A DNA stretch of 64,000 bases from Alphaproteobacteria bacterium (GTDB lineage Bacteria; Pseudomonadota; Alphaproteobacteria; WRAU01; Hepatincolaceae), in contig WRAU01000001.1 of assembly GCA_009780035.1 (NCBI GenBank), positions 1 through 64,000 on the forward strand. The letters are read 5' to 3'. Below, in pieces: positions 1-64,000 of the stretch (the stretch's first letter is position 1; each line of letters begins with the position of its first letter). Position numbers and translations under genes: made by a program. The notes below the pieces were generated by a model, which was given only the letters and a program-made list of their open reading frames with translations, made no database searches and was not told the DNA's origin.

Positions 1-100
1 ACGATGCCTTTGCTATTAATAGCAGCATTTCAATCCTGTTTTGCTCCACCATTTGATTTTCTGGATCGCTGTAGTCAATTTTTTTGATTCTAACTTTCAT
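1..100 (-). CDS. hypothetical protein, partial at left edge
   Basis: This leftward reading frame starts at ATG (98-100) and runs off the left edge, so only about 33 N-terminal residues are visible (begins MKVRIKKIDYSDPENQ). The stop of the next gene upstream lies 2 bases before its ATG, so it is probably the third gene of the leftward early operon of the prophage. The visible part is charged, with no signal peptide, and I do not recognise a family. Confidence 0.5.
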   Translation of the reverse strand, partial: MKVRIKKIDYSDPENQMVEQNRIEMLLLIAKAS

Positions 101-102
101 TT

Positions 103-390
103 TTAATCCCCCATAATTTCTTTGAATTTCATGTATTCTTTTAAAATTTCCTTGTAATTTTTTAGAATGTTATCAGCATTTTCTTTTCTAATTTCTGCTG
201 AAAAAAAGGGTATGCGTTCCGCAGTCTTTAAAAGAGCTTCATTAAAATTGTTAAATGAAGTTAGATTTCCATTGTTTAGAACGCCATTCGCATTCAAAAA
301 ACAGTTTCTAATACTAAAAAAATAACTAGTTCTAGCTTTGATTTTTTTTAGCCAAACGGGTCTTATTAAAGTCATTGTTTTGCGCTCCAT
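103..390 (-). CDS. small phage early protein, unknown function
   Basis: A 95-residue basic protein without signal peptide or membrane segment. Its ATG (388-390) lies 12 bases after the stop of the upstream gene, with a purine-rich stretch between them as ribosome binding site, so the two are co-transcribed leftward from the promoter block at 1033-1079. The C-terminal third is helical and lysine/glutamate-rich. I see no catalytic motif. Position beside a repressor suggests an early lytic or host-takeover function, but that is inference from context only. Confidence 0.6.
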   Translation of the reverse strand: MERKTMTLIRPVWLKKIKARTSYFFSIRNCFLNANGVLNNGNLTSFNNFNEALLKTAERIPFFSAEIRKENADNILKNYKEILKEYMKFKEIMGD

Positions 391-402
391 TTAAGAGGGA
401 GA

Positions 403-963
403 TTAATCTCTCTTTTTGTTGAACCAAATAATATTTTCATAGTATCCTTTTTTTATATCTCTTTCTTCGCTAAAATCGCTATGAAAGATATAGATATTTC
501 TGTTAGGCAAAGTATCTTTTGAATGAAATTTCAAAAATTCAATTTCTTTTGCTTGCCAGTTTTCAAACTGGCATAATTCACAATTATTTTCTTTTTCAAA
601 ATTAAGAATTTTTATTCTGTTTTGCTGAATAACTTCAGCCTTTTTTGCTATTTCACCATCTAGGGATTTAAAAGAGTGTTTTAAAACTTCTTCTTCTGTA
701 TCAAAAAAGTTGTAAAAATCAGTAATAACTAAAATTAAATCTTGAAGTTCTTTCTCTTGATTACTATTATCCACAATACCTAACACATGTGGGGCTTTAG
801 CTATAGATATCTCTTTCCAAAAGTTTAATAAAAATATTGTTTTATTATCTCCAATTTCAACTATTGAAATTTGAGCATGTTGCCCTTTTTCGTTTTTGAA
901 AGCGTTAAATTTATTTAAAAAATTTGCACCTATATTGCAGAATAATTTATTAGCGAAACTCAT
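403..963 (-). CDS. phage early protein, unknown function
   Basis: A 186-residue soluble protein, first gene of the leftward operon. It begins MSFANKLFCNIGANFLNKF and contains a CELCQFENWQ stretch near residue 132 (one Cys-x-x-Cys pair). No full zinc-binding set or known fold is recognisable. Its 5' leader (964-1079) contains the operator/promoter block shared with the rightward promoter, so it is probably controlled by the repressor at 1415-2065. It resembles lambda N-side early genes in position only. Confidence 0.6.
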   Translation of the reverse strand: MSFANKLFCNIGANFLNKFNAFKNEKGQHAQISIVEIGDNKTIFLLNFWKEISIAKAPHVLGIVDNSNQEKELQDLILVITDFYNFFDTEEEVLKHSFKSLDGEIAKKAEVIQQNRIKILNFEKENNCELCQFENWQAKEIEFLKFHSKDTLPNRNIYIFHSDFSEERDIKKGYYENIIWFNKKRD

Positions 964-1032
964 AATTCACACCCTATATCTTAATTGTTATTACTAAAAG
1001 CACCTTGTTTTGCCTTTATGTTTTAAGATTAG

Positions 1033-1079
1033 AATTATTTTGTAATTAAGTCAAGTAAAATTACTTATTAAGTCAAAAT
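1033..1079 (-). promoter_or_regulatory. left operator/promoter block (OL-like)
   Basis: A 47-bp block that recurs, inverted and with one mismatch, at 2099-2145. Read leftward it contains TTGACT, a 17-base spacer and TAATCT, a reasonable sigma-70 promoter for the gene at 403-963. It also carries ACTTA/TAAGT and AAGTAA/TTACTT inverted half-sites suited to a dimeric repressor. Arrangement on the two sides of the repressor gene mirrors the OL/OR pair of lambdoid phages. Confidence 0.7.
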
Positions 1080-1204
1080 TATTTACACGCAAGCATTCTT
1101 GTGGCTTTTTAGTGGGTTGAGATTGTTTGTTAAAATAAAATTTTATAAATATAAATGATTTTTTTGTATTAATTGAGAGAATCTTTTTGATTATTTTTAT
1201 AGAT

Positions 1205-1420
1205 TTGGTCCAACCCTCTAAAACCCTTGATATTGCAGGATTTAGAGTAAAAATATTGAATAAATAGGCTGGTTGGTCCAGGAAAGAATCATGATAGATT
1301 CTTTATTACGAATCTAAAAAATATTGAAATAATTGCAAAATAAAACTAGACTATATTTAGTCCTTAGATAAGGTAAGGTGATATATGGGAGGCATACTTA
1401 AGTCCTCCTATTTTTTATAT
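1205..1420 (+). ncRNA. candidate structured non-coding RNA in repressor-flanking gap
   Basis: The gap 964-1414 has no credible gene. Its right half contains ordered pairings on the plus strand: CCAACC (1210-1215) with GGTTGG (1271-1276) enclosing CTCTAAA (1216-1222) with TTTAGAG (1241-1247); AGAATC (1285-1290) with GATTCT (1297-1302); GACTA (1349-1353) with TAGTC (1358-1362); then a GC-rich terminator hairpin at 1385-1410. The terminator points rightward, against the repressor gene, although no rightward gene precedes it. A small RNA running into the 3' end of the repressor gene is the simplest reading. The promoter is not identified. Confidence 0.35.
1385..1419 (+). terminator. intrinsic terminator, rightward
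   Basis: An 8-bp stem (1385-1392 with 1403-1410 region, core GGAGG/CCTCC, one G-T pair), an 11-base loop containing ACTTAAGT, then a run of six T. The T-run lies only on the plus-strand side, so it terminates rightward transcription. Confidence 0.65.
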
Positions 1421-2065
1421 TTTATTTAGAGCAAAAGAAACTTTAACTTTTCCTAAAATTTTAAATTCATGCTCAGGTGGGATTTTTATAGTCCAAGTAG
1501 GGTATTTGGCATTATCTGATATAATTACTAACTTATCAGGTGTTTTTTGAACTCTTTTTAAATAAGATTCGCCGTTATAATCAAAAGCATATATTCCGCC
1601 ATGCTCTGATAATTCATTTACACTTTTATCTAAAATTGCTAAATCATTATCCTTTAAAGTTGGCTCCATAGAATCTCCAGAGATTGGAAGTAATTGTAAA
1701 TTTGCATGGTTAGTTAAAGTAAGTTTCTCCAAAAGTTCTTTTTTAACAGGAATCATAGAATAATCCTCCTTATTAATAGAATTGTTTATTTGTAAAATAC
1801 CTTTGCCAGCACTCAATCTATATTCGCATAAAGGTAAATACACTATGTTATTATTATCATTGTTTGTTAGTTCCTTAGATTCTTCTGTTAATTCTTCTTC
1901 AGAAACACCTAAAGCCTTAGCCAACTTTTCTCTATTAAATTTATTTAATGTTCTATTCCCTAGCTCAATCTGTGCGATTGCTGTTTGTGATAATCCACTT
2001 ATTCTAGCTAAATCATATTGACTCCATTCTTTAGCTTTTCTTAGTTTTGGTATATTTGTTGCCAT
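1415..2065 (-). CDS. phage repressor, HTH-XRE plus S24 peptidase (LexA/CI-like)
   Basis: A 216-residue repressor. Residues 5-60 form an XRE-type helix-turn-helix (WSQYDLARISGLSQTAIAQIE). Residues 75-210 form an S24 autoprotease domain: the SAGKG segment (A86-G87) is the likely self-cleavage site, S132 in GDSMEP is the nucleophile and K170 in YLKRVQ is the general base. By family knowledge it keeps the lytic promoters off and is inactivated by RecA-stimulated self-cleavage after DNA damage. It is flanked by the two 47-bp operator blocks, and its own promoter lies within or beside the 2099-2145 block. Start ATG at 2063-2065 fits the domain start. All key residues are present, so the prophage probably remains inducible. 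Confidence 0.92.
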   Translation of the reverse strand: MATNIPKLRKAKEWSQYDLARISGLSQTAIAQIELGNRTLNKFNREKLAKALGVSEEELTEESKELTNNDNNNIVYLPLCEYRLSAGKGILQINNSINKEDYSMIPVKKELLEKLTLTNHANLQLLPISGDSMEPTLKDNDLAILDKSVNELSEHGGIYAFDYNGESYLKRVQKTPDKLVIISDNAKYPTWTIKIPPEHEFKILGKVKVSFALNKI

Positions 2066-2098
2066 TTGGTTATTAAAATTTCCTAATTATTTAAATTA

Positions 2099-2145
2099 AT
2101 TTTAACTTAATAAGTAATTTTACTTGACTTAATTACAAAATAATT
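2099..2145 (+). promoter_or_regulatory. right operator/promoter block (OR-like)
   Basis: Inverted copy of 1033-1079 (46 of 47 identical), between the repressor start and the rightward region. It contains the same ACTTA/TAAGT and AAGTAA/TTACTT half-sites and a TTGACT -35 element, though the -10 at the expected spacing is poor here. It probably controls both the repressor and the rightward transcript. Confidence 0.7.
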
Positions 2146-2226
2146 TATTGTTAATTAACACTTAATATTTTGAAATACTATTCAAGTTAGAGTTTAGTTT
2201 AAAAAAGTTAAGAAAGTGTTAATTAT

Positions 2227-2302
2227 GCAGGTAGTAGCTTAAGGAGTAGAGCATAGCCTTTGGTGGCTAATGGTGTAGGTGCAAATCCTACCGCCAGCAC
2301 AA
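2227..2302 (+). other. tRNA-like fold (degenerate tRNA or tRNA mimic)
   Basis: The plus strand folds as a near-tRNA: TA at 2235-2236, D-stem GCTT/GAGC (2237-2240, 2249-2252) with a loop containing GG, anticodon stem TAGCC/GGCTA (2254-2258, 2265-2269), a five-base variable region, T-stem GTAGG/CCTAC (2275-2279, 2287-2291) with loop TGCAAAT. Defects: the anticodon loop has 6 bases (TTTGGT), the acceptor stem pairs only about 5 of 7 with one extra base, and there is no CCA. It is therefore either a decayed phage tRNA (perhaps Pro-like) or a structural mimic. It lies in an otherwise gene-free control region. Confidence 0.4.
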
Positions 2303-2462
2303 GTAAATTAGTAAGAATTATGAGTAATCTTGATGTGGATAGTTTTGTTTCCATGTTGGGATTTGGTAGTAGCAAGGGAATTCTCCTATTGATTATAATC
2401 TCATTTAACATTATTAAAAATTCTCTTGCTACTTACTGAAAGATAAAGTTTTATTACCTCCT

Positions 2463-2771
2463 TATGTTGCTTGCAACATAAACAACTACTAGAGGGTATA
2501 ACAGCTCTCTAGGATTTTTAATAAGAGGATGAAAGATTTTATGGGTGTTGTAGCAACTTTTATTTAATAAAAGGTATTTTTTTTCTGAACCTCACCCATA
2601 AATAAGGCATTAAAGGCAAGGTTATTCATCATTCCACTTGCCTTTAATATCTAAAAAATAAAAGAATTTCAAGGAATAGAGCTAGCAATTGTTATTATTA
2701 ATTCCTTGTTAGTTTGATATACATTGTTTTGCTAGCTCTTAGGTATAGGCTGGTAATTACACCTACCAGCC
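2463..2771 (+). other. chain of hairpins in gene-free control region
   Basis: The stretch 2066-2812 contains no convincing gene. Between 2463 and 2771 there are consecutive perfect inverted repeats: TATGTTGC/GCAACATA (2463-2480), CTAGAG/CTCTAG (2489-2512), TTATGGGTG/CACCCATAA (2539-2547 with 2593-2601), ATTAAAGGCAAG/CTTGCCTTTAAT (2609-2620 with 2637-2648), AGAGCTAGCAA/TTGCTAGCTCT (2678-2688 with 2729-2739) and GGCTGGTA/TACCAGCC (2748-2755 with 2764-2771). These may be serial attenuators, a structured leader RNA or protein-binding sites. No known riboswitch pattern was recognised. Confidence 0.5.
2489..2519 (+). terminator. terminator-like hairpin in the control region
   Basis: CTAGAG (2489-2494) pairs with CTCTAG (2507-2512), followed by GATTTTTAAT. 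It could end a short non-coding transcript that starts at the 2099-2145 block and contains the tRNA-like fold, or be an antitermination-controlled site ahead of the early genes. Confidence 0.4.
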
Positions 2772-2812
2772 TCATACTGCTAAATAAAGGTGTAAAAATT
2801 TATAGGTGTAAA

Positions 2813-3019
2813 ATGGAAGATTATACAGCAGATAATGTGTTTAACAATGTTGCTAAAGCGGTAAAAGCACTTAGTGAATTGCAAGTTGAAGCAATAGCAA
2901 CATTGGCAGAAAGTATTAAAATCTTATATCAAAAAGATGCTTTAAGAGTTCAAGAAATACAACAGCTACAGCAAGAAATTAAAGAATTAAAAGGTCTTTT
3001 AATAAGAGACAAGGCATAA
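2813..3019 (+). CDS. small coiled-coil protein upstream of methyltransferase
   Basis: A 68-residue protein starting at ATG 2813 (MEDYTADNVFNNVAK). The upstream in-frame extension to 2714 lies in the hairpin region and is not credible. The C-terminal half is a heptad-type helix (QEIQQLQQEIKELKGLL), so it probably forms a coiled coil. Its stop lies 1 base before the methyltransferase ATG, so the two are translated from one message. Function is unknown; it could be a partner of the methyltransferase or the first early protein (Cro position), but no helix-turn-helix is visible. Confidence 0.6.
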   Translation: MEDYTADNVFNNVAKAVKALSELQVEAIATLAESIKILYQKDALRVQEIQQLQQEIKELKGLLIRDKA

Positions 3020-3020
3020 A

Positions 3021-4088
3021 ATGACATTAATAGATTTATTTTCTGGTTGCGGTGGTATGCGTTATGCTGTAAATGATTACTTTCAAGGCTGTTTATTAAC
3101 AAGTGAGATTGATAAATTTGCAAAATTTACTTATACGGCTAACTTTGGCGAGACACGCTTTTTAGATATAAGACAGACATTTTGGAATTCCATACAAACA
3201 AAATATATTAAAGATAAACTTCCCCCCGAAGTAGATTTAATGATAGGTGGTTTTCCTTGTCAACCGTTTAGTATAGCTGGTAAAAGGGATGGTCTAGCTA
3301 ATGCTAAAAATGGTGATTTAATATTTGAAGTTTTACGCTTAGCTAAAATATTTAGACCTAAAGCCATATTATTAGAAAATGTTGCTAATTTTGTGAAAAT
3401 TAATTTTGGCGAAACTTTGCGGCGTGTAATAGAAGAATTTGCAAACGCAGGATATTCTGTAAAATATAAATTACTAAATGCAAAAGATTTTGGACTAGCA
3501 CAAAATAGATTAAGAGTATTTTTTGTAATGTTTAGAAAAGATTTAGAAATTAATAATTTTGAATTTCCAGTGCCTACTTTTTCTTCTGCTAAATTAGCTG
3601 ATTTTTTAGAGGAAAATGTTGAACGCAAATATTATTTAAGCGACAAACTAAAAATTGCATTACAAGCGCATAAAGAACGCCATCAACAAAAAGGTAATGG
3701 TTTTGGTTATAAGTTATTAAGTAAAGATGCAGAAATTACAAATACTTTAAGCTCACGGTATGGCAAAGATGGAAGCGAAATTCTAATCTACCAATATCGT
3801 AGAGGTAGTATCCGTCAAGCCAAAGAGATTGTTCCAACACTCACTGCTAACATGCGAATGGGCGGTCATAATGTGCCGATAATTACCTCAAGCGATATAG
3901 AAGTTCGCAAGCTAACCCCAAGAGAATGTGCGAGACTGCAAGGTTTCCCCGATAGTTTTAAATTTCCGGTATCGGATACTCAAGCCTACAAGCAAATTGG
4001 CAATAGTGTAGCAATTCCTGTTGTTAATGCAATTGGTAGGAATATTTATAAAAGTTTACGCAGTGTTAAGGAGAAAGCTAATGCTTAA
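3021..4088 (+). CDS. DNA (cytosine-5-)-methyltransferase, orphan
   Basis: A 355-residue C5 methyltransferase of the M.HhaI type that transfers a methyl group from SAM to cytosine in a specific DNA site. Motifs in order: LFSGCGG (I, residues 6-12), GGFPCQPFS (IV, catalytic C80), ENV (VI, about 119-121), QNRLR (VIII, 161-165), a target-recognition stretch about 180-290, RECARLQGFPD (IX, near 305) and IGNSVAIPV (X) near the C-terminus. The full motif set and length indicate an active enzyme. No restriction nuclease gene adjoins it, so a role in protecting phage DNA from host restriction or in gene control is more likely than an R-M system. Confidence 0.93.
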   Translation: MTLIDLFSGCGGMRYAVNDYFQGCLLTSEIDKFAKFTYTANFGETRFLDIRQTFWNSIQTKYIKDKLPPEVDLMIGGFPCQPFSIAGKRDGLANAKNGDLIFEVLRLAKIFRPKAILLENVANFVKINFGETLRRVIEEFANAGYSVKYKLLNAKDFGLAQNRLRVFFVMFRKDLEINNFEFPVPTFSSAKLADFLEENVERKYYLSDKLKIALQAHKERHQQKGNGFGYKLLSKDAEITNTLSSRYGKDGSEILIYQYRRGSIRQAKEIVPTLTANMRMGGHNVPIITSSDIEVRKLTPRECARLQGFPDSFKFPVSDTQAYKQIGNSVAIPVVNAIGRNIYKSLRSVKEKANA

Positions 4089-4166
4089 AGAAAAGCACAA
4101 GAAGAAATGCACTTTGAATGTTTATTGGTAGTTGCAATTCTGCTTGCTAAAATATTAGAGGATAAT

Positions 4167-5522
4167 ATGAAAACAAAAGATAAAATTCAAACAATAATGA
4201 ATGAGTATGGTGTTTCAACGGCAACTGCTTTTAGATATTTAAAAAATGGTATTCCGCAAAAAAAACTATCAAATACTATCAAAACAGACTCTCAAAAAAA
4301 TGATAGTAAATTGCTATCAAATGATAGTGATAGTAAAAATAACTATCAAAATATGATAGCAATTGATAGTGAAAAAATGATAGTGAATGATAGTAATTAT
4401 TTGATAGTAATTAAAGAAGTAAAAAGCCTTAGAAAGCAAGTTGAAGCTAGTAATAATACTATCAATGAGCTTAAAACTTTGATAGTAAATTTGATAGCAA
4501 ATGATAGTAAAAAAGACTCTCAATCGCTATCAAATGATAGTATTTTTACTATCAAAAGGGGGATTGGGGGTTCTCTTTCTTCTTTAGAATCTATAAACAA
4601 TACTAATGATTCAGATTCAATACTAGATTCTAGAGATTCTTCTTTAGTATTAGAATCTGAATCAAAAGATCAAGATGTAGAAGAAAGAAAAGAAAAACAA
4701 GAAAAAGAAAAGAAAGAGGCAAGCCTTGATTTTCAAGGTTTTGAAAGTGAAAGTAAGGAAAACCAAGAGATTAAGGCTAGTTTTCAAAATCAAAGTGAAA
4801 ACAACAAACAAAGCGACCTAGAGCAGATACACAGAAGACTTCAAAACAAAGGAAGAAGAGGCTGGGCTTGGCAAAATGAAGCTGAAATAAACTCAGCCAC
4901 TCAAAATGATAGTAATAAAAATCCAGCTATTTCCATTTTGGAAATAACTCAAGTGGATGGTGAAAAAATTGCACATACCACTCAAGAAGTTATTTCCCAG
5001 CAAGGAAAAAACCTAGTGGGTATTTCCAAAATGGAAAATACCACTAGCGGCAACTATTCCCAAAATGGAAATAGTTCATCAATAGAGATTGTGCTAGAGG
5101 TTGAAAGCAGTTCCATTAAGACATCCAAGAGAAAAGCTAGAAAAACAGGCTTTGATAGCGAAGAAGATAGATTGGCCTATGAATATGTTAGAAATAACTA
5201 TCCAGAAACAGCAAATGAATCAAAAGAAAAAGTATGTCAATCTCATTGGTTTAAACTAACAAATCTGCAAAAGCAAGGAGCTATAGATAAAATGCCTTTG
5301 GTGCAAGCCAAATACGAGCATACAGCATCTAAATTTATTCCTAAGTTTAGTAATTTTTTATGGGAGAAAAAGTGGGAAGAAATTACAGAAAGAGGCGTTG
5401 AATTAAGTAGAAAATCTGATGTGCCATTTGCTTATAGAGGTAGCTTGCTTAACGATATATCTACAGCTGACTATTTAGCAGAGGAAGCTAGAAAAGTAAA
5501 TGAAAGATTATCAAAATATTAA
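4167..5522 (+). CDS. phage replication initiator-like protein with intragenic iterons
   Basis: A 451-residue protein starting at ATG 4167, preceded by GAGG; a start 60 bases upstream adds an unlikely hydrophobic leader. Residues 1-30 contain a helix-turn-helix-like segment (MNEYGVSTATAFRYLKNG). Residues 33-130 are low-complexity, with repeated NDS, LSND and LIV units imposed by the DNA hexamers beneath. Residues 150-320 are charged and disordered. The C-terminal part (KFIPKFSNFLWEKKWEEI) resembles the end of phage replication proteins, which commonly read IPhxxxWLxxxxWE. As with lambda O, the gene encoding the initiator may contain the origin it binds. Function is inferred, not proven by a recognised full domain. 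Confidence 0.6.
   Translation: MKTKDKIQTIMNEYGVSTATAFRYLKNGIPQKKLSNTIKTDSQKNDSKLLSNDSDSKNNYQNMIAIDSEKMIVNDSNYLIVIKEVKSLRKQVEASNNTINELKTLIVNLIANDSKKDSQSLSNDSIFTIKRGIGGSLSSLESINNTNDSDSILDSRDSSLVLESESKDQDVEERKEKQEKEKKEASLDFQGFESESKENQEIKASFQNQSENNKQSDLEQIHRRLQNKGRRGWAWQNEAEINSATQNDSNKNPAISILEITQVDGEKIAHTTQEVISQQGKNLVGISKMENTTSGNYSQNGNSSSIEIVLEVESSSIKTSKRKARKTGFDSEEDRLAYEYVRNNYPETANESKEKVCQSHWFKLTNLQKQGAIDKMPLVQAKYEHTASKFIPKFSNFLWEKKWEEITERGVELSRKSDVPFAYRGSLLNDISTADYLAEEARKVNERLSKY
4266..4554 (+). repeat. iteron cluster TGATAG/CTATCA, candidate replication origin
   Basis: Nineteen exact hexamers in 289 bp. TGATAG starts at 4301, 4322, 4328, 4354, 4364, 4378, 4388, 4402, 4480, 4492, 4502 and 4535; CTATCA starts at 4266, 4276, 4314, 4343, 4459, 4527 and 4549. 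Most sit in an A/T-rich context like AATGATAGTAA. CTATCA occurs in all three codon phases and TGATAG in the two that avoid a stop, so the constraint is on DNA. Pattern and location within a putative initiator gene fit an origin with initiator-binding iterons. Confidence 0.65.
4928..5076 (+). repeat. four TATTTCCA-type palindromes
   Basis: Four related inverted repeats in the same gene: TATTTCCA/TGGAAATA (4928-4946, perfect), TTTCC/GGAAA (4993-5008, weaker), a long CTAGTGG-TATTTCCA arm with its near-complement (5013-5047), and AACTATTCCCA/TGGAAATAGTT (5052-5076, one mismatch). All share the core TTTCCA..TGGAAA. They could be a second protein-binding array or hairpins for single-strand initiation, next to the iteron cluster. 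Confidence 0.5.
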
Positions 5523-5541
5523 ATAATAAAGAGAAAATAAG

Positions 5542-6210
5542 ATGGAAAATTTTAAAGATATAGCAAATAAAGTTTTAAACGAAAGTAAAGAGCTGCGACA
5601 AAAACCTAAGGAAGAGTCAATTAATAAAGGATTAGAAATAAGAACAGATAAATTAATCATAGGAGCTATTAAAGAGAATTTAATTAATCCTACAGTTGAA
5701 GTGTTTCTAATTTTTAGAGGGCAAGGAGTTATTTTTAATTGCTTAAAAAGTCATGCAGAAGCAGAGATTTCTCGTGTATTAGAACAGTATAAAGATTATG
5801 ACTTAGAAGAACGAAGAATTATTCCTAAAAAAATAGAATATTGTTGTGAAAAAATAAAAATCAAAGATGCTTTATGGAAACAAGGTGCTTTAGATAAAGA
5901 AAAATTAACAATTATTAATTTAGGTATAGAAAACCTTTACAATTCTTTAGATAACTACGGAAGACCTATAGATAATATTAAGAAAGTCTATGCAAAAAAC
6001 CTTTTTGTTTACCCTAAGAAATACATTACAGAAGCATTAAAAAAATATCATTATGAGTCAGGAAAATTTCCTACAATTATTCAAATTGAGAATGCAATTA
6101 GAGGTTTAAATGGTATTTACAGTGAGTTTTTTTGGCAGATAAACCAAACAGAAGATGGAGATTCAAGTATTGGGTTTAATGAATTTGAAGAGTTTAACGG
6201 AGAGATATAA
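5542..6210 (+). CDS. hypothetical phage protein, possible replication partner
   Basis: A 222-residue soluble protein 19 bases after the replication initiator-like gene. It is rich in Lys, Glu and Ile, with a helical middle (HAEAEISRVLEQYKDYDLEE) and C-terminal segment IQIENAIRGLNGIYSEFFWQ. No Walker motif or nuclease motif is seen. Its place between an initiator and a nuclease suggests a replication role such as helicase loading, but this is context only. Confidence 0.55.
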   Translation: MENFKDIANKVLNESKELRQKPKEESINKGLEIRTDKLIIGAIKENLINPTVEVFLIFRGQGVIFNCLKSHAEAEISRVLEQYKDYDLEERRIIPKKIEYCCEKIKIKDALWKQGALDKEKLTIINLGIENLYNSLDNYGRPIDNIKKVYAKNLFVYPKKYITEALKKYHYESGKFPTIIQIENAIRGLNGIYSEFFWQINQTEDGDSSIGFNEFEEFNGEI

Positions 6211-6211
6211 T

Positions 6212-6598
6212 ATGCCTGGTAATTTAACTAACGCTAAAGAAAAAACTAAATCTATAAAAGAGTTTCTCTTTAATTTTAATAAGCAGTATAAGAGTTCTTC
6301 TGTTATTCTGCATAACTATTACTTTTCTTGCTACAGAGAAAGAGAAATGCTTGTAATAGAAAAAATCAGCAAACATAAATCAGAGGAGAAAAAAGAGAGA
6401 GAATTGTTAAAATTTGATAGTGATTTAAGTAAAGGGTTTCACGATTACTTTAAATCATTAATCATGAAGGAAGTATCTTCTCAAGATATTGAAGATATGA
6501 AAATAGCTGAATCTGCAATCAAAGAAATAGAAGAAGGAGAGGATTCTACTATCTCTTGGAGAGAAATGAAGAAAAAACTAGAAGAGATTAAGGATTAA
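6212..6598 (+). CDS. hypothetical phage protein
   Basis: A 128-residue protein starting at ATG 6212, one base after the preceding stop (TAATATG); a longer frame from 6155 would overlap the previous gene. It is charged and largely helical, ending KKLEEIKD, with no recognised motif. It is part of the early rightward operon between the replication genes and the nuclease. Confidence 0.6.
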   Translation: MPGNLTNAKEKTKSIKEFLFNFNKQYKSSSVILHNYYFSCYREREMLVIEKISKHKSEEKKERELLKFDSDLSKGFHDYFKSLIMKEVSSQDIEDMKIAESAIKEIEEGEDSTISWREMKKKLEEIKD

Positions 6599-6602
6599 AA
6601 AG

Positions 6603-7142
6603 ATGAAAGAGAATTATAATTATGGCGAGTTAGTGGATAGCTTTACCGATGCTCCAACAAAAGACCCAAAATTTAGTTTAACACTAGAGAAAAGTTATAA
6701 AAAAGTCAATGGAGGCTTTAAGGCGGCAGCCACAGGCAAGCAGTTTGAAAGTTATTTTAACGCTTTAGTATTAGATATAAAGAATAGTGAATATTCTCCT
6801 ATTGTTTGTCATCGTAAGCATGCTAACGAAGTAATAGGTGTATTAGCCCACAAAAAGTTATGGGGTATGATTAAGCAAATGAATTATCTAAAGGGCGATT
6901 TAGATTACTCTATTACCTTAAAAGGCGGCAAAACTGTATTTATTGAGTGTAAAGCAGGCGATAGTAAATTAACGCCGGAGCAGCTAGATATAATAACACA
7001 ATACAAAAAAAGTGGAGTTCCTTATTTTATTTTCTCTCAAAAAGGTATGAAAAACTTGGATAATAACATTATTTCAAGCAAAAACTTTGAAGAAGACAAG
7101 ATAAGAATAAGAAAATTCTTAGATGAGAATGTGGAGGATTAA
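6603..7142 (+). CDS. PDDEXK/VRR-NUC-like nuclease
   Basis: A 179-residue protein with a restriction-endonuclease-like core. KQFESYF is the N-terminal helix with the accessory acid, GDLDYSI (residues 98-104) supplies the metal-binding Asp, ECKAG (115-119) is the ExK motif, and Q127 is a typical downstream residue. Related phage VRR-NUC or resolvase-like enzymes cut branched DNA during recombination or packaging. Start ATG 6603 follows the previous gene by 4 bases. It overlaps no other gene; the next begins at the base after its stop. Confidence 0.7.
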   Translation: MKENYNYGELVDSFTDAPTKDPKFSLTLEKSYKKVNGGFKAAATGKQFESYFNALVLDIKNSEYSPIVCHRKHANEVIGVLAHKKLWGMIKQMNYLKGDLDYSITLKGGKTVFIECKAGDSKLTPEQLDIITQYKKSGVPYFIFSQKGMKNLDNNIISSKNFEEDKIRIRKFLDENVED

Positions 7143-7400
7143 ATGGAAATTATGTCGCAAACACAAGCATACTATCTAAATTTAAACATGAATAACTTTG
7201 TTCTACAGTATGAGATACATGGAGGTGTATACATTGATTGGAAAAGAAAGCCTTTTGATATAAGAATTTATCAAAGTAAAATTCTAAGTGGTAAGGAATT
7301 GTTTAGAAGTTTCATTATGGCATGTAATGAGAAATTAGAAACAAAAGAAATAGAAATGCTTTTAGCAGATATTAAAGAAGATTTTAATATATTAAATTAA
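7143..7400 (+). CDS. hypothetical phage protein
   Basis: An 85-residue protein whose ATG directly follows the stop of the nuclease gene, so translation is probably coupled. It begins MEIMSQTQAYYLNLNMNN and ends in a helical acidic tail. No signal peptide or known motif. Confidence 0.55.
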   Translation: MEIMSQTQAYYLNLNMNNFVLQYEIHGGVYIDWKRKPFDIRIYQSKILSGKELFRSFIMACNEKLETKEIEMLLADIKEDFNILN

Positions 7401-7417
7401 TTATAGGAGATAGAAAA

Positions 7418-8296
7418 ATGAAATTATTTTTAGAAATTTTAAATGAGTTTAAATTAATTATTATTGGTATAGGTGTTCTAGTGTTAGCTCTCTTATGCTT
7501 TATGTTTGTAGAGAAAGTCCCAGTAGGTTATAAAGGGCTTAAGGTTTATACCTACGCTACAGACCAAAAAGGAACAATTGAGCCTTTAGGAGTTGGTAGA
7601 TATTTTATAGCACCTTTTAGAGAGCTTTATACTTTTCCAACATTCTCTCAAAACTACACTTGGGACGAGAATAGGGCTATATCTTTTCAATCTAAAGATG
7701 GCTTAACACTACAAGGCGATCTTATGATTAGATATTATTTTCAAGATAATAAGATTGCTGATTTATTTAGTAAATTTAGACTTGGGGCTAATGAAATTAG
7801 AGACACTATTGTTAGGAATGTTGTTAGGGATAAAATTAATAGATATTCTGTAAATTACAATGCAGAAGAAGCCTTTTCTGTTAAAAAGAATGAGCTTTTA
7901 GACAACTCTTTAAAGGATATTCAAAAAGAATTAGCTAGTTTTGGTATTATTGTTGAAACATTAGGTTTTGTAGGGCAGATTAAGCTACCAGAGCAAGTAA
8001 TGACTGCAATTAATGATAAAATTGAGGCTAAACAAGTAGCAGAGAAACAACGCTCACAAATTGATACTCAAAAGGCTTTAACTGAAGCAGAAATTACTAA
8101 GCAAAATGGCTTAGCAAAAGCTAAGATTATTGAAGCTGAATCAGATGCTAAAGCTAATAAACTAAGAGAGCAATCATTAACGCCTCGTGTTTTAGAAAAA
8201 CAACGATTAGATATTGAAGCTAGAAAAGTAGAAAAATGGAATGGTGTTTTGCCAACCTATACTGGTGGAAACATGCCTTTATTAAATATTAAGTAA
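7418..8296 (+). CDS. SPFH/band 7 (prohibitin-like) membrane protein
   Basis: A 292-residue protein with an N-terminal membrane segment (about residues 11-32), then FVEKVPVGYKGLKVYTY, which is typical of the start of SPFH/band 7 domains, and a long C-terminal coiled-coil helix rich in Ala, Glu, Lys and Gln (AEKQRSQIDTQKALTEAEIT). Cellular homologues (prohibitin, HflK/HflC, stomatin) form ring-shaped membrane microdomains and can control the FtsH protease. A strong AGGAGA ribosome site precedes ATG 7418. In a phage early operon it may guard the membrane or the lysis decision; HflKC links to lambda lysogeny make this plausible but unproven. Confidence 0.8.
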   Translation: MKLFLEILNEFKLIIIGIGVLVLALLCFMFVEKVPVGYKGLKVYTYATDQKGTIEPLGVGRYFIAPFRELYTFPTFSQNYTWDENRAISFQSKDGLTLQGDLMIRYYFQDNKIADLFSKFRLGANEIRDTIVRNVVRDKINRYSVNYNAEEAFSVKKNELLDNSLKDIQKELASFGIIVETLGFVGQIKLPEQVMTAINDKIEAKQVAEKQRSQIDTQKALTEAEITKQNGLAKAKIIEAESDAKANKLREQSLTPRVLEKQRLDIEARKVEKWNGVLPTYTGGNMPLLNIK

Positions 8297-8312
8297 GGGA
8301 GCATATAGAACA

Positions 8313-8450
8313 ATGAACGATATTACAATGGGTATGTTTTATTACGAGTTAATCAAAATGTTGATAGGAATATGTCTTACAGTTGTTCTTTTTGGAGTAA
8401 TATTTGCCTATAAATTATATGAAAACAACCGAAGCAAAAATAAGAGATAA
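8313..8450 (+). CDS. small single-span membrane protein
   Basis: A 45-residue frame (MNDITMGMFYYELIKMLIG) with one strong membrane helix near residues 17-36 and a basic C-terminus NNRSKNKR. Preceded by AAGGGAG at a suitable distance. It sits between the band 7 protein and RNA ligase genes and may work with the band 7 protein. Unknown family. Confidence 0.5.
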   Translation: MNDITMGMFYYELIKMLIGICLTVVLFGVIFAYKLYENNRSKNKR

Positions 8451-8454
8451 GATA

Positions 8455-9087
8455 ATGACAGAATATCATAAAATAGAAAATATTTATAAAAGGAATTCTT
8501 ACGATAATAAATTATTAAAAGGCGTTTATTTAAACACAACAGTTAGATATTTAGAAAATTGTAAATGGGATTTTACGGAAAAAATTGACGGTATGAATAT
8601 TAGAATAATTTGGGACGGCTATAAAGTTAGTTTCGCTGGAAGAACTGATAATGCTAGCATACCTACACAACTTGGAGTTAAGCTAGCTGACTATTTTATG
8701 GGGGATGCTAAAGAAGAATTATTTGAGCAGAAGTTTGGCAAAAAAGAAGTAGTTCTTTATGGAGAGGGCTTTGGAGCTGGAATTCAAAGCGGTGATAATT
8801 ATTCTAAGGTGCAAACTTTTATCCTCTTTGATGTAAATATTGGAGGTATTTGGCTAGATAGAGATAGTGTTGCTGAAATATCCTCTTATTTTGGAATATT
8901 AAAAATACCGTCAATTCTAACATTAAAAGAGGCTACATTAAAGCAAGGTGTAAAATATATAATATCAAAGCCTAAATCACTTATTGGAAACTGTGAGATG
9001 GAGGGTATTATAGCACGCCCTCTACTAGAGCTAAAAGATAAACAAGGTGAAAGAATCATTGTTAAAATTAAATGTTGTGATTTTTAG
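8455..9087 (+). CDS. RNA ligase (T4 Rnl2/DraRnl-like nucleotidyltransferase)
   Basis: A 210-residue ligase core starting at ATG 8455, just after the previous stop; in-frame starts at 8404 or 8419 would overlap that gene. Motif I is EKIDGMNIR with K43 as the adenylated lysine, SFAGRTDNA is motif Ia-like, LYGEGFG motif III, MEGIIARP motif IV and IVKIK motif V. It would seal 5'-phosphate and 3'-OH RNA ends with ATP. The C-terminal domain of larger RNA ligases is absent. With the 3'-phosphatase at 31791-32279 it could form an RNA repair pathway that counters host anticodon nucleases. Confidence 0.82.
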   Translation: MTEYHKIENIYKRNSYDNKLLKGVYLNTTVRYLENCKWDFTEKIDGMNIRIIWDGYKVSFAGRTDNASIPTQLGVKLADYFMGDAKEELFEQKFGKKEVVLYGEGFGAGIQSGDNYSKVQTFILFDVNIGGIWLDRDSVAEISSYFGILKIPSILTLKEATLKQGVKYIISKPKSLIGNCEMEGIIARPLLELKDKQGERIIVKIKCCDF

Positions 9088-9098
9088 GAGAAACAAAA

Positions 9099-9431
9099 AT
9101 GAGTAGTAGAGTAGTGATAGAAATATATTCAGATGGAATTAAAGCAGAAGAGCTAATAAATCGTAAGAATTCATGTATAAATATTATTAAGAAAGATAAA
9201 GAAACAGGAGAATATTATTGTGAGAGTAGTGATATTAGTAGATTAGAAGGTATTATAACTACTACGAAAGATTTAAATGAAAGACTTAATGAGCGAGAGC
9301 TTGAATTGGATGTGTTGAAAGAAGAAGTCAAAATTTTACAAAAAAAACAAAGGTATTTGCAAGATGTATTATATGAGAATAACATATATGCCTCAATGAA
9401 TACAATGAAAAATTTTGATATTAATCTATAA
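9099..9431 (+). CDS. coiled-coil hypothetical protein
   Basis: A 110-residue protein after a good AGGAGA ribosome site. Residues 50-90 form a clear coiled coil (NERLNERELELDVLKEEVK). No catalytic motif. Part of the same rightward operon. Confidence 0.55.
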   Translation: MSSRVVIEIYSDGIKAEELINRKNSCINIIKKDKETGEYYCESSDISRLEGIITTTKDLNERLNERELELDVLKEEVKILQKKQRYLQDVLYENNIYASMNTMKNFDINL

Positions 9432-9445
9432 AAAAGGAAACAAAG

Positions 9446-10063
9446 ATGAAAGATTATCTAATAAAAGAATACACAAAAAAGCCAATAAAAATAAAGGCAG
9501 TGTTGTATGATGGCAGTGAAGAAAGCTATGAAGCTATTAAAAAATTAGACATAACAAATAGACTTAGGAATATTAGTTTTAATTTAGTTGAAAGGCAAAA
9601 ATGGATACCAATAGAAACCCTAGAAGGAACAATGGCTTGTAATATTGGTGATTACTTGATACAAGGCATTAAAGGAGAGTTGTATCCTTGTAAGCCTGAT
9701 ATATTTACGGAATCATATAGAGAGGCTACTAAATTAGATTTTAATAGCGAGTATTTATTTGTTAACAAAGGACAGGAAGATATTGAAAAATATCTTGATA
9801 CATTGAAGCCAGAAAAACAAGCAATGCTTAAAATAAAATATGCTAAAGAAGAGTTTGAGATAAGAGAAGATACTAATTTAGATTATCCAATAGGTATTTA
9901 TCACAAAAAATCAAACTCTTTGGTTGCTAGATATTGGGATGATCTTGAGGAGTATAGACACCATTTTGTAATGGAAATTCCAATATCTAAGTTTGATATA
10001 GAACAAGGATTATTGTTTCAAGTTTCACCTTTAATATCTGTGGAAATAGGAGAAGAAGAATAA
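9446..10063 (+). CDS. hypothetical phage protein
   Basis: A 205-residue soluble protein. The segment RQKWIPIETLEGTMACNIGDYLIQGIKGELYP matches, in outline, a module common in phage proteins of unknown role (PIxIxAVxx..IxTLEGxMxAxxGDYIIxGxxGExYPc). The remainder is unrecognised. Its stop overlaps the ATG of the next gene by one base. Confidence 0.6.
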   Translation: MKDYLIKEYTKKPIKIKAVLYDGSEESYEAIKKLDITNRLRNISFNLVERQKWIPIETLEGTMACNIGDYLIQGIKGELYPCKPDIFTESYREATKLDFNSEYLFVNKGQEDIEKYLDTLKPEKQAMLKIKYAKEEFEIREDTNLDYPIGIYHKKSNSLVARYWDDLEEYRHHFVMEIPISKFDIEQGLLFQVSPLISVEIGEEE

Positions 10064-10248
10064 TGGAAGATTTTGATTATAAAATTAGAGTCGAACTAGA
10101 TTTTAAAAATCTTAATGATGATAATAGGCAAACATTAACAATTTCGGGTAATGCAGAGGATATTAAGGGCATTTTATTAAAAAGAATAGATAACTTTAAA
10201 ATTTGCTGCATAAACGATAAAAATTCAATGCAGGAAAATATAGAGTAA
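10063..10248 (+). CDS. small hypothetical protein
   Basis: A 61-residue acidic protein coupled to the previous gene by ATG/stop overlap (AATGG). Beta-rich pattern (IRVELDFKNL..LTISGNAEDI). No family recognised. Confidence 0.5.
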   Translation: MEDFDYKIRVELDFKNLNDDNRQTLTISGNAEDIKGILLKRIDNFKICCINDKNSMQENIE

Positions 10249-10277
10249 ACCTTGATTATCTTAGTGAAATTACAAAA

Positions 10278-10306
10278 ATTAGGGGCGACCTTTTTATGCC
10301 CCTAAT
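10278..10306 (+). promoter_or_regulatory. start-codon hairpin / possible cos-like site before terminase
   Basis: A perfect 9-bp stem, ATTAGGGGC (10278-10286) with GCCCCTAAT (10298-10306), loop of 11 bases. The ATG of the small terminase gene (10296-10298) lies at the edge of the loop and the only purine-rich upstream stretch (AGGGG) is in the left arm, so folding would hide both. The GGGGCGACCT string also recalls the lambda cosN region, which lies just before its small terminase gene. Either reading is inference. Confidence 0.4.
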
Positions 10307-10724
10307 CTCTAAAAAAAAATTCAAAAAACTTAATAACAAAAAGAAAAGAGAGTTTGTTGCTGAATTACTCTTAAATGGCTATACACGAAGAAGAGTTAAA
10401 GAAGAACTTGGAGCATCTAATTCGCTTGTAGATGCTGTAGCAAAAGAGCTAAAAGATAAAGACATCGGCGAATTTACTAAAAAAACTAATAAAGTCATGC
10501 TAGCCAAAAATCAACAGATAGCTGAAGTAGTTGAGACAGAATTAGAAAAAGCTAAGATTATATTATCAGAGGAAGATATGAGAAAAGATTTTACGGGAAT
10601 GTTGCACCTAGAATTGCAAGTCAAGATAGCAACATTAAACAAGCTATTGCTTGATATTAATGAAGATAAAATCAAACTAGACCATAACATGCTATTAAAA
10701 GAAATAATGAAAATGGGGCATTAA
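10296..10724 (+). CDS. probable terminase small subunit
   Basis: A 142-residue basic protein directly upstream of the terminase region. N-terminal KKKREFVAELLLNGYTRRRVKEELGASNSLVDAVAKE is a helix-turn-helix-like DNA-binding segment, followed by a helical oligomerisation region. Small terminases bind the packaging site and load the large subunit. Assignment is by size, fold pattern and position, two genes before the large subunit. Confidence 0.6.
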   Translation: MPLISKKKFKKLNNKKKREFVAELLLNGYTRRRVKEELGASNSLVDAVAKELKDKDIGEFTKKTNKVMLAKNQQIAEVVETELEKAKIILSEEDMRKDFTGMLHLELQVKIATLNKLLLDINEDKIKLDHNMLLKEIMKMGH

Positions 10725-11068
10725 TGGAAAATAAAACAAGGAGAGGTCTTAATTATTCCTCACAAAAAACTTTTCCACCTAAAACGAAAGAATATTATGA
10801 GAGGTATAATATTACAGCCAATTGTCTTGATTTAAGCGATGAAGAATTAGATGAGATTGATAAATTAGAAAAAGAACTAAATAAAGAAGAATTCAAAATT
10901 ACAGTCTTCCCTGTGGCTTCAAAAGCACCAATAAAGAATATGTGGGAAGATATAGAAGCTATGGAAAATTACGGAGCAGGCGGTAGAGGAAAAGGTAAAA
11001 AGAAAAAATCAAAAAGCAAAGGTATTTATAAAAAATCACCATTATTCTTGTATGGCAAACATTGGTAG
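10724..11068 (+). CDS. hypothetical protein between terminase subunits
   Basis: A 114-residue protein whose ATG overlaps the preceding stop (TAATG). Acidic middle (DLSDEELDEIDKLEKELN) and a strongly basic C-terminal stretch GKGKKKKSKSKG, which suggests nucleic-acid contact. No family recognised. Confidence 0.55.
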   Translation: MENKTRRGLNYSSQKTFPPKTKEYYERYNITANCLDLSDEELDEIDKLEKELNKEEFKITVFPVASKAPIKNMWEDIEAMENYGAGGRGKGKKKKSKSKGIYKKSPLFLYGKHW

Positions 11069-11087
11069 TAAGAATATTATCTAAATA

Positions 11088-12452
11088 ATGAATATTGCAG
11101 AACACTATCTAAAAAAAACCAATAAAAAGTTTAAAAATAAATATGGATTTGAAATATTTTCAAACATAGTTAATTACGAGAAAGAAAAGCAAATCCTTAT
11201 TAATTCTCTTAGTGATTGCTTTGCTCCAATTGCTAAAATCTTTGATGATGTGTATTTTAGTGATAAATACAATAGCTTGCTATTTTCTACAGGAAGAGGA
11301 ACAGGTAAATCTACAAGAGCAATAAGAACAGCATTATATCATATAGTGTTTAAACAAACAGATGTTTTAAGTTTTAAAGAGTTTGATAATTCAAGCAGAC
11401 AATCAGTGCAAGAATTTGCTGATGAAATCTATAAATTAGGCATAGATAAACTATTTAGAATAATGGATACAGAAATCCGCTGCGTATTAAACACTAATCG
11501 CATTATGTTTAAAGGTGTAAAAGAGATAAAAAGCAGTTTTTCTGCTAATATAACAGCTAAAAATAAACTTAAAACCTTTGGCAATGTTGGATTATTAATA
11601 TTAGATGAAGGCAACTCTATAAGCTACAGCATATTAGATGTGCTTATTACGAGTATGAGAAACAAATACAAAGAACAAGTTAAGGTTTTTGTTTTATTTA
11701 ACCCCTATTCAAAAGAAAGCCCAGTAGAAACATATTTCCAACATAGGAAATCTTGCTTAGTATCTAAAAATGAAATCAATATTTCAATGCTACCTGAAAA
11801 ATATCGTGATGTTTCTCTATGGACTGAGTATTGCGAGGACAAAGAGGGTGTGGCAAATGGCAAGCTAAATGAAAAAGTCTTTAATCAAAAATGGTATGGT
11901 ATTCCTAACGATGTGGAAAATGGTCTTGTTTTCTCTCAGCTTGAAGAATTTACAGACTTACAGAAATTACAAGGTTGTAAAACAGTATTCGCAATTGATC
12001 CAGCATTTGGCGGAGGTGATACTTGTGCGATGTCTATTATATCGCAAGTAGGCACTAATAGCTTTATCTTTACTGGGTTCAGCTGGCAAGAGAGCATAGA
12101 GCAGGCAATACCAGAAATAGAATACATTTTAAAGACTCTTGGTGTTAAAGAGGGCTTTATGGAAGGGAATAATCTATCGCAAGAATGGTTATCTAATCAT
12201 TTAAACGGATTTAATTTAACAGTTGATAAGCCAACACTTAATAAAAACTACAGAATTACTCAATCTTTATACACTTACATGAGTTATTACAACCTCTCAA
12301 TCCCTTATAATTACGGCAGTTATAAAAAACAATTGAATAGTTCGCTTTTTGTCGGTAATTTATTTAATTATGTTGCAAATAGCAACAAAAATGATAACGA
12401 GGCTGACGCCATAACTTACGGAATCTATTACTTGAAAGGATTAAAAATCTAA
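11088..12452 (+). CDS. phage terminase large subunit
   Basis: A 454-residue packaging motor protein. Walker A is STGRGTGKST (residues 67-76) and Walker B is LLILDEGNS (near 165-173), forming the N-terminal ATPase. The C-terminal RNase H-like nuclease starts at FAIDPAFGGGDTCAMSI (first catalytic Asp near 303) and ends at NDNEADAITYGIYYL. It drives DNA into the prohead and cuts it. Length and motif order are normal, so it appears intact. Head genes follow. Confidence 0.9.
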   Translation: MNIAEHYLKKTNKKFKNKYGFEIFSNIVNYEKEKQILINSLSDCFAPIAKIFDDVYFSDKYNSLLFSTGRGTGKSTRAIRTALYHIVFKQTDVLSFKEFDNSSRQSVQEFADEIYKLGIDKLFRIMDTEIRCVLNTNRIMFKGVKEIKSSFSANITAKNKLKTFGNVGLLILDEGNSISYSILDVLITSMRNKYKEQVKVFVLFNPYSKESPVETYFQHRKSCLVSKNEINISMLPEKYRDVSLWTEYCEDKEGVANGKLNEKVFNQKWYGIPNDVENGLVFSQLEEFTDLQKLQGCKTVFAIDPAFGGGDTCAMSIISQVGTNSFIFTGFSWQESIEQAIPEIEYILKTLGVKEGFMEGNNLSQEWLSNHLNGFNLTVDKPTLNKNYRITQSLYTYMSYYNLSIPYNYGSYKKQLNSSLFVGNLFNYVANSNKNDNEADAITYGIYYLKGLKI

Positions 12453-12453
12453 T

Positions 12454-13509
12454 TTGAAAATTCCCAATATTTCTAATCTATTTGGCAATTTTTCGCAAAA
12501 TAACACAAATCCTGGTCCTCAATTAAAATATCAACCACTTTTTGACAGTGTTTTCTTAAGATTCTCTTTGGAATTATTCTATAAAAGGATTTTTAGAGAT
12601 AGTCTTTTATTAAATTTCACTGGGAAAGAGCATTTTGAGCTTGGCTTATTTGGCGTTGCTAAACAAAAAGAAGGACATTATATTAGAAGCGTCCTTGATA
12701 TTATTGTTTTGAGTGCTATTGGCAGCAACTCAAGAACAGAATATTTTCCTGTTGGTGTAAACGATGATTTAGATAAGCCACTTCCTAAAGGAATAAAAGG
12801 CGCTTTTTGTGGTTTTATACAATCTCCTCTTCCTGAATCAAAAAGAATGGGGATTACTCCTGGTTTTAATTTAGATTGGGAGCTTGGATTGCGTCCATTA
12901 CTTCAACTAAATGTTGAATTCTTAAATTCAATGCGGCTTCTTATCGGAGCTAATCAAACTCCCATTATCAAAGTTGATCCAGCTCAATTAACAGGCAATT
13001 TTAACATTGTTAAAGAAGAACTTATAGAATCAATTAGAGTTATCTTAAATTCTTGGCAGTCATTTGATAATCAAAAAGCTGTCTTAATACCAAGCGGAGC
13101 TTCATTTGAGTTTTCAACAATTGATTTCTCAAATTTTGATTATATTCAAACTCTTATAGCACAAGAGTTAAGCAAAATTACCGGTTTTACTATAACTTAT
13201 CTTCTTGGTAAGCAGCCACAAGGATTAAATGCTACTGGAGATAACGATCATTTGCAGAATATTAAAATGTTTAAGGTATATGGAAGACAATACAGCATTC
13301 CACTTATTCAGCAAATAGTTCCTGCATTAGATATTCCACTTACAGAAAAAGCAAAGCTATTAAACATCAAATACTACAAAACCATTGAGGAATTAGCTAT
13401 AGCCTTTCAGTATTTAGATAAATTAGAAACTATAGATTTGTATCTTAAAGAGAACAATAGAGAGGCTTATGAGAGAATACAAGAAACAATTTTAGGATTA
13501 TTTGAGTAA
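12454..13509 (+). CDS. portal protein (probable)
   Basis: A 351-residue protein starting at TTG 12454, one base after the terminase stop. Its position immediately after the large terminase and before an MuF-like gene is that of the portal, the dodecameric ring through which DNA enters. Segments such as LLGKQPQGLNATGDNDHLQNIKMF resemble the DUF1073-type portal group, whose signature is a GxxPxGxNATGExDxxNY-like stretch. It is shorter than many portals (400-550 residues). Confidence 0.75.
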   Translation: MKIPNISNLFGNFSQNNTNPGPQLKYQPLFDSVFLRFSLELFYKRIFRDSLLLNFTGKEHFELGLFGVAKQKEGHYIRSVLDIIVLSAIGSNSRTEYFPVGVNDDLDKPLPKGIKGAFCGFIQSPLPESKRMGITPGFNLDWELGLRPLLQLNVEFLNSMRLLIGANQTPIIKVDPAQLTGNFNIVKEELIESIRVILNSWQSFDNQKAVLIPSGASFEFSTIDFSNFDYIQTLIAQELSKITGFTITYLLGKQPQGLNATGDNDHLQNIKMFKVYGRQYSIPLIQQIVPALDIPLTEKAKLLNIKYYKTIEELAIAFQYLDKLETIDLYLKENNREAYERIQETILGLFE

Positions 13510-14195
13510 TGGAAGAAATCACTAAAATTAAGCACGGTGAAGAGCTAATGTCTCAATTAATAGATTTAAAAAGCATTGAGACCGATCAAAAAAAAGTTGT
13601 TGCTTTGAAATTAGCTGCTGAAGCACCTAGAGAAGTAAGAAAAATAGCATATGGCTTCATTGGAAGGATAAAGAGAAATTTAAGCGATAAAGAAAATATT
13701 GACTTTCTAAATTCTCTATTAGCACTGATTAGAAAGAATGATTTTGATGTATCTAAAACATTAAGAGCATTAGAGCAAGAAATTATAAACAAAAAGCACA
13801 TTAATGTTAATGAAGATAAAAAAGTTCTAAAAGATATTGCAGATATTAGTTTAAAGGAAGCTACTCCTAGCAAAATAAAGGATTTATTGAGGAAAAATAA
13901 AAACATTCCATCTAAGGAATATTCAACAATTATTAGAAGTGTTAAAAAGCAAGAAAAAAGAGGTAATACCAAAGAAACTCAAGAGAGTTTATTAAATTCA
14001 GGAATTCAATCTTGGAATAATTTTTATAACATAAAAGCGTTGCCGCAAGCTGCTAAAATTAGGATCTTGCCTAGTGAAAGTAAAGATTTTAGGAGAAGCC
14101 ATGCAAAGCGATATTATCAAATTATAACAGTTAGAATGGCATTGAAACTTGGATTTTTTATCAATAACTGCAGATGTGGTTATCAATTAGTTTAA
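13509..14195 (+). CDS. MuF-like head morphogenesis protein (probable)
   Basis: A 228-residue protein overlapping the portal stop by one base (TAATG). The C-terminus SHAKRYYQI...NNCRCGYQLV matches the shape of the end of Mu F/SPP1 gp7 proteins (a His followed by a Cys-Arg-Cys closing motif). The N-terminal helices are lysine-rich. In SPP1 this class of minor head protein attaches to the portal. It is shorter than typical. Confidence 0.6.
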   Translation: MEEITKIKHGEELMSQLIDLKSIETDQKKVVALKLAAEAPREVRKIAYGFIGRIKRNLSDKENIDFLNSLLALIRKNDFDVSKTLRALEQEIINKKHINVNEDKKVLKDIADISLKEATPSKIKDLLRKNKNIPSKEYSTIIRSVKKQEKRGNTKETQESLLNSGIQSWNNFYNIKALPQAAKIRILPSESKDFRRSHAKRYYQIITVRMALKLGFFINNCRCGYQLV

Positions 14196-14212
14196 CAAAA
14201 GGGAATAATGCA

Positions 14213-14485
14213 ATGGAAGAAGAAGTAGATAAAGAAGAAATCAAAGAGCTAGCAGATGAGTTAGTTGATGACGATAAAGAAGAGCTAAAGAATGCTAGTG
14301 AAGAAGAAATAGAAGAATTCATTGATATTAAGGTTGATGAAACTATTAAATCTCTTGATGAGATAGATGTCTCATATGATAGAGATGATGTTATTGAAGC
14401 GGTAGCTGATAGCACAGAAGAGGCTTTAGAAGACTTAGAAGAAGATAACAGAGAAGGAGAACCAAATAATGAAGATGAAAAGTAA
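14213..14485 (+). CDS. small highly acidic protein
   Basis: A 90-residue protein starting at ATG 14213 (MEEEVDKEEIKELADEL), about half Asp and Glu, lying downstream of the MuF-like gene. An upstream in-frame ATG at 14174 would overlap the previous gene and looks spurious. A DNA-mimic, scaffold fragment or assembly factor are possible. Overlaps the next gene by 17 bases. Confidence 0.55.
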   Translation: MEEEVDKEEIKELADELVDDDKEELKNASEEEIEEFIDIKVDETIKSLDEIDVSYDRDDVIEAVADSTEEALEDLEEDNREGEPNNEDEK

Positions 14486-15137
14486 AACTAAAAAAGATAT
14501 TATACAAAGACTAAAAGCTAAATACAACAAGCCAAAAGATCAGGATCTGTTTAAAAACGATGCAATAGGGCAAGAAAAGCTACGATTAAACTATCAAAAT
14601 GAAGTTGCTAACTTTAATTTTCAAACTGAGTTTGGCGAGTTGGATAAAGAGGCTTTTGATACTAAATTTAATCTAAAAGATCAAACTATAGGTTATTTAA
14701 AACAGAAAATAGATTTCTATAATTTAATAAAACTGCATAATTTTATCAATGATGTTGATAATAAAAGATATTTAGAAGCTAAACCAGAGTATGAAAAGTT
14801 ATTTGACGGCTTTAAAAATGCTGAGAACTCAACAAAATTTATTGAAGAAAATTCACAAGTCTTGGCTGAAGCATACGATGTTGCAAGAATGTTTAAACCC
14901 CTTATTGATAAAAATACCCATGGTAAGAGTTTATCTGGGGTTAAAATAAAAGGCAGCAATCTTTCACATCAACCACAAAGCACTAATTTAACTCCTAAAG
15001 TTAGTGAGTATATCAGATGGGGATATGATCCAAGTGTGGATAATAAAGTTAATACTCCTAAAGGATATAAATACTGGGTAGATCAAGATACTCCTATGAT
15101 TGTTAACGGAATAGGTGTAGTGGATAACGGAGAATAA
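14469..15137 (+). CDS. head-region protein, possible scaffold
   Basis: A 222-residue protein with AGAAGGAGA upstream of ATG 14469. Lysine-rich helical N-terminal two thirds, then a Gly/Pro-containing tail. Its position before the decoration and capsid genes would fit a scaffold or head-assembly protein, but no family motif is seen. Confidence 0.5.
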   Translation: MKMKSKTKKDIIQRLKAKYNKPKDQDLFKNDAIGQEKLRLNYQNEVANFNFQTEFGELDKEAFDTKFNLKDQTIGYLKQKIDFYNLIKLHNFINDVDNKRYLEAKPEYEKLFDGFKNAENSTKFIEENSQVLAEAYDVARMFKPLIDKNTHGKSLSGVKIKGSNLSHQPQSTNLTPKVSEYIRWGYDPSVDNKVNTPKGYKYWVDQDTPMIVNGIGVVDNGE

Positions 15138-15139
15138 GC

Positions 15140-15811
15140 ATGTTAGGATTTTTAAGTAGAGGCTTTTCAAGTTCAACCCCACCGCAGCCACAACCTGATT
15201 TTACATTAGCACAAAATAGTATCACTGGTGTTTCTGGAGATCCAGCGGCTAAGATTGCTATCACCTTTAGTGGTGGTGGTAAGGTATCGGATCTCGCTGT
15301 TAGCTCTGATAATGATCTGTATGCAACTGCTAGTTTTGATGGGGACAATGTATCAATAGATTTTGTGAGTCCAGGTAGTGCAGTTATAACAGTATCAGGG
15401 TATAGCAAAACAGAAACAATTAATATTACGATTAATGGTAGTTTTACCTTGCAACAAACCAGCATAAATGGCACAGTAGGCGATCCAAACGCAAGCATTG
15501 GGGTTGATTTTAGTCCTGGTGGGACTGTTAGTGATCTCACTTTAACAAGCGATGACTCAGGTATAGCAACTGCGACAAAGGGAGGAATAACTATTGATGT
15601 TCATTTCATTGGCGCCGGTTCAACAAATATAAATGTTGCAGGTTGGGGTGAAACAGAGACTATAAGCGTTGTAGTTAATGCACCTACGCCTAGCTCTATA
15701 GAAGATAGTGAAGAGTTTGGTATTGAGAAGATGTTAAGCACTAAATTTGAGGATGCTAAATTTTCAAATAAAAAGAATAAAAAGTTAGAAAACAATTTAA
15801 TAAAGGAATAA
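15140..15811 (+). CDS. Ig-like (BIG2-type) two-domain head protein
   Basis: A 223-residue protein with two tandem beta-sandwich repeats of about 80 residues. Repeat 1 (residues 17-95) and repeat 2 (98-178) share the pattern FTLxQxSIxGxxGDP, xxGGxVSDLxxxSDDxxxATA and GWxxTETIxxxxN, as in bacterial Ig-like domain 2. A linker and basic C-terminus KNKKLENNLIKE follow. Ig-like domains often decorate capsids or tails and bind surface sugars. It lies just before the capsid genes. Confidence 0.7.
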   Translation: MLGFLSRGFSSSTPPQPQPDFTLAQNSITGVSGDPAAKIAITFSGGGKVSDLAVSSDNDLYATASFDGDNVSIDFVSPGSAVITVSGYSKTETINITINGSFTLQQTSINGTVGDPNASIGVDFSPGGTVSDLTLTSDDSGIATATKGGITIDVHFIGAGSTNINVAGWGETETISVVVNAPTPSSIEDSEEFGIEKMLSTKFEDAKFSNKKNKKLENNLIKE

Positions 15812-15817
15812 TAAAAA

Positions 15818-16255
15818 ATGTCTAAAAGTTATACATGGATAAATTTTAGTAGAAATATTTCTACTACTCAATCAATTTACGAACCTACTGATAATGTTTA
15901 TGGTAATGGCTTCTTTTTTGTAGCAAAACACCCAACTAATGGTTGGACTGGAGCAGCAGCAGATATAAGAGCAGCTGGGGTTGCAGGACAAATTTGGCGA
16001 GATGTAAGAACAAAAACAACAACAGCGGATATATGCACTCTTGGTGATGGCGTATTTGTAATGGTGGAAGATGGCAGTGTGGCAGAGATAAATAAAAAAG
16101 CCTATCAAACGCCAAACGGACTATTGACAACTGATGCAACATTCCCAGACGCACAAGAATTAAATGCTTGGGTAGTTGAGGAAAATGTAATTCTTACTCT
16201 TCCTGATGGCACCGAGATTAAAGGAGCCAGAATAGGTTTTAATTCTGCATTATAG
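15818..16255 (+). CDS. putative head decoration/stabilisation protein
   Basis: A 145-residue protein between the Ig-like protein and the major capsid gene, the usual site of decoration proteins. Gly, Ala and Thr-rich centre (AAADIRAAGVAGQIWRDVRT) followed by beta-strand pattern. No firm family match by eye. Confidence 0.5.
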   Translation: MSKSYTWINFSRNISTTQSIYEPTDNVYGNGFFFVAKHPTNGWTGAAADIRAAGVAGQIWRDVRTKTTTADICTLGDGVFVMVEDGSVAEINKKAYQTPNGLLTTDATFPDAQELNAWVVEENVILTLPDGTEIKGARIGFNSAL

Positions 16256-16288
16256 AATAAATTTAACAAACAAAATAAGGAAAAAATT

Positions 16289-17182
16289 ATGTCTACAGTT
16301 TTTGGAAGTAAAGGGTTTTTAAGAGATACAAGACCAGTCTTAAAGCAGATTGAACCTAGAATATTCGCAATTGGATATCAATCAATCTTAGCAAATGTTG
16401 CAATTAATGATGTTGCAACTTCACCTCAAGAATTAGATTATGCTTCTACCATGAGGTATATTGACTTAAAAATGGATGATGTTAAGGCAGTAAGAACTTT
16501 AATTGAATCCAATAATATTAAGCAATATACAGTGGGAGTTAAAGAGCTTACCTATACACCACAATTATTTAAAATTATGAATACTGTTGACGCAATAAGA
16601 GGACAAGTTGATATATCGCAAGCATTACAAGTTGCAGTTCGTTATTTAACAATGCAACACGACGCTTTTGCCTTATTTAATAACCACAATAAATGTTTTC
16701 TTGAAGATACACAAACTCTACCTTCAAACACTCAAGAAGATATACTTAATCTAAGTAATTTAGCTAATGCTTATAGACAATTTAATGGTGAAGAAGAACC
16801 TATTATTATGATGGGCTTTGGCGCCTTAAGTAGATTGTCTAACCCTATAGCAGCTACTGGAGCAGGTGGTTATAGATATAAAACAGCTTTAGAATATCTT
16901 GCAGATCAATTCCCTAATGCTATGGCTAATTATAAGTTAGTTAATCAGTATGTATTAGATAATATCACAGAGGCTGCTAATAAAATAGGTAGCACAACTT
17001 ATTTTGGCACTAATGATGTTGTTCTTTACAACCCTAACTTTGCAACGCTTTATCGTGGAATATCTCCTAATACTTTTACCACTAGCACTATTGGGGATGA
17101 GCTACAAACTTACCATTTCTTTTCTACGCCATCATTACAGATGATAAGCACAGACAGATCTTACAGATATACCTTTGCTTAG
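16289..17182 (+). CDS. major capsid protein (probable)
   Basis: A 297-residue protein, with RBS AAGGA and its own intrinsic terminator directly downstream, consistent with high expression. Features expected of an HK97-fold capsid: N-terminal region with LDYASTMRYID, long spine helix near ISQALQVAVRYLTMQHDAFALFN and a C-terminal beta-rich P-domain (TYFGTNDVVLYNPNFATLYRG). No separate maturation protease is visible, so cleavage is unknown. Assigned by position, size and the terminator. Confidence 0.65.
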   Translation: MSTVFGSKGFLRDTRPVLKQIEPRIFAIGYQSILANVAINDVATSPQELDYASTMRYIDLKMDDVKAVRTLIESNNIKQYTVGVKELTYTPQLFKIMNTVDAIRGQVDISQALQVAVRYLTMQHDAFALFNNHNKCFLEDTQTLPSNTQEDILNLSNLANAYRQFNGEEEPIIMMGFGALSRLSNPIAATGAGGYRYKTALEYLADQFPNAMANYKLVNQYVLDNITEAANKIGSTTYFGTNDVVLYNPNFATLYRGISPNTFTTSTIGDELQTYHFFSTPSLQMISTDRSYRYTFA

Positions 17183-17195
17183 TTAAAGGTATAGG

Positions 17196-17240
17196 ATAGG
17201 GGATTAAGTTTAAATCTAACTTTCTTAATCCCCTATTTTA
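17196..17240 (+). terminator. intrinsic terminator after capsid gene
   Basis: Perfect 13-bp stem ATAGGGGATTAAG (17196-17208) with CTTAATCCCCTAT (17224-17236), 15-base loop, then TTTTAAT. It lies 14 bases past the capsid stop and probably attenuates transcription into the tail genes. Confidence 0.8.
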
Positions 17241-17253
17241 ATAAGGAAGAAAA

Positions 17254-17547
17254 ATGGACGCAAGAGAAGATATAAACAGATTGTTAATAATATTTGATAA
17301 TACAAAGCTAAGCGATATGGAATACACGCAATTTAGCTACATATATCAATTTGAAGATTTCTCACCGCAGAATATCTTTAATATTGTATTGTGGATTATT
17401 AAACATCGCCTTAAACGCAACACTCAAACGCCTTACGATAAAGAGATTATTGCTGTATATGCTTCTAATCATGAATTATCAATTCCTTATGATCTTAGAG
17501 AGTTAGACAAACTTTCTACAGAAGTTTTATTTGGAGTTATTAGATAA
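17254..17547 (+). CDS. putative head-tail connector protein
   Basis: A 97-residue helical protein, RBS AAGGAAG, first gene after the capsid terminator. Size and position fit an adaptor that binds below the portal. Its last base overlaps the next start (TAATG). Confidence 0.5.
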   Translation: MDAREDINRLLIIFDNTKLSDMEYTQFSYIYQFEDFSPQNIFNIVLWIIKHRLKRNTQTPYDKEIIAVYASNHELSIPYDLRELDKLSTEVLFGVIR

Positions 17548-17996
17548 TGCAACACAAAACAGTTAAGCAAGTTAAAAGCTACTTTGAAAACAAAGTAATT
17601 AGAATAGAAGCCACAGACACTAAAAGGAAACTTGCTAATTATAAGAAAAAACTTAAAAGTGGCAATCATGTTGCAACTAAAAGTAAGCTATCAAAGCAAA
17701 CTAATGAAGATGTAGCAATACAACTTGATGGATATTTTACTAAAGCGGTTGAAAATCCTAATATTAAAGGGGCTTTATTGAGGGTTTTGGATGATTTATT
17801 TAATCATAAAGGTGATAGAAAGCAAAGATTAATCAATTTTGGTAAAGGTGTATTCGTTCAAGCTGTAGAGGATAAGGTTTATGGATATAACAGCGAAAAA
17901 ACCATAAAAAGAAAAGGCTTTGATAAAAAATATTATGCAACAGGACAATTAGAGAAATCCATTAACACCTTTATTAAATATAAAGGCTTTTATTAG
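17547..17996 (+). CDS. putative neck/tail-completion protein
   Basis: A 149-residue very basic protein (many Lys). The C-terminal part with GKGVFVQAVEDKVYGYN...YATGQLEKSI resembles the end of phage head-tail joining proteins of the HK97 gp10/phage G class, where a 'TGxLxxSI' motif is common. Coupled to the upstream connector gene. Confidence 0.55.
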   Translation: MQHKTVKQVKSYFENKVIRIEATDTKRKLANYKKKLKSGNHVATKSKLSKQTNEDVAIQLDGYFTKAVENPNIKGALLRVLDDLFNHKGDRKQRLINFGKGVFVQAVEDKVYGYNSEKTIKRKGFDKKYYATGQLEKSINTFIKYKGFY

Positions 17997-18005
17997 AGAT
18001 ATGCA

Positions 18006-18227
18006 ATGGGAAAAGAAATCATTATGAATATATTTGGGTTTAGCGATGTGGAGCTTTTAGAAGTTTGCAAAGAAAGTATATATGAAAATGAAGAATTTTC
18101 CGCCACTGAAAAAGCAGAAATAGTATTAAAACTAAAACACAAAATTAATAAGTTAACGAGTGATGAAGTAAAAAATTGGATAGCTTTAGATTTACTAAAA
18201 TTTTTAGAGTTAAACAATAAAGATTAA
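18006..18227 (+). CDS. small hypothetical protein
   Basis: A 73-residue acidic helical protein (MGKEIIMNIFGFSDVELL). An internal ATG at 18024 is an alternative start. No motif. Lies between neck and lysis genes. Confidence 0.5.
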   Translation: MGKEIIMNIFGFSDVELLEVCKESIYENEEFSATEKAEIVLKLKHKINKLTSDEVKNWIALDLLKFLELNNKD

Positions 18228-18243
18228 TTAGGAACAAACCAAT

Positions 18244-18576
18244 ATGAAAAACATAGATTTATTATTAGAGATTTTAAACAAAATATGGATGAAGTATAGA
18301 GCATTAATGATACCAGTATATGCTTGTATCATGTTGTATTTTGCTTATTTAGTAGGAACATGGGTATTACAGCAAAAAGATAAAGCCTTTTTATTTGACA
18401 ATGTCTTTATTTCTAAACAAATACAAAAGATACAAAGTAATCCTAAAGATTTTTATACTGCAGATATTGATTATATTGAGTGGGTGTGTGCTACATATCA
18501 TGACAATATTTCAATATCTCGCAAATGCAAAATCATATTTCAGTATATAGAAAAAAAGCAATTGAATAAGGAGTAA
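18244..18576 (+). CDS. membrane protein in lysis cassette
   Basis: A 110-residue protein with one membrane helix near residues 20-43 (ALMIPVYACIMLYFAYLVG) and a long hydrophilic C-terminal part containing two Cys. It lies directly before the holin candidate and amidase, so a holin, antiholin or spanin role is likely; no lipobox is seen. Confidence 0.5.
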   Translation: MKNIDLLLEILNKIWMKYRALMIPVYACIMLYFAYLVGTWVLQQKDKAFLFDNVFISKQIQKIQSNPKDFYTADIDYIEWVCATYHDNISISRKCKIIFQYIEKKQLNKE

Positions 18577-18578
18577 AT

Positions 18579-19022
18579 ATGGGAGCATTTAGCATTTTTA
18601 GATTAATAATAAGCAATCTTGCTGTTATCAAATTATTTTTCAAATCTAAAACTGGAATCCTAACAATTGTTATTAGTATTTTAGCATTCTTTGCAACTAA
18701 ATACTTTGGTTTTGAAGAAGAAACATCGTTGCAAGTATTTAATACTTTATTAGGTATGGAGATAACTACAAATGGTATTTTATTTTCCAAAACCGCAATA
18801 ACTGCTATTTGTGTAATTTTAGGTATGATAGCTCTTATTATTGGAATAATAGCTTATTACTTTTTATATGAAAGTTTTGAGAATAGAAGAATAAGAACGC
18901 TAACAAAAGAATTAGAGATATTAACTCTAAATTACAATATTTTAAGCATGAAAAAGCAAATAGAAAAATTAGAAGAAGATAAAAATAAGGAGGAAGAAAT
19001 TGACAGAAAGAGAAAAAATTAA
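18579..19022 (+). CDS. putative holin
   Basis: A 147-residue protein with two or three membrane helices (about residues 21-40 and 65-95), then a coiled-coil, lysine/glutamate-rich cytoplasmic tail (KKQIEKLEEDKNKEEE). It overlaps the start of the amidase by 23 bases. Two-helix proteins coupled to endolysin genes are typical holins, which open the inner membrane at the time of lysis. Confidence 0.6.
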   Translation: MGAFSIFRLIISNLAVIKLFFKSKTGILTIVISILAFFATKYFGFEEETSLQVFNTLLGMEITTNGILFSKTAITAICVILGMIALIIGIIAYYFLYESFENRRIRTLTKELEILTLNYNILSMKKQIEKLEEDKNKEEEIDRKRKN

Positions 19023-19497
19023 TCCCAACTTTAATGAAATAATCTTACATTGCTCTGCCACTCCTGAAGGCAAATATTTTGATGTTGAAGATATTAAGCT
19101 TTGGCACTTAAAAGATGGGATAGTTTTGCCTAAAGTTTTACCTAGTGGATATAGCAATATAGGATACCATTATTTGGTTTTGCTTGACGGAACAATTCAA
19201 AAAGGAAAACCTATTGAAATGATGGGAGCGCATTGTAAAGATTCAGGTAAAAATCATTCCTCTATTGGTATTTGCTATATTGGAGGATATGCAAAAGACG
19301 GCAAAACTCCAAAAGATACAAGAAATCCAGAGCAAAAAAAGTCTTTAGGAAGGTTGTTAACTAATTTACTTGACGCTTATCCACAATTAAAAACTGTAAG
19401 CGGACATAGGAAGTATGCTAAAAAGGACTGCCCTTGTTTTGAAGTTTCTAAAGAATATGAATACTTAAAAGGCTTATTTGATGTTGAGGTAATATAA
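19000..19497 (+). CDS. N-acetylmuramoyl-L-alanine amidase (endolysin)
   Basis: A 165-residue Amidase_2/PGRP-type enzyme that cuts the bond between N-acetylmuramic acid and L-alanine in peptidoglycan. ILHCSATPEG gives zinc ligand H17; LWHLKDG, NIGYHYLVLLDG and GAHCKDSGKNHSSIGICYIGG are the conserved core; SGHRKYAKKDCPCF gives the second His and the Cys ligand. Start is TTG at 19000, fixed by AAGGAGG at 18987-18993. No signal peptide, so release depends on the upstream holin candidate. Confidence 0.88.
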   Translation: MTEREKINPNFNEIILHCSATPEGKYFDVEDIKLWHLKDGIVLPKVLPSGYSNIGYHYLVLLDGTIQKGKPIEMMGAHCKDSGKNHSSIGICYIGGYAKDGKTPKDTRNPEQKKSLGRLLTNLLDAYPQLKTVSGHRKYAKKDCPCFEVSKEYEYLKGLFDVEVI

Positions 19498-19892
19498 TGC
19501 TGCAGCAGACGATAATTGAAAAGATAAACAATATATTCGGCAAGGTTGATGTATATTTTGACGCAGATGATTTAACGCTTACAAATAGACTTGCTATCTT
19601 AGTAAATAATTTTGAAGCATTCCCATTAAATAATAGTAATAATGTGGAAGAATATCATATATCTGCTAGTTTTACTTTCCCAATTATACATAATAACGGC
19701 TGGAACATTGATCTCGTTATTAATCGTATTACAGAATATAACCAAAAAGAGAAAGATAAAGTCAATATTATTTATCCTTATAATGTAGGAAGCGATATAG
19801 ACTTATCTCTTGAATTTGTGGTTGATATACCAATTGCAAAACAAACAACTCGGTATCCTATGAAAGATGCTGAAATGGCAATAACAACTTAA
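19497..19892 (+). CDS. putative tail completion protein
   Basis: A 131-residue protein overlapping the amidase stop (TAATG). Pattern of mixed alpha/beta with a C-terminal strand region; position directly before the sheath fits a tail terminator or neck protein. No motif to prove it. Confidence 0.45.
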   Translation: MLQQTIIEKINNIFGKVDVYFDADDLTLTNRLAILVNNFEAFPLNNSNNVEEYHISASFTFPIIHNNGWNIDLVINRITEYNQKEKDKVNIIYPYNVGSDIDLSLEFVVDIPIAKQTTRYPMKDAEMAITT

Positions 19893-19906
19893 AAAGGAAT
19901 AAATGA

Positions 19907-20827
19907 ATGTTTATAGATTATGTAGTTAAAATTGATGTGAGTGCACCACAAGGCATTACTACACAAAATAACTTATTTCAATATTGTTGGGTAGTAGAGC
20001 AAGATCCTGATAATGATTTATCCACCCCAAAATTGGTTTCCGGAAGTGATTTTGGAAATTATTTTACAACTCAAGAAATGATAGATTTTGGGTTAAGCTT
20101 GGGAAGCAAGCAGATTTATTTAGTAAACAATAGCAATTTAGCCACTGCAAGCGATACTTGCTTTTGGCTAGTGATTACGAATTATTTAGCGGCAACAACT
20201 CAGCAATTAGCAAATTTTAAAGGCTTTAAAATATATACAACTCCAAATATAAGTCCTGAAGCTAAAACAGCGGCAATGCAAGAATATACTTGTATGATTG
20301 TTGATGGAAATACGGCAACTGCACCTTATGAGTTAATTGAGGCTTACCTTGGTCGTAATACTGCTAGCCTTAATGATATGCAGTATAGGAGTTTATCAAC
20401 TTGGCAGCCAGTTCTAAGCACAGAAGCACAATATAGTGAAGCAAGAGATAGTCAGTTAACTTTTGCTAATACACCAGACGCTAGCACTGCAGGAATTGAG
20501 CTAGCATATTTTAGAATGGGCGGTATATCGCCAACCAGATTATTCATCGGTGAAATTATTAAACAAGCACTGCAGCAAGAAATTAAGCTATTTATTCAAA
20601 ATAGCAAACCAAATATGGAAACTGATGATTATGTATTAGTGCAAGAAAGAGGGCAAGCCTTATTGCAAACTTATATTAATCAAAATCTAATTGGCAGTGA
20701 AGCTAAATTTATTGTTGATTTTAATCAAACTAATGCTGACACCATTAATGGAGTTCTTAAAAACATTAAGGTAAATCTTAATGGACTAGATTCCATGTGG
20801 GGAGTAGAAGCCACATTATATAGCTAA
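19907..20827 (+). CDS. putative tail sheath protein (DUF3383-like)
   Basis: A 306-residue protein in the sheath position, before the tube gene. It begins with a beta-rich segment followed by an alpha/beta domain with an NxxFxGFKIYTTPN stretch and ends with a conserved-looking terminus (KVNLNGLDSMWGVEATLYS). Sheath proteins of small myoviruses and DUF3383 proteins have this order, but 306 residues is short. If right, the tail is contractile. Confidence 0.5.
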   Translation: MFIDYVVKIDVSAPQGITTQNNLFQYCWVVEQDPDNDLSTPKLVSGSDFGNYFTTQEMIDFGLSLGSKQIYLVNNSNLATASDTCFWLVITNYLAATTQQLANFKGFKIYTTPNISPEAKTAAMQEYTCMIVDGNTATAPYELIEAYLGRNTASLNDMQYRSLSTWQPVLSTEAQYSEARDSQLTFANTPDASTAGIELAYFRMGGISPTRLFIGEIIKQALQQEIKLFIQNSKPNMETDDYVLVQERGQALLQTYINQNLIGSEAKFIVDFNQTNADTINGVLKNIKVNLNGLDSMWGVEATLYS

Positions 20828-20858
20828 TAGAATTAATACAAAATAGGAATTATACAAA

Positions 20859-21278
20859 ATGGCAATCGCACAAATTTTTACAGCCAGCAATAGCAAAATA
20901 TCGCTGTCTTTTAGAGATACCAAGTTTACAATGCTAGGTTTTGAGTCTTTCTCTTACACTGATAATCTTGTAAATGAAATGTCTTACGACCCTACAAGAA
21001 ATACTAATGGAGCATCCAATTTACAGGGCGGTATAGAAGCTGATACTTTAAGCATTACTTGCACGGTAGAAGATTCAGCATTGATTAATTTAATTAATGA
21101 GTTGTTTGCTACTAGAGAACTTGGCACAATCATAATCACACACAAGGAAGATCCAAATAGAATACTATCAATGAGTGCTATTGTAGCTCAAAGAGCGATT
21201 CAGGTTAACGCTGATGACTCTAATCGTTCAAAATTAGTATTCAACTTCAAAGGCAAAACCTTAACAAATTCTTACTAG
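20859..21278 (+). CDS. putative tail tube protein
   Basis: A 139-residue beta-rich protein (MLGFESFSYTDNLVNEMSYDP...LSITCTVEDSALINLINELF...IIITHKEDPN) directly after the sheath. Size and pattern match DUF3277-type tail tube proteins. Confidence 0.6.
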   Translation: MAIAQIFTASNSKISLSFRDTKFTMLGFESFSYTDNLVNEMSYDPTRNTNGASNLQGGIEADTLSITCTVEDSALINLINELFATRELGTIIITHKEDPNRILSMSAIVAQRAIQVNADDSNRSKLVFNFKGKTLTNSY

Positions 21279-21286
21279 GAGGAAAG

Positions 21287-21799
21287 ATGTTTTTTAAAAA
21301 AGTTAGAATAAAGAAATTTGATGAGCTTAGTTTTAAGGATCAATTAATGATCTTTCAAGAGGTGATGAACCTAGCTAACTACGGAGGATATTTACTTCTA
21401 AACAAAACTGCTGATTTAATCAATAAAGATAATTTTAAGAATAGTAAAATATTCACAAAAGAGATTACTTTTAAAGAGAGCTTTAATTATTTTAAAGAAG
21501 TATTAGAGATTTTAGGATTAGAAGAAAAAACATTTGAAGTATGGGGAACAAAAATATTTTATGATGGGGTTCCTCTTGCTAACTTAGATAAAAGTGAACT
21601 TTCACCAAAGCTATTAGAAGATATAATTAATGTTTTGGCAAATCAATATGCTGCCGTGTGGCAAGAAAAAATAGATACTTTTTATAATTACGATTCTATT
21701 TTGTATGAAAACTTAATGAATAAACCATTAGATAGTATAGAAGATTATATCTATTTAAAAGAGCATGAAAAAAAGCATAATACAAATAAAGGTATATAA
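21287..21799 (+). CDS. putative tail assembly chaperone
   Basis: A 170-residue protein between tube and tape measure, with AGGAGG before ATG 21287. This is the slot of the tail assembly chaperone. I see no programmed frameshift that would give a longer product. Confidence 0.5.
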   Translation: MFFKKVRIKKFDELSFKDQLMIFQEVMNLANYGGYLLLNKTADLINKDNFKNSKIFTKEITFKESFNYFKEVLEILGLEEKTFEVWGTKIFYDGVPLANLDKSELSPKLLEDIINVLANQYAAVWQEKIDTFYNYDSILYENLMNKPLDSIEDYIYLKEHEKKHNTNKGI

Positions 21800-22936
21800 A
21801 TGGTAAAAAAGATTGCAGAGGCAGGAGTTGATTTAATACCTAATATATCAGAAAATCGCATAAAAACTGTTATGGGTAAAATAGATAGAATAGCACAAAA
21901 TACTAATTCTGGAATTAGCAGGATTGCAGGTGCAAGAGGTGGAGTTCTTGGAATGGGTGCTAGTATGTTAGGGGTAATTTTCAATCCATTAACTATAGTA
22001 ATTGGTGCAGTGGTTGCTATATTTACAACTTTAATCGGTGCTACTAAGAGGTTAAATGAAAAGTTCATGGATATGTCTAATAAACTTATGAATGAAGCTC
22101 AAAAGCAAGCAAAGGCTTTTGCTATTATGGGAGGATCTAACACAGATAATCAAGCTATGTATAATGTATTAGACTCACAAGGAATTAACACAAGCAGTGT
22201 TTTTTCAAATGTAAATGAAAGAGTATCAAGAGGTGATTTACAACAATACAAAGGTATGAATACTAATGATTTAATAACTAATTTAGTAGACCAAGCTAGG
22301 AGTATGGGTGTAGTAGATGGCCGTAAGTATCTTGAAGAAATAGGGTTAAGCGATTTAGAACCTTTATTATATACTCAGCAAGATTTAAGACAGCTTAAAC
22401 AAAAAGCAAAAGAAATTGGCTCTACTAATACAGAAGTAAAAGATACAAAAACAGGCAAACTAATAAAAGTTAATAAATTAGGAGCTAATTCAAATAACAT
22501 TATACATAATGCAGAAGTTGCAGAAAACCAAGCACTCAATGATACTTTACTCGCAGGGAGTCAAAATACTAGAGTTAATGATTATCTAGTTAATACCAAT
22601 AATAAAATCAAGCAAAACCAAGCAGCTACAGACCAAAATATGTATAATACTTTGGCGACATCAATAGCTACTGCTACTAAAGCTATTGATGATGTAAATA
22701 ATACTTTATTAAATAGTGTTTTAGGAGGTCTTTATTCTATATTAAAGTTTTTTGGAGCAATTCCTAAAACTGAAGAAGAAAAAAAACAGCAGCAACAGCA
22801 AGTGGATAAATACACAAAAGATGTTTGGTGGTTGAACGCATATGATAAATATCAAGAATGGATAAAAAGCACATCTAGCAACAACGCTGATAAATATATA
22901 CAACAAGCTCATAAAAACATAGATGAGAGTCAATAA
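21800..22936 (+). CDS. tape measure-like protein, short
   Basis: A 378-residue protein with one hydrophobic stretch (about residues 50-78, MGASMLGVIFNPLTIVIGAVVAIF) and long helical, Gln/Asn/Lys-rich regions. Position and composition fit a tape measure protein, which sets tail length. 378 residues is very short for this class and would imply a stubby tail. Confidence 0.6.
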   Translation: MVKKIAEAGVDLIPNISENRIKTVMGKIDRIAQNTNSGISRIAGARGGVLGMGASMLGVIFNPLTIVIGAVVAIFTTLIGATKRLNEKFMDMSNKLMNEAQKQAKAFAIMGGSNTDNQAMYNVLDSQGINTSSVFSNVNERVSRGDLQQYKGMNTNDLITNLVDQARSMGVVDGRKYLEEIGLSDLEPLLYTQQDLRQLKQKAKEIGSTNTEVKDTKTGKLIKVNKLGANSNNIIHNAEVAENQALNDTLLAGSQNTRVNDYLVNTNNKIKQNQAATDQNMYNTLATSIATATKAIDDVNNTLLNSVLGGLYSILKFFGAIPKTEEEKKQQQQQVDKYTKDVWWLNAYDKYQEWIKSTSSNNADKYIQQAHKNIDESQ

Positions 22937-22938
22937 TA

Positions 22939-23595
22939 ATGAAACTATTAGGGATTGATGTTTTAAAAGGTTATGTGGGATGTTTTGGGGCTAAAATTGC
23001 TGCTTTTGTTAATAAGAACAATGCAGTTTTATTTCAAAATTCTCCTAAGTTTGAAGGCAATGTAATACTTGATACACCTACCCCATATACTCCCTTAGGA
23101 GCTTGGCAAGGGAAACTAGTTGTTCCATTAGTTAGTAATTTCTGTTTTATTCAAAGACAACCAACCATTAGAAGAGAATGGAATGATACAATTAAAAGAC
23201 AAATTATGAATGTTGATGTTGTTTTAAAAATAGCTCCAACAATTTCATCAAATGCACTTATGGAGTATATGGGTATTGATTCTAGCAAAAATATAGCAAA
23301 CAATGTCGCAGACTTAAATAATATTCAAAATCCTTTTTTATTATTAGCCTCCACAATGCTAGCACAGCGTCAGCGAACTCCGCTTACTTATTTGAATATC
23401 GGTGATATGTATTATATTTGGCAAGTTATTACGCCAAACATTGCTGAATCCGATTTATTTTTAACTAACTACTCTATAGATTATCAAACAGGAGATGTGC
23501 TATTAAATTTGACTAGCTATGTAGCACCAAGCATTAGAGGACAAGCAGAACCCACTCTATATCAAAGTCTTCAAGCAGGAGGAGGGTTTAGTTAA
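22939..23595 (+). CDS. baseplate-region protein
   Basis: A 218-residue protein 2 bases after the tape measure gene. Beta-rich with a middle stretch on IRREWNDTIKRQIMNVDVVLK. Probably a baseplate hub or tail-end protein by position; family not recognised. Confidence 0.5.
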   Translation: MKLLGIDVLKGYVGCFGAKIAAFVNKNNAVLFQNSPKFEGNVILDTPTPYTPLGAWQGKLVVPLVSNFCFIQRQPTIRREWNDTIKRQIMNVDVVLKIAPTISSNALMEYMGIDSSKNIANNVADLNNIQNPFLLLASTMLAQRQRTPLTYLNIGDMYYIWQVITPNIAESDLFLTNYSIDYQTGDVLLNLTSYVAPSIRGQAEPTLYQSLQAGGGFS

Positions 23596-23972
23596 TGTAT
23601 AACTATTTTTATATATCAAATAATCAAAACAAATTACTAAATAAATATGATGAAAATAAATACTATAAAATAGGTGATATTTTAGAAGGACTGCCTATTA
23701 GTGTAAGTGGAGATAGTTCTAGTATAAATGTTTTAAATAGTTTTGTTCGCAATTATGTTAATAATCTTTTAATTCCTAAGCCTCCAATTACTTATCAGCC
23801 AAGATTAATCTTAGATGCAGTTTTGTTTAGTGGATTCCCACAAATTTATAATCATGACTTAATTACTGTTGGCACGGCTACTTATGAGTTAATGCAAGAT
23901 TTTATGATTGTTTATAATACTGATAATGAAAGCACAACAATAAATTTTAAATACATCAAAGGATTGAACTAA
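23595..23972 (+). CDS. baseplate-region protein
   Basis: A 125-residue protein coupled to the previous gene by a one-base overlap. Beta-rich, Asn and Tyr-rich. No family recognised; the run of short overlapping genes 22939-25758 is typical of baseplate operons. Confidence 0.5.
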   Translation: MYNYFYISNNQNKLLNKYDENKYYKIGDILEGLPISVSGDSSSINVLNSFVRNYVNNLLIPKPPITYQPRLILDAVLFSGFPQIYNHDLITVGTATYELMQDFMIVYNTDNESTTINFKYIKGLN

Positions 23973-24343
23973 TGAAAATATATAAGACCACACCAGACAA
24001 TATAAGCAATTTGTTTGTATTTCAAAAAAATATTAAAAATGAAGGGCTTTTAATAACAGAAGAGGATCAGAATTTATTCTTTAGTAATTATACAGTTATT
24101 TTTGAAAATACACTTGGTGAGTTTGATACATTTTTTAGTAATTTAGATAGCTTAATTAACAAAATTAGTGAGTTAGTAGATAAATTATCCAGCGGAATTT
24201 TAGCAAGCAATGGTGGAGGAGCTATAACCAGCCCTACATTTATAGCAGACTTAACAACAATTAAAACCGATTTAATGGGTATTCAGCAAGATTTTGATAC
24301 AAACAAGCAGAACTTGGCAAGCATTAAGAATGAGGAGCTTTAA
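23972..24343 (+). CDS. hypothetical tail/baseplate protein
   Basis: A 123-residue protein coupled to the gene before. C-terminal half is helical with a glycine turn (SNGGGAITSPTFIADLTTIKTDL), like a short fibre or spike stem. Function unknown. Confidence 0.5.
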   Translation: MKIYKTTPDNISNLFVFQKNIKNEGLLITEEDQNLFFSNYTVIFENTLGEFDTFFSNLDSLINKISELVDKLSSGILASNGGGAITSPTFIADLTTIKTDLMGIQQDFDTNKQNLASIKNEEL

Positions 24344-24345
24344 TT

Positions 24346-24669
24346 ATGCTAGATATATTAGATTATGATGATTCTACTAAACAATATATTATGACAGACA
24401 AATATAATGAAAATAAATATTTGCTGCAGACTACAAGCAACAATAGATATTTCTATGGACTGCATGAAAACTTTATAGATTTAAAGCAAGAAATAAAATC
24501 TATGATTGCCGGGCAAGCTACAATTTTAGATCTTAACATGTTCTTGTTAAATTCTTTATTAATTCATGGGTTTAGGCATGAGTCTTTATGGGTAAATCCT
24601 ATTATTGATGATAGAGGAATTATTCAAATATTTATTAAATTTAACAATACCGACTTTGAGGGAAACTAA
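24346..24669 (+). CDS. putative baseplate wedge protein
   Basis: A 107-residue protein. The central LKQEIKSMIAGQATILDLNMFLLNSLLIHGFRHE and following strand pattern are reminiscent of small baseplate wedge proteins. Assigned by position only. Confidence 0.45.
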   Translation: MLDILDYDDSTKQYIMTDKYNENKYLLQTTSNNRYFYGLHENFIDLKQEIKSMIAGQATILDLNMFLLNSLLIHGFRHESLWVNPIIDDRGIIQIFIKFNNTDFEGN

Positions 24670-24670
24670 T

Positions 24671-24922
24671 ATGATATTTAACTGGAGTGATAGGGATATA
24701 CAAAACAATATTGTTTATTTTAAATTTGATTATAATGGTGAGAATTGGCTGTTTAGCACCCTTAATAAGGAAGTAGCTCTTATCAACATAAGCAAGCCGT
24801 GGCATAAAACATACTTTTTAGAATTTAATCCAAACAATGAATTATTTGAAATAGATACAACTCTGTTTTCTGCCAGTGTATCAATAGTTAACAAAGAAAT
24901 CAACATGGAGTATAAAAACTAA
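24671..24922 (+). CDS. small baseplate-region protein
   Basis: An 83-residue protein starting at ATG 24671 (MIFNWSDRDIQNN), one base after the previous stop. The longer frame from 24605 overlaps the upstream gene and is rejected. Beta-rich; unknown family. Its stop overlaps the next ATG. Confidence 0.5.
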   Translation: MIFNWSDRDIQNNIVYFKFDYNGENWLFSTLNKEVALINISKPWHKTYFLEFNPNNELFEIDTTLFSASVSIVNKEINMEYKN

Positions 24923-25758
24923 TGAATAAACTTAAGGCAATAACTAAAGGAATAGATTTAGCCATTCCTGGATTATTAACCGATTACAACAGCTTAGAAG
25001 ACAGATACTTTCAAGCCTTTAAAGCAGCTCATGGCAATTTAAGCATGACTATTGAAGAATTTAGAGGTAGCAATATTTATAATGTGTTTAATGCCTGCAT
25101 TTTAATAGATATGGTTAACAACCAGTTTTTAAGTAATTTCATTCCAGAAATTGTGGATAATTCCATATCTCAAAATGAAATCCAAACCATTAAATACAGC
25201 GGCAATACTTCTTTTTTTCTAATACATCAACTTAAAAAGCTGGATAACATTGAAGACGCTCAAATTATAGATATTAATAATGATCCTGTATCTACCTTAA
25301 AAGGGCAAATAAGAATATTTATCAAGCGGGTTGATAGTTCTTTAGAGCTTGATGCAAATATTATTGGTAATACAATATATGATGTATTAACTCCTGGTTG
25401 CGTTCTACTTGGTGATCATGAAATAATAATAAATAAAAACGGCTTTAATAAATCTATACAATGGAGCTATGCTAATGAGATTAGTATTAGCCTCTCTGTT
25501 ATAGCAAGTGTTAATTTTTCATGGAATGGGGCTATGATTTCCAATAATCAGCTAGTAAATATGCTACTGCAGGAGTGGAATAATTATTACCAATTTAACA
25601 AATTAATTCAACCATTAGTTTTTATAAGAAACTTACAAATGTTAGGAAATATTACTTTTGAAATCAATTACAACGGAGCTCAAGCCGAAGATTTTATAGT
25701 GCAAAATGGAGACTACTTATTATTAGATGAAGCAAATATCAGTTTGCAAGTAGGGTAG
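24922..25758 (+). CDS. putative baseplate J-like protein
   Basis: A 278-residue protein coupled to the previous gene. Layout is like baseplate J proteins: N-terminal helical region, a central segment describing IYDVLTPGCVLLGDHEI and a C-terminal beta domain. It would form the wedge ring of the baseplate. Moderate confidence from order and size. Confidence 0.5.
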   Translation: MNKLKAITKGIDLAIPGLLTDYNSLEDRYFQAFKAAHGNLSMTIEEFRGSNIYNVFNACILIDMVNNQFLSNFIPEIVDNSISQNEIQTIKYSGNTSFFLIHQLKKLDNIEDAQIIDINNDPVSTLKGQIRIFIKRVDSSLELDANIIGNTIYDVLTPGCVLLGDHEIIINKNGFNKSIQWSYANEISISLSVIASVNFSWNGAMISNNQLVNMLLQEWNNYYQFNKLIQPLVFIRNLQMLGNITFEINYNGAQAEDFIVQNGDYLLLDEANISLQVG

Positions 25759-25767
25759 ATTAGTATC

Positions 25768-25857
25768 ATGCAAGGGATTTATAAGGTTAAAAATCATTAT
25801 AAAATAAAGAATTCAGAATATGGTGTGTCTATTTTGCGACTATACACTAAAAATTAG
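25768..25857 (+). CDS. very small frame, doubtful
   Basis: A 29-codon frame (MQGIYKVKNHYKIKNSEYG) in the 141-base gap between two baseplate genes, ending in TAG. It may be a decayed remnant or chance. No ribosome site of quality. Confidence 0.2.
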   Translation: MQGIYKVKNHYKIKNSEYGVSILRLYTKN

Positions 25858-25899
25858 GCTAAATATACAGAATAAGAATTAGAAAATAAGGATTAAAAA

Positions 25900-26499
25900 A
25901 TGGAATTAAATTATAATCTAGGATTATTTTTAAATGACTATTTAGATAAACTAAAAAGCACTGTGCTTTTAAGTAAAAACTTTCAAAACACTGCCTTTTA
26001 CACCCAAAATAAAAATATCCTTGCTAAAATATTATTTCTAGCTTGGCAAAAGGGATTGGCTCAAAACGAGGTTTATGATATTGTTAATTATGTATTTAAC
26101 GATGATAGAGTATTAACTCTTATATATGATTACAAAGGCTATACTAATTATGATATTTTAATACGAGCGGTTGCAATCATATTTAATGTTGAAATTATTA
26201 GAGATGGCGAAAATTTTGTTGGTATAGATATTGGTGTTGGTGAACTTACAGAGCAAGCAATCCTGCAATCGCAAGATTTACAGCAAATAATTTTTAACGA
26301 CACCGGCTTGTCTAGCTTGCTATTAGGCACTCAACTGCCGGCAATTTTAATATCATTTATTAAGTTATTTTTACCAGCAGGAATTCAGCTTGACATCAAT
26401 ATATCAAAATCTACTAAAGAGATTTTAAGAGATAAATTAAAAGACAAGATAAAAAATAAAAATTTATTAAATAAATCAAACAATAAAAGAGGTGCATAA
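25900..26499 (+). CDS. putative tail protein (DUF2612-like)
   Basis: A 199-residue protein between baseplate J-like and fibre genes. The pattern YNLGLFLNDYLDKLK...ILFLAWQKGLAQNEVYDIV...IRAVAIIFNVEIIRDG and hydrophobic LFLPAGIQLDI resembles DUF2612 baseplate proteins. Ends in a basic, Asn/Lys-rich tail. Confidence 0.5.
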   Translation: MELNYNLGLFLNDYLDKLKSTVLLSKNFQNTAFYTQNKNILAKILFLAWQKGLAQNEVYDIVNYVFNDDRVLTLIYDYKGYTNYDILIRAVAIIFNVEIIRDGENFVGIDIGVGELTEQAILQSQDLQQIIFNDTGLSSLLLGTQLPAILISFIKLFLPAGIQLDINISKSTKEILRDKLKDKIKNKNLLNKSNNKRGA

Positions 26500-27063
26500 A
26501 TGCCAAATTTTACATACATAGAAAATAGCGGTATCGGTTATAAAACTGGTATTAAAGACCTTGCAGCCTTTTTACTAAAAGATCATATGGACGAAGTATT
26601 TCTTTATCCATCGCCACAGACTACGAAAGAAGAAATTAATATTAATGGAGTTATTTTGGGGTTATGTAATGGCAGAGTTGTAGATATAGGAACTTATCCA
26701 CTCTATGAAAAGTATAATAAAATTACTACTCCTACTTATGTGTTGCCTAATTGGACTGGAGCTGATGGCAATATTATTAGTAAGGGGCAATTAGATGTTG
26801 ATATTGGTTCAACAAATCAGTGGAAACCTCCTAGTCACGAACATACTTTTGCTAAAAATTCTTTTAATATGATCCTTACTTATACAAGGATCGATAATAC
26901 TTATGATTTTGAGGCTGGATCCGGTTATTTCCTCAAGTTAGGGAATGATAATATTAGTTTTTCCTCTATAAATATAAATAATACTACAACTGATAACGAC
27001 GGAGAGTATCAACCAGAAAAAACAGCTTTATCACCATATCTAATAGTAGATTACAGAGGATAA
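26500..27063 (+). CDS. tail fibre/collar-like protein 1
   Basis: A 187-residue protein, ATG directly after the previous stop. Contains PPSHEHTF near residue 110, a His-x-His collar motif of the kind that binds metal in phage fibre tips, followed by beta strands. First of three consecutive proteins carrying such a motif. Likely part of the host-recognition apparatus. Confidence 0.55.
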   Translation: MPNFTYIENSGIGYKTGIKDLAAFLLKDHMDEVFLYPSPQTTKEEININGVILGLCNGRVVDIGTYPLYEKYNKITTPTYVLPNWTGADGNIISKGQLDVDIGSTNQWKPPSHEHTFAKNSFNMILTYTRIDNTYDFEAGSGYFLKLGNDNISFSSININNTTTDNDGEYQPEKTALSPYLIVDYRG

Positions 27064-27067
27064 AAAA

Positions 27068-28111
27068 ATGCCAACAATTAACCAATTAATTAATAAATTA
27101 CCGCAAGATGATGATTATATTTTGATAGGCAATGGAGCCTTACAAATAAGAGATATATCAAAGCTAATGAATCCTCAACCAGATTTTAGCATTATTGCAT
27201 TGATAGATGAGAGGAAGCTATTCACAAAAAATAATTTTTATTATATTTTACTAGATGGAACAGACTATAGAGACACGGAATACGCAAAAATACATGATTA
27301 TTTTAAGAATATAGTCCGCTTAAGAATACAAAGTGATCTAGGTGGTCCATTCCCTAGGCTTCAAGGAGGTATATTCACTTATAAAACAACTCCAGGTGTT
27401 TGGGATCCGGACTGGCTTGGCAGAGTTGTTGTAGATGGGGAAAGTAATGAAAATACTAAGCAGTATTATATTGAATTTGACAATAACGATGGAACTCTTA
27501 ATTTGGTCCGCATGGAATCTGGTATCTATACTATGCCAGTAGATCCAAACTTAGATACAACAGATGCAGTTGGAAGATTAATACAAATAGATGTTCGTGG
27601 ACAAGTTGTAGGATTTTTAGACACTAAAGATATAACCATACCAGCTACTGGCGTAGTTCAGTCAGTTGATACTAGCCATCCACCATATACAACTATGAGA
27701 GTGAAAATTGAAATGATACAACCCTCAAAATTAGAATGGTTGGCTAAGTATGGTAGTGATATAGATTACCAAACCGGCGATATTCCAGATTTAACTGCTA
27801 AAAATTATATGATAAAAGTTAATACAGATGTTACCAATCGATCTGAGAGCTCTGCTTTTGATATTAATCATTCGCATTCGCTTCCAATTTCACTTGGTCC
27901 AACAAGTGGGAGCTATGTAGTGAGATGGAACAGCGCTTCATCAAGCGGATGGGATAGAATTTCTTCTCCTTTTTTTGGGAATAGACCCTTTGAAACAAAT
28001 CAAAACTTTAATATATCTATTAATAATATCAACTATACTGGTGCGAGCGATATAATTCCAACATCAAGAAATATTAACTGGTATTGTAAAATGAGAATAG
28101 GAGCACAATAA
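27068..28111 (+). CDS. tail fibre/collar-like protein 2
   Basis: A 347-residue protein. The N-terminal segment (MPTINQLINKLPQDDDYILIGNG) looks like a baseplate attachment module. A central region resembles T4 gp12-type collar domains (LLDGTDYRDTEYAKIHDYF) and the C-terminal NHSHSLPIS near residue 270 is a His-x-His motif preceding a receptor-binding tip. Likely the main fibre. Confidence 0.6.
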   Translation: MPTINQLINKLPQDDDYILIGNGALQIRDISKLMNPQPDFSIIALIDERKLFTKNNFYYILLDGTDYRDTEYAKIHDYFKNIVRLRIQSDLGGPFPRLQGGIFTYKTTPGVWDPDWLGRVVVDGESNENTKQYYIEFDNNDGTLNLVRMESGIYTMPVDPNLDTTDAVGRLIQIDVRGQVVGFLDTKDITIPATGVVQSVDTSHPPYTTMRVKIEMIQPSKLEWLAKYGSDIDYQTGDIPDLTAKNYMIKVNTDVTNRSESSAFDINHSHSLPISLGPTSGSYVVRWNSASSSGWDRISSPFFGNRPFETNQNFNISINNINYTGASDIIPTSRNINWYCKMRIGAQ

Positions 28112-28785
28112 TGACGCAAGCAAAAGATTTTCCAAAAACTAAAACATTAAGTTCAGTAGATAATTTTATTATTGATGATGGAATAACAACATCAAAAAAC
28201 AAAGTAAATTCTATAAAAGAGCTTTATGAGTTTATGATAGGAAGTTGTTATATCCTTAATGAAAGCGAAAGCATTCTTATTAAACAGAATCCATTATGCA
28301 CTATGGTTTATTTAAGGTTAGATAAAATTCCGCAATCAAATATTTTAATTCAAAGAGAATACCCTAAACTTTGGAAAGCAATGCAAAATATAGGCATTAA
28401 CAATTTTAGCAGATTGCCAGATATTTATTTAGGATTAGCTCCTTTGTATCAAAGCAGTTATTATAAATATATAGAACACTCTCATAGATTTGATATTTTA
28501 GGGTCTACTAAAATATCAATTAATTTTTCATATAATTGGTATCAATCAGTATCCACCACTGATTGGGATATGGGAATAAGGGGTGCGATCCTAGCTGGTG
28601 AGCCACCGTATATTAGACAAGAGCAAATTGGCGGAAAGTGGAGTCTAAACACGGATGGATTGAATGATAGTTCATTTACTACAAATGCAACAACAATTAT
28701 AAATACAAATATTAGAAATAGAAGCATAAGCCCAAATTCATACTCGCAGAATTTATATATCTTAGCTGGTATACAATGGGAATAA
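28111..28785 (+). CDS. tail fibre/collar-like protein 3
   Basis: A 224-residue protein overlapping the previous stop by one base. N-terminus (DFPKTKTLSSVDNFIIDDGI) resembles that of the preceding fibre, and EHSHRFDILG near residue 123 is the third His motif. Ends with NSYSQNLYILAGIQWE, a typical fibre C-terminus. Probably a variant fibre or fibre tip. Confidence 0.55.
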   Translation: MTQAKDFPKTKTLSSVDNFIIDDGITTSKNKVNSIKELYEFMIGSCYILNESESILIKQNPLCTMVYLRLDKIPQSNILIQREYPKLWKAMQNIGINNFSRLPDIYLGLAPLYQSSYYKYIEHSHRFDILGSTKISINFSYNWYQSVSTTDWDMGIRGAILAGEPPYIRQEQIGGKWSLNTDGLNDSSFTTNATTIINTNIRNRSISPNSYSQNLYILAGIQWE

Positions 28786-28828
28786 AACAATAAATATAAG
28801 GTATTTTATCTATACTGCTTTTATAATT

Positions 28829-29467
28829 TTATATTTTGTATCTTATTCCAAACGATAATGCTCCTTGATAATTTTGTCTTGTTGTTATGCGGTTCTTGAC
28901 AATAGTATCTTCACTTGAAGGATTATTAATTATTGAGATATTTGTTGTATCATATGAATCATTTATTTTACTATTTAATCCAATAGATAATCTTGAGTAT
29001 AACATAAAGTTGCCAACTGCATGTTCAATATCGTTTACTATGTAATAGTCAATTTTATTATTTTCTATATAATTTGCAGAAATCCCGAAGTTCCAACGGA
29101 GCTTTTCAAGATAAAACGGGGAAATCATAAATAGTCCATATACTTTATTATTGTATCCAACTCCCAATATAACAGCTTGTGAATCTTCTGCATCTACTAG
29201 GAATCTAATTTGATATTCTAAATTTTTAAACAGACTATATTCTTTAATTGTGTTTTCTTTATTATATCGTTTGTATAATATTTCATACTGATTTAATCCT
29301 TTTTCGCTATTAGGGTCGTAGTTAGGATTAGGATAAGATGTTATTATTTCATGAACTTTATTTAATATATTTATTTGACCGCCGCCACCAATTCCAAAAA
29401 CATGCTCCACAGCATGAAGATTAAAAGAAACAAGCGATATTCCAATAATAATTAATAATTTTTTCAT
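28829..29467 (-). CDS. exported outer-membrane-like beta-barrel protein (prophage cargo)
   Basis: A 212-residue leftward protein with a clear signal peptide (MKKLLIIIGISLVSFNLHA, cut after A19). Alternating strand pattern and a terminal GALSFGIRYKI (aromatic-poor but strand-like) suggest a small outer-membrane barrel. It is transcribed against the late operon, as expected of a moron expressed from the lysogen. Phage Lom-type surface proteins alter host surface or exclude other phage; the role here is inferred. Confidence 0.6.
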   Translation of the reverse strand: MKKLLIIIGISLVSFNLHAVEHVFGIGGGGQINILNKVHEIITSYPNPNYDPNSEKGLNQYEILYKRYNKENTIKEYSLFKNLEYQIRFLVDAEDSQAVILGVGYNNKVYGLFMISPFYLEKLRWNFGISANYIENNKIDYYIVNDIEHAVGNFMLYSRLSIGLNSKINDSYDTTNISIINNPSSEDTIVKNRITTRQNYQGALSFGIRYKI

Positions 29468-29591
29468 ACGATCCCTATAAAAAATAATGCTACTCTATAA
29501 GAATAGAGTAAAAAATAATACTTTACAACAATTTAACATTGTATTAGTATTTTATTATAATAATAAGAAGCTAAGCAGTAAAACTTAAGTT

Positions 29592-29631
29592 AAAAAGGTA
29601 GGTATAATTGATTTTATAACTACCTTTTTTT
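29592..29631 (-). terminator. hairpin terminator, works leftward and perhaps both ways
   Basis: AAAAAGGTAG (29592-29601) pairs with CTACCTTTTT (29620-29629), with further TATA pairing inside. A/T runs on both flanks. It overlaps the end of the leftward gene at 29630-30505 and would terminate it. Confidence 0.6.
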
Positions 29632-30505
29632 AATGTAAATTTGATATATTTCTTAATAAGTTATAGATAAACCACCCATCTTCTACTTTAAATAATTGAG
29701 GTTTAGCAGTTATTCCATCCTTTTGGATTCCTATGCCATCTTCATATGGAGTGAAGGAAACTATTTTTTCAAGTTTTATTCTAAAATTCTTTTGATTACC
29801 ACCAAAATAAATATGTTTTGTTGTTATAGCAATTGATCCGTTATCAATAAAAACGATCTCTTCTGATTCTACTCTATGACCTTTAAATGAGCTTGTTTTA
29901 TAATAAACGCCTTTTGCTATTTTTATGTTAACTCCGCTGCTTCCACCAACATATTTAATTCTAGTTTTGCTTTCATAATATTGAACATAGTTAATTATAC
30001 TAATTAATTTCTCATTATTTTGAAAATTAAAAGGTAAATCTCCATTAATTTTTAGTTCTGGTATTTCTCCTTGCATTACTGATTTTAATGCTAAGGCTTC
30101 TCTGTATCTTCTATATCCTTTAATACTTTCTAGCTTATTTGAAGTATAATCAAAATCAAAAATATCTAATATTTCCCCTAAAGTATTTTCTTCTTCATCT
30201 GTTAAAATTTTATCATCTAAGGCATAAAAGACAGCTTCTTCCCAAGCACTTAATATAATATTATTTTTTTCAACTTCACCCACAGAGCTTGCATAATGAA
30301 TGTTATCTACTTTTTCTTTAACATCGTCAGTTTTGTTAAAATGATAAGCTGATAATATAATTGCTTTTATTTTTGCTTTATCATTAATATATTTTTGATT
30401 GCATTCTTTATGTTGATTCTTATAAAAAGGAATAGGTTTTTTGCAATATTTGCAAGAGGATGAATTCCATATTTTATTAGCAGTTTTTTGAATAACCCCA
30501 CTCAT
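29630..30505 (-). CDS. zinc-ribbon, TerB-like and PH-like domain protein (prophage cargo)
   Basis: A 291-residue soluble protein. Residues 18-40 hold CKYCKKPIPF..HKEC, a zinc ribbon. The middle (about 85-120, LSAWEEAVFYALDDKILTDEEENTLGEIL) looks like a TerB-type acidic helical domain. The C-terminal third (GSIAITTKHIYFGGNQKNFRIKLEKIVSF) has the pattern of a bacterial PH/GRAM-like domain. Such three-part proteins are found scattered in bacteria with unknown roles, often in mobile DNA. Leftward orientation fits lysogenic expression. Confidence 0.6.
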   Translation of the reverse strand: MSGVIQKTANKIWNSSSCKYCKKPIPFYKNQHKECNQKYINDKAKIKAIILSAYHFNKTDDVKEKVDNIHYASSVGEVEKNNIILSAWEEAVFYALDDKILTDEEENTLGEILDIFDFDYTSNKLESIKGYRRYREALALKSVMQGEIPELKINGDLPFNFQNNEKLISIINYVQYYESKTRIKYVGGSSGVNIKIAKGVYYKTSSFKGHRVESEEIVFIDNGSIAITTKHIYFGGNQKNFRIKLEKIVSFTPYEDGIGIQKDGITAKPQLFKVEDGWFIYNLLRNISNLH

Positions 30506-30853
30506 TTTAAAGATTCTCCTTATTATTTTATAGTTGAATTATGAATCATAAGAAGCACGAGTCAATCACAATTAAAAATATTTTCAAACTAGAAATTCTC
30601 ACTTGCGAATCATGTAAAAATATTTTATTATAAATTTAAGGACTTAAGAATCCTCGTATATTATCATTAAAACACTTTTCTTTCATTTTGTAATTATTAT
30701 AAGTTTCCTTGTTTTGCTTTTATATGATTATTATTTGGGGGAGGGCAGAGAATACAATACCTAGCAATAGGGAATAATCTCGCTCATTAATATACTGAGT
30801 TCTTAACCTCCCCCATCTGTATAATATTAATCCCGTAAGAAAGGAGTATATAA
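30506..30853 (+). promoter_or_regulatory. gene-free leader with long-range GC-rich hairpin before Bro-N
   Basis: This 348-base gap has no credible gene. GGGGGAGG (30737-30744) and CCTCCCCC (30807-30814) are perfect complements 62 bases apart, striking in AT-rich DNA, and bracket the 5' leader of the Bro-N gene. A CCTTGTTTTGC string (30707-30717) recurs at 1003-1013 with a similar flank. AGAAAGGAG (30838-30846) is the ribosome site of the downstream gene. Confidence 0.45.
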
Positions 30854-31459
30854 ATGTTAGAAAACATCACTCAATTTCAATTTAACACTCATAAAGCTAG
30901 AGTTGTCTTGCTAGAAGATGAACCTTATTTTGTATTTAAAGATATAGCATCTATTTTAGGCATTAAAGATACCAAACAATTAATACAACGCTTAAATGTG
31001 AGAGGGTATAAACACCACCTCATCGCTGATAGATTAGGAAGATTACAGAATACAATAATATTAAATGAATCTGGTCTTTATGATTGTATTTTTGAAAGCA
31101 ATAAAAAAGAAGCTAAAAACTTTAGATTTTGGATAACAAGCGAAGTCCTACCATCAATTCGCAAAACTGGGAAGTATTCAATAAACAATCAAGCCGCAGA
31201 AATAAATCAAGAATACATAGAGATAACAGAAGGAGTAAAGTATCCAATGGAATGGGTATGGCATAATGCGATGATAAGCTATAATTATAGTGAAGAGGTT
31301 ATGGAGTCTCTTAATGAAATGGAAAAAACGATTAAAACAATGAAAGATAGATTAAAAGAAATAAATACATTAAGTCTTAAAATGAAAGAGGCTGCAAAAG
31401 ATAAAAGAATAGATACAAAATTAGTGAGGTTTAATAAAGGGAATATTCTTGGTATTTAG
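30854..31459 (+). CDS. Bro-N family antirepressor
   Basis: A 201-residue protein. Residues 10-115 are a Bro-N domain: VRVVLLEDEPYFVFKDIASILG-type opening (here ARVVLLEDEPYFVFKDIAS), VRGYKHH, IILNESGLYDCIF, FRFWITSEVLPSIRKTG. The C-terminal part is helical and basic without a KilA-C or Rha match. Phage Bro-N proteins often act as antirepressors that bind or bypass the CI-like repressor. Own leader and own terminator make it a single-gene unit. Confidence 0.85.
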   Translation: MLENITQFQFNTHKARVVLLEDEPYFVFKDIASILGIKDTKQLIQRLNVRGYKHHLIADRLGRLQNTIILNESGLYDCIFESNKKEAKNFRFWITSEVLPSIRKTGKYSINNQAAEINQEYIEITEGVKYPMEWVWHNAMISYNYSEEVMESLNEMEKTIKTMKDRLKEINTLSLKMKEAAKDKRIDTKLVRFNKGNILGI

Positions 31460-31471
31460 AAAGTAAGAGAA

Positions 31472-31502
31472 AAGCCTATCTAAAACAGATAGGCTTTTTA
31501 TT
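31472..31502 (+). terminator. intrinsic terminator after Bro-N gene
   Basis: AAGCCTATCT (31472-31481) pairs with AGATAGGCTT (31487-31496), 5-base loop, then TTT and an A/T-rich tail; 10-bp perfect stem. Confidence 0.85.
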
Positions 31503-31602
31503 TGCCTAGGCGTCAGTAAACTGTCGGTATTCCCAGTTGCATTATATGTTGAATATAATATATATTTTTTCAAGTGTAAAGAATTTTTATAATTTTTATT
31601 AA

Positions 31603-31791
31603 TCCTTAAAAATAAAGCAAATAAAAAAAATAAGAAATACTGATTTATTTGTTGCAAATACTGGAAGTTCAATTCTAAAAAAAGTATATCAATCTTGGAG
31701 TATTTGTGATTATAAGTGTGGTAGAGATTCTTATAATTATATAGTTAGAAATGGTAAAAGCGGTATTTATAAAGTAAAGGAGTTTGAATAA
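31603..31791 (+). pseudogene. 5'-truncated gene remnant
   Basis: A 62-codon frame ends TAA overlapping the next ATG (TAATG), as real phage operon genes do here. It reads ...GSSILKKVYQSWSICDYKCG... and is protein-like, but a stop at 31600 precedes it and no ATG, GTG or TTG start is available in the frame. It is probably the C-terminal remains of a lost gene. The rest of the gap 31500-31602 shows nothing recognisable. Confidence 0.4.
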
Positions 31792-32279
31792 TGAAATACA
31801 TAATATGCGATATAGATGGAACATTAGCAGAAAAATACGAAGATAGAGATATTTACGATGCTAGTTTGTGCCATAAAGACAAAGTAATAAAAGCTACTCA
31901 AACTATTCTTCGTGGGATAGAGAGTAAAAATGAATATGCCGACGACGATTCTTACATACATATTATTTATATGAGCGGCAGAGGTATAGATTGTGAAAAA
32001 GAAACTAGAGATTGGCTAGAAGCTAAGGCAGAAGTTCGTATTTTTGATAACATAAAAGGTTTTGAAAGAAAGTTTTATAATCTTTATATGCGTAAAAGAG
32101 GAGATAATAGAGAAGATGCTGTTGTAAAAAAAGAGCTACTAGAGCAGTTTCTAAAAGACTATAAAGCAAAAAAAGAAGATATTCTTTTTGTTATTGATGA
32201 TAGACTATCAGTTATAGACATGTGGTTAAAAGAAGGTCTTTTTGTATTTAATGTAAATAATGGAAGGGGAGATTTTTAA
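31791..32279 (+). CDS. polynucleotide kinase-type 3'-phosphatase (HAD superfamily)
   Basis: A 162-residue HAD phosphatase. DIDGT (residues 7-11) gives the nucleophile D7 and acid D9, MSGR (61-64) is motif II, YMRKRGDNREDAVVK (99-113) is the signature of T4 Pnk/PNKP phosphatase domains, and VIDDR (134-138) is motif III. T4 Pnk has this domain fused to a 5'-kinase, which is missing here. It should remove 3'-phosphate or 2',3'-cyclic phosphate ends. Functionally it complements the RNA ligase at 8455-9087. Confidence 0.82.
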   Translation: MKYIICDIDGTLAEKYEDRDIYDASLCHKDKVIKATQTILRGIESKNEYADDDSYIHIIYMSGRGIDCEKETRDWLEAKAEVRIFDNIKGFERKFYNLYMRKRGDNREDAVVKKELLEQFLKDYKAKKEDILFVIDDRLSVIDMWLKEGLFVFNVNNGRGDF

Positions 32280-32704
32280 TTGATAAAATATAAACTATGC
32301 TATAGAAACGGATCTTCTAAAATATTATTTTTTAAAAACAAAAAAGAGTTGTTAGATTTTGTAAGTAAGTTTATAGATTTAGATGACTTATCAAATTTAC
32401 TTAGACTTACAGACCCAAATATATGCAATGCAGCAACACTTGCCTGTATAACTCCTCTTGAAAATAAAAGAGTAATACTTAAAAAATTTTTTAGTATAAG
32501 AGGGTTCAAGATTACGCCAGAAAAAAAGAAGAACAATTTAGTGAGAGACATGATTACTATTGCCGTAAGCGTCCTCTTAGCATCTCAAGTAAAGAATATA
32601 AAGAATTAGAAGAAGAGCTTCACAGAAAACAACCAATGGTTTTTCATTTAAAAGAAATTGGAAGATTCCCAGGTAAATATAGATATAGGCGTGGTAATAT
32701 CTAA
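32280..32704 (+). CDS. hypothetical phage protein, frameshifted in an A-run
   Basis: As read, the frame from ATG 32280 stops at TAG 32607-32609 after 109 residues. A second open frame then continues to TAA 32702-32704, which overlaps the next ATG in the TAATG manner of its neighbours, and reads protein-like (KEEQFSERHDYYCRKRP). Adding one A to the seven-A run at 32521-32527 joins both into about 141 residues. The true gene is therefore probably full length with a one-base loss or a sequencing error. Function unknown. Confidence 0.5.
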
Positions 32705-32928
32705 TGAATAAAACTTTAACATGTTGTTATGGATATATGTTTATTGCCTCAATTATACTTTTTTTGATAGATTGCTCTACAATTAAGGTGATAACTTCTA
32801 ACTTTTCAGGACAAATTTTTATTGTGGTATATTTATTCACTTATATTTTAGCGTTTTTTTGGATTCTTTTAGATGTTTTTGTTGCAACTTTAAACCATTT
32901 AAAAATATATAAGAAGGAGAGGTTTTAA
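32704..32928 (+). CDS. small membrane protein
   Basis: A 74-residue protein with two membrane helices (about residues 10-27 and 36-62) and a basic end (KIYKKERF). Coupled to the gene before by TAATG. No family recognised. Confidence 0.5.
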   Translation: MNKTLTCCYGYMFIASIILFLIDCSTIKVITSNFSGQIFIVVYLFTYILAFFWILLDVFVATLNHLKIYKKERF

Positions 32929-32950
32929 TGAGATTAGAGGAGGATTATAG

Positions 32951-33184
32951 ATGAAAAAAATACCAAAATATGGTTCAATAGGAGTATTAGAGATTAATAG
33001 AAATCTTTCTATTTTTGCAACCCAAGTTATATCTATTGATAATGAGTGGCTTGAGTGTTTTGATGCTGAGAGTGAACTTTTGCAAATTCTAAGCCTGAAA
33101 AAAACAATAGAATGGCAATTATCAAAAATTATAGGATGCGATGGTGAGACTGAACTAACTAAATTTTTTTTATGCTATAAATAA
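32951..33184 (+). CDS. small hypothetical protein
   Basis: A 77-residue protein with GAGGAGG ahead of ATG 32951 (MKKIPKYGSIGVLEINRNL). A tiny 8-codon frame starting at 32928 and ending in TGA lies within the leader and is probably not translated. Unknown function. Confidence 0.5.
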   Translation: MKKIPKYGSIGVLEINRNLSIFATQVISIDNEWLECFDAESELLQILSLKKTIEWQLSKIIGCDGETELTKFFLCYK

Positions 33185-33234
33185 CAACTTAAACGATGTT
33201 CTATGTGATTTAGGACTAAACTTGGAGAATTTAC

Positions 33235-33756
33235 ATGAAAGAATATTTAAGAATCAAACTTCCAGTATTAGATGTTAAATTAATTGATATTAATAAAATA
33301 ACAGCTAATGATTATAATCCAAATAAAGTTGCAACTCCTGAAATGAAATTGCTTGAGATAAGCATTTTAGAAGATGGCTATACTCAACCTATAGTCTGCT
33401 ATTATGATAATGAAAAAGATATTTATATCATTGTTGATGGCTTTCATAGATACACAATAGGTAAGAAATTAGAATTAGAAGCAATTCCTGTAGTGGTAAT
33501 TGACAAGCCATTAGAAGATAGAATAGCTTCTACTATAAGACACAACAGAGCTAGAGGAGTCCATACAGTAGATGGAATGAGTGAAATCATGAAAATCTTA
33601 ATAAACAGTGGCAGAACTGATGCTTGGATAGAAAAGAATATAGGTATGGATAAAAATGAAATACTAAGATTAAAGCAAATAACTGGATTAGCAGAAGTAT
33701 TTAATCATGAAGAGTTTAGCAACGCTTGGGAAGAAGTAGAAAAGGAATTATCATAA
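33235..33756 (+). CDS. ParB/IbrB-like nuclease-domain protein
   Basis: A 173-residue protein with a ParB N-terminal-type domain (residues 15-105): VKLIDINKITANDYNPN, LEISILEDGYTQPIVC and VDGFHRYTIGKKL (the box II-like GxHR motif), then IRHNRARGVH. The latter is typical of the ParB-like group that includes IbrB and phage co-regulators. Second half is helix-turn-helix-like (KNEILRLKQITGLAEVF). It probably binds DNA or a nucleotide; plasmid-type partition is unlikely without a ParA. Confidence 0.75.
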   Translation: MKEYLRIKLPVLDVKLIDINKITANDYNPNKVATPEMKLLEISILEDGYTQPIVCYYDNEKDIYIIVDGFHRYTIGKKLELEAIPVVVIDKPLEDRIASTIRHNRARGVHTVDGMSEIMKILINSGRTDAWIEKNIGMDKNEILRLKQITGLAEVFNHEEFSNAWEEVEKELS

Positions 33757-34142
33757 TGGTTTTTAAATTAGATAGTGTAATAGAAAGTCGCATAAGAGAA
33801 AGAGTTCAAGATTATATCCAAAATGATTTAATCATAACTTATAAAGAAGGTGGTATGAATATCTTTGGTTATTTAAAAGATAAGCAGGGGGAAATAAGCA
33901 TTGATTTTCCTTATAGTTTATATGCAGATCCTAACACAATAAAAGCTCCAGAGTTCATAGAGATAGTGTCAAAAAAAATAATAGATGCAGTAAATAAGAA
34001 GAATCTTAGAAAAAATCTTAGAGAAGAACATGCTAATTTAGTTAGCATTAAATTTGATGTTTCTAATGTTAAAATTAAAACTCCATATGATGATAATCCT
34101 TGGTATAAATGTCCTTGCATAAAGCAATTTAAGAAAAATTAA
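33756..34142 (+). CDS. hypothetical protein at prophage right end
   Basis: A 128-residue protein starting at ATG 33756, overlapping the ParB-like stop (TAATG). Mixed alpha/beta, basic C-terminus with two Cys (KCPCIKQFKKN). Last phage-type gene before host sequence. Confidence 0.5.
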   Translation: MVFKLDSVIESRIRERVQDYIQNDLIITYKEGGMNIFGYLKDKQGEISIDFPYSLYADPNTIKAPEFIEIVSKKIIDAVNKKNLRKNLREEHANLVSIKFDVSNVKIKTPYDDNPWYKCPCIKQFKKN

Positions 34143-34268
34143 TTTTGACACACCATTGACACAAAATTTATTGTCTATTTTATTAAAATGCTTTAAACTC
34201 TTTATTATTAAGGGTTCTAGTTTTGATATAAATTTGTTTGCAAATTTATATATAAAAGACCAAGTAAT

Positions 34269-34300
34269 CGTCATACTGGCGCAAGCCGGTATCCATTAAT
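34269..34300 (+). repeat. CGTCAT..GGTATCC intergenic repeat, copy A
   Basis: CGTCATACTGGCGCAAGCCG followed by GTATCCAT forms a short hairpin (TACTGGC/GCCGGTA). Related copies lie at 57345, 60859 and 63202. This copy sits in the junction 34143-34336 between the last prophage gene and ispE, so host sequence starts no later than here. Confidence 0.65.
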
Positions 34301-34336
34301 ATAGCATTGCAATGGTTGATAATTGCCTTATAATAT

Positions 34337-35227
34337 TTAAATGTTTCTATTTTCTTTTGAAATAGCAATCCAATAGTTTGGATACAATATTTTCAGCTTT
34401 TTATAAGCAGCTTCTAGGTCTTGATTGTTTTTATAAATAGCAAAGCAGGTAGATCCGCTGCCGCTCATGCGGCTTAGCTCGGCACCGCTTTCTTTTAAAC
34501 CTGCTAAAATGCCGCTGATATTTTTGTTTAACATCATGCTGGCTGCGGTTAAATTGTTTTTAGTATTTTTTAAAAAATCTAATAAAGAGCTTAAATCTTT
34601 AAAATTTAAATAGTCAAGATGGTTTATTTTTTTGCTGTATTGATGTGCCGCTTCATCATACTTTTTAAAAACACTTCCTGTTAATAATGGCTGCATCGGG
34701 TTAATTAATAGTATAGGAATTTCTGGAAGGCTAGCACTTTTTACTAATTCGCCTTTGCCTTCAAAAATAGCGCCGCCTTGTTTTTGATATAAACACACAG
34801 GCACATCAGAGCCAAAACTTTTAGCTATTTCTAAAATTTTTGCAGAGGGTAATTTTAAATTAAATAAATCATTCATGGCAGTAATAGCAATAGCAGTATT
34901 AGAACTGCCGCCGCCAATACCGCCGCCGATAGGAAGATTCTTTTGCAAATTTACTTGGATTTTTTCCTTAATAGCAAAAGTTTCTTGAAAAAAACTAATA
35001 ACTTTATAAATACTGTTGTCTTGCCAAGTTGGAAGATATTCTGCAAACTTATCCGCAACCGTAATAATATTAGCTTCGGCTGCAGTTATAGAAAAACTCA
35101 GTTCATCATAAATATTAGGAAAATAAACTAAGCTCTGCAGCTCATGAAAGCCATCATCTGCAGTTGCTAATACATGTAAAAACAAATTGAGCTTAGCTTT
35201 AGCTTTGTAAGTATAGGTTTGGATCAT
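34337..35227 (-). CDS. ispE: 4-diphosphocytidyl-2-C-methyl-D-erythritol kinase
   Basis: A 296-residue GHMP kinase that phosphorylates CDP-ME with ATP in the non-mevalonate isoprenoid pathway. KAKAKLNLFLHV (residues 8-19) is the first conserved segment, LPIGGGIGGGSSNTA (98-112) the ATP-binding glycine loop, and MSGSGSTCF (near 265) motif 3. Length is normal and start ATG 35225-35227 fits the family. It lies 8 bases after the TPR gene on the same strand, so both are likely one operon. Confidence 0.93.
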   Translation of the reverse strand: MIQTYTYKAKAKLNLFLHVLATADDGFHELQSLVYFPNIYDELSFSITAAEANIITVADKFAEYLPTWQDNSIYKVISFFQETFAIKEKIQVNLQKNLPIGGGIGGGSSNTAIAITAMNDLFNLKLPSAKILEIAKSFGSDVPVCLYQKQGGAIFEGKGELVKSASLPEIPILLINPMQPLLTGSVFKKYDEAAHQYSKKINHLDYLNFKDLSSLLDFLKNTKNNLTAASMMLNKNISGILAGLKESGAELSRMSGSGSTCFAIYKNNQDLEAAYKKLKILYPNYWIAISKENRNI

Positions 35228-35235
35228 ACCTTATA

Positions 35236-36987
35236 TTATTTTTTATTAGCTTTTCTTTCCATAAAAGGAACATAGCCAATTTTTTCTGCAACAGCTTTGT
35301 TTAAATATTCAGGGAAAGTTCCTGCCAATTTTTGAGTAAGCTCATAAGTCAGATCTTCATCAGGGCTTAAATTTAACGCTCTGTTCCATGTGGCAATGGC
35401 GTCTCTTTTATAGCCTGTATTCCATAAAATATCACCAAGATGGTTTACTAAAATAGGATCGTAAGCCAAAATTACATTTGCTTTTTCTGAATACTTTAAG
35501 GCTTCTTCCAATTTGCCGCTTTTAAATAAACCCCAAGCGTAAGAATCTAAAATATTTGGATTATTAGGCATTTGCACCAGCACATGCTTTAGCATATCAA
35601 GAGATTCTTTAACATTAATTCCTCTATTTATCCAAGAATAAGCAAGATAATTAATTAACACGGAGTCATTAGCGTTAATTTCTTTAGCTGCTAGAATATC
35701 TTGTTCTGCCATATCCCAATTGCCTAAACGGTCATAGGAAATTCCTCTAAAGAAGTGCGCCAGCCATTTGCCAATTCTAAAATCATTATCCGTAGAAAGC
35801 TGCAGTGCCTTAGTATAAGAATCAATAGCCTCTTGATAATTTTTATCTTTATGATGAATTAACCCAAGCTCTACAAATAGCCTTGCATTATTAGGATCAA
35901 TCTTAATTTGTCTTAAAATATAATTAACCGCTTCTTTGTTATTGCCTTGCTCTTTATACATTTCAATAACTTCTGCTGATGTTATTCTAGCATAGTAAGA
36001 ATTATCGGGCAGATTTTTATAAATACTTAAAGATTGATTGTAATTGCCAATTGCTTTATAAAAAGAGGCAACTTCTATTTGCGCAGGAATATTATTAGGG
36101 TCAAGCATAAGCGCTATATTTGCCACAGCAATGCTATCGGAATATAAATAAACTAAATCAATATCATAAGACAGCATTCTGCTGATTCTAAAAATTAAAT
36201 CGCTGATAGCGCTTTTTTCGTTAATAACAATAGGCGAAGATACATAATCTAAAGCCTTTTGCTGTGTAAGAAAATTATCGCCTAAATAATCGTAGAAATA
36301 TTGTGCCGCACCTTCTTTATCGCCGCTTTGATATAAAAGCTGCGAGTAATATATAATTGATTCGATATTAACATATAAATTATTAAGTTTAAAAAAATCA
36401 TCTTTTGCTTCTGCATGGCGATTATTTAATAAATCAAGCAGACCTTTTTGATATAAATAAAAATCCGGAGCAAAAGTATTAATTTCAGTATTTAAAGTTT
36501 CAAAAGTTTCTAAATTATTATTTTTCATAGCTTGATAGCTTTTTAATGTGGTTAAAGTAATATCAAGCAAAGAATCTTTTTCTATTGCAGCGCTGCTGAA
36601 GTTGTTAATTGCAGAATCCACACCTCTGCTGCTAATATCTTTAACCAATATTACTAAATTTGCTAAAAGATGCTGTGGATTCTTAAGCACAACCTCTTGT
36701 GCTAAGATAAAAGACTGGTTTAAGTCTCTTTGCATAATGCTGAACAGCAGATATTCCTCAAGCAAGTTAGCGTTGCTAGGGTCGGCGCGGTAGGCTTTTT
36801 TATAAAACGCATTAGCCTTTTTGTAATCAAAACTGCTGTTGGCAAGACGAGCTTGAATAACATAGGCAATAGCGCTTTCAGGGTCTTTTTTGCTGAAAGT
36901 ATTATTAAACAATAAAAAACCAAGAAAAATTACCAGCAATAAAGACAAGCATAGATAGAAAACTTTTTTGTTAATTTTCTTTTTCAT
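35236..36987 (-). CDS. membrane-anchored TPR repeat protein
   Basis: A 583-residue protein with an N-terminal membrane anchor (residues 8-29, VFYLCLSLLLVIFLGFLLF) and about a dozen tetratricopeptide repeats across the rest, e.g. NALLNLSPD-type C-terminal units and NARLFVELGLIHHKDKNYQE. Probably periplasmic or membrane-associated scaffold. TPR proteins next to ispE are common in alphaproteobacteria. No enzyme motif. Specific partner unknown. Confidence 0.8.
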   Translation of the reverse strand: MKKKINKKVFYLCLSLLLVIFLGFLLFNNTFSKKDPESAIAYVIQARLANSSFDYKKANAFYKKAYRADPSNANLLEEYLLFSIMQRDLNQSFILAQEVVLKNPQHLLANLVILVKDISSRGVDSAINNFSSAAIEKDSLLDITLTTLKSYQAMKNNNLETFETLNTEINTFAPDFYLYQKGLLDLLNNRHAEAKDDFFKLNNLYVNIESIIYYSQLLYQSGDKEGAAQYFYDYLGDNFLTQQKALDYVSSPIVINEKSAISDLIFRISRMLSYDIDLVYLYSDSIAVANIALMLDPNNIPAQIEVASFYKAIGNYNQSLSIYKNLPDNSYYARITSAEVIEMYKEQGNNKEAVNYILRQIKIDPNNARLFVELGLIHHKDKNYQEAIDSYTKALQLSTDNDFRIGKWLAHFFRGISYDRLGNWDMAEQDILAAKEINANDSVLINYLAYSWINRGINVKESLDMLKHVLVQMPNNPNILDSYAWGLFKSGKLEEALKYSEKANVILAYDPILVNHLGDILWNTGYKRDAIATWNRALNLSPDEDLTYELTQKLAGTFPEYLNKAVAEKIGYVPFMERKANKK

Positions 36988-37044
36988 AGTATAATAATAC
37001 CCATAAATTAAATCTTACTAATGATAATATAAATACATTTGCTT

Positions 37045-37791
37045 ATGAATTCAAATAAAATTATTAATTTAATAAAATTTTATCAGTCAATGGGAGTTGA
37101 TTATTTGGCTGAGGGGATAGATATTAAATGTTTAAGCGCCCCTTCGGTTGAAAAAACTGCAGATAATTCTGCTAAAACTGTATATCCCGCTATTAAAGAG
37201 ATTAATCTTGAAAATATCCAAACCCTTGATTCTCTTAAAGACAGACTTCTAAACTTTGAAGATTGTTCGCTGAAAAAAACAGCCATTAATACGGTTTTCG
37301 GGGCGGGAAACGAAAATGCCGATATTATGGTAATCGGTGAAGCGCCGGGAGCAGATGAAGATGAACAGGGCGAACCTTTTGTAGGACGCAGCGGCAAGCT
37401 GTTAATGAGCTCGATGGCAAGCGTAGGATTATTGCGGGAAAAAATTTTTATTACCAACACAATCTTTTGGCGTCCGCCGGGCAATCGCAATCCGACAACA
37501 GAAGAAATGCAATTATGCTATCCTTTTTTAGCAAGAATGATAGAAATTATTAATCCTAAAATGATAATAATTGTCGGCAAGGTTGCCACCAGCAATTTAA
37601 TAAAAATTGATATGCCGATTAGCAAAATGCGAGGCAAATGGTATGATTTAAGTATTAATAATAAAAATTATCTGGCAACAATTGTGTTTCATCCTTCTTA
37701 TTTGTTAAGAAATCCATCGCAGAAAAAAGCAATGTGGCTTGATTTATTAGAAATTAAAGATAAAATACAGTCTATGGAAATTAAAATTTAA
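37045..37791 (+). CDS. uracil-DNA glycosylase, family 4-type
   Basis: A 248-residue protein starting at ATG 37045 (a TTG two codons earlier is possible). Conserved UDG motifs: GEAPGADEDEQGEPFVGRSG (98-117), TNTIFWRPPGNRNPTTEE, and HPSYLLRNPSQK near residue 222. It removes uracil from DNA to start base excision repair. The Cys pattern for the Fe-S cluster is reduced to DCSLK and LCYPF, as often in the alphaproteobacterial form. It is followed 5 bases later by the lytic transglycosylase. Confidence 0.85.
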   Translation: MNSNKIINLIKFYQSMGVDYLAEGIDIKCLSAPSVEKTADNSAKTVYPAIKEINLENIQTLDSLKDRLLNFEDCSLKKTAINTVFGAGNENADIMVIGEAPGADEDEQGEPFVGRSGKLLMSSMASVGLLREKIFITNTIFWRPPGNRNPTTEEMQLCYPFLARMIEIINPKMIIIVGKVATSNLIKIDMPISKMRGKWYDLSINNKNYLATIVFHPSYLLRNPSQKKAMWLDLLEIKDKIQSMEIKI

Positions 37792-37796
37792 GAATA

Positions 37797-39647
37797 ATGA
37801 AAAGAATTGCTACCGTTTTTATACTTATAAGTATATTTTTTATGCTTATGCCGTTTGCTGTTTATGCAGCTAGCGCAGAGACTAAATATTACTTTGAACG
37901 CTCTATTTACTCTGAAGCCTATGCCGGGCTTCCAAAAATTCTCTCCACCAAAGATGTGGAAAGGTATTATAATGCCTATTCTTTGCAAAAGCAGGGGCAT
38001 TTCAGTGAATCCGATAATGTGCTTGCTGCTATAGAAAATCCTATTTTGCTTGGCTATATTTATTATATTAGATATTTTCAAACCTCTTATACTCCTACTT
38101 TTGAGGAGTTAAAAGACTGGCTGAATAAATACAGCGATATTGCCGTAGCAAGCATTGTTTATAAAAGGGCGTCCGATATTGCCGGCAATCGTTCACAGGC
38201 GCAGCTTTTAAAAAAGCCCAATAGTTTTTATGAAAGATTTGTTCCTATTTATAAAAGGCTAGATTATTTCAGCGATATAGAACCGCTTCTGCCCGATAAT
38301 CCTAGTGCAAAAATAACGCTTTCCAGCAATAGAACTACGGAATCCCTAAGGAAATATCTTAAAGAAGGCAAAACTTTAAATGTTAAAAGAATTCTTCTTT
38401 TACCTGCTACAATAAAAAACTTAGACAGTGATACTTATGATGATTTTGCATCTACATTAGCAAAATCTTATTTCTTAGACGGCGAAGACGATCAGGCGAT
38501 TTTTTGGTCTCGGCGGGCAACTCGCAGAAAGCCTGATGCGTTTACCGAAGCCAGCTTTACTATGGGATTGGCTTATTATCGCATGCACGAATATTCTAAA
38601 GCGGCAGAGTCTTTTAAAAAACTTATGAAGCCAGATAAGTTAACCGATGATGCGGTATCTAAGGGAGCTTATTGGTATGCAAGGGTGTCTTTAATTTTAG
38701 GAAATATTCCAGAATATTACAGCGCTTTAAAAATGTCTTCTAAATATATTTATAATTTCTATGGAATTATAGCAGCAGAAGAACTAGGAATTACCCCAAG
38801 CTATACCTGGACTTTTTTGAACTTTCCTAAAGAATCTGTTGCAGTTTTACAAAATAATATCTATGCCAAAAGAGCCTTAGCTTTATTGCAATTTGGGCTG
38901 ATGGATTGGGCAGAGCAGGAATTAATTTTCTTAGCAAATTATGATGTCAATAATATGAGCGAGATGGACAGCATTAATACTTTAAATGCTTTAATTTATA
39001 TGGCGCAGCAGATTCCTATGCCGGCACTGGGCTTAAAATTTGCCGGACAGCAGGGCATGTATTATGGTTTATCGCATTTATCTTATCCGATTTTCTTTGT
39101 GGAATTAAAGGCTGGCTATGAGCTAGACCCAGCCCTGCTTTTAGCAATAATGCGCAGAGAATCTAATTTTTACAGCGGAGCCATGAGCGGACCAGGAGCC
39201 ACAGGCTTAATGCAAATTATGCCTAGAACGGCAGATTATGTTATTAAAAAATATGATTTAGGTGATGAGCTGAATCAGCTGCTAACCTCACCAAAGGTAA
39301 ATATCGAAATTGGACAGCAGTATGTTAAGCAGCTGTTAAAAGTTACAGACGGTAATTTAATTTATGTGCTCGGCGGTTTTAATGGCGGATCGTATAATAT
39401 AGACAGATGGAAAGCTGACCGTCATCGTCATGTGGAAGATCCTTTATTTTTTATTGAAAGTATTCCTTATCGGGAAACGCGGAATTATGTAAAAACCGTA
39501 TCTGCAGATTATTGGATATATCAATATAAATTATCGCTGGAACATTTTGCCCTTTATTCGCTAGTGCGGGGCGGGCAGCCGCTTTATTATAATATAGACC
39601 AAGAGGCAATTTCTAAGCTGAAAAATTTTTCGTATAAACCGAATTAG
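37797..39647 (+). CDS. soluble lytic murein transglycosylase (Slt70-like)
   Basis: A 616-residue periplasmic enzyme with a signal peptide (first about 22 residues, MKRIATVFILISIFFMLMP..AYA). Residues 30-430 form the helical superhelix; the C-terminal SLT domain has LLLAIMRRESNFYSG (catalytic Glu), GPGATGLMQIMPRTA and GGFNGGSYNIDRW. It cleaves peptidoglycan glycan strands giving anhydromuramyl ends. Length and order match Slt70. Confidence 0.9.
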   Translation: MKRIATVFILISIFFMLMPFAVYAASAETKYYFERSIYSEAYAGLPKILSTKDVERYYNAYSLQKQGHFSESDNVLAAIENPILLGYIYYIRYFQTSYTPTFEELKDWLNKYSDIAVASIVYKRASDIAGNRSQAQLLKKPNSFYERFVPIYKRLDYFSDIEPLLPDNPSAKITLSSNRTTESLRKYLKEGKTLNVKRILLLPATIKNLDSDTYDDFASTLAKSYFLDGEDDQAIFWSRRATRRKPDAFTEASFTMGLAYYRMHEYSKAAESFKKLMKPDKLTDDAVSKGAYWYARVSLILGNIPEYYSALKMSSKYIYNFYGIIAAEELGITPSYTWTFLNFPKESVAVLQNNIYAKRALALLQFGLMDWAEQELIFLANYDVNNMSEMDSINTLNALIYMAQQIPMPALGLKFAGQQGMYYGLSHLSYPIFFVELKAGYELDPALLLAIMRRESNFYSGAMSGPGATGLMQIMPRTADYVIKKYDLGDELNQLLTSPKVNIEIGQQYVKQLLKVTDGNLIYVLGGFNGGSYNIDRWKADRHRHVEDPLFFIESIPYRETRNYVKTVSADYWIYQYKLSLEHFALYSLVRGGQPLYYNIDQEAISKLKNFSYKPN

Positions 39648-39676
39648 ATTTCAAGATAAGTATCGCTTAATTTATA

Positions 39677-40129
39677 TTACGGAAAACAAGAAATAATGTT
39701 ATTATAAAGAGATATTTCCTTATGGATTTCCATACTATCATCAAACAGAATAGCAAATTCAGCACTTGGCTTTTCTAGTAATATATCTTTTATTATTATC
39801 CCTTTTTTATTAGCATTCATTATTAGATTGTTTTTATTATATAGTAGTTTATGTTTCTCTAACCAACCTTCTGTTTCCTCTTTTATTTTGCTTTCTCGTG
39901 CTGTTATGAAATAAACTTCTTGTTTTTGCTTTAATAGATGCAGCAACAAATTGCTTGCTGAATTATGCAATATGGGAATATTAAGATAATCATTTTTTGT
40001 CAAAATTTTATCTAAAACTTCAATTTGTTGTTTTTTATTTAATGATGAATAATTTTCTGGAACTACCGATTCTAAAAATTTCTCTGTATCAGCTAAAGTG
40101 TTATCAATATCAAAAAAATATATATACAT
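39677..40129 (-). CDS. HAD-family hydrolase
   Basis: A 150-residue protein with DIDNTLAD (residues 7-14: nucleophile and acid Asp), FITARESK (motif II Thr-Ala-Arg), a Lys further on and LFDDSMEIH (motif III). It lacks a large cap domain, like small phosphatases of the acid phosphatase/nucleotidase type. Substrate unknown. It is divergent from the radical SAM island and may or may not belong to it. Confidence 0.75.
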   Translation of the reverse strand: MYIYFFDIDNTLADTEKFLESVVPENYSSLNKKQQIEVLDKILTKNDYLNIPILHNSASNLLLHLLKQKQEVYFITARESKIKEETEGWLEKHKLLYNKNNLIMNANKKGIIIKDILLEKPSAEFAILFDDSMEIHKEISLYNNIISCFP

Positions 40130-40214
40130 TCAAACCCCTATTATTGCGTTGCATTAATACATTATATTTCATATAATAAAATTATATATTATATAACAAC
40201 AACAGGCAATAAAA

Positions 40215-41344
40215 ATGATAACAAATCCTAAAACTAAAAACTAGATATTATATGGAATATCACCTCAATATGCCCTTGGGATTGTAAAATATGTTGTGTT
40301 GATGCAAAGCATGTAAAACTACACTCTGCAACGGGAAAAACGATGGGGAGTATCTCTATAAAAGATAGTGTAAATGAGAATAATATTACTTATGATTCTT
40401 TTGCTAGCCATTATGAAACAGCACTGAAATACTTGCAGTCTAAAAATATGGAATTAACTTTAGAACAAAAAATCCAAACCATAGATAATATGGATTATGA
40501 TAATATAAAAATAGATTTTTCTGGTGGAGATGCCCTAATTGTTAATGAAAACTACGATGTTTTAAAATATGCTTCAAAAAAATTTGGCAAAGAAAATATC
40601 ACCCTTACTTTAACAGGGTTAGCATTAAAAAGAGTAGAGCCTAAAGATTTAGCTAATTATGTAGGAGAATTAAATTTTACATACGATTCTTCAGAAAATG
40701 ATGAAGAGGTTAGGTCAATAGGATATAATAGTGCAAATCTTATTCAGGTTACTAGATTTTCTAATGCTGGTATAAATATAAGAGCAGAAATGCCTCTATC
40801 ACATAGGCATAAAGATTTAAACTTTGTAAAATCAGTTTATTTAGATTTGCATAGTAAAGGTGTAGCAAAACTATTATTAATGAGACTTTTCCCGTCTGGA
40901 AGAGCTATTATAAATAATAATGATGTTTTATCTAAGGAAAACTATATAAAAATAATTGATACTTTAAAAAACATGGAAAATCAATATTCTTATCCTAAAA
41001 TAAAACTTCAATGTGCTTTAAAGCATTTGTATCCTTTAGATAAGGAAGCAGATAATCCCTGTGATGCAGTGGTTAGTTCCTTTGGCTTAAGATGGGACGG
41101 CGAATTTTTAGGTTCGCCTTGGGCTATGAAAAATTCCGGCAACACTTTGAGTTCTTCATGGGGGTTAGGCAATTTATACAAAGAAAAATTAAGCAATATA
41201 CTACGGTCTCAAAAGGTCGCAACATTTATAGAAAAAGAAAAACAAAATTTTGGACATTGTAAAATATTTTCTTATTTGCACAGTAAAGAAACTTTAGATA
41301 CCAACAAAATATTTGATAATTCAGACCCGCTTTATAAATACTAA
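40215..41344 (+). CDS. radical SAM enzyme, frameshifted near the start
   Basis: Read literally, ATG 40215 gives 9 residues and a TAG; the remaining frame opens at 40238 and encodes CPWDCKICC, the CxxxCxxC [4Fe-4S] motif, 30 residues upstream of the first ATG (40343). One extra A in the five-A run (40236-40240) joins both. The full product (about 376 residues) has NITSICPWDCKICCVDAKHV near residue 17-36, FSGGDAL (GGE-like SAM motif), and C-terminal Cys residues (NPCDAVVSS.., FGHCKIFSY) suggesting an auxiliary cluster domain of the SPASM kind. Substrate unknown. Confidence 0.75.
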
Positions 41345-41346
41345 AC

Positions 41347-42357
41347 ATGATGCTAAAACAAAAAGATGTTCACTTCTTATTTCAGTCTTTTATATCTGGA
41401 ATTATGGAAGTAGGATTTGTATATTATTTATGGCAATTAAACTATAGCATAATAGTTATTTTAATTTTTGCTTTGCTATATCAAGCCACAAATTTTCTAG
41501 CTTCTTTTTTGATTGCAGATAAGAAAATTATATATCTTAGCATACTAATTTTTATAGCTAATGTCTTATATATTATTTTAAATAACACCAATATATACTG
41601 TTTAGGTGTTATATTTTTTATTGTATCTATTTTTTTACAGATACTTAGAGGTGAAGCAAAAAGTAGCGTATCTACCTTTATTAAGCGAACTTTTAGAATT
41701 TTAGGGTTTGTTAATTTCTATTTATTTGGCATAAAATTTTTATTAGCGGTAGCTATATATGTATTTATTATGATATTCAAATATAACGAACTTCAGCATA
41801 AAGCACAAACAATAAAAATCAAATATAGCAATATTTTACCATCAATTATTATGATAACTCATCAAATTCATTATTTTATATATTGCTATATCCTTATGTA
41901 TTTTTTATTGCAAAATGTAGATAATATACTATTATATGGATTTATTTTTTCTTTAGGCTGGATTACTTATCTTGTATCGCAAAATATTTTTGGTAATTTT
42001 AATATATATAAGAATGTGATAATCGGACATCTGGTTTTAAGTTGCAATATTTTTTTATTGTTTTGTGTAATATATTTTCGTGTAAATCTTTATATAATAT
42101 GGTTTTTATGGATTTTAACAGGGTTTTCTGCAGGAACTGTATTTGCAATTAAAGATATATTAATTATCTATAAACATAACTTAAGCAGCATCAATTTTTA
42201 TGAAAATATAGGTCATGTTTTTGCTGTTATTCTTAGTTTAGCAGTAGTTATTGCTACATCTAACATATATAATACAATTATTATATCAGCTTTATTTGCT
42301 TTATTAACTGCAATATTAACCTATGTGTTGTATGGAAAAAACTATGCTAGAAATTAA
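41347..42357 (+). CDS. polytopic membrane protein, MFS-like
   Basis: A 336-residue very hydrophobic protein with about ten predicted membrane helices, starting 3 bases after the radical SAM stop. Pattern is that of a small major facilitator-type transporter (ending LLTAILTYVLYGKNYARN). No conserved antiporter motif. In the island it could move the product or a precursor. Confidence 0.6.
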   Translation: MMLKQKDVHFLFQSFISGIMEVGFVYYLWQLNYSIIVILIFALLYQATNFLASFLIADKKIIYLSILIFIANVLYIILNNTNIYCLGVIFFIVSIFLQILRGEAKSSVSTFIKRTFRILGFVNFYLFGIKFLLAVAIYVFIMIFKYNELQHKAQTIKIKYSNILPSIIMITHQIHYFIYCYILMYFLLQNVDNILLYGFIFSLGWITYLVSQNIFGNFNIYKNVIIGHLVLSCNIFLLFCVIYFRVNLYIIWFLWILTGFSAGTVFAIKDILIIYKHNLSSINFYENIGHVFAVILSLAVVIATSNIYNTIIISALFALLTAILTYVLYGKNYARN

Positions 42358-43201
42358 AGAAATAGATTGTAAAAGCGCTTTGGTTAAAAGCAATCTACCG
42401 GATGCCGATTATGTAATTAATCCTTATAGCGGCTGTGAAATGGCGTGTTCCTATTGTTATGCTGCATTTATGTGTAGATTTATGGATAAGCCTTTTTCAT
42501 CTTGGGGAAATTTTATTTATCCTAAAATTAATATTTTGGAAGTTTTGCAAAAACAGTTACTATCAAAAAAATTGGATAAAACAAAAACAATACTGCTATC
42601 CTCAGTAACCGACCCCTATACATTCATTGAAAAAAAATATGAGCTTACAAAATCTATCCTAGAGATCTTGTATAGTAGCAAATGGCAAGGTAGAATAGGA
42701 ATACTTTCAAAAAATCCGCTATTGACCAGAGATATAAATGTATTTCAAAAACTACAAAATGTTGAAGTTGGTATGACTATAACTTCAAATAATAACAATT
42801 ACTCAAGAATTTTAGAAAGCAAAGCACCATTAGTAAAGGCTAGGCTTAATGCCTTAGCTGAGCTTAATGCTAATAATATAAAAACTTATGCCTTTATAGG
42901 TCCCATAATTCCTCAATATATGCAATCCATAGAGGATTTAGAATTTTTATTTCAAGAATTACAACATATAGGAACTTTTGAGGTTTATATGGAATTTATG
43001 AATTTAGGTATTATGAAAAACAATGTTGTTTCGCTTCTTAATAAAGAAATAGGGATAAATCAAACAAAGAATTTTGTAGATAGTCTTAAGGATAAAAGTT
43101 ATATTGCAGAGTGTAGCGAAACAATTAGAGAATTATTAAAAAAGTATAATATTAAACTAAAACTAAATATGGTAATGGAACATAAAAAATTATCTAAGTA
43201 G
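42344..43201 (+). CDS. radical SAM protein, spore photoproduct lyase-like (SPL) family
   Basis: A 285-residue protein; starts at 42323, 42332 or 42344 are all possible, the last gives MLEIKEIDCKS and overlaps the previous gene by 14 bases. NPYSGCEMACSYCYA is the CxxxCxxC motif in the form typical of the SPL-like/Rv2578c radical SAM group. TDPYTFIEKKYELTKSILE is another family segment (SVTDPYQPxExxxxLTR). Known relatives are mostly of unknown substrate. It is distinct from the first radical SAM enzyme of the island. Confidence 0.85.
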   Translation: MLEIKEIDCKSALVKSNLPDADYVINPYSGCEMACSYCYAAFMCRFMDKPFSSWGNFIYPKINILEVLQKQLLSKKLDKTKTILLSSVTDPYTFIEKKYELTKSILEILYSSKWQGRIGILSKNPLLTRDINVFQKLQNVEVGMTITSNNNNYSRILESKAPLVKARLNALAELNANNIKTYAFIGPIIPQYMQSIEDLEFLFQELQHIGTFEVYMEFMNLGIMKNNVVSLLNKEIGINQTKNFVDSLKDKSYIAECSETIRELLKKYNIKLKLNMVMEHKKLSK

Positions 43202-43210
43202 AGAAATCCT

Positions 43211-44214
43211 ATGAGAAAAGATATTAAAATAGTAATTGGTATTCCAACAATTAATAGTAAAATGTATATAGGTTTTACTATTAATAAAATAAAACAGGAA
43301 ATAAAATATTGCTCTAATCTTATAGATTCAGAAAATATAGGAATTGTTATTTCTGTTAATGGAGATATTAGCAGTTATGATTTTATTAAAAAGACTTATA
43401 AAAATGACAACCAAATAGTTGTGTTATTTGAAGAACAGACTGGTAAAAACAACTCTTTAAATCAAATTATTAATTATGCTAAAATAAACAATATTCATAT
43501 TATCCACTGGTTTGATGATGATGTATCAATTAAAGAGCATACTTTAAAAATTAATTTAGAACAATTAATAAAAAATTTAGAGAACAATTCTCCGCCTCAA
43601 ATCGTAGCTTCTACAATTTTAAGAACTAAAAGAAGTTTATGGTTTTTTATAAAAAATTATGGATTTTTAAAAGGAATAATTCATTTTTACTACTATCTAA
43701 TATTTTCTCTGCCATTTGAAGAAACCGCGATCACCCAAATTTTTGTATAGGAATGAGTTATGGCATTTTAGTAAAAGATACGCCTACTTTCCCAGAAAGC
43801 TCAACCTCCATAGCAGATGATGGTTATATAGGCAACTATTATGCAATATTAAACAAGGATAAAATAATTAATGATAACTTCTTGCCGATAATCCACCCTA
43901 AAGATTCCTATGCTTATTTCAATGTCTCTACAAATCTAAATGAGTGGTTAAATCAACAACAAAGAATCTATGTGGGAGTTATGTATTCTTATTTTATTTT
44001 TAATAAAGATAGTGATTTTTTAAGGAACTATTTTGCTTGGCATTACTCACATGATGTTAAATCTAAAGATAATAAACTAACTTTTTTACAGCAAATTAGG
44101 TTTTATTTGTATTGCTTATATCAAAGAAAAATGAAAAAAAGAGCTGATTATTATTTAAAAACTAATAAAGAAATTAATTGGTCTATAGCCCGCTCAACAA
44201 AAGATTTTTTATAG
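43211..44214 (+). CDS. family 2 glycosyltransferase, frameshifted in a T-run
   Basis: Two frames form one enzyme. The first (43211-43750) has IVIGIPTINSKM, EEQTGKNNSLNQII and HWFDDDV (the DxD metal and sugar-nucleotide motif) and ends at TAG; the second begins at 43753 and, extended upstream in its frame, reads FCIGMSYGILVKD...ADDGYIGNYY, the acceptor-side part of GT2 enzymes. One extra T in the run at 43740-43744 restores a single protein of about 334 residues. No membrane segments are obvious. It would transfer a sugar within the island pathway. Inactive if the loss is real and not rescued. Confidence 0.7.
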
Positions 44215-44221
44215 GATTCTA

Positions 44222-45580
44222 ATGTTTTATTTTTCTAACAATAAAGATAGTTTAAAAGAAATCTCTTTACTATCTTTTCCCATAGCTTTAGATTTATTGT
44301 TTTTATTTTTAATTTTCTTTTTAGATTCTTGGTTCTTATCGTATATATCCGATGATATTGCTGGAAGCATAGGGTCTTTGTTTTCTATTTTTGGTATTTG
44401 TGCAGTGATATTTAGAGCAATATCCCAAGCAGGAACAGTGCTGGCATCAAAATATATGGGAATGAATGAAATAAACAAGTCTAGGGCTGTTGTTTCCATA
44501 TCAATTAGTATTAATTTACTATTTGGGTTATTACTATCTGCCTTGGCTATTATTTTTTCTAAAAAAATTGGACTCTGGTTGGGGTTAAATGAAGAACAAA
44601 ATATATATACTACTATATATTTACAAATAGTTGGAGCATCGTTAGTATTTTTATGTTTGCGTTATGCTCTTGCTAGCAGATTATATATTTCTAAAAATAG
44701 CATTAGTAATATGGTAATTACTATTATTATGCTTGTAAGCAGCACTATTTTTAATATTCTTGCTATTTTATTTCTAAAAGGAAATATTAATATGCTAATA
44801 GGTATTAGCCTAGGGACTATGTTATCTCAAATATTATCGGTGATATGTTTATTATATTTTGTAAAAAAAGAAGATAATAGTTTTTATAAATTATTCTCTA
44901 TTAAATTACTTTTATGTAATTTTATTACATTTTATAAAAAGTTATTTAGTATTTTACTACCAGTTACTGCTGAACCTATTGTTACCCAATTTATTAATAT
45001 AGCATTTACAATTATTGCAATTAATATATCAGCATTGGCTTTAACTGCAAGAGTATATGTTACCAACTTGCAGTTCATAATACTGGCATTTTCTTTAGCC
45101 TTTTCCATCGGAGCTCAGATACTAATATCAAACTATTTTGGAGCAAAACAGATAGAAAAAATTAAGAAATCATTTTTTAACAGTATATTTTTATTAATTT
45201 TAATAACACTTTTACTATCTTTACCAGTATTCATTTTAAAAGAGAACCTTTTTAATATTTTTACAAATAATGGAGATATAAAATTATTGGGTTTGCAAGT
45301 TATTTATATTTGTTTATTAATAGAATTTATTAAAATTTTAGGATTAATGTCAACATTTTCACTGGTTGGAATCGGGGATAGCGTATACCCTAATATTTGT
45401 AGCATATTATTAATGTGTTTTATTACTTTGCCTTTAAGTATATTTTTTGTATTCTACTTAAAAGCAGGATTAATTGGCATATTTGTAGCCCAGCTAATAG
45501 AGGAATCTCTTCGTGCGAGCATATTATTTCATAGATTTATCTTGAAAATAAAAAGAATGGGAGAACTCCATTTGCACTGA
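44222..45580 (+). CDS. MATE-family efflux transporter
   Basis: A 452-residue protein with 12 membrane helices and MATE features (SWFLSYISDDIAGSIGSLFS; ASKYMGMNEINKSRA; ISNYFGAKQIEKIKK; LVGIGDSVYPN). MATE pumps export drugs or natural products using H+ or Na+. It closes the island, likely exporting the product. It ends in TGA, one of only two TGA stops in the window; read-through would add just five to six residues before TAG. Confidence 0.85.
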   Translation: MFYFSNNKDSLKEISLLSFPIALDLLFLFLIFFLDSWFLSYISDDIAGSIGSLFSIFGICAVIFRAISQAGTVLASKYMGMNEINKSRAVVSISISINLLFGLLLSALAIIFSKKIGLWLGLNEEQNIYTTIYLQIVGASLVFLCLRYALASRLYISKNSISNMVITIIMLVSSTIFNILAILFLKGNINMLIGISLGTMLSQILSVICLLYFVKKEDNSFYKLFSIKLLLCNFITFYKKLFSILLPVTAEPIVTQFINIAFTIIAINISALALTARVYVTNLQFIILAFSLAFSIGAQILISNYFGAKQIEKIKKSFFNSIFLLILITLLLSLPVFILKENLFNIFTNNGDIKLLGLQVIYICLLIEFIKILGLMSTFSLVGIGDSVYPNICSILLMCFITLPLSIFFVFYLKAGLIGIFVAQLIEESLRASILFHRFILKIKRMGELHLH

Positions 45581-45728
45581 TTTTTGTGTTGAATAAACCT
45601 ATAGAATTATGTTGCCGGCTATCAATAAATAAAATTTATTTCTTGCATTTATAAATAATTATTGCTAAATTTTCATTGTTGATTGCTCAGCGGCAATTTA
45701 TCTTGTATCCTAATCATTGGATATTTGT

Positions 45729-45803
45729 TGGGGTGTAGCCAAGTGGTAAGGCAGCGGGTTTTGATCCCGCCATTCGGAGGTTCGAATCCTTCCACCCCAG
45801 CCA
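45729..45803 (+). tRNA. tRNA-Gln (anticodon TTG)
   Basis: Acceptor TGGGGTG/CACCCCA, D-arm, anticodon stem GCGGG/CCCGC with loop TTTTGAT (anticodon TTG), T-loop TTCGAAT, CCA encoded. It ends the island on its right side. Confidence 0.95.
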
Positions 45804-45844
45804 AAACCATGAATTTAGTGAATCTTTTTTTATAGATATTTTTA

Positions 45845-48796
45845 ATGATTTTGCGTTTTTTATTTTTAATTGGTGTAGTTTTTTCTTTGTTGATTATTGC
45901 GCCGCACCGTGCGGAAGCTAGATGTGATGATGATGCCGGCAAAGAAGATGCCCTTAGCACCGGAAATTTTATTTCTTGCGGGCACAACAGCGCACAGCAG
46001 GGTTATATTGCCGAGTTCGGCAATCCGCAAAAGCCGTCTGATGAAACCGATCCCAATAGCCCGCTAACACCAATAGAGCCAACGGATTATAACAATCTTA
46101 ATCCTCTTAATTTTTCGGGAAATTCTAATGTTAAATTCCATTTTTATAGGTTTTTAAATAATGCGGAAATTAATGTTAGTGATAATTCTATATTAGATAT
46201 TCAGCTTTATAACTCTAATGCAGATTTAAAATTTACAGTAAACCCTGTTGAAGACCCTAATAACCCGCCTGATACTACTGACACAAGTTCTATAATTTAC
46301 CGCGGGGGCACATCGGGCAAAGTTAGCGTATATCTTCCGGTTTCTTGTAATTTAAACAAATGTTTTAGCACCTCCAGTAATATTGATTACTTAAATTTTC
46401 AAGGATATGAGGGGGGCTCAAGCACTAATAACGGCGGACAAATAACTATTGGTTTAAATAAAGATGGGCGTGAAGAAAAAGCAAATGTGGTAATTAATCA
46501 TATTATAGGCAACGGCATTATTGATATAAACGATGGCTCTAAACTAACTATTAAAGATTATATAATTGACGACAGCAATATTGAGAATTCCTCATATTAC
46601 ATTAGTGAAATAAAAGGAGGTGCTGATTCGGAGGTAATTTTTGATACTAAAATTTTTACTAGAGCTCTAAATGTTGGTAAAGCCACTTTTAACTATGATT
46701 CTAAAATTATGAGCATACAAGCTCAAGGGGGCGAGTATATCTTCAATGCAAGCTCTGATATTGGTGATGTAAACGCTCTAAAAACTATAACAATTAATAA
46801 TAATGCCTCTGTTGTAGTTAAGAATTTATATACTATTGACGAGGTTAATATAAAAGCAGGTTCTACTTTAGAAATTCAAGGCGGAGATAAAAGTAGTCAA
46901 AACATAAGCACTATCAGTAAGGTGCAAGGCGAGGGAACTTTATATATTAATCCAACTAATTCACAAGAAGGAAACAATCAAAGTTTTAAAATGACTGATG
47001 TGAATTTTAACACTTTAGTTTTTAATGAGGGAGATTTAAGAATAAATAATGATGGTAATACAGACAAAATAACTCGCCGTATAAAAAATATTAAGCGCAG
47101 TGATGCTAGCCGTATGGGCGGAACTTTAATAGCGGAAGGAGCTGTAGTTTTTGATAATGTTGAGTATCTTAATAAATTAATTATTTGCGTAGCAGATGCA
47201 AATAATTGCCAGGCTAATTTAACGCTAAAAAAAGTTCAGCATTTAAATGAGCTTGAAATTAATAACGGTATTCTGCGTTTAGAAATCAGCAATAATAATA
47301 ACGATAGCAATATTAACTCTAGTGCAGCTTTAACTGCAGATACTATTAATATTAATGGCGGTGAATTGCAAGCTGAAATTAAAGATACTACCACTATTAA
47401 AAATAAAAATACTTATTGGGTGCTGAATTCGCAGAATTTAACTGTAGCCAGTTTAACCGATAATGTTAAAACTTTGCTGCCTAGTTGGTATGATAAAACC
47501 TATTATCTTACTGGCGAAGCTGATGAAAATGGTAATATTGCTAATTACGATAATCTTATGCTAACAGTTGAGCGTAATCATACATATAATGATGTTGTAT
47601 CAAAGTCAGATTTATCCAATAAAGATGTTTTAAAATTTGCCAGCTATTTTGATTCCTTAATAAAATCTAGCACTCCCCTTGACATATCTGCTAAAACACT
47701 AACCTATTTAGATTTATTCTCAGATGAAGATACACTAGCAAACAACATTCAAAGTTTAATTCCGCTTTCAAAAAACACCTATATTAAAACTGCCCATGCC
47801 AGCTTAAAAGAAGCCTTAGATGTTTCTAAAACTAAGGGAATTTCTAATAGAAAACCTTTTGGCATATGGGATAAACGGCAGGCAGCTCCGGCACCGGAAG
47901 ATAACCTTTGGGCGGTAGCTTTTATTAGCGATGGTGAATTTAATAATGCCGATATGAAAGATTCTTATAAATCTCAGGCAGGTCAATTTGGCTATAGTTT
48001 TTACAATCAGGTTTCGCCTAACAACCGCGAAGGACAAACCTTTTATCTAGTTGGCGGTTTCTCGCGCGGCAGTATTAATAACAATGCTCAAGATACCAAT
48101 ATTTCTACTTTTAATACCGGCGGAATTTTTGATTACCGCGATGAAAATGATATGCTTAAGTTTTCGTTGCTTTACGGATACAGTTCTTTTGATACCAATA
48201 AAAGCTATTTCCTTAGCACTGCTGATAATATGACAGATGTTCTAGGCGATAGCGGAGAGCTTTCCGGAGGTCGTTTACAGTCAAATCCAACTACTCATGA
48301 AATTCTGTTGGATATGCAATACTCTAAAGAAATATTTATTGAATATTTAAGCAGCTTCTCGCAATGGAGCAATACAATTTTAACGCCGAAACTATTTATT
48401 ACGCCATCGCTTTTAGTAGGCAACAATTACAAGCAAGAAAGCGAGGCTTCTTCTATAAAAGTGGGCAGCTACTCTACCGTAATTTTAGAAAGCGGCGGCG
48501 GTTTTGGCTTATCTAAAGAGGTTAATCTTAACAGCAATTCTAGGGTAAAACTTGCTTTTGATGCCGATGTGTTCTATCGCTATTATAATATCCCGGCAAA
48601 TGCTATAGGCTTTGCAGAAACTTCACAAACCGTATCTTTAGGACGCGAAAATGCTTATAGCGGAATTGTGGCAGCCCCAATGGTAAGCGCCTTTTGGATA
48701 TATCAATCTTCGCAGCTAGGCAGCTATTATAAAAGAGAAATATCCAGCAGCCATTATCAAAATATTTTTGGCGTATCTTATAAATATTCCTTTTAG
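45845..48796 (+). CDS. autotransporter with large passenger, first of tandem pair
   Basis: A 983-residue secreted surface protein. Signal peptide about residues 1-27 (MILRFLFLIGVVFSLLIIAPHRAEA). Passenger about 28-620 of Asn/Asp/Ile-rich beta-helix repeats (IDINDGSKLTIKDYIID type). The final approximately 290 residues form the outer-membrane barrel, with FYLVGGFSRGSI..FNTGGIFDYRDEND..LKFSLLYGYSSFDT and a terminal strand GVSYKYSF ending in Phe. 47% of its structural blocks recur in the next gene, so they are paralogues. Probable host interaction role. Confidence 0.85.
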   Translation: MILRFLFLIGVVFSLLIIAPHRAEARCDDDAGKEDALSTGNFISCGHNSAQQGYIAEFGNPQKPSDETDPNSPLTPIEPTDYNNLNPLNFSGNSNVKFHFYRFLNNAEINVSDNSILDIQLYNSNADLKFTVNPVEDPNNPPDTTDTSSIIYRGGTSGKVSVYLPVSCNLNKCFSTSSNIDYLNFQGYEGGSSTNNGGQITIGLNKDGREEKANVVINHIIGNGIIDINDGSKLTIKDYIIDDSNIENSSYYISEIKGGADSEVIFDTKIFTRALNVGKATFNYDSKIMSIQAQGGEYIFNASSDIGDVNALKTITINNNASVVVKNLYTIDEVNIKAGSTLEIQGGDKSSQNISTISKVQGEGTLYINPTNSQEGNNQSFKMTDVNFNTLVFNEGDLRINNDGNTDKITRRIKNIKRSDASRMGGTLIAEGAVVFDNVEYLNKLIICVADANNCQANLTLKKVQHLNELEINNGILRLEISNNNNDSNINSSAALTADTININGGELQAEIKDTTTIKNKNTYWVLNSQNLTVASLTDNVKTLLPSWYDKTYYLTGEADENGNIANYDNLMLTVERNHTYNDVVSKSDLSNKDVLKFASYFDSLIKSSTPLDISAKTLTYLDLFSDEDTLANNIQSLIPLSKNTYIKTAHASLKEALDVSKTKGISNRKPFGIWDKRQAAPAPEDNLWAVAFISDGEFNNADMKDSYKSQAGQFGYSFYNQVSPNNREGQTFYLVGGFSRGSINNNAQDTNISTFNTGGIFDYRDENDMLKFSLLYGYSSFDTNKSYFLSTADNMTDVLGDSGELSGGRLQSNPTTHEILLDMQYSKEIFIEYLSSFSQWSNTILTPKLFITPSLLVGNNYKQESEASSIKVGSYSTVILESGGGFGLSKEVNLNSNSRVKLAFDADVFYRYYNIPANAIGFAETSQTVSLGRENAYSGIVAAPMVSAFWIYQSSQLGSYYKREISSSHYQNIFGVSYKYSF

Positions 48797-48942
48797 TTAA
48801 ATAAAAAAACTTCATATACCGCTATAAATTATATAGCAGCAATTTTATTGCTAAATACAAATCATTGTTATTATTTATTATTAAAAATGCTACTACCTTT
48901 AGTAGAATTATTAAATAATAAATAAAAGGAGCAATAAAATAA

Positions 48943-51756
48943 ATGAAGATTCGTTTTGTATTTTTAGCATGGTTATTTTTAGGCATTATTCTTGTTGGTT
49001 TTTCTTTTATGCCAATGCCTCTTAAGGCAGCAAACTGTAATTTTAGTACAGGAGTTTTTGATGATGGCTGCACCGCCAGCCGATGGGATAGCGGAAATGA
49101 TTCATATAATCTTCCTATTCTGCAAATGACTAGGGCTTCTGATATGCTATTTTACAATGTCCAATTTCTTAATCCCGTTAATATAAGCGTTGCCAGCAAC
49201 TCAAGGTTGGCTATTTCTGCAAGGAATACAACTGCAACCTTAAATTTTACAGTGGTAGATTCTACGGCTCGTATTGATTATGGCGGCGGTGCCAGCGGAG
49301 TTGTTAATGTAAATTTAAATTCTGCTTGTTATAGCGTGGATTGCTTCAGATCTAACGGTAATATCACCAACTTGAATTTTCAAGGCAGCAATGGAGCTAA
49401 TGGCGGGTGGTTTACAGTCGGCGCTAGAAACAGAACAGGAGGCACTCCGCAGTCTGCCAATATTATCGTGCAGAATATTGCAGGTAATGGTTCTATTAAC
49501 TTAACAAATAATTCTAGCTTAACTATCCAAAACTATGGGTATGATGCTGCCAGCAACACCAATGCCATTAATTTTATTAGAGGAGTTAACGGCGGACAGC
49601 TAATAGCAAATAGCGATATTTTTATCAATGAGCTGAATGTTTCTAATGCTGCATTCAATGGTGATATAACTAAAATTCTTAATATATCAGGCAGCGGCAA
49701 TAATGGTAGCATTGTTTTTAATGGCAATGCCGATATTACTAGTATTGCCAATAGTGATAATATACTTTTTAATGGTGATGCGGCGATTGAAAAAATTGAT
49801 GATAGCGGCAGCATAACTTTTAATAACGGCACAAGCTCAACTATTACGAATCTTAATTCTCTTAATAATTTAACATTAAACCATTCTATAGTATCGGTTG
49901 ATAATTTAGTTTCGTTAGGTGATGTTAATATAGGAAGGGATTCTACTTTAAATATAGCTAATAGCAATAATGGTTTTATTAATGCGGTATCGGGTAATGG
50001 CACTTTGCAGGTAGATAGCGGCAGCACCACGATTCATAATATCAATTTGAACAACTTAGTTTTTAATGACGGCGATATAATTCTGGAAAAAGACTGGACG
50101 GGCGCGCCGCATATTATTAATAATATTACCAGAACCGGCGGTGTGGAAGACGATACTTTTTCAGGCGGCAATTTAACGCAAACTGAAGGCACATTAATTA
50201 TCCGCAATATTGATTGGCTTAATTCGCTGACTATAGACGGCAGTGAAAGTTCGCATTTGGCTTTGACTAATGTTAATCATATTGGCAGTTTAAATATAAA
50301 TAACGGTGGTTTGTATTTAGTAGTCAGCCATGATAACAATATATCTACTGAGGGTTATTCTGAGGTAATTCATGTAGATAACGCAACATTCAATGGTGGA
50401 ATTACCACTGCTATGATTCGTAATACTGCGGAATTAAAAGTGGGTGAGTTAAATGAATTTTTATTGATTAATGCTGATAACGGCATTACAACTACAAGAG
50501 CGATAGACCAAAGTTTATTTAGCACCAGCCTTTCTAATTTATGGTGGAATGTGGAGGTAGTGGTTAATCCTAATAATCCTAAGCAGCTGCTAATGCAAGT
50601 AGAAAGAATGAAGTCTTTAGTAGTAGTGCTTAATGAAGATCTAGATGTTCCAAATACTCTGCAAGTTAACGACTTAGCCGAATACCTAGATGAATTAATT
50701 AGACGAGGAATTCCTTTAGAAATAGAATCATACCTAGAAGCATACTCTAACACTCCGCAGGAGCTATACGATAATCTTCGCAGCATGATCCCATTAGCCA
50801 GTGATACCTATTTAAAATCTGCGCATTATGGGCTATCTTCATCACTATCTATTTCTAAGGTTAATGCACTAGTGGAAGATAAAGATGTATGGGCGTTATA
50901 TTATTATTCTAACGGACGCTTTAAAAATGAAAATGAAGGCTCCCGCGATGTTAGCAAGGCTAACTCTATGCAGTTCGGCTATAATTTTTGGAGTAGTGCC
51001 AATGAAGATTCGCAAAATAAGCAATCTTTTGGCGTAATAGGCGGCTTTTCTATAGGAGATACCTCTAATGTTAACTATCGTAGTGATTCTTTAGCTTTTA
51101 ATGCTGGCGGCATGTATCGCTATCAGATAGAAAATAATATATTTAATATTTCTATGATGTATGGCTTATCGGCATTTGATACTCGCAGAGACTACTTTAT
51201 CAGCACTAATCCCGTTCCTGATAGTCTTATGTATTTTGGCGTAGATAACTCAAGATTACAATCTTCTCTAAATACTCATGAGATTTTGCTTGATGCTCAA
51301 TATGGCTATAAATTGCAGATAGATGCGCTGCAGGGTGCAGCTTTAACGCCAAGAGTTTTTATAACGCCATCGGTATTAATTATTAATAGCTATACTGAAA
51401 AAGGACCATACTCAAATATGGAAGTAAAATCGCAAACTACGCCAATTGTTGAAAGCGGTGCAGGCTTTGATTTAACTAAAGGCTTTAATGTTTATAACGG
51501 CAGTTTAGATGTATCTATAGGAAGCGATGCCTTTTATAGACATTATAGAATCCCAGCAAAAAGAGTTGCTTTTGCCGGTAGTCCTTTTAGTGCTACCTTG
51601 GGCGAAAAACATGGATATGATGGATTTGTAATAACTCCTAAAATTGCTGCCGGCTATACTTATAAACAATCGCAGTTCGGTATTTTTTATCAAAGAGAAA
51701 GCGCAAAAGAATACTTCGACAGTGCTGTTGGTGCATCTTATAAATATAGTTTCTAG
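48943..51756 (+). CDS. autotransporter, second of tandem pair
   Basis: A 937-residue paralogue of the preceding protein. Signal peptide about residues 1-28 (MKIRFVFLAWLFLGIILVGF). Passenger 30-620 shares blocks with its neighbour in the same order (SGVVNVNLNSACYSVDCFRS with ..SVYLPVSCNLNKCFS; NLNFQGSNGANGG with YLNFQGYEGGSS; GNGSINLTNNSSLTIQNY). The barrel shares FNAGGMYRYQIENN..MYGLSAFDT and the terminal GASYKYSF. RBS AAGGAG precedes ATG 48943. Confidence 0.85.
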   Translation: MKIRFVFLAWLFLGIILVGFSFMPMPLKAANCNFSTGVFDDGCTASRWDSGNDSYNLPILQMTRASDMLFYNVQFLNPVNISVASNSRLAISARNTTATLNFTVVDSTARIDYGGGASGVVNVNLNSACYSVDCFRSNGNITNLNFQGSNGANGGWFTVGARNRTGGTPQSANIIVQNIAGNGSINLTNNSSLTIQNYGYDAASNTNAINFIRGVNGGQLIANSDIFINELNVSNAAFNGDITKILNISGSGNNGSIVFNGNADITSIANSDNILFNGDAAIEKIDDSGSITFNNGTSSTITNLNSLNNLTLNHSIVSVDNLVSLGDVNIGRDSTLNIANSNNGFINAVSGNGTLQVDSGSTTIHNINLNNLVFNDGDIILEKDWTGAPHIINNITRTGGVEDDTFSGGNLTQTEGTLIIRNIDWLNSLTIDGSESSHLALTNVNHIGSLNINNGGLYLVVSHDNNISTEGYSEVIHVDNATFNGGITTAMIRNTAELKVGELNEFLLINADNGITTTRAIDQSLFSTSLSNLWWNVEVVVNPNNPKQLLMQVERMKSLVVVLNEDLDVPNTLQVNDLAEYLDELIRRGIPLEIESYLEAYSNTPQELYDNLRSMIPLASDTYLKSAHYGLSSSLSISKVNALVEDKDVWALYYYSNGRFKNENEGSRDVSKANSMQFGYNFWSSANEDSQNKQSFGVIGGFSIGDTSNVNYRSDSLAFNAGGMYRYQIENNIFNISMMYGLSAFDTRRDYFISTNPVPDSLMYFGVDNSRLQSSLNTHEILLDAQYGYKLQIDALQGAALTPRVFITPSVLIINSYTEKGPYSNMEVKSQTTPIVESGAGFDLTKGFNVYNGSLDVSIGSDAFYRHYRIPAKRVAFAGSPFSATLGEKHGYDGFVITPKIAAGYTYKQSQFGIFYQRESAKEYFDSAVGASYKYSF

Positions 51757-51827
51757 TATGGTTGAAATAGATAAGAATCTAGTTTAATATAATAAATAAG
51801 ATTCTTATCTTTTCAGGGGAATGTAAA

Positions 51828-52283
51828 ATGAAAAAAATTTTAAAATTATTATCGGCTATAGCAGTTTTTTCAGCAATGCAAATTAGCAGCCTGTTTGCGG
51901 TTTGCGATAAAGCCTATAATGACAACCTGTCTGCAGATTACGAATGGTATTTGCTGATAGACAACAGAACCGCTCAGCAGCTTCTTAATGCTAAGGTTAC
52001 TAATGCTTTTCAATTTTGCCGTGTTGACGGCAGAACTATTACTGTGACCATAGATAACAGAGCAGATGGCTCTTCAGTTTTCGGCATAATGGATAATCAG
52101 GAAGAAAGAAAAACCACACTAACCTTAGGCAGCAATAATGTTAAAGCCTTGCTGCAGGGTGAAGATCCTAGAGTAGGGTATTGGGACAGCATTAAACTTT
52201 TTGTAGATGGCGGCAAAATGTATGTGGGTTTTTTAATTGTTCCAGATAACGAGGTTGCAAAACAGCCTCTGCAACAAAATTAG
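51828..52283 (+). CDS. exported protein of unknown function
   Basis: A 151-residue protein with a signal peptide (residues 1-24, MKKILKLLSAIAVFSAMQIS). Two Cys follow (VCDK, FQFCRVDG). Mature part is alpha/beta. RBS AGGGGAA precedes the ATG. It lies downstream of the autotransporters and may be secreted or periplasmic. Family not recognised. Confidence 0.65.
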   Translation: MKKILKLLSAIAVFSAMQISSLFAVCDKAYNDNLSADYEWYLLIDNRTAQQLLNAKVTNAFQFCRVDGRTITVTIDNRADGSSVFGIMDNQEERKTTLTLGSNNVKALLQGEDPRVGYWDSIKLFVDGGKMYVGFLIVPDNEVAKQPLQQN

Positions 52284-52360
52284 TTTTATGCCTGCGCTAA
52301 AATTTTTAAAATTACATATTGTTGTTTTAATTTAATTGTGGTAAATTTATATACTGTATT

Positions 52361-52447
52361 GCCCCTATGGCGGAATTGGTAGACGCGTCAGACTCAAAAT
52401 CTGATTCCTGTATGGGAGTGGGAGTTCGATTCTCTTTGGGGGCACCA
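52361..52447 (+). tRNA. tRNA-Leu (anticodon CAA)
   Basis: An 87-base class II tRNA. Acceptor GCCCCTA/TGGGGGC, anticodon stem TCAGA/TCTGA with loop CTCAAAA (anticodon CAA), long variable arm, T-loop TTCGATT, discriminator A and CCA encoded. TATACT at 52350-52355 is a plausible -10 box. Confidence 0.95.
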
Positions 52448-52589
52448 TTTTTCCGCAGATTCAAAATATCTTCCTATATTTTATTTTCTTCTTAACATAC
52501 CTTGCATGTATAACATATAAGTATATTGTAATCTATAAATTTACATATTTATAGTAATTTGTAGAATATAAACATACAAAATAAAAGAA

Positions 52590-52618
52590 TTGACAAATTA
52601 ATTCTTTTGATGCATAAT
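52590..52618 (+). promoter_or_regulatory. consensus promoter of tRNA-Trp(UCA)
   Basis: TTGACA (52590-52595), exactly 17 bases, CATAAT (52613-52618). This is among the best sigma-70 sites in the window and lies 48 bases before the tRNA, so the tRNA is probably well expressed. Confidence 0.75.
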
Positions 52619-52666
52619 ATTATTATAAAAATTAATCATAAGAATAAATTTTATTTAGAGTATTAT

Positions 52667-52740
52667 AGGAGTGTAGCTCAATGGCAGAGCAGCGGTCTTC
52701 AAAACCGCCAAAGTGGGTTCGATTCCTACCTCTCCTGCCA
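52667..52740 (+). tRNA. tRNA-Trp with UCA anticodon (UGA-reading)
   Basis: A 74-base class I tRNA. Acceptor AGGAGTG/CTCTCCT with A1-U72 and discriminator G73, the tryptophan identity set; D-stem GCTC/GAGC; anticodon stem GCGGT/ACCGC perfect with loop CTTCAAA, giving anticodon TCA where ordinary bacterial tRNA-Trp has CCA; T-stem GTGGG/CCTAC; CCA encoded. One U-U mismatch lies at 6-67. It is too short for tRNA-Sec. Such a tRNA decodes UGG and UGA as Trp, as in mycoplasmas and some reduced symbionts. Confidence 0.88.
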
Positions 52741-52754
52741 AAAAATTTAATCTT

Positions 52755-52838
52755 TTAGATTTATATGTTGTTGCAAGGTAGCTCATGTATGTTTATACAC
52801 TTCACCGCCTTGCTCCTAATATAAACTATAAAATCTAA
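52755..52838 (+). repeat. nested palindromic element (TCATGTAT core), copy 1
   Basis: GCAAGG (52773-52778) pairs with CCTTGC (52808-52813) around TCATGTATGTTTATACACTT; outer arms TTAGAT..ATCTAA also match. Related to 57232-57331 by its shared core and a following TCCT..TATAAA. Confidence 0.55.
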
Positions 52839-52914
52839 ATTTTATAAAAATTTAGCCTTTTAATGCAAGAAAATCGTTGTTATTTAATGCTTAATGGATT
52901 ATTCTTATTTTAAC

Positions 52915-53361
52915 ATGCAAAACATGTATACAATTGGGTTTAGCGGTAAAAAGCAAAGTGGATTTTTTGAAATTTTGCATGTGTCAGACATAACAAAATT
53001 GCTAGATATTCGCCTATATAGAACATCTTGCTTTGTGCCATGGGCGAGCAGCGGAAATCTTGCCAAAGATTGCCATAATCATAATATTGACTATGCGGTA
53101 ATACCCGAAATGTTTCCAACTGGCGAGTTGCTAAAATCCTACAAAAATAGGGCAATTGACTGGACTAGCTACGAGCAAATTTTTAATAACCTGCTAGCAG
53201 ACCGCCAAGTTGAAAAATTATTTTCCCCAGAATCGTTAAACAACATATGCTTTCTGTGTTCTGAAAAATCTGCAGATATGTGCCACCGCCGATTAGTTGC
53301 AAAAACATTATACAGATATACATATAATCTATTTGTAATAAATCTAATAAAATCACCCTGA
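52915..53361 (+). CDS. DUF488 family protein, 3' end formed by a palindromic element
   Basis: A 148-residue DUF488 protein. MYTIGFSGKKQSGFFEIL is the usual opening; LLDIRLYRTSCFVPWA and CFLCSEKSADMCHRRLVAKTL are the two family hallmarks. Starts 52894, 52915 and 52924 are all in frame; the last two fit the family start best. The role of DUF488 is unclear (nucleic-acid or regulatory links proposed). Its TGA stop (53359-53361) lies inside the left arm of the palindrome at 53358-53446, so the C-terminus was probably changed by insertion. Confidence 0.75.
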   Translation: MQNMYTIGFSGKKQSGFFEILHVSDITKLLDIRLYRTSCFVPWASSGNLAKDCHNHNIDYAVIPEMFPTGELLKSYKNRAIDWTSYEQIFNNLLADRQVEKLFSPESLNNICFLCSEKSADMCHRRLVAKTLYRYTYNLFVINLIKSP

Positions 53362-53446
53362 AGCTAAAGCAGAAAGTAATATTTAATCCATTGACCTTGC
53401 TCTTGCAAGAGTCAGGATTAAATATTACTTTCTGCTTTAGCTTCAG
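53358..53446 (+). repeat. 89-bp palindromic element with 32-bp perfect arms
   Basis: Left arm 53358-53389 and right arm 53415-53446 are perfect reverse complements over 32 bp; the 25-base centre contains the palindrome CTCTTGCAAGAG. It overlaps the DUF488 stop and lies between convergent genes, so it also could act as a two-way terminator. It resembles rickettsial palindromic elements in form. Confidence 0.8.
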
Positions 53447-53460
53447 AGGCAACCAAACTC

Positions 53461-54180
53461 CTACCTATCCTGCTTAGTAGGCGTAATAATTAAGTCGCGC
53501 ACACAAACATTTTGTGGAACATTATAAACATAAGCGGCGATATCTGCAATATCCTGAGGTTTTAAGGCAGTTTCCGGATTTTTAGCCAGCGCCATAAGCG
53601 GCTCTTTATATTTGCTAGAAGTTGTATGTTCTTGCAGCTCAGTTGCCACAATCCCTGGGCAAATGGCAATAATCCGCACATTATCTACTGCAACTTCCTG
53701 TCTTAAACTTTCAGTAAATGCTGATACGCCGAATTTTGCAGCATTATACACCGCTCTTCCTGCTGTAGCTTTTTTGCCGGCAATGGAGCTCATATTAATA
53801 ATTGTTCCGGTTTTATTGGCAATCATTTTATTTAAAACAATATGGCAGCCGTTCAATACACCTTTAAGGTTAATGTCTATCATGTTGTTCCATTCTTCAA
53901 CACTTTGAGTTGCCACATCGCCTAGCTGCATTAAGCCAGCATTATTAATTAGCAAATCTACATCGCCGTAAATTTTTTCTGACTCAGCAATTGCCGCTTT
54001 GAAACTTTCTAAATCCCGCACATCTACTTTTTTGCATAAAGTGTTAGGAAGGGATAGCTCCTGCAGTTTTTCAACCCGACGAGCTAATAATAATAAGGGA
54101 TGTCCTAATTTGGAAAATTCTTTGGCTAAAGCCATACCGATTCCAGAGCTGGCACCGGTAATTACTGCTAGTTTTTTCAT
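53461..54180 (-). CDS. short-chain dehydrogenase/reductase (YdfG-like)
   Basis: A 239-residue SDR. TGASSGIGMALA is the Rossmann NAD(P) motif, NNAGLMQLG the structural NNAG, NMSSIAG gives catalytic Ser, and YNAAKFG the catalytic Tyr-Lys pair. CPGIVATEL follows as usual. Likely NADPH-dependent reduction of a hydroxy/oxo acid or related substrate; substrate specificity cannot be read. Confidence 0.88.
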   Translation of the reverse strand: MKKLAVITGASSGIGMALAKEFSKLGHPLLLLARRVEKLQELSLPNTLCKKVDVRDLESFKAAIAESEKIYGDVDLLINNAGLMQLGDVATQSVEEWNNMIDINLKGVLNGCHIVLNKMIANKTGTIINMSSIAGKKATAGRAVYNAAKFGVSAFTESLRQEVAVDNVRIIAICPGIVATELQEHTTSSKYKEPLMALAKNPETALKPQDIADIAAYVYNVPQNVCVRDLIITPTKQDR

Positions 54181-54337
54181 TTTCTATATCCTTGAATTTT
54201 TTATTATCATTTAAATTCTATTTTACCACTTTTATAGAAAAAACCACAATAAGTTTCTTTACAAATTTAATAATAATAACTATTATTAAAGTGTGGATTC
54301 TATTTCTATTTATTAAAAGTTTGCAAGAGAAAGGCTT

Positions 54338-54517
54338 ATGAGAACAATGTTTGCAATAAAACTGGTAAGGTCGCTGTTTTATGTAATAGTGCTGAAAATT
54401 ATTGGTTTTACTGTATTATTCTTTTTATATTTTTCGCCGGAACATCGCACAAAAGTTGATTCTAATGTAATTTTTGAAGATGTTTTCCATAGCAAAACTA
54501 CAGCTAAAGAAAAATAG
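54338..54517 (+). CDS. cydP: cytochrome oxidase small subunit CydP
   Basis: A 59-residue protein with one membrane helix (residues 12-34, LFYVIVLKIIGFTVLFFLYF). Basic N-terminus and a lysine before the helix fit the CydP accessory family. It precedes cydA by 36 bases with no terminator, so it starts the cyd operon. Found by reading, as it is short. Confidence 0.7.
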   Translation: MRTMFAIKLVRSLFYVIVLKIIGFTVLFFLYFSPEHRTKVDSNVIFEDVFHSKTTAKEK

Positions 54518-54553
54518 GATTCTTATAGTAGATTATATACAAGGAGAGTAAAA

Positions 54554-56071
54554 ATGTTTGGCTTAGACAATGTAGATTTGTCAAGAATCCAATTTGCATA
54601 CACGGTAGGCATCCATTTTATTTTTGTGCCGCTTACGATAGGATTGGCTTTGCTGATGGCAATTATGGAAACTATTTATGTTAAAACTGGAAAAGAAATC
54701 TATAAACAAATGGTGCAGTTTTGGGCGATTCTTTTTGCTATGAATTTTGCCATGGGGGTAGCTACCGGTGTTCCTATGGAATTTCAGTTCGGCACTAACT
54801 GGTCGTATTATGCTCATTATGTAGGCGATGTATTCGGATCTCCGCTAGCGATAGAAGGCTTGATGGCGTTCTTTTTAGAGGCTACATTTATCGGACTCTT
54901 CTTTTTCGGCTGGAACAAACTAACTAAAATTCAGCATGCTACGGTTACTTGGCTGGTGTTTTTAGGCTCAAACTTCTCAGCTCTTTGGATTCTAGTGGCT
55001 AACGGCTGGATGCAAAATCCGGTGGGATCTTACTTTAATTTAGATACCATGAGAATGGAAATGGATAGTTTTGGAGCGCTGATATTAAACCCAGCCGCCC
55101 AATGGAGATTTTTGCATACTTTAACCGCATCTTATATTTTAGGTTCAGTTTTTGTAATTGGAGTATCTAGTTTATATCTTTTAAGAGGTAAAAACATTGA
55201 GTTTGCCAAAAGAAGTATTATGGTTGCCGCAGTAGTAGGATTAATTTCCACAATTATTACTGCATTTGCCGGTGATAGACAAGGCATAATCGTGCATCAG
55301 CAACAGCCTGCTAAAATGGCGGCAATTGAAGCAATTTGGGATACAGAAGCCTATCCGGCTGGTGTGACTCTTTTTGCTTTGCCTAATCAGGAAGGTCAAA
55401 AAAATTTCTTTGCGGTTAGAATACCAGCTGCTTTAGGCTTGCTTGTTGGCGATGAAGTTAAAGGCGTTAAAGATGTAATTGCTGAAAATGAAAATCGTAT
55501 TAGAAGCGGTTTAATTGCTTATAAATCTTTAAATGAGTATAAAGCTGATAGAAATAATACTGCAGCTCGTGCCACATTTGAAGCTCATGTGGGCGATTTA
55601 GGATATGCTTTGTTATTGTTTAGAAACCTTCAAGATATTTCTCAGGCAACCGATAAAGATATTCAAATGGCAGCAGCAGGAACTATCCCTAAAGTTGCTC
55701 CGCTATTCTTTAGCTTTAGATTTATGGTTGGTTTAGGAGTTTTATTCTTTGTATTCTTCACAACTACTTATGTAATGATGTTAAGAAATACTTTTGTGAA
55801 ATCTAAATGTATGCAGTATATTGCTTTGTGGATTATGCCATTGCCTTGGATTGCAATTTTCTTAGGTTGGTTTGTAGCAGAATACGGCAGACAGCCTTGG
55901 GTGATTCAAGATATTTTACCAACCTTCAGATCAGCTTCACACCTATCTGCAGGCACAGTATTTTCTAGCTTAGCGGGATTCTTTATTATTTATACTTGTT
56001 TAGTTATTGTAGATGCTATCTTGATGGTTCGGCAAGTTAAGAAAGGTCCAGAGAATTCTAATAGCCATTAG
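54554..56071 (+). CDS. cydA: cytochrome bd ubiquinol oxidase subunit I
   Basis: A 505-residue inner-membrane subunit carrying the three hemes. H21 in TVGIHFIFVPLTIG corresponds to the b595/d-site His; FLHTLTASY holds the b558 His and FSFRFMVGLG its Met partner; GDRQGIIVHQQQPAKMAAIE is the ubiquinol Q-loop, and GWFVAEYGRQPW is the conserved GRQP segment. Oxidises ubiquinol with O2 at low oxygen. Its many Trp codons are all TGG. Confidence 0.96.
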   Translation: MFGLDNVDLSRIQFAYTVGIHFIFVPLTIGLALLMAIMETIYVKTGKEIYKQMVQFWAILFAMNFAMGVATGVPMEFQFGTNWSYYAHYVGDVFGSPLAIEGLMAFFLEATFIGLFFFGWNKLTKIQHATVTWLVFLGSNFSALWILVANGWMQNPVGSYFNLDTMRMEMDSFGALILNPAAQWRFLHTLTASYILGSVFVIGVSSLYLLRGKNIEFAKRSIMVAAVVGLISTIITAFAGDRQGIIVHQQQPAKMAAIEAIWDTEAYPAGVTLFALPNQEGQKNFFAVRIPAALGLLVGDEVKGVKDVIAENENRIRSGLIAYKSLNEYKADRNNTAARATFEAHVGDLGYALLLFRNLQDISQATDKDIQMAAAGTIPKVAPLFFSFRFMVGLGVLFFVFFTTTYVMMLRNTFVKSKCMQYIALWIMPLPWIAIFLGWFVAEYGRQPWVIQDILPTFRSASHLSAGTVFSSLAGFFIIYTCLVIVDAILMVRQVKKGPENSNSH

Positions 56072-56097
56072 TATTAAGAAAAGTTGGAGATAAAAAA

Positions 56098-57231
56098 ATG
56101 TTAGACTATGAAATTTTAAGAGTAATTTGGTGGCTGCTATTAGGCGTTTTATTAATAGGCTATGCCATTATGGATGGTTTTGATTTAGGAGTTTCTACAC
56201 TCCTTCCGTTCATTGCGAAAACAGAAACTGAAAAAAGAGTTTTATTGCATACTATAGAACCATACTGGGAAGGCAATCAAATTTGGCTGGTGCTTGGCGG
56301 CGGCGCAATATTTGCTGCTTGGCCGGCTATTTATGCGGTGAGCTTTTCTGGGCTTTATTTGGCACTATGCTTAGTTTTAGTAGCCTTAATTTTAAGACCA
56401 GTATCATTTGCCTTTAGAAATAAATTTGAAGATACTGCTTGGAAAGGTTTTTGGAGTTGGACGCATTTTATCAGCGGATTTCTGCCGGCGCTTTTAACTG
56501 GCGTGGCGGTTGGCAATGTAATTATTGGCTTACCGTTTAAAATTGACCAGTTTGATCTTTCAATTACTTATCATGGCGGATTTTTTGAACTGCTGAATCC
56601 TTTTGCACTGCTTTGCGGGCTTGTAAGTTTAAGCATGATTATAATGCAAGGATCTATCTATACAGCAATGAAAACCGAAGATGCCTTGCACGAAAGATCT
56701 AAAGTAATTGCTAAATATGCTGGAATGGTTCTTTTAGTTCTTTACGCAATTGGGGCATTATTTACCGCATTTTTGGTTAAAGGCTATGTAATAACTTCAG
56801 CAGTTATCACAAACGGACCATCAAATCCTTTATACAAAACTGTAGAACAAAAAGTTGGTGCATGGTTTCATAACTTTATAGATATGCCATGGACGCTTTT
56901 AGCTCCAGTTTTAGTAATACTAGGAGTGGTATTCGTGCTTAAGTTTATTAAAGCCGATAAAATGGGCTATGCTATTATAAGCAGCTCAACCGCTATTTTT
57001 GGTGTAGTTGCCACAGCCGGCGTAATTATGTTTCCGTTTATATTGCCGTCGTCTTACGATTTAGCTAGCAGTTTAACCGTGTGGGATTCTTCATCTTCAC
57101 AATTAACTCTGCAAATCATGCTGATTGTAACACTTATTTTCTTCCCAATCGTTGTTCTTTATACGGGCTGGGTATTTAGAGTTTTACGCGGCAAGGTTAA
57201 TCAGCAGACCGTAGCCGAAGAAGAATATTAG
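56098..57231 (+). CDS. cydB: cytochrome bd ubiquinol oxidase subunit II
   Basis: A 377-residue membrane subunit partner of CydA, about nine helices. Begins WWLLLGVLLIGYAIMDGFDLG, the canonical CydB opening; HTIEPYWEGNQIWLVLGGGA follows. RBS TTGGAG. A palindromic repeat element directly follows the stop. Many Trp, all TGG. Confidence 0.96.
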   Translation: MLDYEILRVIWWLLLGVLLIGYAIMDGFDLGVSTLLPFIAKTETEKRVLLHTIEPYWEGNQIWLVLGGGAIFAAWPAIYAVSFSGLYLALCLVLVALILRPVSFAFRNKFEDTAWKGFWSWTHFISGFLPALLTGVAVGNVIIGLPFKIDQFDLSITYHGGFFELLNPFALLCGLVSLSMIIMQGSIYTAMKTEDALHERSKVIAKYAGMVLLVLYAIGALFTAFLVKGYVITSAVITNGPSNPLYKTVEQKVGAWFHNFIDMPWTLLAPVLVILGVVFVLKFIKADKMGYAIISSSTAIFGVVATAGVIMFPFILPSSYDLASSLTVWDSSSSQLTLQIMLIVTLIFFPIVVLYTGWVFRVLRGKVNQQTVAEEEY

Positions 57232-57331
57232 TTTTGAATCTATTGGCTTTCTACTTTGTCGCAGTGAGGCTCATGTATTATTTATACACTTCGCCTCACT
57301 GCTCCTCGTATAAAGCTCAATAGATTCAAAA
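57232..57331 (+). repeat. nested palindromic element (TCATGTAT core), copy 2
   Basis: Outer arms TTTTGAATCTATTG (57232-57245) and its complement ending at 57331; inner perfect stem GCAGTGAGGC (57261-57270)/GCCTCACTGC (57293-57302) around a TCATGTAT..TATACACTTC core. Same design as 52755-52838. Placed directly after cydB. Confidence 0.75.
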
Positions 57332-57344
57332 CCCCCTCCCTAAT

Positions 57345-57372
57345 CGTCATGCCGGCGAAAGTCGGTATCCAG
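57345..57372 (+). repeat. CGTCAT..GGTATCC intergenic repeat, copy B
   Basis: CGTCATGCCGGCGAAAGTCG followed by GTATCC, hairpin GCCGGC/GTCGGT. Lies between cydB and cydX. Confidence 0.65.
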
Positions 57373-57409
57373 TTGCAGGGTTAGGAAATTTTAAAAAAGG
57401 AATAAAATT

Positions 57410-57505
57410 ATGGTATATGTATTTTGGATTGTTTTTTTAGTATTATTAACTTTTATTTGCATTAAGCATTCAAGTGTTATTGATAAACAGGAAGACAAGC
57501 TCTAA
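57410..57505 (+). CDS. cydX: CydX-like small subunit of cytochrome bd
   Basis: A 31-residue protein (MVYVFWIVFLVLLTFICI + KHSSVIDKQEDKL), one membrane helix. Size and place after cydB match CydX, which stabilises the d-type hemes. Family conservation by sequence is weak (an N-terminal Trp is present). RBS AAAAAAGGAA. Its stop overlaps the next ATG. Confidence 0.65.
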   Translation: MVYVFWIVFLVLLTFICIKHSSVIDKQEDKL

Positions 57506-57765
57506 TGTTAAAAAAAATTGGAAGAATTATCAGCCTAATAAATTTTGCAGGAATAATTCTTTTGATATTATGTTATCCCTATGCTTTTAAAAGCATTGTA
57601 GGAACGCCAAGATACGGGTTTATGTCTTTTACAATAATGGTTGCCTGCCTAGCGGCAGTTCATGCCATAGGATATAAGCCCGAATCTACATTTTGGCGAA
57701 TAATTACTAATCCTATCTTTACTACAATTGTGCTTTTACTTCTTTTGTATGGAATGTTTAGATAG
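57505..57765 (+). CDS. ybgE: YbgE-like cyd operon membrane protein
   Basis: An 86-residue protein with three membrane helices (RIISLINFAGIILLILCYP, FTIMVACLAAVHAIGY, NPIFTTIVLLLLLYGMF). The H-A-I-G-Y and PxxxxWRxxxxP pattern matches Cyd_oper_YbgE proteins. Coupled to cydX by TAATG. Accessory role in oxidase assembly is presumed. Confidence 0.75.
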   Translation: MLKKIGRIISLINFAGIILLILCYPYAFKSIVGTPRYGFMSFTIMVACLAAVHAIGYKPESTFWRIITNPIFTTIVLLLLLYGMFR

Positions 57766-57789
57766 ACTAACAGTCTTAATGCTTAGCAA

Positions 57790-58107
57790 TTAAGCAGATT
57801 CTTTAAAATACTCGCTTTTAGAATATGGAACTATAGTTTTTCTGTATTTTTCCATTTTTAATTTTTGTTCGCGTCGGTCTAAGTCTTCTTGCACTCTTAA
57901 GAAAAAGCCTTCGCTTTTTTCAAAAAACAAGCATAGTCTCATATCTGTATCCAAAGTTATTTTAGTGTGTCCTTTGATAATGCTGTTAATTCTGCTGCTT
58001 GCCACGCCTATAGCCTTAGCTAAGGCATTTTGCGATAACTCCATAGGTTCTAAAAATTCAAATGTTAAAAATTCACCTATTGTTATATTAAAAGTTTCTT
58101 CGTTCAT
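57790..58107 (-). CDS. higA: HigA-type antitoxin (XRE)
   Basis: A 105-residue XRE-type helix-turn-helix protein (EPMELSQNALAKAIGVASSRINSIIKG) of the HigA/VapI group. ITIGEFLTFEFLEP at the start is the usual G-x-x-L-x-x-x-FLEP motif. It neutralises the toxin encoded just upstream (16-base gap) and represses the shared promoter. Confidence 0.9.
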   Translation of the reverse strand: MNEETFNITIGEFLTFEFLEPMELSQNALAKAIGVASSRINSIIKGHTKITLDTDMRLCLFFEKSEGFFLRVQEDLDRREQKLKMEKYRKTIVPYSKSEYFKESA

Positions 58108-58123
58108 ATCTTTTGCTCCTTTG

Positions 58124-58414
58124 TTATTTATGGTAATCTACAAGCTCAACCTCGCTTGCCTCACATGTTTCTTCATTCCAATAAAAACATAATCTATATT
58201 GTTGATTTATTCTTACACTCCATTGTCCATCTCTATTACCTTTTAGTTTTTCTAATTTATTAGATGGCGGCGTCATTAATTCTTTTATATCTGTCATTTT
58301 ATCAATAAAAACTAGCTTGGAAAGCCCTCTAGCATATAGCTCCCTAGAAAGTTTTTTAGCTAATTTATTATTAAATATCTTCTCAGTTTCTTTATCTTTA
58401 AAAAATGTAATCAT
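58124..58414 (-). CDS. higB: HigB-type toxin (RelE superfamily)
   Basis: A 96-residue ribosome-dependent mRNA interferase candidate. Motifs of HigB: FKDKETEKIFN, LEKLKGNRDGQWSVRINQQYRLCFYW and ASEVELVDYHK. Toxin-first gene order (higBA) is normal for this type. Length and residues intact, so the pair seems active. Confidence 0.9.
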   Translation of the reverse strand: MITFFKDKETEKIFNNKLAKKLSRELYARGLSKLVFIDKMTDIKELMTPPSNKLEKLKGNRDGQWSVRINQQYRLCFYWNEETCEASEVELVDYHK

Positions 58415-58430
58415 TATAAAGTTCCCTTCC

Positions 58431-58441
58431 GTATACTATAC
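58431..58441. promoter_or_regulatory. palindrome upstream of higBA (putative HigA operator)
   Basis: GTATACTATAC, an odd-centred perfect palindrome 17 bases before the higB start, next to repeated TACTA units. Likely autoregulatory operator. Confidence 0.5.
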
Positions 58442-58549
58442 TACATACTACGCAGTTCTGTCAATGGAAAACTATAAAAATTATTTGCTAAAACTATTTA
58501 TAAAACTATATAATATATAGCAGATTAAATTATAAGTTGGAGAAAGAAA

Positions 58550-59560
58550 ATGCAGGTTTTTGAAAAAGTATCAGTTAAAGGGGTAGCCATTGCCAATAGA
58601 ATAGTTATGCCGCCTATGTGCCTGTATATTGCCGATAGCACAGGAATTGCCAATGAATTCCATTTCCAGCATTACGGAGCAAGAGCAGTAGGCGGCGTAG
58701 GTTTAATTATTCAAGAAGCTACAGCAGTTAATCCTAATGGCAGAATCACCAATAAAGACTTAGGAATTTATACAAGCGAGCAGGCTGAAGTTTTAAAAAA
58801 TCTTGTTTCCTATGTTAAAAAACTTAACCCGACTACTAAAATAATGGTGCAGTTAGGGCATGCCGGCAGAAAAGCAGAAAATGCTGCGGATATGGTTGCT
58901 CCAAGCAGCATTAAATTTAATGAAAAATATGCGCAACCTAGAGAGATGACTTTGCAGGATATTGAAAATGTTAAAGCTGATTTCATAAATGCTGCAAAAA
59001 AAGCGGTAGAGGCAGGTTATGACGGGGTAGAGATTCACGCTGCGCATGGTTATTTATTGCATCAATTTTTGTCTGGCATTACTAATAAAAGAGCCGATAA
59101 TTATGGCGGCAGTGCAGAAAATAGAGTTAGAATTCTTAAAGAAATTTTAACAGGTATTCGGGAGTTTTTTCCGGCAGATAAAATTTTATCCATCAGGCTT
59201 TCAGCGGTAGATTACTCTAATGTTGAAGAAACCCTAGCAGAAAGCATAGATATGGTTAAGCAGATGGAAAATCTTGTAGATATGTTTCATGTCAGCAGCG
59301 GAGCATTAACTTCAGTTGCACCAGCAGATTACCATTTGTATCAAGTTGATTTTGCCAGAAAAATTAAACAGCTGACTAATAAGCCGGTAATTGCAGTAGG
59401 ACTTATTACCACACTAAGTGAAGCCGAATATGTATTGCAGTCAAAATCTGCAGATTTTATTGCACTTGGACGCGAACTGCTGCGGAATCCTAATTGGGTA
59501 TTGCTGAATAATAATAATGTTGCAAATGCTCCAACCTATTATAAAAGAACATTTGTTTAA
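58550..59560 (+). CDS. NADH:flavin oxidoreductase / Old Yellow Enzyme (YqjM/NamA-like)
   Basis: A 336-residue FMN-dependent ene-reductase. NRIVMPPMCLYIAD, VQLGHAGRKA, AAHGYLLHQFLSGITNKRADNYGG (the H..H/Y substrate pocket and FMN loop) and IALGRELLRNP are the OYE landmarks. RBS TTGGAGA. The exact substrate is unknown. Confidence 0.9.
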   Translation: MQVFEKVSVKGVAIANRIVMPPMCLYIADSTGIANEFHFQHYGARAVGGVGLIIQEATAVNPNGRITNKDLGIYTSEQAEVLKNLVSYVKKLNPTTKIMVQLGHAGRKAENAADMVAPSSIKFNEKYAQPREMTLQDIENVKADFINAAKKAVEAGYDGVEIHAAHGYLLHQFLSGITNKRADNYGGSAENRVRILKEILTGIREFFPADKILSIRLSAVDYSNVEETLAESIDMVKQMENLVDMFHVSSGALTSVAPADYHLYQVDFARKIKQLTNKPVIAVGLITTLSEAEYVLQSKSADFIALGRELLRNPNWVLLNNNNVANAPTYYKRTFV

Positions 59561-59818
59561 TTATAACATTATTGCGTATTGTCTCAAATTGGGATAATAT
59601 TCTAGTATAATTAAGGATAAATTTATTAGCTCAAATCCAATGGCTTCTAGGAAAGTTTTAGAGGTAAAGACTATTGAGTTAAGAGAATATGTAATTTAGA
59701 AGTATCCTTACATAATAGCCTATATGATTTCCTGCGAAAATATAACCATATTTGTTTTTTTACATCAAACCCAACAAATTGAGTATTCAGCAGCGAAGGA
59801 ATAGAAAAATAATTAAAT
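59561..59818. other. intergenic, probably decayed sequence
   Basis: A 258-base gap between convergent genes. A short plus-strand frame from ATG 59640 (MASRKVLEVKTIELREYVI, then TAG) looks like a fragment, and the minus strand has fragments of protein-like text (SIPSLLNTQFVGFD) merging into the recombinase 3' end. Neither is long enough to name. Confidence 0.3.
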
Positions 59819-60802
59819 CTAAGAGCGGCTTCTAGGATGAAAATTTTCTTGGGTTTTTTGCAGAGCTTTAACATCAACTTTTAAATATCTTTGGGTGGCG
59901 CTAAGCGAAGAATGTCCAAGCAGTTCTTGCAGGGTGCGGATATCGGTGCCGTTATTTAATAAATGGGTGGCGAAAGAATGTCTTAGGGCGTGCGGCGTAA
60001 AACTTTCATCTAAATTCATATGCAGACGGATTTTTTCTACTACTCTTTGCATAATTCTAGGATTAATCCGCTCTCCTCTTTCTCCTAAAAAAAGGGGGAT
60101 ATTATTTTTCTCTAAGGTATGCAGTTTTTCTAAAATTTCTTTAGGAATTGCTTCAATATATTCAAAAATCAACTCCAGCACAGAAGACAGTATAGGCACT
60201 AATCTTTCTTTATTGCCCTTGCCTTTTATTTTTAAAACTAAATTGGCTTTTTCGCTGGGTAAGTCGTTAATATTAATACTAACTGCCTCAGCAATACGCA
60301 AGCCGCAGCCATAAATTAAAGCCACAAATGCCTTATTTCTTTTTTTAACCCAGTTAATATCGCTTAAAGAATAAGCAATATCTAAACTTTTAAGCGCAAA
60401 ATTTTCGGCAATTGCCCGCGGCAGTTTTTGCGGAACTTTTTTCATCTTAATGCTGTCTAAATTATGGCTGGCAATAAGTTTTTTCTGTTCTAAATAGCCA
60501 AAGAATGTCCGCAGGGCTGATAATTTTCTGGTAATTGATGTTTTATCGATATTTTTGCTGTTTAAAAATGCTAAAAATGCTCGGTAATCTGCAGTAGATA
60601 GCTGCGGAATTTCTCCTAGTGATAAATTAAATCCTAAATGTTGGCTTATAAAATTAATAAATGTGGTTATATCGTTGGCATAGGCAACTACTGTGTTGAT
60701 AGATTTCCGCTCCTCAAACTCCAGTCCGTTAATAAATGCCGTAAAATGCTTTTTAATATCATTGGCAGCATTAAGTGTGATAATTTTTTCTTCTATTTCC
60801 AT
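59819..60802 (-). CDS. tyrosine recombinase XerC/XerD
   Basis: A 327-residue recombinase, start ATG 60800-60802 (MEIEEKIITLN); an upstream ATG (60841) adds an unlikely hydrophobic leader. Core-binding SAM-like domain 20-110; catalytic domain with Arg in YGCGLRIAEA, Lys in KGKGNKERLVP, H-x-x-R in HALRHSFATHL, His in LGHSSLSATQRY and nucleophile Tyr in that segment. It resolves chromosome dimers at dif. Location next to priA-atpH is typical of alphaproteobacterial chromosomes, so it is a host gene, not a phage integrase. Confidence 0.88.
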   Translation of the reverse strand: MEIEEKIITLNAANDIKKHFTAFINGLEFEERKSINTVVAYANDITTFINFISQHLGFNLSLGEIPQLSTADYRAFLAFLNSKNIDKTSITRKLSALRTFFGYLEQKKLIASHNLDSIKMKKVPQKLPRAIAENFALKSLDIAYSLSDINWVKKRNKAFVALIYGCGLRIAEAVSININDLPSEKANLVLKIKGKGNKERLVPILSSVLELIFEYIEAIPKEILEKLHTLEKNNIPLFLGERGERINPRIMQRVVEKIRLHMNLDESFTPHALRHSFATHLLNNGTDIRTLQELLGHSSLSATQRYLKVDVKALQKTQENFHPRSRS

Positions 60803-60858
60803 GATATTAATTATAATATAAATATAAGTAATTATATACATAAAAACTCAATAAAAAT

Positions 60859-60944
60859 CGTCATACTGTGCTGCGACACGGTATCCATTTGCAGAACGCC
60901 AAAAACAAACGAATCTATGGATACCGTTTTGCAATGGCATGACG
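60859..60944 (+). repeat. CGTCAT..GGTATCC repeat, full palindromic copy C
   Basis: Left half CGTCAT (60859-60864) .. GGTATCCAT (60880-60888), right half ATGGATACC (60917-60925) .. ATGACG (60939-60944). Shows the complete element is an inverted pair of the shorter form. Lies between xer and priA promoters. Confidence 0.7.
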
Positions 60945-60963
60945 GTAGTGAGGAATAATTTTC

Positions 60964-63132
60964 ATGTTTTCACATAACGATATTGTTTCTGTTTATCTGC
61001 CTCTTAAAATACAGGGCAGCTATGCTTATAAAATTCCTGCTGATATGTTAATTCAGCAGGGTGATATTGTAATAGTTCCCCTTAGGAATCAGGAGGTTTT
61101 AGGTATAGTTTATGAAAAAGTGGGTAGTGTTGATTTTGATGAAAGTAAAATAAAATATATTATAAGCCGCGTAGAAGATATTCCCTCGCTGCCTAGCAGT
61201 CTTATGGATTTTTTGTTTTTTTTGGCAAAGTATAATTTTGCAACACTAGGCAATGTATTAAAAATGGCAATCAGCATTGCCGGATTTGATTTTTCTTCTT
61301 ATAAACAAATGCTGCAGGTGGATATGCAAAAACTGGCGGAGTTAAAAATAACCGCGCAAAGACAGAAAATTATTGATACGCTTTCTCAGCCTTTAGATAA
61401 AAATAGCCTTGTAAAACAGGCAGGTGTTAGTGTTTCAACAGTTAACAATTTAATTAAAGACGGTTTTCTAAGTGTTTCAAAAGAACTGCAAGTATCAAAA
61501 CTGCAGGAAAATATATCGTATAAACCCATAGAACTGCTAGAAGAACAAAAAAACATCGCCCAAAATTTAAACGGATACTTTCAAGATTCCGCTTTTAAAA
61601 CAGCAGTTTTACAAGGATTGCCCGGCTCTGGAAAAACAGAGGTTTATTTTGAATTAGTGCAAAAAACTATTGAAAAGGGCAAGCAGGTGTTAATTCTGCT
61701 GCCAGAAATTGGGCTTAGCTCTCAAATTGTCGAGCGATTTGCCCAAAGATTTTCTGTAGAACCGTATATTTGGCACTCCAGCATTTCTAAAAAACATAAA
61801 AAAGAGGCTTTTATATCAGCGGCTAATGGTAATTTAAAAGTAATTATCGGGGCAAGGTCGGCACTGTTTTTACCGTTTAAGAATCTTGGGCTGATTATTG
61901 TAGATGAAGAACACGATTCTTCCTACAAACAAGAAGAAGGTGTAATTTATAATGCTAGAGACATGGCAGTGGTGCGGGCAAAATTTCATAATATTCCTAT
62001 ATTGCTTTGCTCAGCGACACCAAGCCTAGAAACCCTAAATAATGTAACGGCTGGTAAATATTCATTATTTAAGCTGCAAAACCGCTATAATCAAATGAAA
62101 ATGCCCGATATTAATGTTATAGATATGAAAACTGCAGGTTTGCGGGGCGATAAATATTTATCGCAAGATATGCTGCAAAAAATTACAGAAACGCTCTGCC
62201 GAAAAGAGCAAGCCCTGCTATTTGTAAATAAAAGGGGATATGCTTCGGCACTATTCTGCACTAATTGCAATGAGAAAGAAACCTGCCCGAATTGTTCGGT
62301 ATCGCTGGTAGAGCATCGTTCTAAAAAGTTATTATCCTGCCATTTTTGTGGATTTTCTAAGCCTTATAGCCATATATGCTCGCACTGCAGCGAGGAGGAT
62401 ACCCTAATTTCTATGGGGGCAGGTGTAGAGCGAATTTATGATGAAGTGCTGGGTTATTTTCCCGATAAGCGAATTGCCATTCTTTCTAGCGATACCATAG
62501 ATTCTCATAAAAAAGCTATGGAGATCGTTCGTAAAATTAATAACTATGAATACGATATTTTAATTGGCACGCAGATTATTTCTAAAGGATATAATTTCCC
62601 TTTGCTTACATTTGTAGGCATTGTAGATGCGGATTTTTCCTATAGCCTAGATTTAAAGTCTAGTGAAAAAACTTGGCAGATTCTTTACCAAGCAGCAGGA
62701 AGATCGGGCAGAGATAAACTGCAGGGCAGTGTTATGCTGCAAAGCTATGATACAAAAAACGGCATGATAGAATCCCTCCAAAAGAAAGATTATGATTTGT
62801 TTATAGAAAAGGAAACCGCAGTGCGAAAATCTTTAGAATTTCCTCCTTTTGGTAAGCTGATTGCCGTGATTGTTTCTTCTAAAAATGCTGTTGAATTAGA
62901 AAAATTCTGTAAAACGCTAGAAGACGCTAAGCCGCAAGGTGAAAAATTTGAAGTGCTGGGTCCTGCCAATGCTCCCATATTTTTACTGCGCGGATTCTAC
63001 CGCAAGCGGTTTTTAATTAAATCTGCGAAAGATATTAACATTCAAAAAATAGCTTCCCACTGGCTGCTTAATTCACCTAACCCAAGCACCATAAAAGTTC
63101 AAATAGATGTTGATCCTATTAGTTTTTATTAA
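60964..63132 (+). CDS. priA: primosomal protein N' (replication restart helicase)
   Basis: A 722-residue helicase. Walker A GLPGSGKT (218-225), DEEH (314-317), ATPSLE (351-356), zinc-binding Cys at 432, 435, 441, 444, 459, 462, 472 and 475, and helicase GRSGR-type segment AAGRSGRDKLQG. It restarts replication at stalled forks and loads the primosome. Length and motifs are complete. Alphaproteobacterial neighbour of atpH. Confidence 0.94.
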   Translation: MFSHNDIVSVYLPLKIQGSYAYKIPADMLIQQGDIVIVPLRNQEVLGIVYEKVGSVDFDESKIKYIISRVEDIPSLPSSLMDFLFFLAKYNFATLGNVLKMAISIAGFDFSSYKQMLQVDMQKLAELKITAQRQKIIDTLSQPLDKNSLVKQAGVSVSTVNNLIKDGFLSVSKELQVSKLQENISYKPIELLEEQKNIAQNLNGYFQDSAFKTAVLQGLPGSGKTEVYFELVQKTIEKGKQVLILLPEIGLSSQIVERFAQRFSVEPYIWHSSISKKHKKEAFISAANGNLKVIIGARSALFLPFKNLGLIIVDEEHDSSYKQEEGVIYNARDMAVVRAKFHNIPILLCSATPSLETLNNVTAGKYSLFKLQNRYNQMKMPDINVIDMKTAGLRGDKYLSQDMLQKITETLCRKEQALLFVNKRGYASALFCTNCNEKETCPNCSVSLVEHRSKKLLSCHFCGFSKPYSHICSHCSEEDTLISMGAGVERIYDEVLGYFPDKRIAILSSDTIDSHKKAMEIVRKINNYEYDILIGTQIISKGYNFPLLTFVGIVDADFSYSLDLKSSEKTWQILYQAAGRSGRDKLQGSVMLQSYDTKNGMIESLQKKDYDLFIEKETAVRKSLEFPPFGKLIAVIVSSKNAVELEKFCKTLEDAKPQGEKFEVLGPANAPIFLLRGFYRKRFLIKSAKDINIQKIASHWLLNSPNPSTIKVQIDVDPISFY

Positions 63133-63201
63133 AATACAAGAAACAATACAGCAGGGTGTATATTTATTCGGCTTTTTACCTAGTTAAACCCATATTCTGC
63201 C

Positions 63202-63230
63202 CGTCATGCCTATGCCAATACGGCATCCAT
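63202..63230 (+). repeat. CGTCAT..GCATCCAT repeat, copy D
   Basis: CGTCATGCCTATGCCAATAC followed by GGCATCCAT; a diverged single half of the repeat, between priA and atpH. Confidence 0.55.
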
Positions 63231-63309
63231 AAAAATTATTGTTAAATTATTTGAAAAATAACAATAAATAGTGTAGAATCTTAATTGTTGAGAATTAAGG
63301 CTAAGTTGA

Positions 63310-63888
63310 ATGATAAATTTAGAATTAGAAAGAGATATTAAAAAATACAGCACAGCTCTTTTAGATCTGGCTAAGTCTCAAAATTTACTGGACACCGTAA
63401 ATTCTGACATGCAAATTATGGCAGATGTTTTCGCAAAAATTTATTCCTCGCGCTCGGGTAGCGAAGAATACACAGAAATTGCAAAAAAATTTCTGGTAAC
63501 ATCTAACGCCAAGCAAATGGAAATTATCAAAAACATTTTGCAAGAGTTGAATATCAGCAAATTGGTTTCTAACTTTGTAATGCTTTTATTAATTTCAAAA
63601 AAAATCACTATATTAAGGCATTTAGTAGAATCTTGGGATTCTTTGTTTTTAACTTACAGTGGGTATTTTAAAGTATCTGTTGCCAGTGTTATTCCTATAA
63701 GCGAACAGCAGGAGGCAAAAATCAAAGGAATTATTGCAAAATCTCATGGTGAAAAATTCTTTTTAGAAAAAACAATAGATCCAACCATCTTAGGTGGTTT
63801 AGTAATTAGGCTAAAAAATCAAGTTATTGATGATAGTCTGGCGAGTAAAATCAAAAAGATTGAGAATAATGTAAGGGGAAGCATATAA
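63310..63888 (+). CDS. atpH: ATP synthase delta subunit (F1)
   Basis: A 192-residue F1 delta/OSCP subunit linking the alpha3beta3 head to the peripheral stalk. N-terminal KYSTALLDLAKSQNLLDTV and C-terminal FFLEKTIDPTILGGLVIRLKNQVIDDSLASKI are family typical. Overlaps atpA start by one base. Confidence 0.92.
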   Translation: MINLELERDIKKYSTALLDLAKSQNLLDTVNSDMQIMADVFAKIYSSRSGSEEYTEIAKKFLVTSNAKQMEIIKNILQELNISKLVSNFVMLLLISKKITILRHLVESWDSLFLTYSGYFKVSVASVIPISEQQEAKIKGIIAKSHGEKFFLEKTIDPTILGGLVIRLKNQVIDDSLASKIKKIENNVRGSI

Positions 63889-64000
63889 TGAGTCAAAATA
63901 AAGACCAGCTTATTGATGTTATAAAAAATCAACTTGAAAAAATAGATTTTGGTGCCGATTTAAGCGAATCCGGAGTTGTTTTATCGGTTGGTGATGGCGT
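63888..64000 (+). CDS. atpA: ATP synthase alpha subunit, partial at right edge
   Basis: The first 37 or so residues (MSQNKDQLIDVIKNQLEKID...SGVVLSVGDGV) match the F1 alpha N-terminus. Its ATG overlaps the atpH stop (TAATG) with AAGGGGAAGC as RBS. Runs off the right edge. Confidence 0.9.
   Translation, partial: MSQNKDQLIDVIKNQLEKIDFGADLSESGVVLSVGDG

Follow-up and report, generated by a model that had tools for sequence, protein, structure and literature searches.

The 64,000-nucleotide stretch of DNA analyzed here (the window), from a member of the Hepatincolaceae, carries a tRNA gene with the body of a tRNA-Trp and the UCA anticodon of an opal suppressor; this raises the question of what UGA means to the bacterium. 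The identity of the gene, first proposed from the window sequence, is borne out by further comparison: ARAGORN reads the anticodon as TCA, the Rfam tRNA family matches with 63.6 bits, the acceptor end has A1-U72, G73, and an encoded CCA, with a single mismatch (U6-U67) in the acceptor stem, and tRNA-Trp(CCA) is the closest of the genome's tRNAs, with 62 identical positions versus at most 55 for the others compared. The consensus promoter described ahead of the gene is also present, as TTGACA-N17-CATAAT at 52590-52618, and the tRNA starts about 48 bases 3' of it. ARAGORN labels the gene SeC because of the anticodon alone; a selenocysteine tRNA would indeed have TCA at this place, but the gene is 74 nt long and lacks a long variable arm, its body is closest to tRNA-Trp, and no SelB match over the family cutoff was found in the genome, so that we discount this identity almost entirely. 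The gene is the sole UCA tRNA found in the genome. Among 385 genomes of the class, a UCA anticodon arm turned up in one; a scan of 85,000 species for the pattern returned almost exclusively mycoplasmas, and two viral contigs also hold it. Between duplication and transfer as the origin of the gene, its 74 bases gave no resolution. Judged by its sequence, the tRNA very probably reads UGA as tryptophan.

For the host at large, UGA is still a stop codon. The genome, which spans 1.42 Mb on 17 contigs at 98.8% completeness, keeps an intact prfB, encoding RF2 with its GGQ and SPF motifs, a tRNA-Trp(CCA) gene, and a single intact trpS encoding tryptophanyl-tRNA synthetase. UGA terminates 65 of the 1,074 open reading frames (ORFs) in 1.25 Mb of the genome (6.1%); an NCBIfam check took in ten UGA-ended ORFs, and in rpoD, murC, prfA, dusB, rdgB, rph, and rsmH the UGA lies at or near the end of the profile. 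In three relatives of the family, UGA ends 4.7%, 3.0%, and 0% of sampled ORFs, and its rarity as a stop is therefore family-wide rather than a consequence of the tRNA. The window itself is poorer still in UGA stops (69 of its 71 nonoverlapping ORFs of at least 100 amino acids [aa] terminate in TAA or TAG), which, given the genome figure, is a matter of chance. Among UGA-ended host genes, 36% have a backup stop in frame no more than three codons on, versus 23% of other genes (P = 0.02), an excess that fits occasional read-through; no such difference was seen in the sister genus G001, where only 9 genes end in UGA.

The original prediction had thus described the window correctly: UGA stops are nearly absent (it counted 80 of 82 genes ending otherwise), the only two are those that it listed, read-through of either would add few residues (Table 1), and no in-frame TGA was seen in the window genes, including those of the prophage, which takes no part in UGA recoding. 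It was also right that UGA is rarely used for tryptophan. The step from there to a lineage in or past UGA-to-Trp codon capture, for which the few UGA stops of the window and the UCA tRNA could be cited, does not survive the genome-wide view. RF2, tRNA-Trp(CCA), and UGA stops elsewhere, which the prediction itself had named as evidence to the contrary, are all present, the last of these in essential genes; ordinary genes show no well-supported sense UGA, and UGA stops are equally rare or rarer in relatives. We regard codon capture as very improbable.

Where UGA is used as a sense codon became apparent from a search of nearly the whole genome for TGA codons flanked on both sides by same-frame coding signal. 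Such codons cluster in a handful of loci of phage origin and in an amidase gene, all outside the window (Table 1), and the search found no sense UGA with strong support anywhere else. Two further long matches were rejected because the TGA is an ordinary stop and the coding signal behind it belongs to the beginning of a neighboring gene (by eye, we take these to be rppH-like and dut-like), and the remaining TGA-spanning matches were short and weak. A putative Gly-rich repeat protein on contig C12 (L176, about 1279, minus strand) carries a UGA at a place taken by WAA in the following repeat copy. Of the 6,580 codons in the 28 genes of the T7-like operon, the tail locus, and the amidase, 26 are UGA and 39 are UGG; UAA and UAG are absent. 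Within the tail locus, most tryptophan codons (17 of 25) are UGA. The UGA codons show no clustering toward the 5' ends of genes. No UCA tRNA was found inside the UGA-bearing loci: the tRNA is on contig 1, and the loci are on contigs 2, 3, 4, 6, and 9 and more than 100 kb away on contig 1. Misbinned contigs of a code 4 organism were ruled out, since the loci have host genes on either side and the T7-like operon is collinear with that of a sister genus.

Table 1. Features of the window and of the UGA-bearing loci (C1, C2, and so on are contigs of the same genome; positions without a contig are those of the window)
Feature	Position	Strand	Details
tRNA-Trp, anticodon UCA (opal suppressor), encoded CCA end	52667-52740	+	ARAGORN, Rfam, tRNA comparison
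tRNA promoter (predicted)	52590-52619	+	TTGACA 52590-52595, CATAAT 52613-52618; one of nine near-identical genome sites
Operator-like core, weak dyad	52599-52617	+	Type TTATnC-N7-GTATAA; overlaps -10 element
9-bp inverted repeat (candidate)	52583-52608	none	AAAAGAATT-N8-AATTCTTTT, over -35 element
TGA stop of ORF 44222-45580	45578-45580	+	Read-through gives 7 extra residues
TGA stop of ORF 52894-53361	53359-53361	+	Read-through gives 1 extra residue
T7-like head-tail operon, 10.5 kb	C9:42348-52895		Terminase phrog_2, portal/connector PF12236, capsid PF19821, tail proteins phrog_394 and phrog_376
Tail locus	C6:39904-51713		Phage lysozyme, DUF276 (PF03434) protein, tail-collar genes, weak tape-measure match
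Tail-collar cassettes	C4:~0.1-0.9k; C3:44720-45433; C1:163692-164402
AmiD-type amidase	C2:156075-156803		Amidase_2 (PF01510)
Promoter site, tail operon	C6:39786		UGA-bearing tail genes
Promoter site, DUF276 gene	C6:43926		UGA-bearing tail gene
Promoter sites, tail-collar cassettes	C4:951; C3:45494; C1:164444		UGA-bearing tail genes
Promoter site, orphan leader	C4:79115	-	No recognized UGA gene
Promoter site, orphan leader	C1:70525	+	No recognized UGA gene
Promoter site upstream of rimP-like gene	C3:125821		No recognized UGA gene

The capsid of the T7-like operon is nearest, among named phages, to HTVC010P-type podoviruses, and no integrase or replication gene was seen in the operon. The tail locus might be guessed to encode a contractile tail; single-sequence structure predictions for two of its proteins reached a mean pLDDT of 33 and 35, and the names sheath and hub for them therefore remain guesses. 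Three queries against viral contigs (the sheath-like protein, the capsid, and the DUF276 protein) returned no relatives; a phage collection yielded relatives of the capsid and none of the sheath-like protein. The tail-collar cassette on C1 has, besides its UGA codons, a one-base frameshift near its start, which could reflect a pseudogene, phase variation, or an assembly error.

That UGA stands for tryptophan in these loci is strongly supported by comparison with relatives. The T7-like operon has the same gene order in this genome and in two sister genera (G001 and G002), and in G001 it adjoins the same mnh-like genes; the terminase homologs of both are without internal UGA, and the other operon homologs have uninterrupted frames under the standard code. 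Aligned with the UGA codons, the sister genera show tryptophan in 12 cases, one N, one Q, and two gaps, so that 12 of the 14 aligned residues are Trp. Because the sister genera share the operon without UGA, and with the same host flank in G001, its UGA codons appear to have arisen on the chromosome. The amidase is present in 45 of the 58 relatives searched and contains UGA only in the present genome. Homologs of the tail locus were not found in other genomes, so that the assignment there depends on intact reading frames and on paralogs; in one column of the tail-collar paralogs, one copy has UGA and another has UGG. Decaying prophage genes with nonsense mutations, to which the tRNA would be unrelated, offer a hardly credible account of this pattern. 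Phage-derived loci often decay, and one cassette is frameshifted, but the genes counted above lack UAA and UAG even though their 274 CAA and CAG codons are one step from a stop, UGG turns into UAG as easily as into UGA, and relatives have tryptophan at most of the aligned sites; the stop spectrum and the aligned residues contradict pseudogene decay.

A rare predicted promoter with an operator-like core is common to the tRNA and most of the UGA-bearing loci. The tRNA promoter is identical to that of the tail operon at 24 of 30 positions. With a promoter matrix built from such sites and applied to the whole genome, nine sites scored above 30, compared with 16.4 for the best outsider and 19.0 for the best control on reversed sequence; a site at C12:1998 (27.8, coaBC-like) was drawn into the matrix by iteration and is left out of the nine. 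In leave-one-out runs every site was recovered, with only training sites scoring above it, and a matrix built from the other eight ranked the tRNA site first among untrained positions; the spacer alone also ranked it first, among 1,810 sigma-70-like sites. The core dyad, untrained, recurs ahead of the T7-like operon at a distance of 412 bp (score, 19.7; control maximum, 16.1) and before the amidase (17.6 and 14.7; same control). At both places a correctly spaced -35 element is not conserved, so there is no full promoter at normal spacing, and in G001 and G002 the sequence ahead of the operon gave no match to the core. The motif does stand before another G002 gene, by eye presumably tail-collar-like, which uses UGG codons, and promoter control may therefore predate the UGA codons.

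The two orphan leaders share a conserved GTGATGTAAA ... AGGAGG ... ATCATG and have no recognized product; they may be what is left of lost cassettes, or they may be short RNAs. The element TATGTTGTTGCAAGG ... CCTTGCTCCTAATATAAA is repeated behind two of the nine promoters, that of the tRNA (window 52765-52830) and that at C3:125821 (C3, about 125.6k). Directly 3' of the TGA stop of ORF 52894-53361, the window has two arms of about 38 bases each that form a near-perfect inverted repeat (53362-53444). Two related tRNA-like sequences, at window 2234-2292 and at C5:2712-2778 (L034 511-583), score 33 and 32 bits, have TGG in the place of the anticodon loop, and are called by ARAGORN in neither case; the C5 copy is near a repressor-like gene, and both are possibly phage-borne tRNA mimics. 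A gene that we take, by eye, to be DinD-like lies just upstream of the tail operon (C6:38867-39670; L205 8867-9670), and the T7-like operon of G001 has a presumably ImmA/IrrE-like gene, also labeled by eye, upstream of it; both neighbors are candidate links to stress control.

We propose, with a probability of roughly three in four, that this chromosomal tRNA is an opal suppressor co-regulated with its targets and serves as a lock on partly domesticated phage particles, wired as a coherent feed-forward loop. For the cell in general UGA stays a stop, served by RF2, and the UCA tRNA would insert tryptophan at UGA in the particle genes and the peptidoglycan amidase. One shared regulator would release the promoters, so that mRNAs and suppressor tRNA are made together and, with part of the ribosomes inserting tryptophan at UGA, full-length proteins result; with the regulator off, translation of stray transcripts would end at UGA through RF2. 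The outcome would be a lock against leaky making of particles and lysis enzymes, a potentially lethal program, and the particles might serve in DNA transfer or in the killing of competitors. We lean, with somewhat more reserve, toward the specific form of a natural, host-run feed-forward catch, in which the tRNA is co-induced with the dispersed particle genes and the lysis-type amidase, nearly all of which need UGA read-through. The regulatory role of the tRNA is one that we infer, and some findings count against it: three of the promoter sites precede no recognized UGA gene, the tRNA has its acceptor mismatch, and one tail-collar cassette is frameshifted near its start. At least one UGA is found in 7 of the 8 genes of the T7-like operon that need tryptophan and in 13 of the 14 in the tail locus; compared with random placement this excess is modest (P = 0.02 and P = 0.11, respectively), and a selected lock therefore falls short of proof.

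Two other histories could have left a suppressor tRNA beside UGA-bearing phage genes. The less probable of them, which we consider rather unlikely, is ordinary phage recoding: the loci and the tRNA would have come from phages in which UGA means tryptophan, the tRNA would since have moved elsewhere on the chromosome, and the whole would be a leftover without a host switch. Phages with recoded stops are known from hosts that use the standard code, UCA tRNAs of this type occur in phage contigs, and the preference for UGA in the tail locus is like that of a recoded phage. Such a leftover, however, is at odds with the UGA-free T7-like operon of the two sister genera, next to the same host genes in G001, and with an amidase that is a class-wide gene; nor would a promoter common to the tRNA and the dispersed loci be expected. 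Alternatively, the suppressor tRNA may have arisen by chance, and particle genes under both weak expression and weak selection may then have gathered UGG-to-UGA changes of no regulatory benefit. This neutral course, which we find unlikely, agrees with the AT richness of the genome, with UGA codons that do not gather near gene starts, and with the modest one-per-gene excess, but the affected genes are all of one functional group, and the tRNA has their promoter.

If the co-regulated lock is real, a bacterium reads a single codon in two ways in parallel and uses the second as a lock on dangerous genes, a circuit that we found described only as an engineered device; in literature searched mostly outside subscription journals, no described natural chromosomal case was found. 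Late-gene regulation by stop-codon recoding would become testable in sister genera with and without the tRNA. Standard annotation would truncate such genes, and capsid, terminase, tail, and amidase would appear short or broken.

Bacteria using code 4, such as mycoplasmas and some symbionts, read UGA as tryptophan with a tRNA-Trp(UCA). The present genome has such a tRNA but, unlike these bacteria, keeps RF2 and UGA stops and confines sense UGA to one gene set. Phages with recoded stop codons and suppressor tRNAs have reportedly been described by Borges et al. in 2022. Suppressor tRNAs let phages with recoded stops translate their structural genes in standard-code hosts (Peters et al. 2022, PMC9523058; PMC10879173), regulation of late genes has been proposed for such recoding (cited through PMC10879173), and theta ribozymes occur beside phage suppressor tRNAs (PMC10879173). 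The likeness is that a suppressor tRNA would here, too, permit phage-type structural genes with in-frame stops in a standard-code host, with UGA at apparent tryptophan positions. Recoded phages encode the suppressor tRNA themselves, whereas here it is chromosomal and apart from its dispersed targets, some of these have been passed down within the family or class and are free of UGA in relatives, and a promoter appears to be common to the tRNA and its targets.

Gene transfer agents such as RcGTA and CcGTA resemble the present system in that a head-tail cluster is kept in sister genera without replication genes and in that lysis and fiber genes are unlinked. The head genes here are T7/HTVC010P-like, which to our knowledge those of RcGTA are not; the putative control by a suppressor tRNA also sets the present case apart from both agents. 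A close parallel to the proposed circuit is synthetic: in an Escherichia coli feed-forward leak damper built on a suppressor tRNA, one opal codon cut the leak 37-fold and kept 30% of the signal (PMC7969014). There, as in our model, suppressor tRNA and stop-bearing gene are induced together; the damper is engineered and plasmid-borne, whereas the natural case, known here from sequence, would extend the same principle to many genes.
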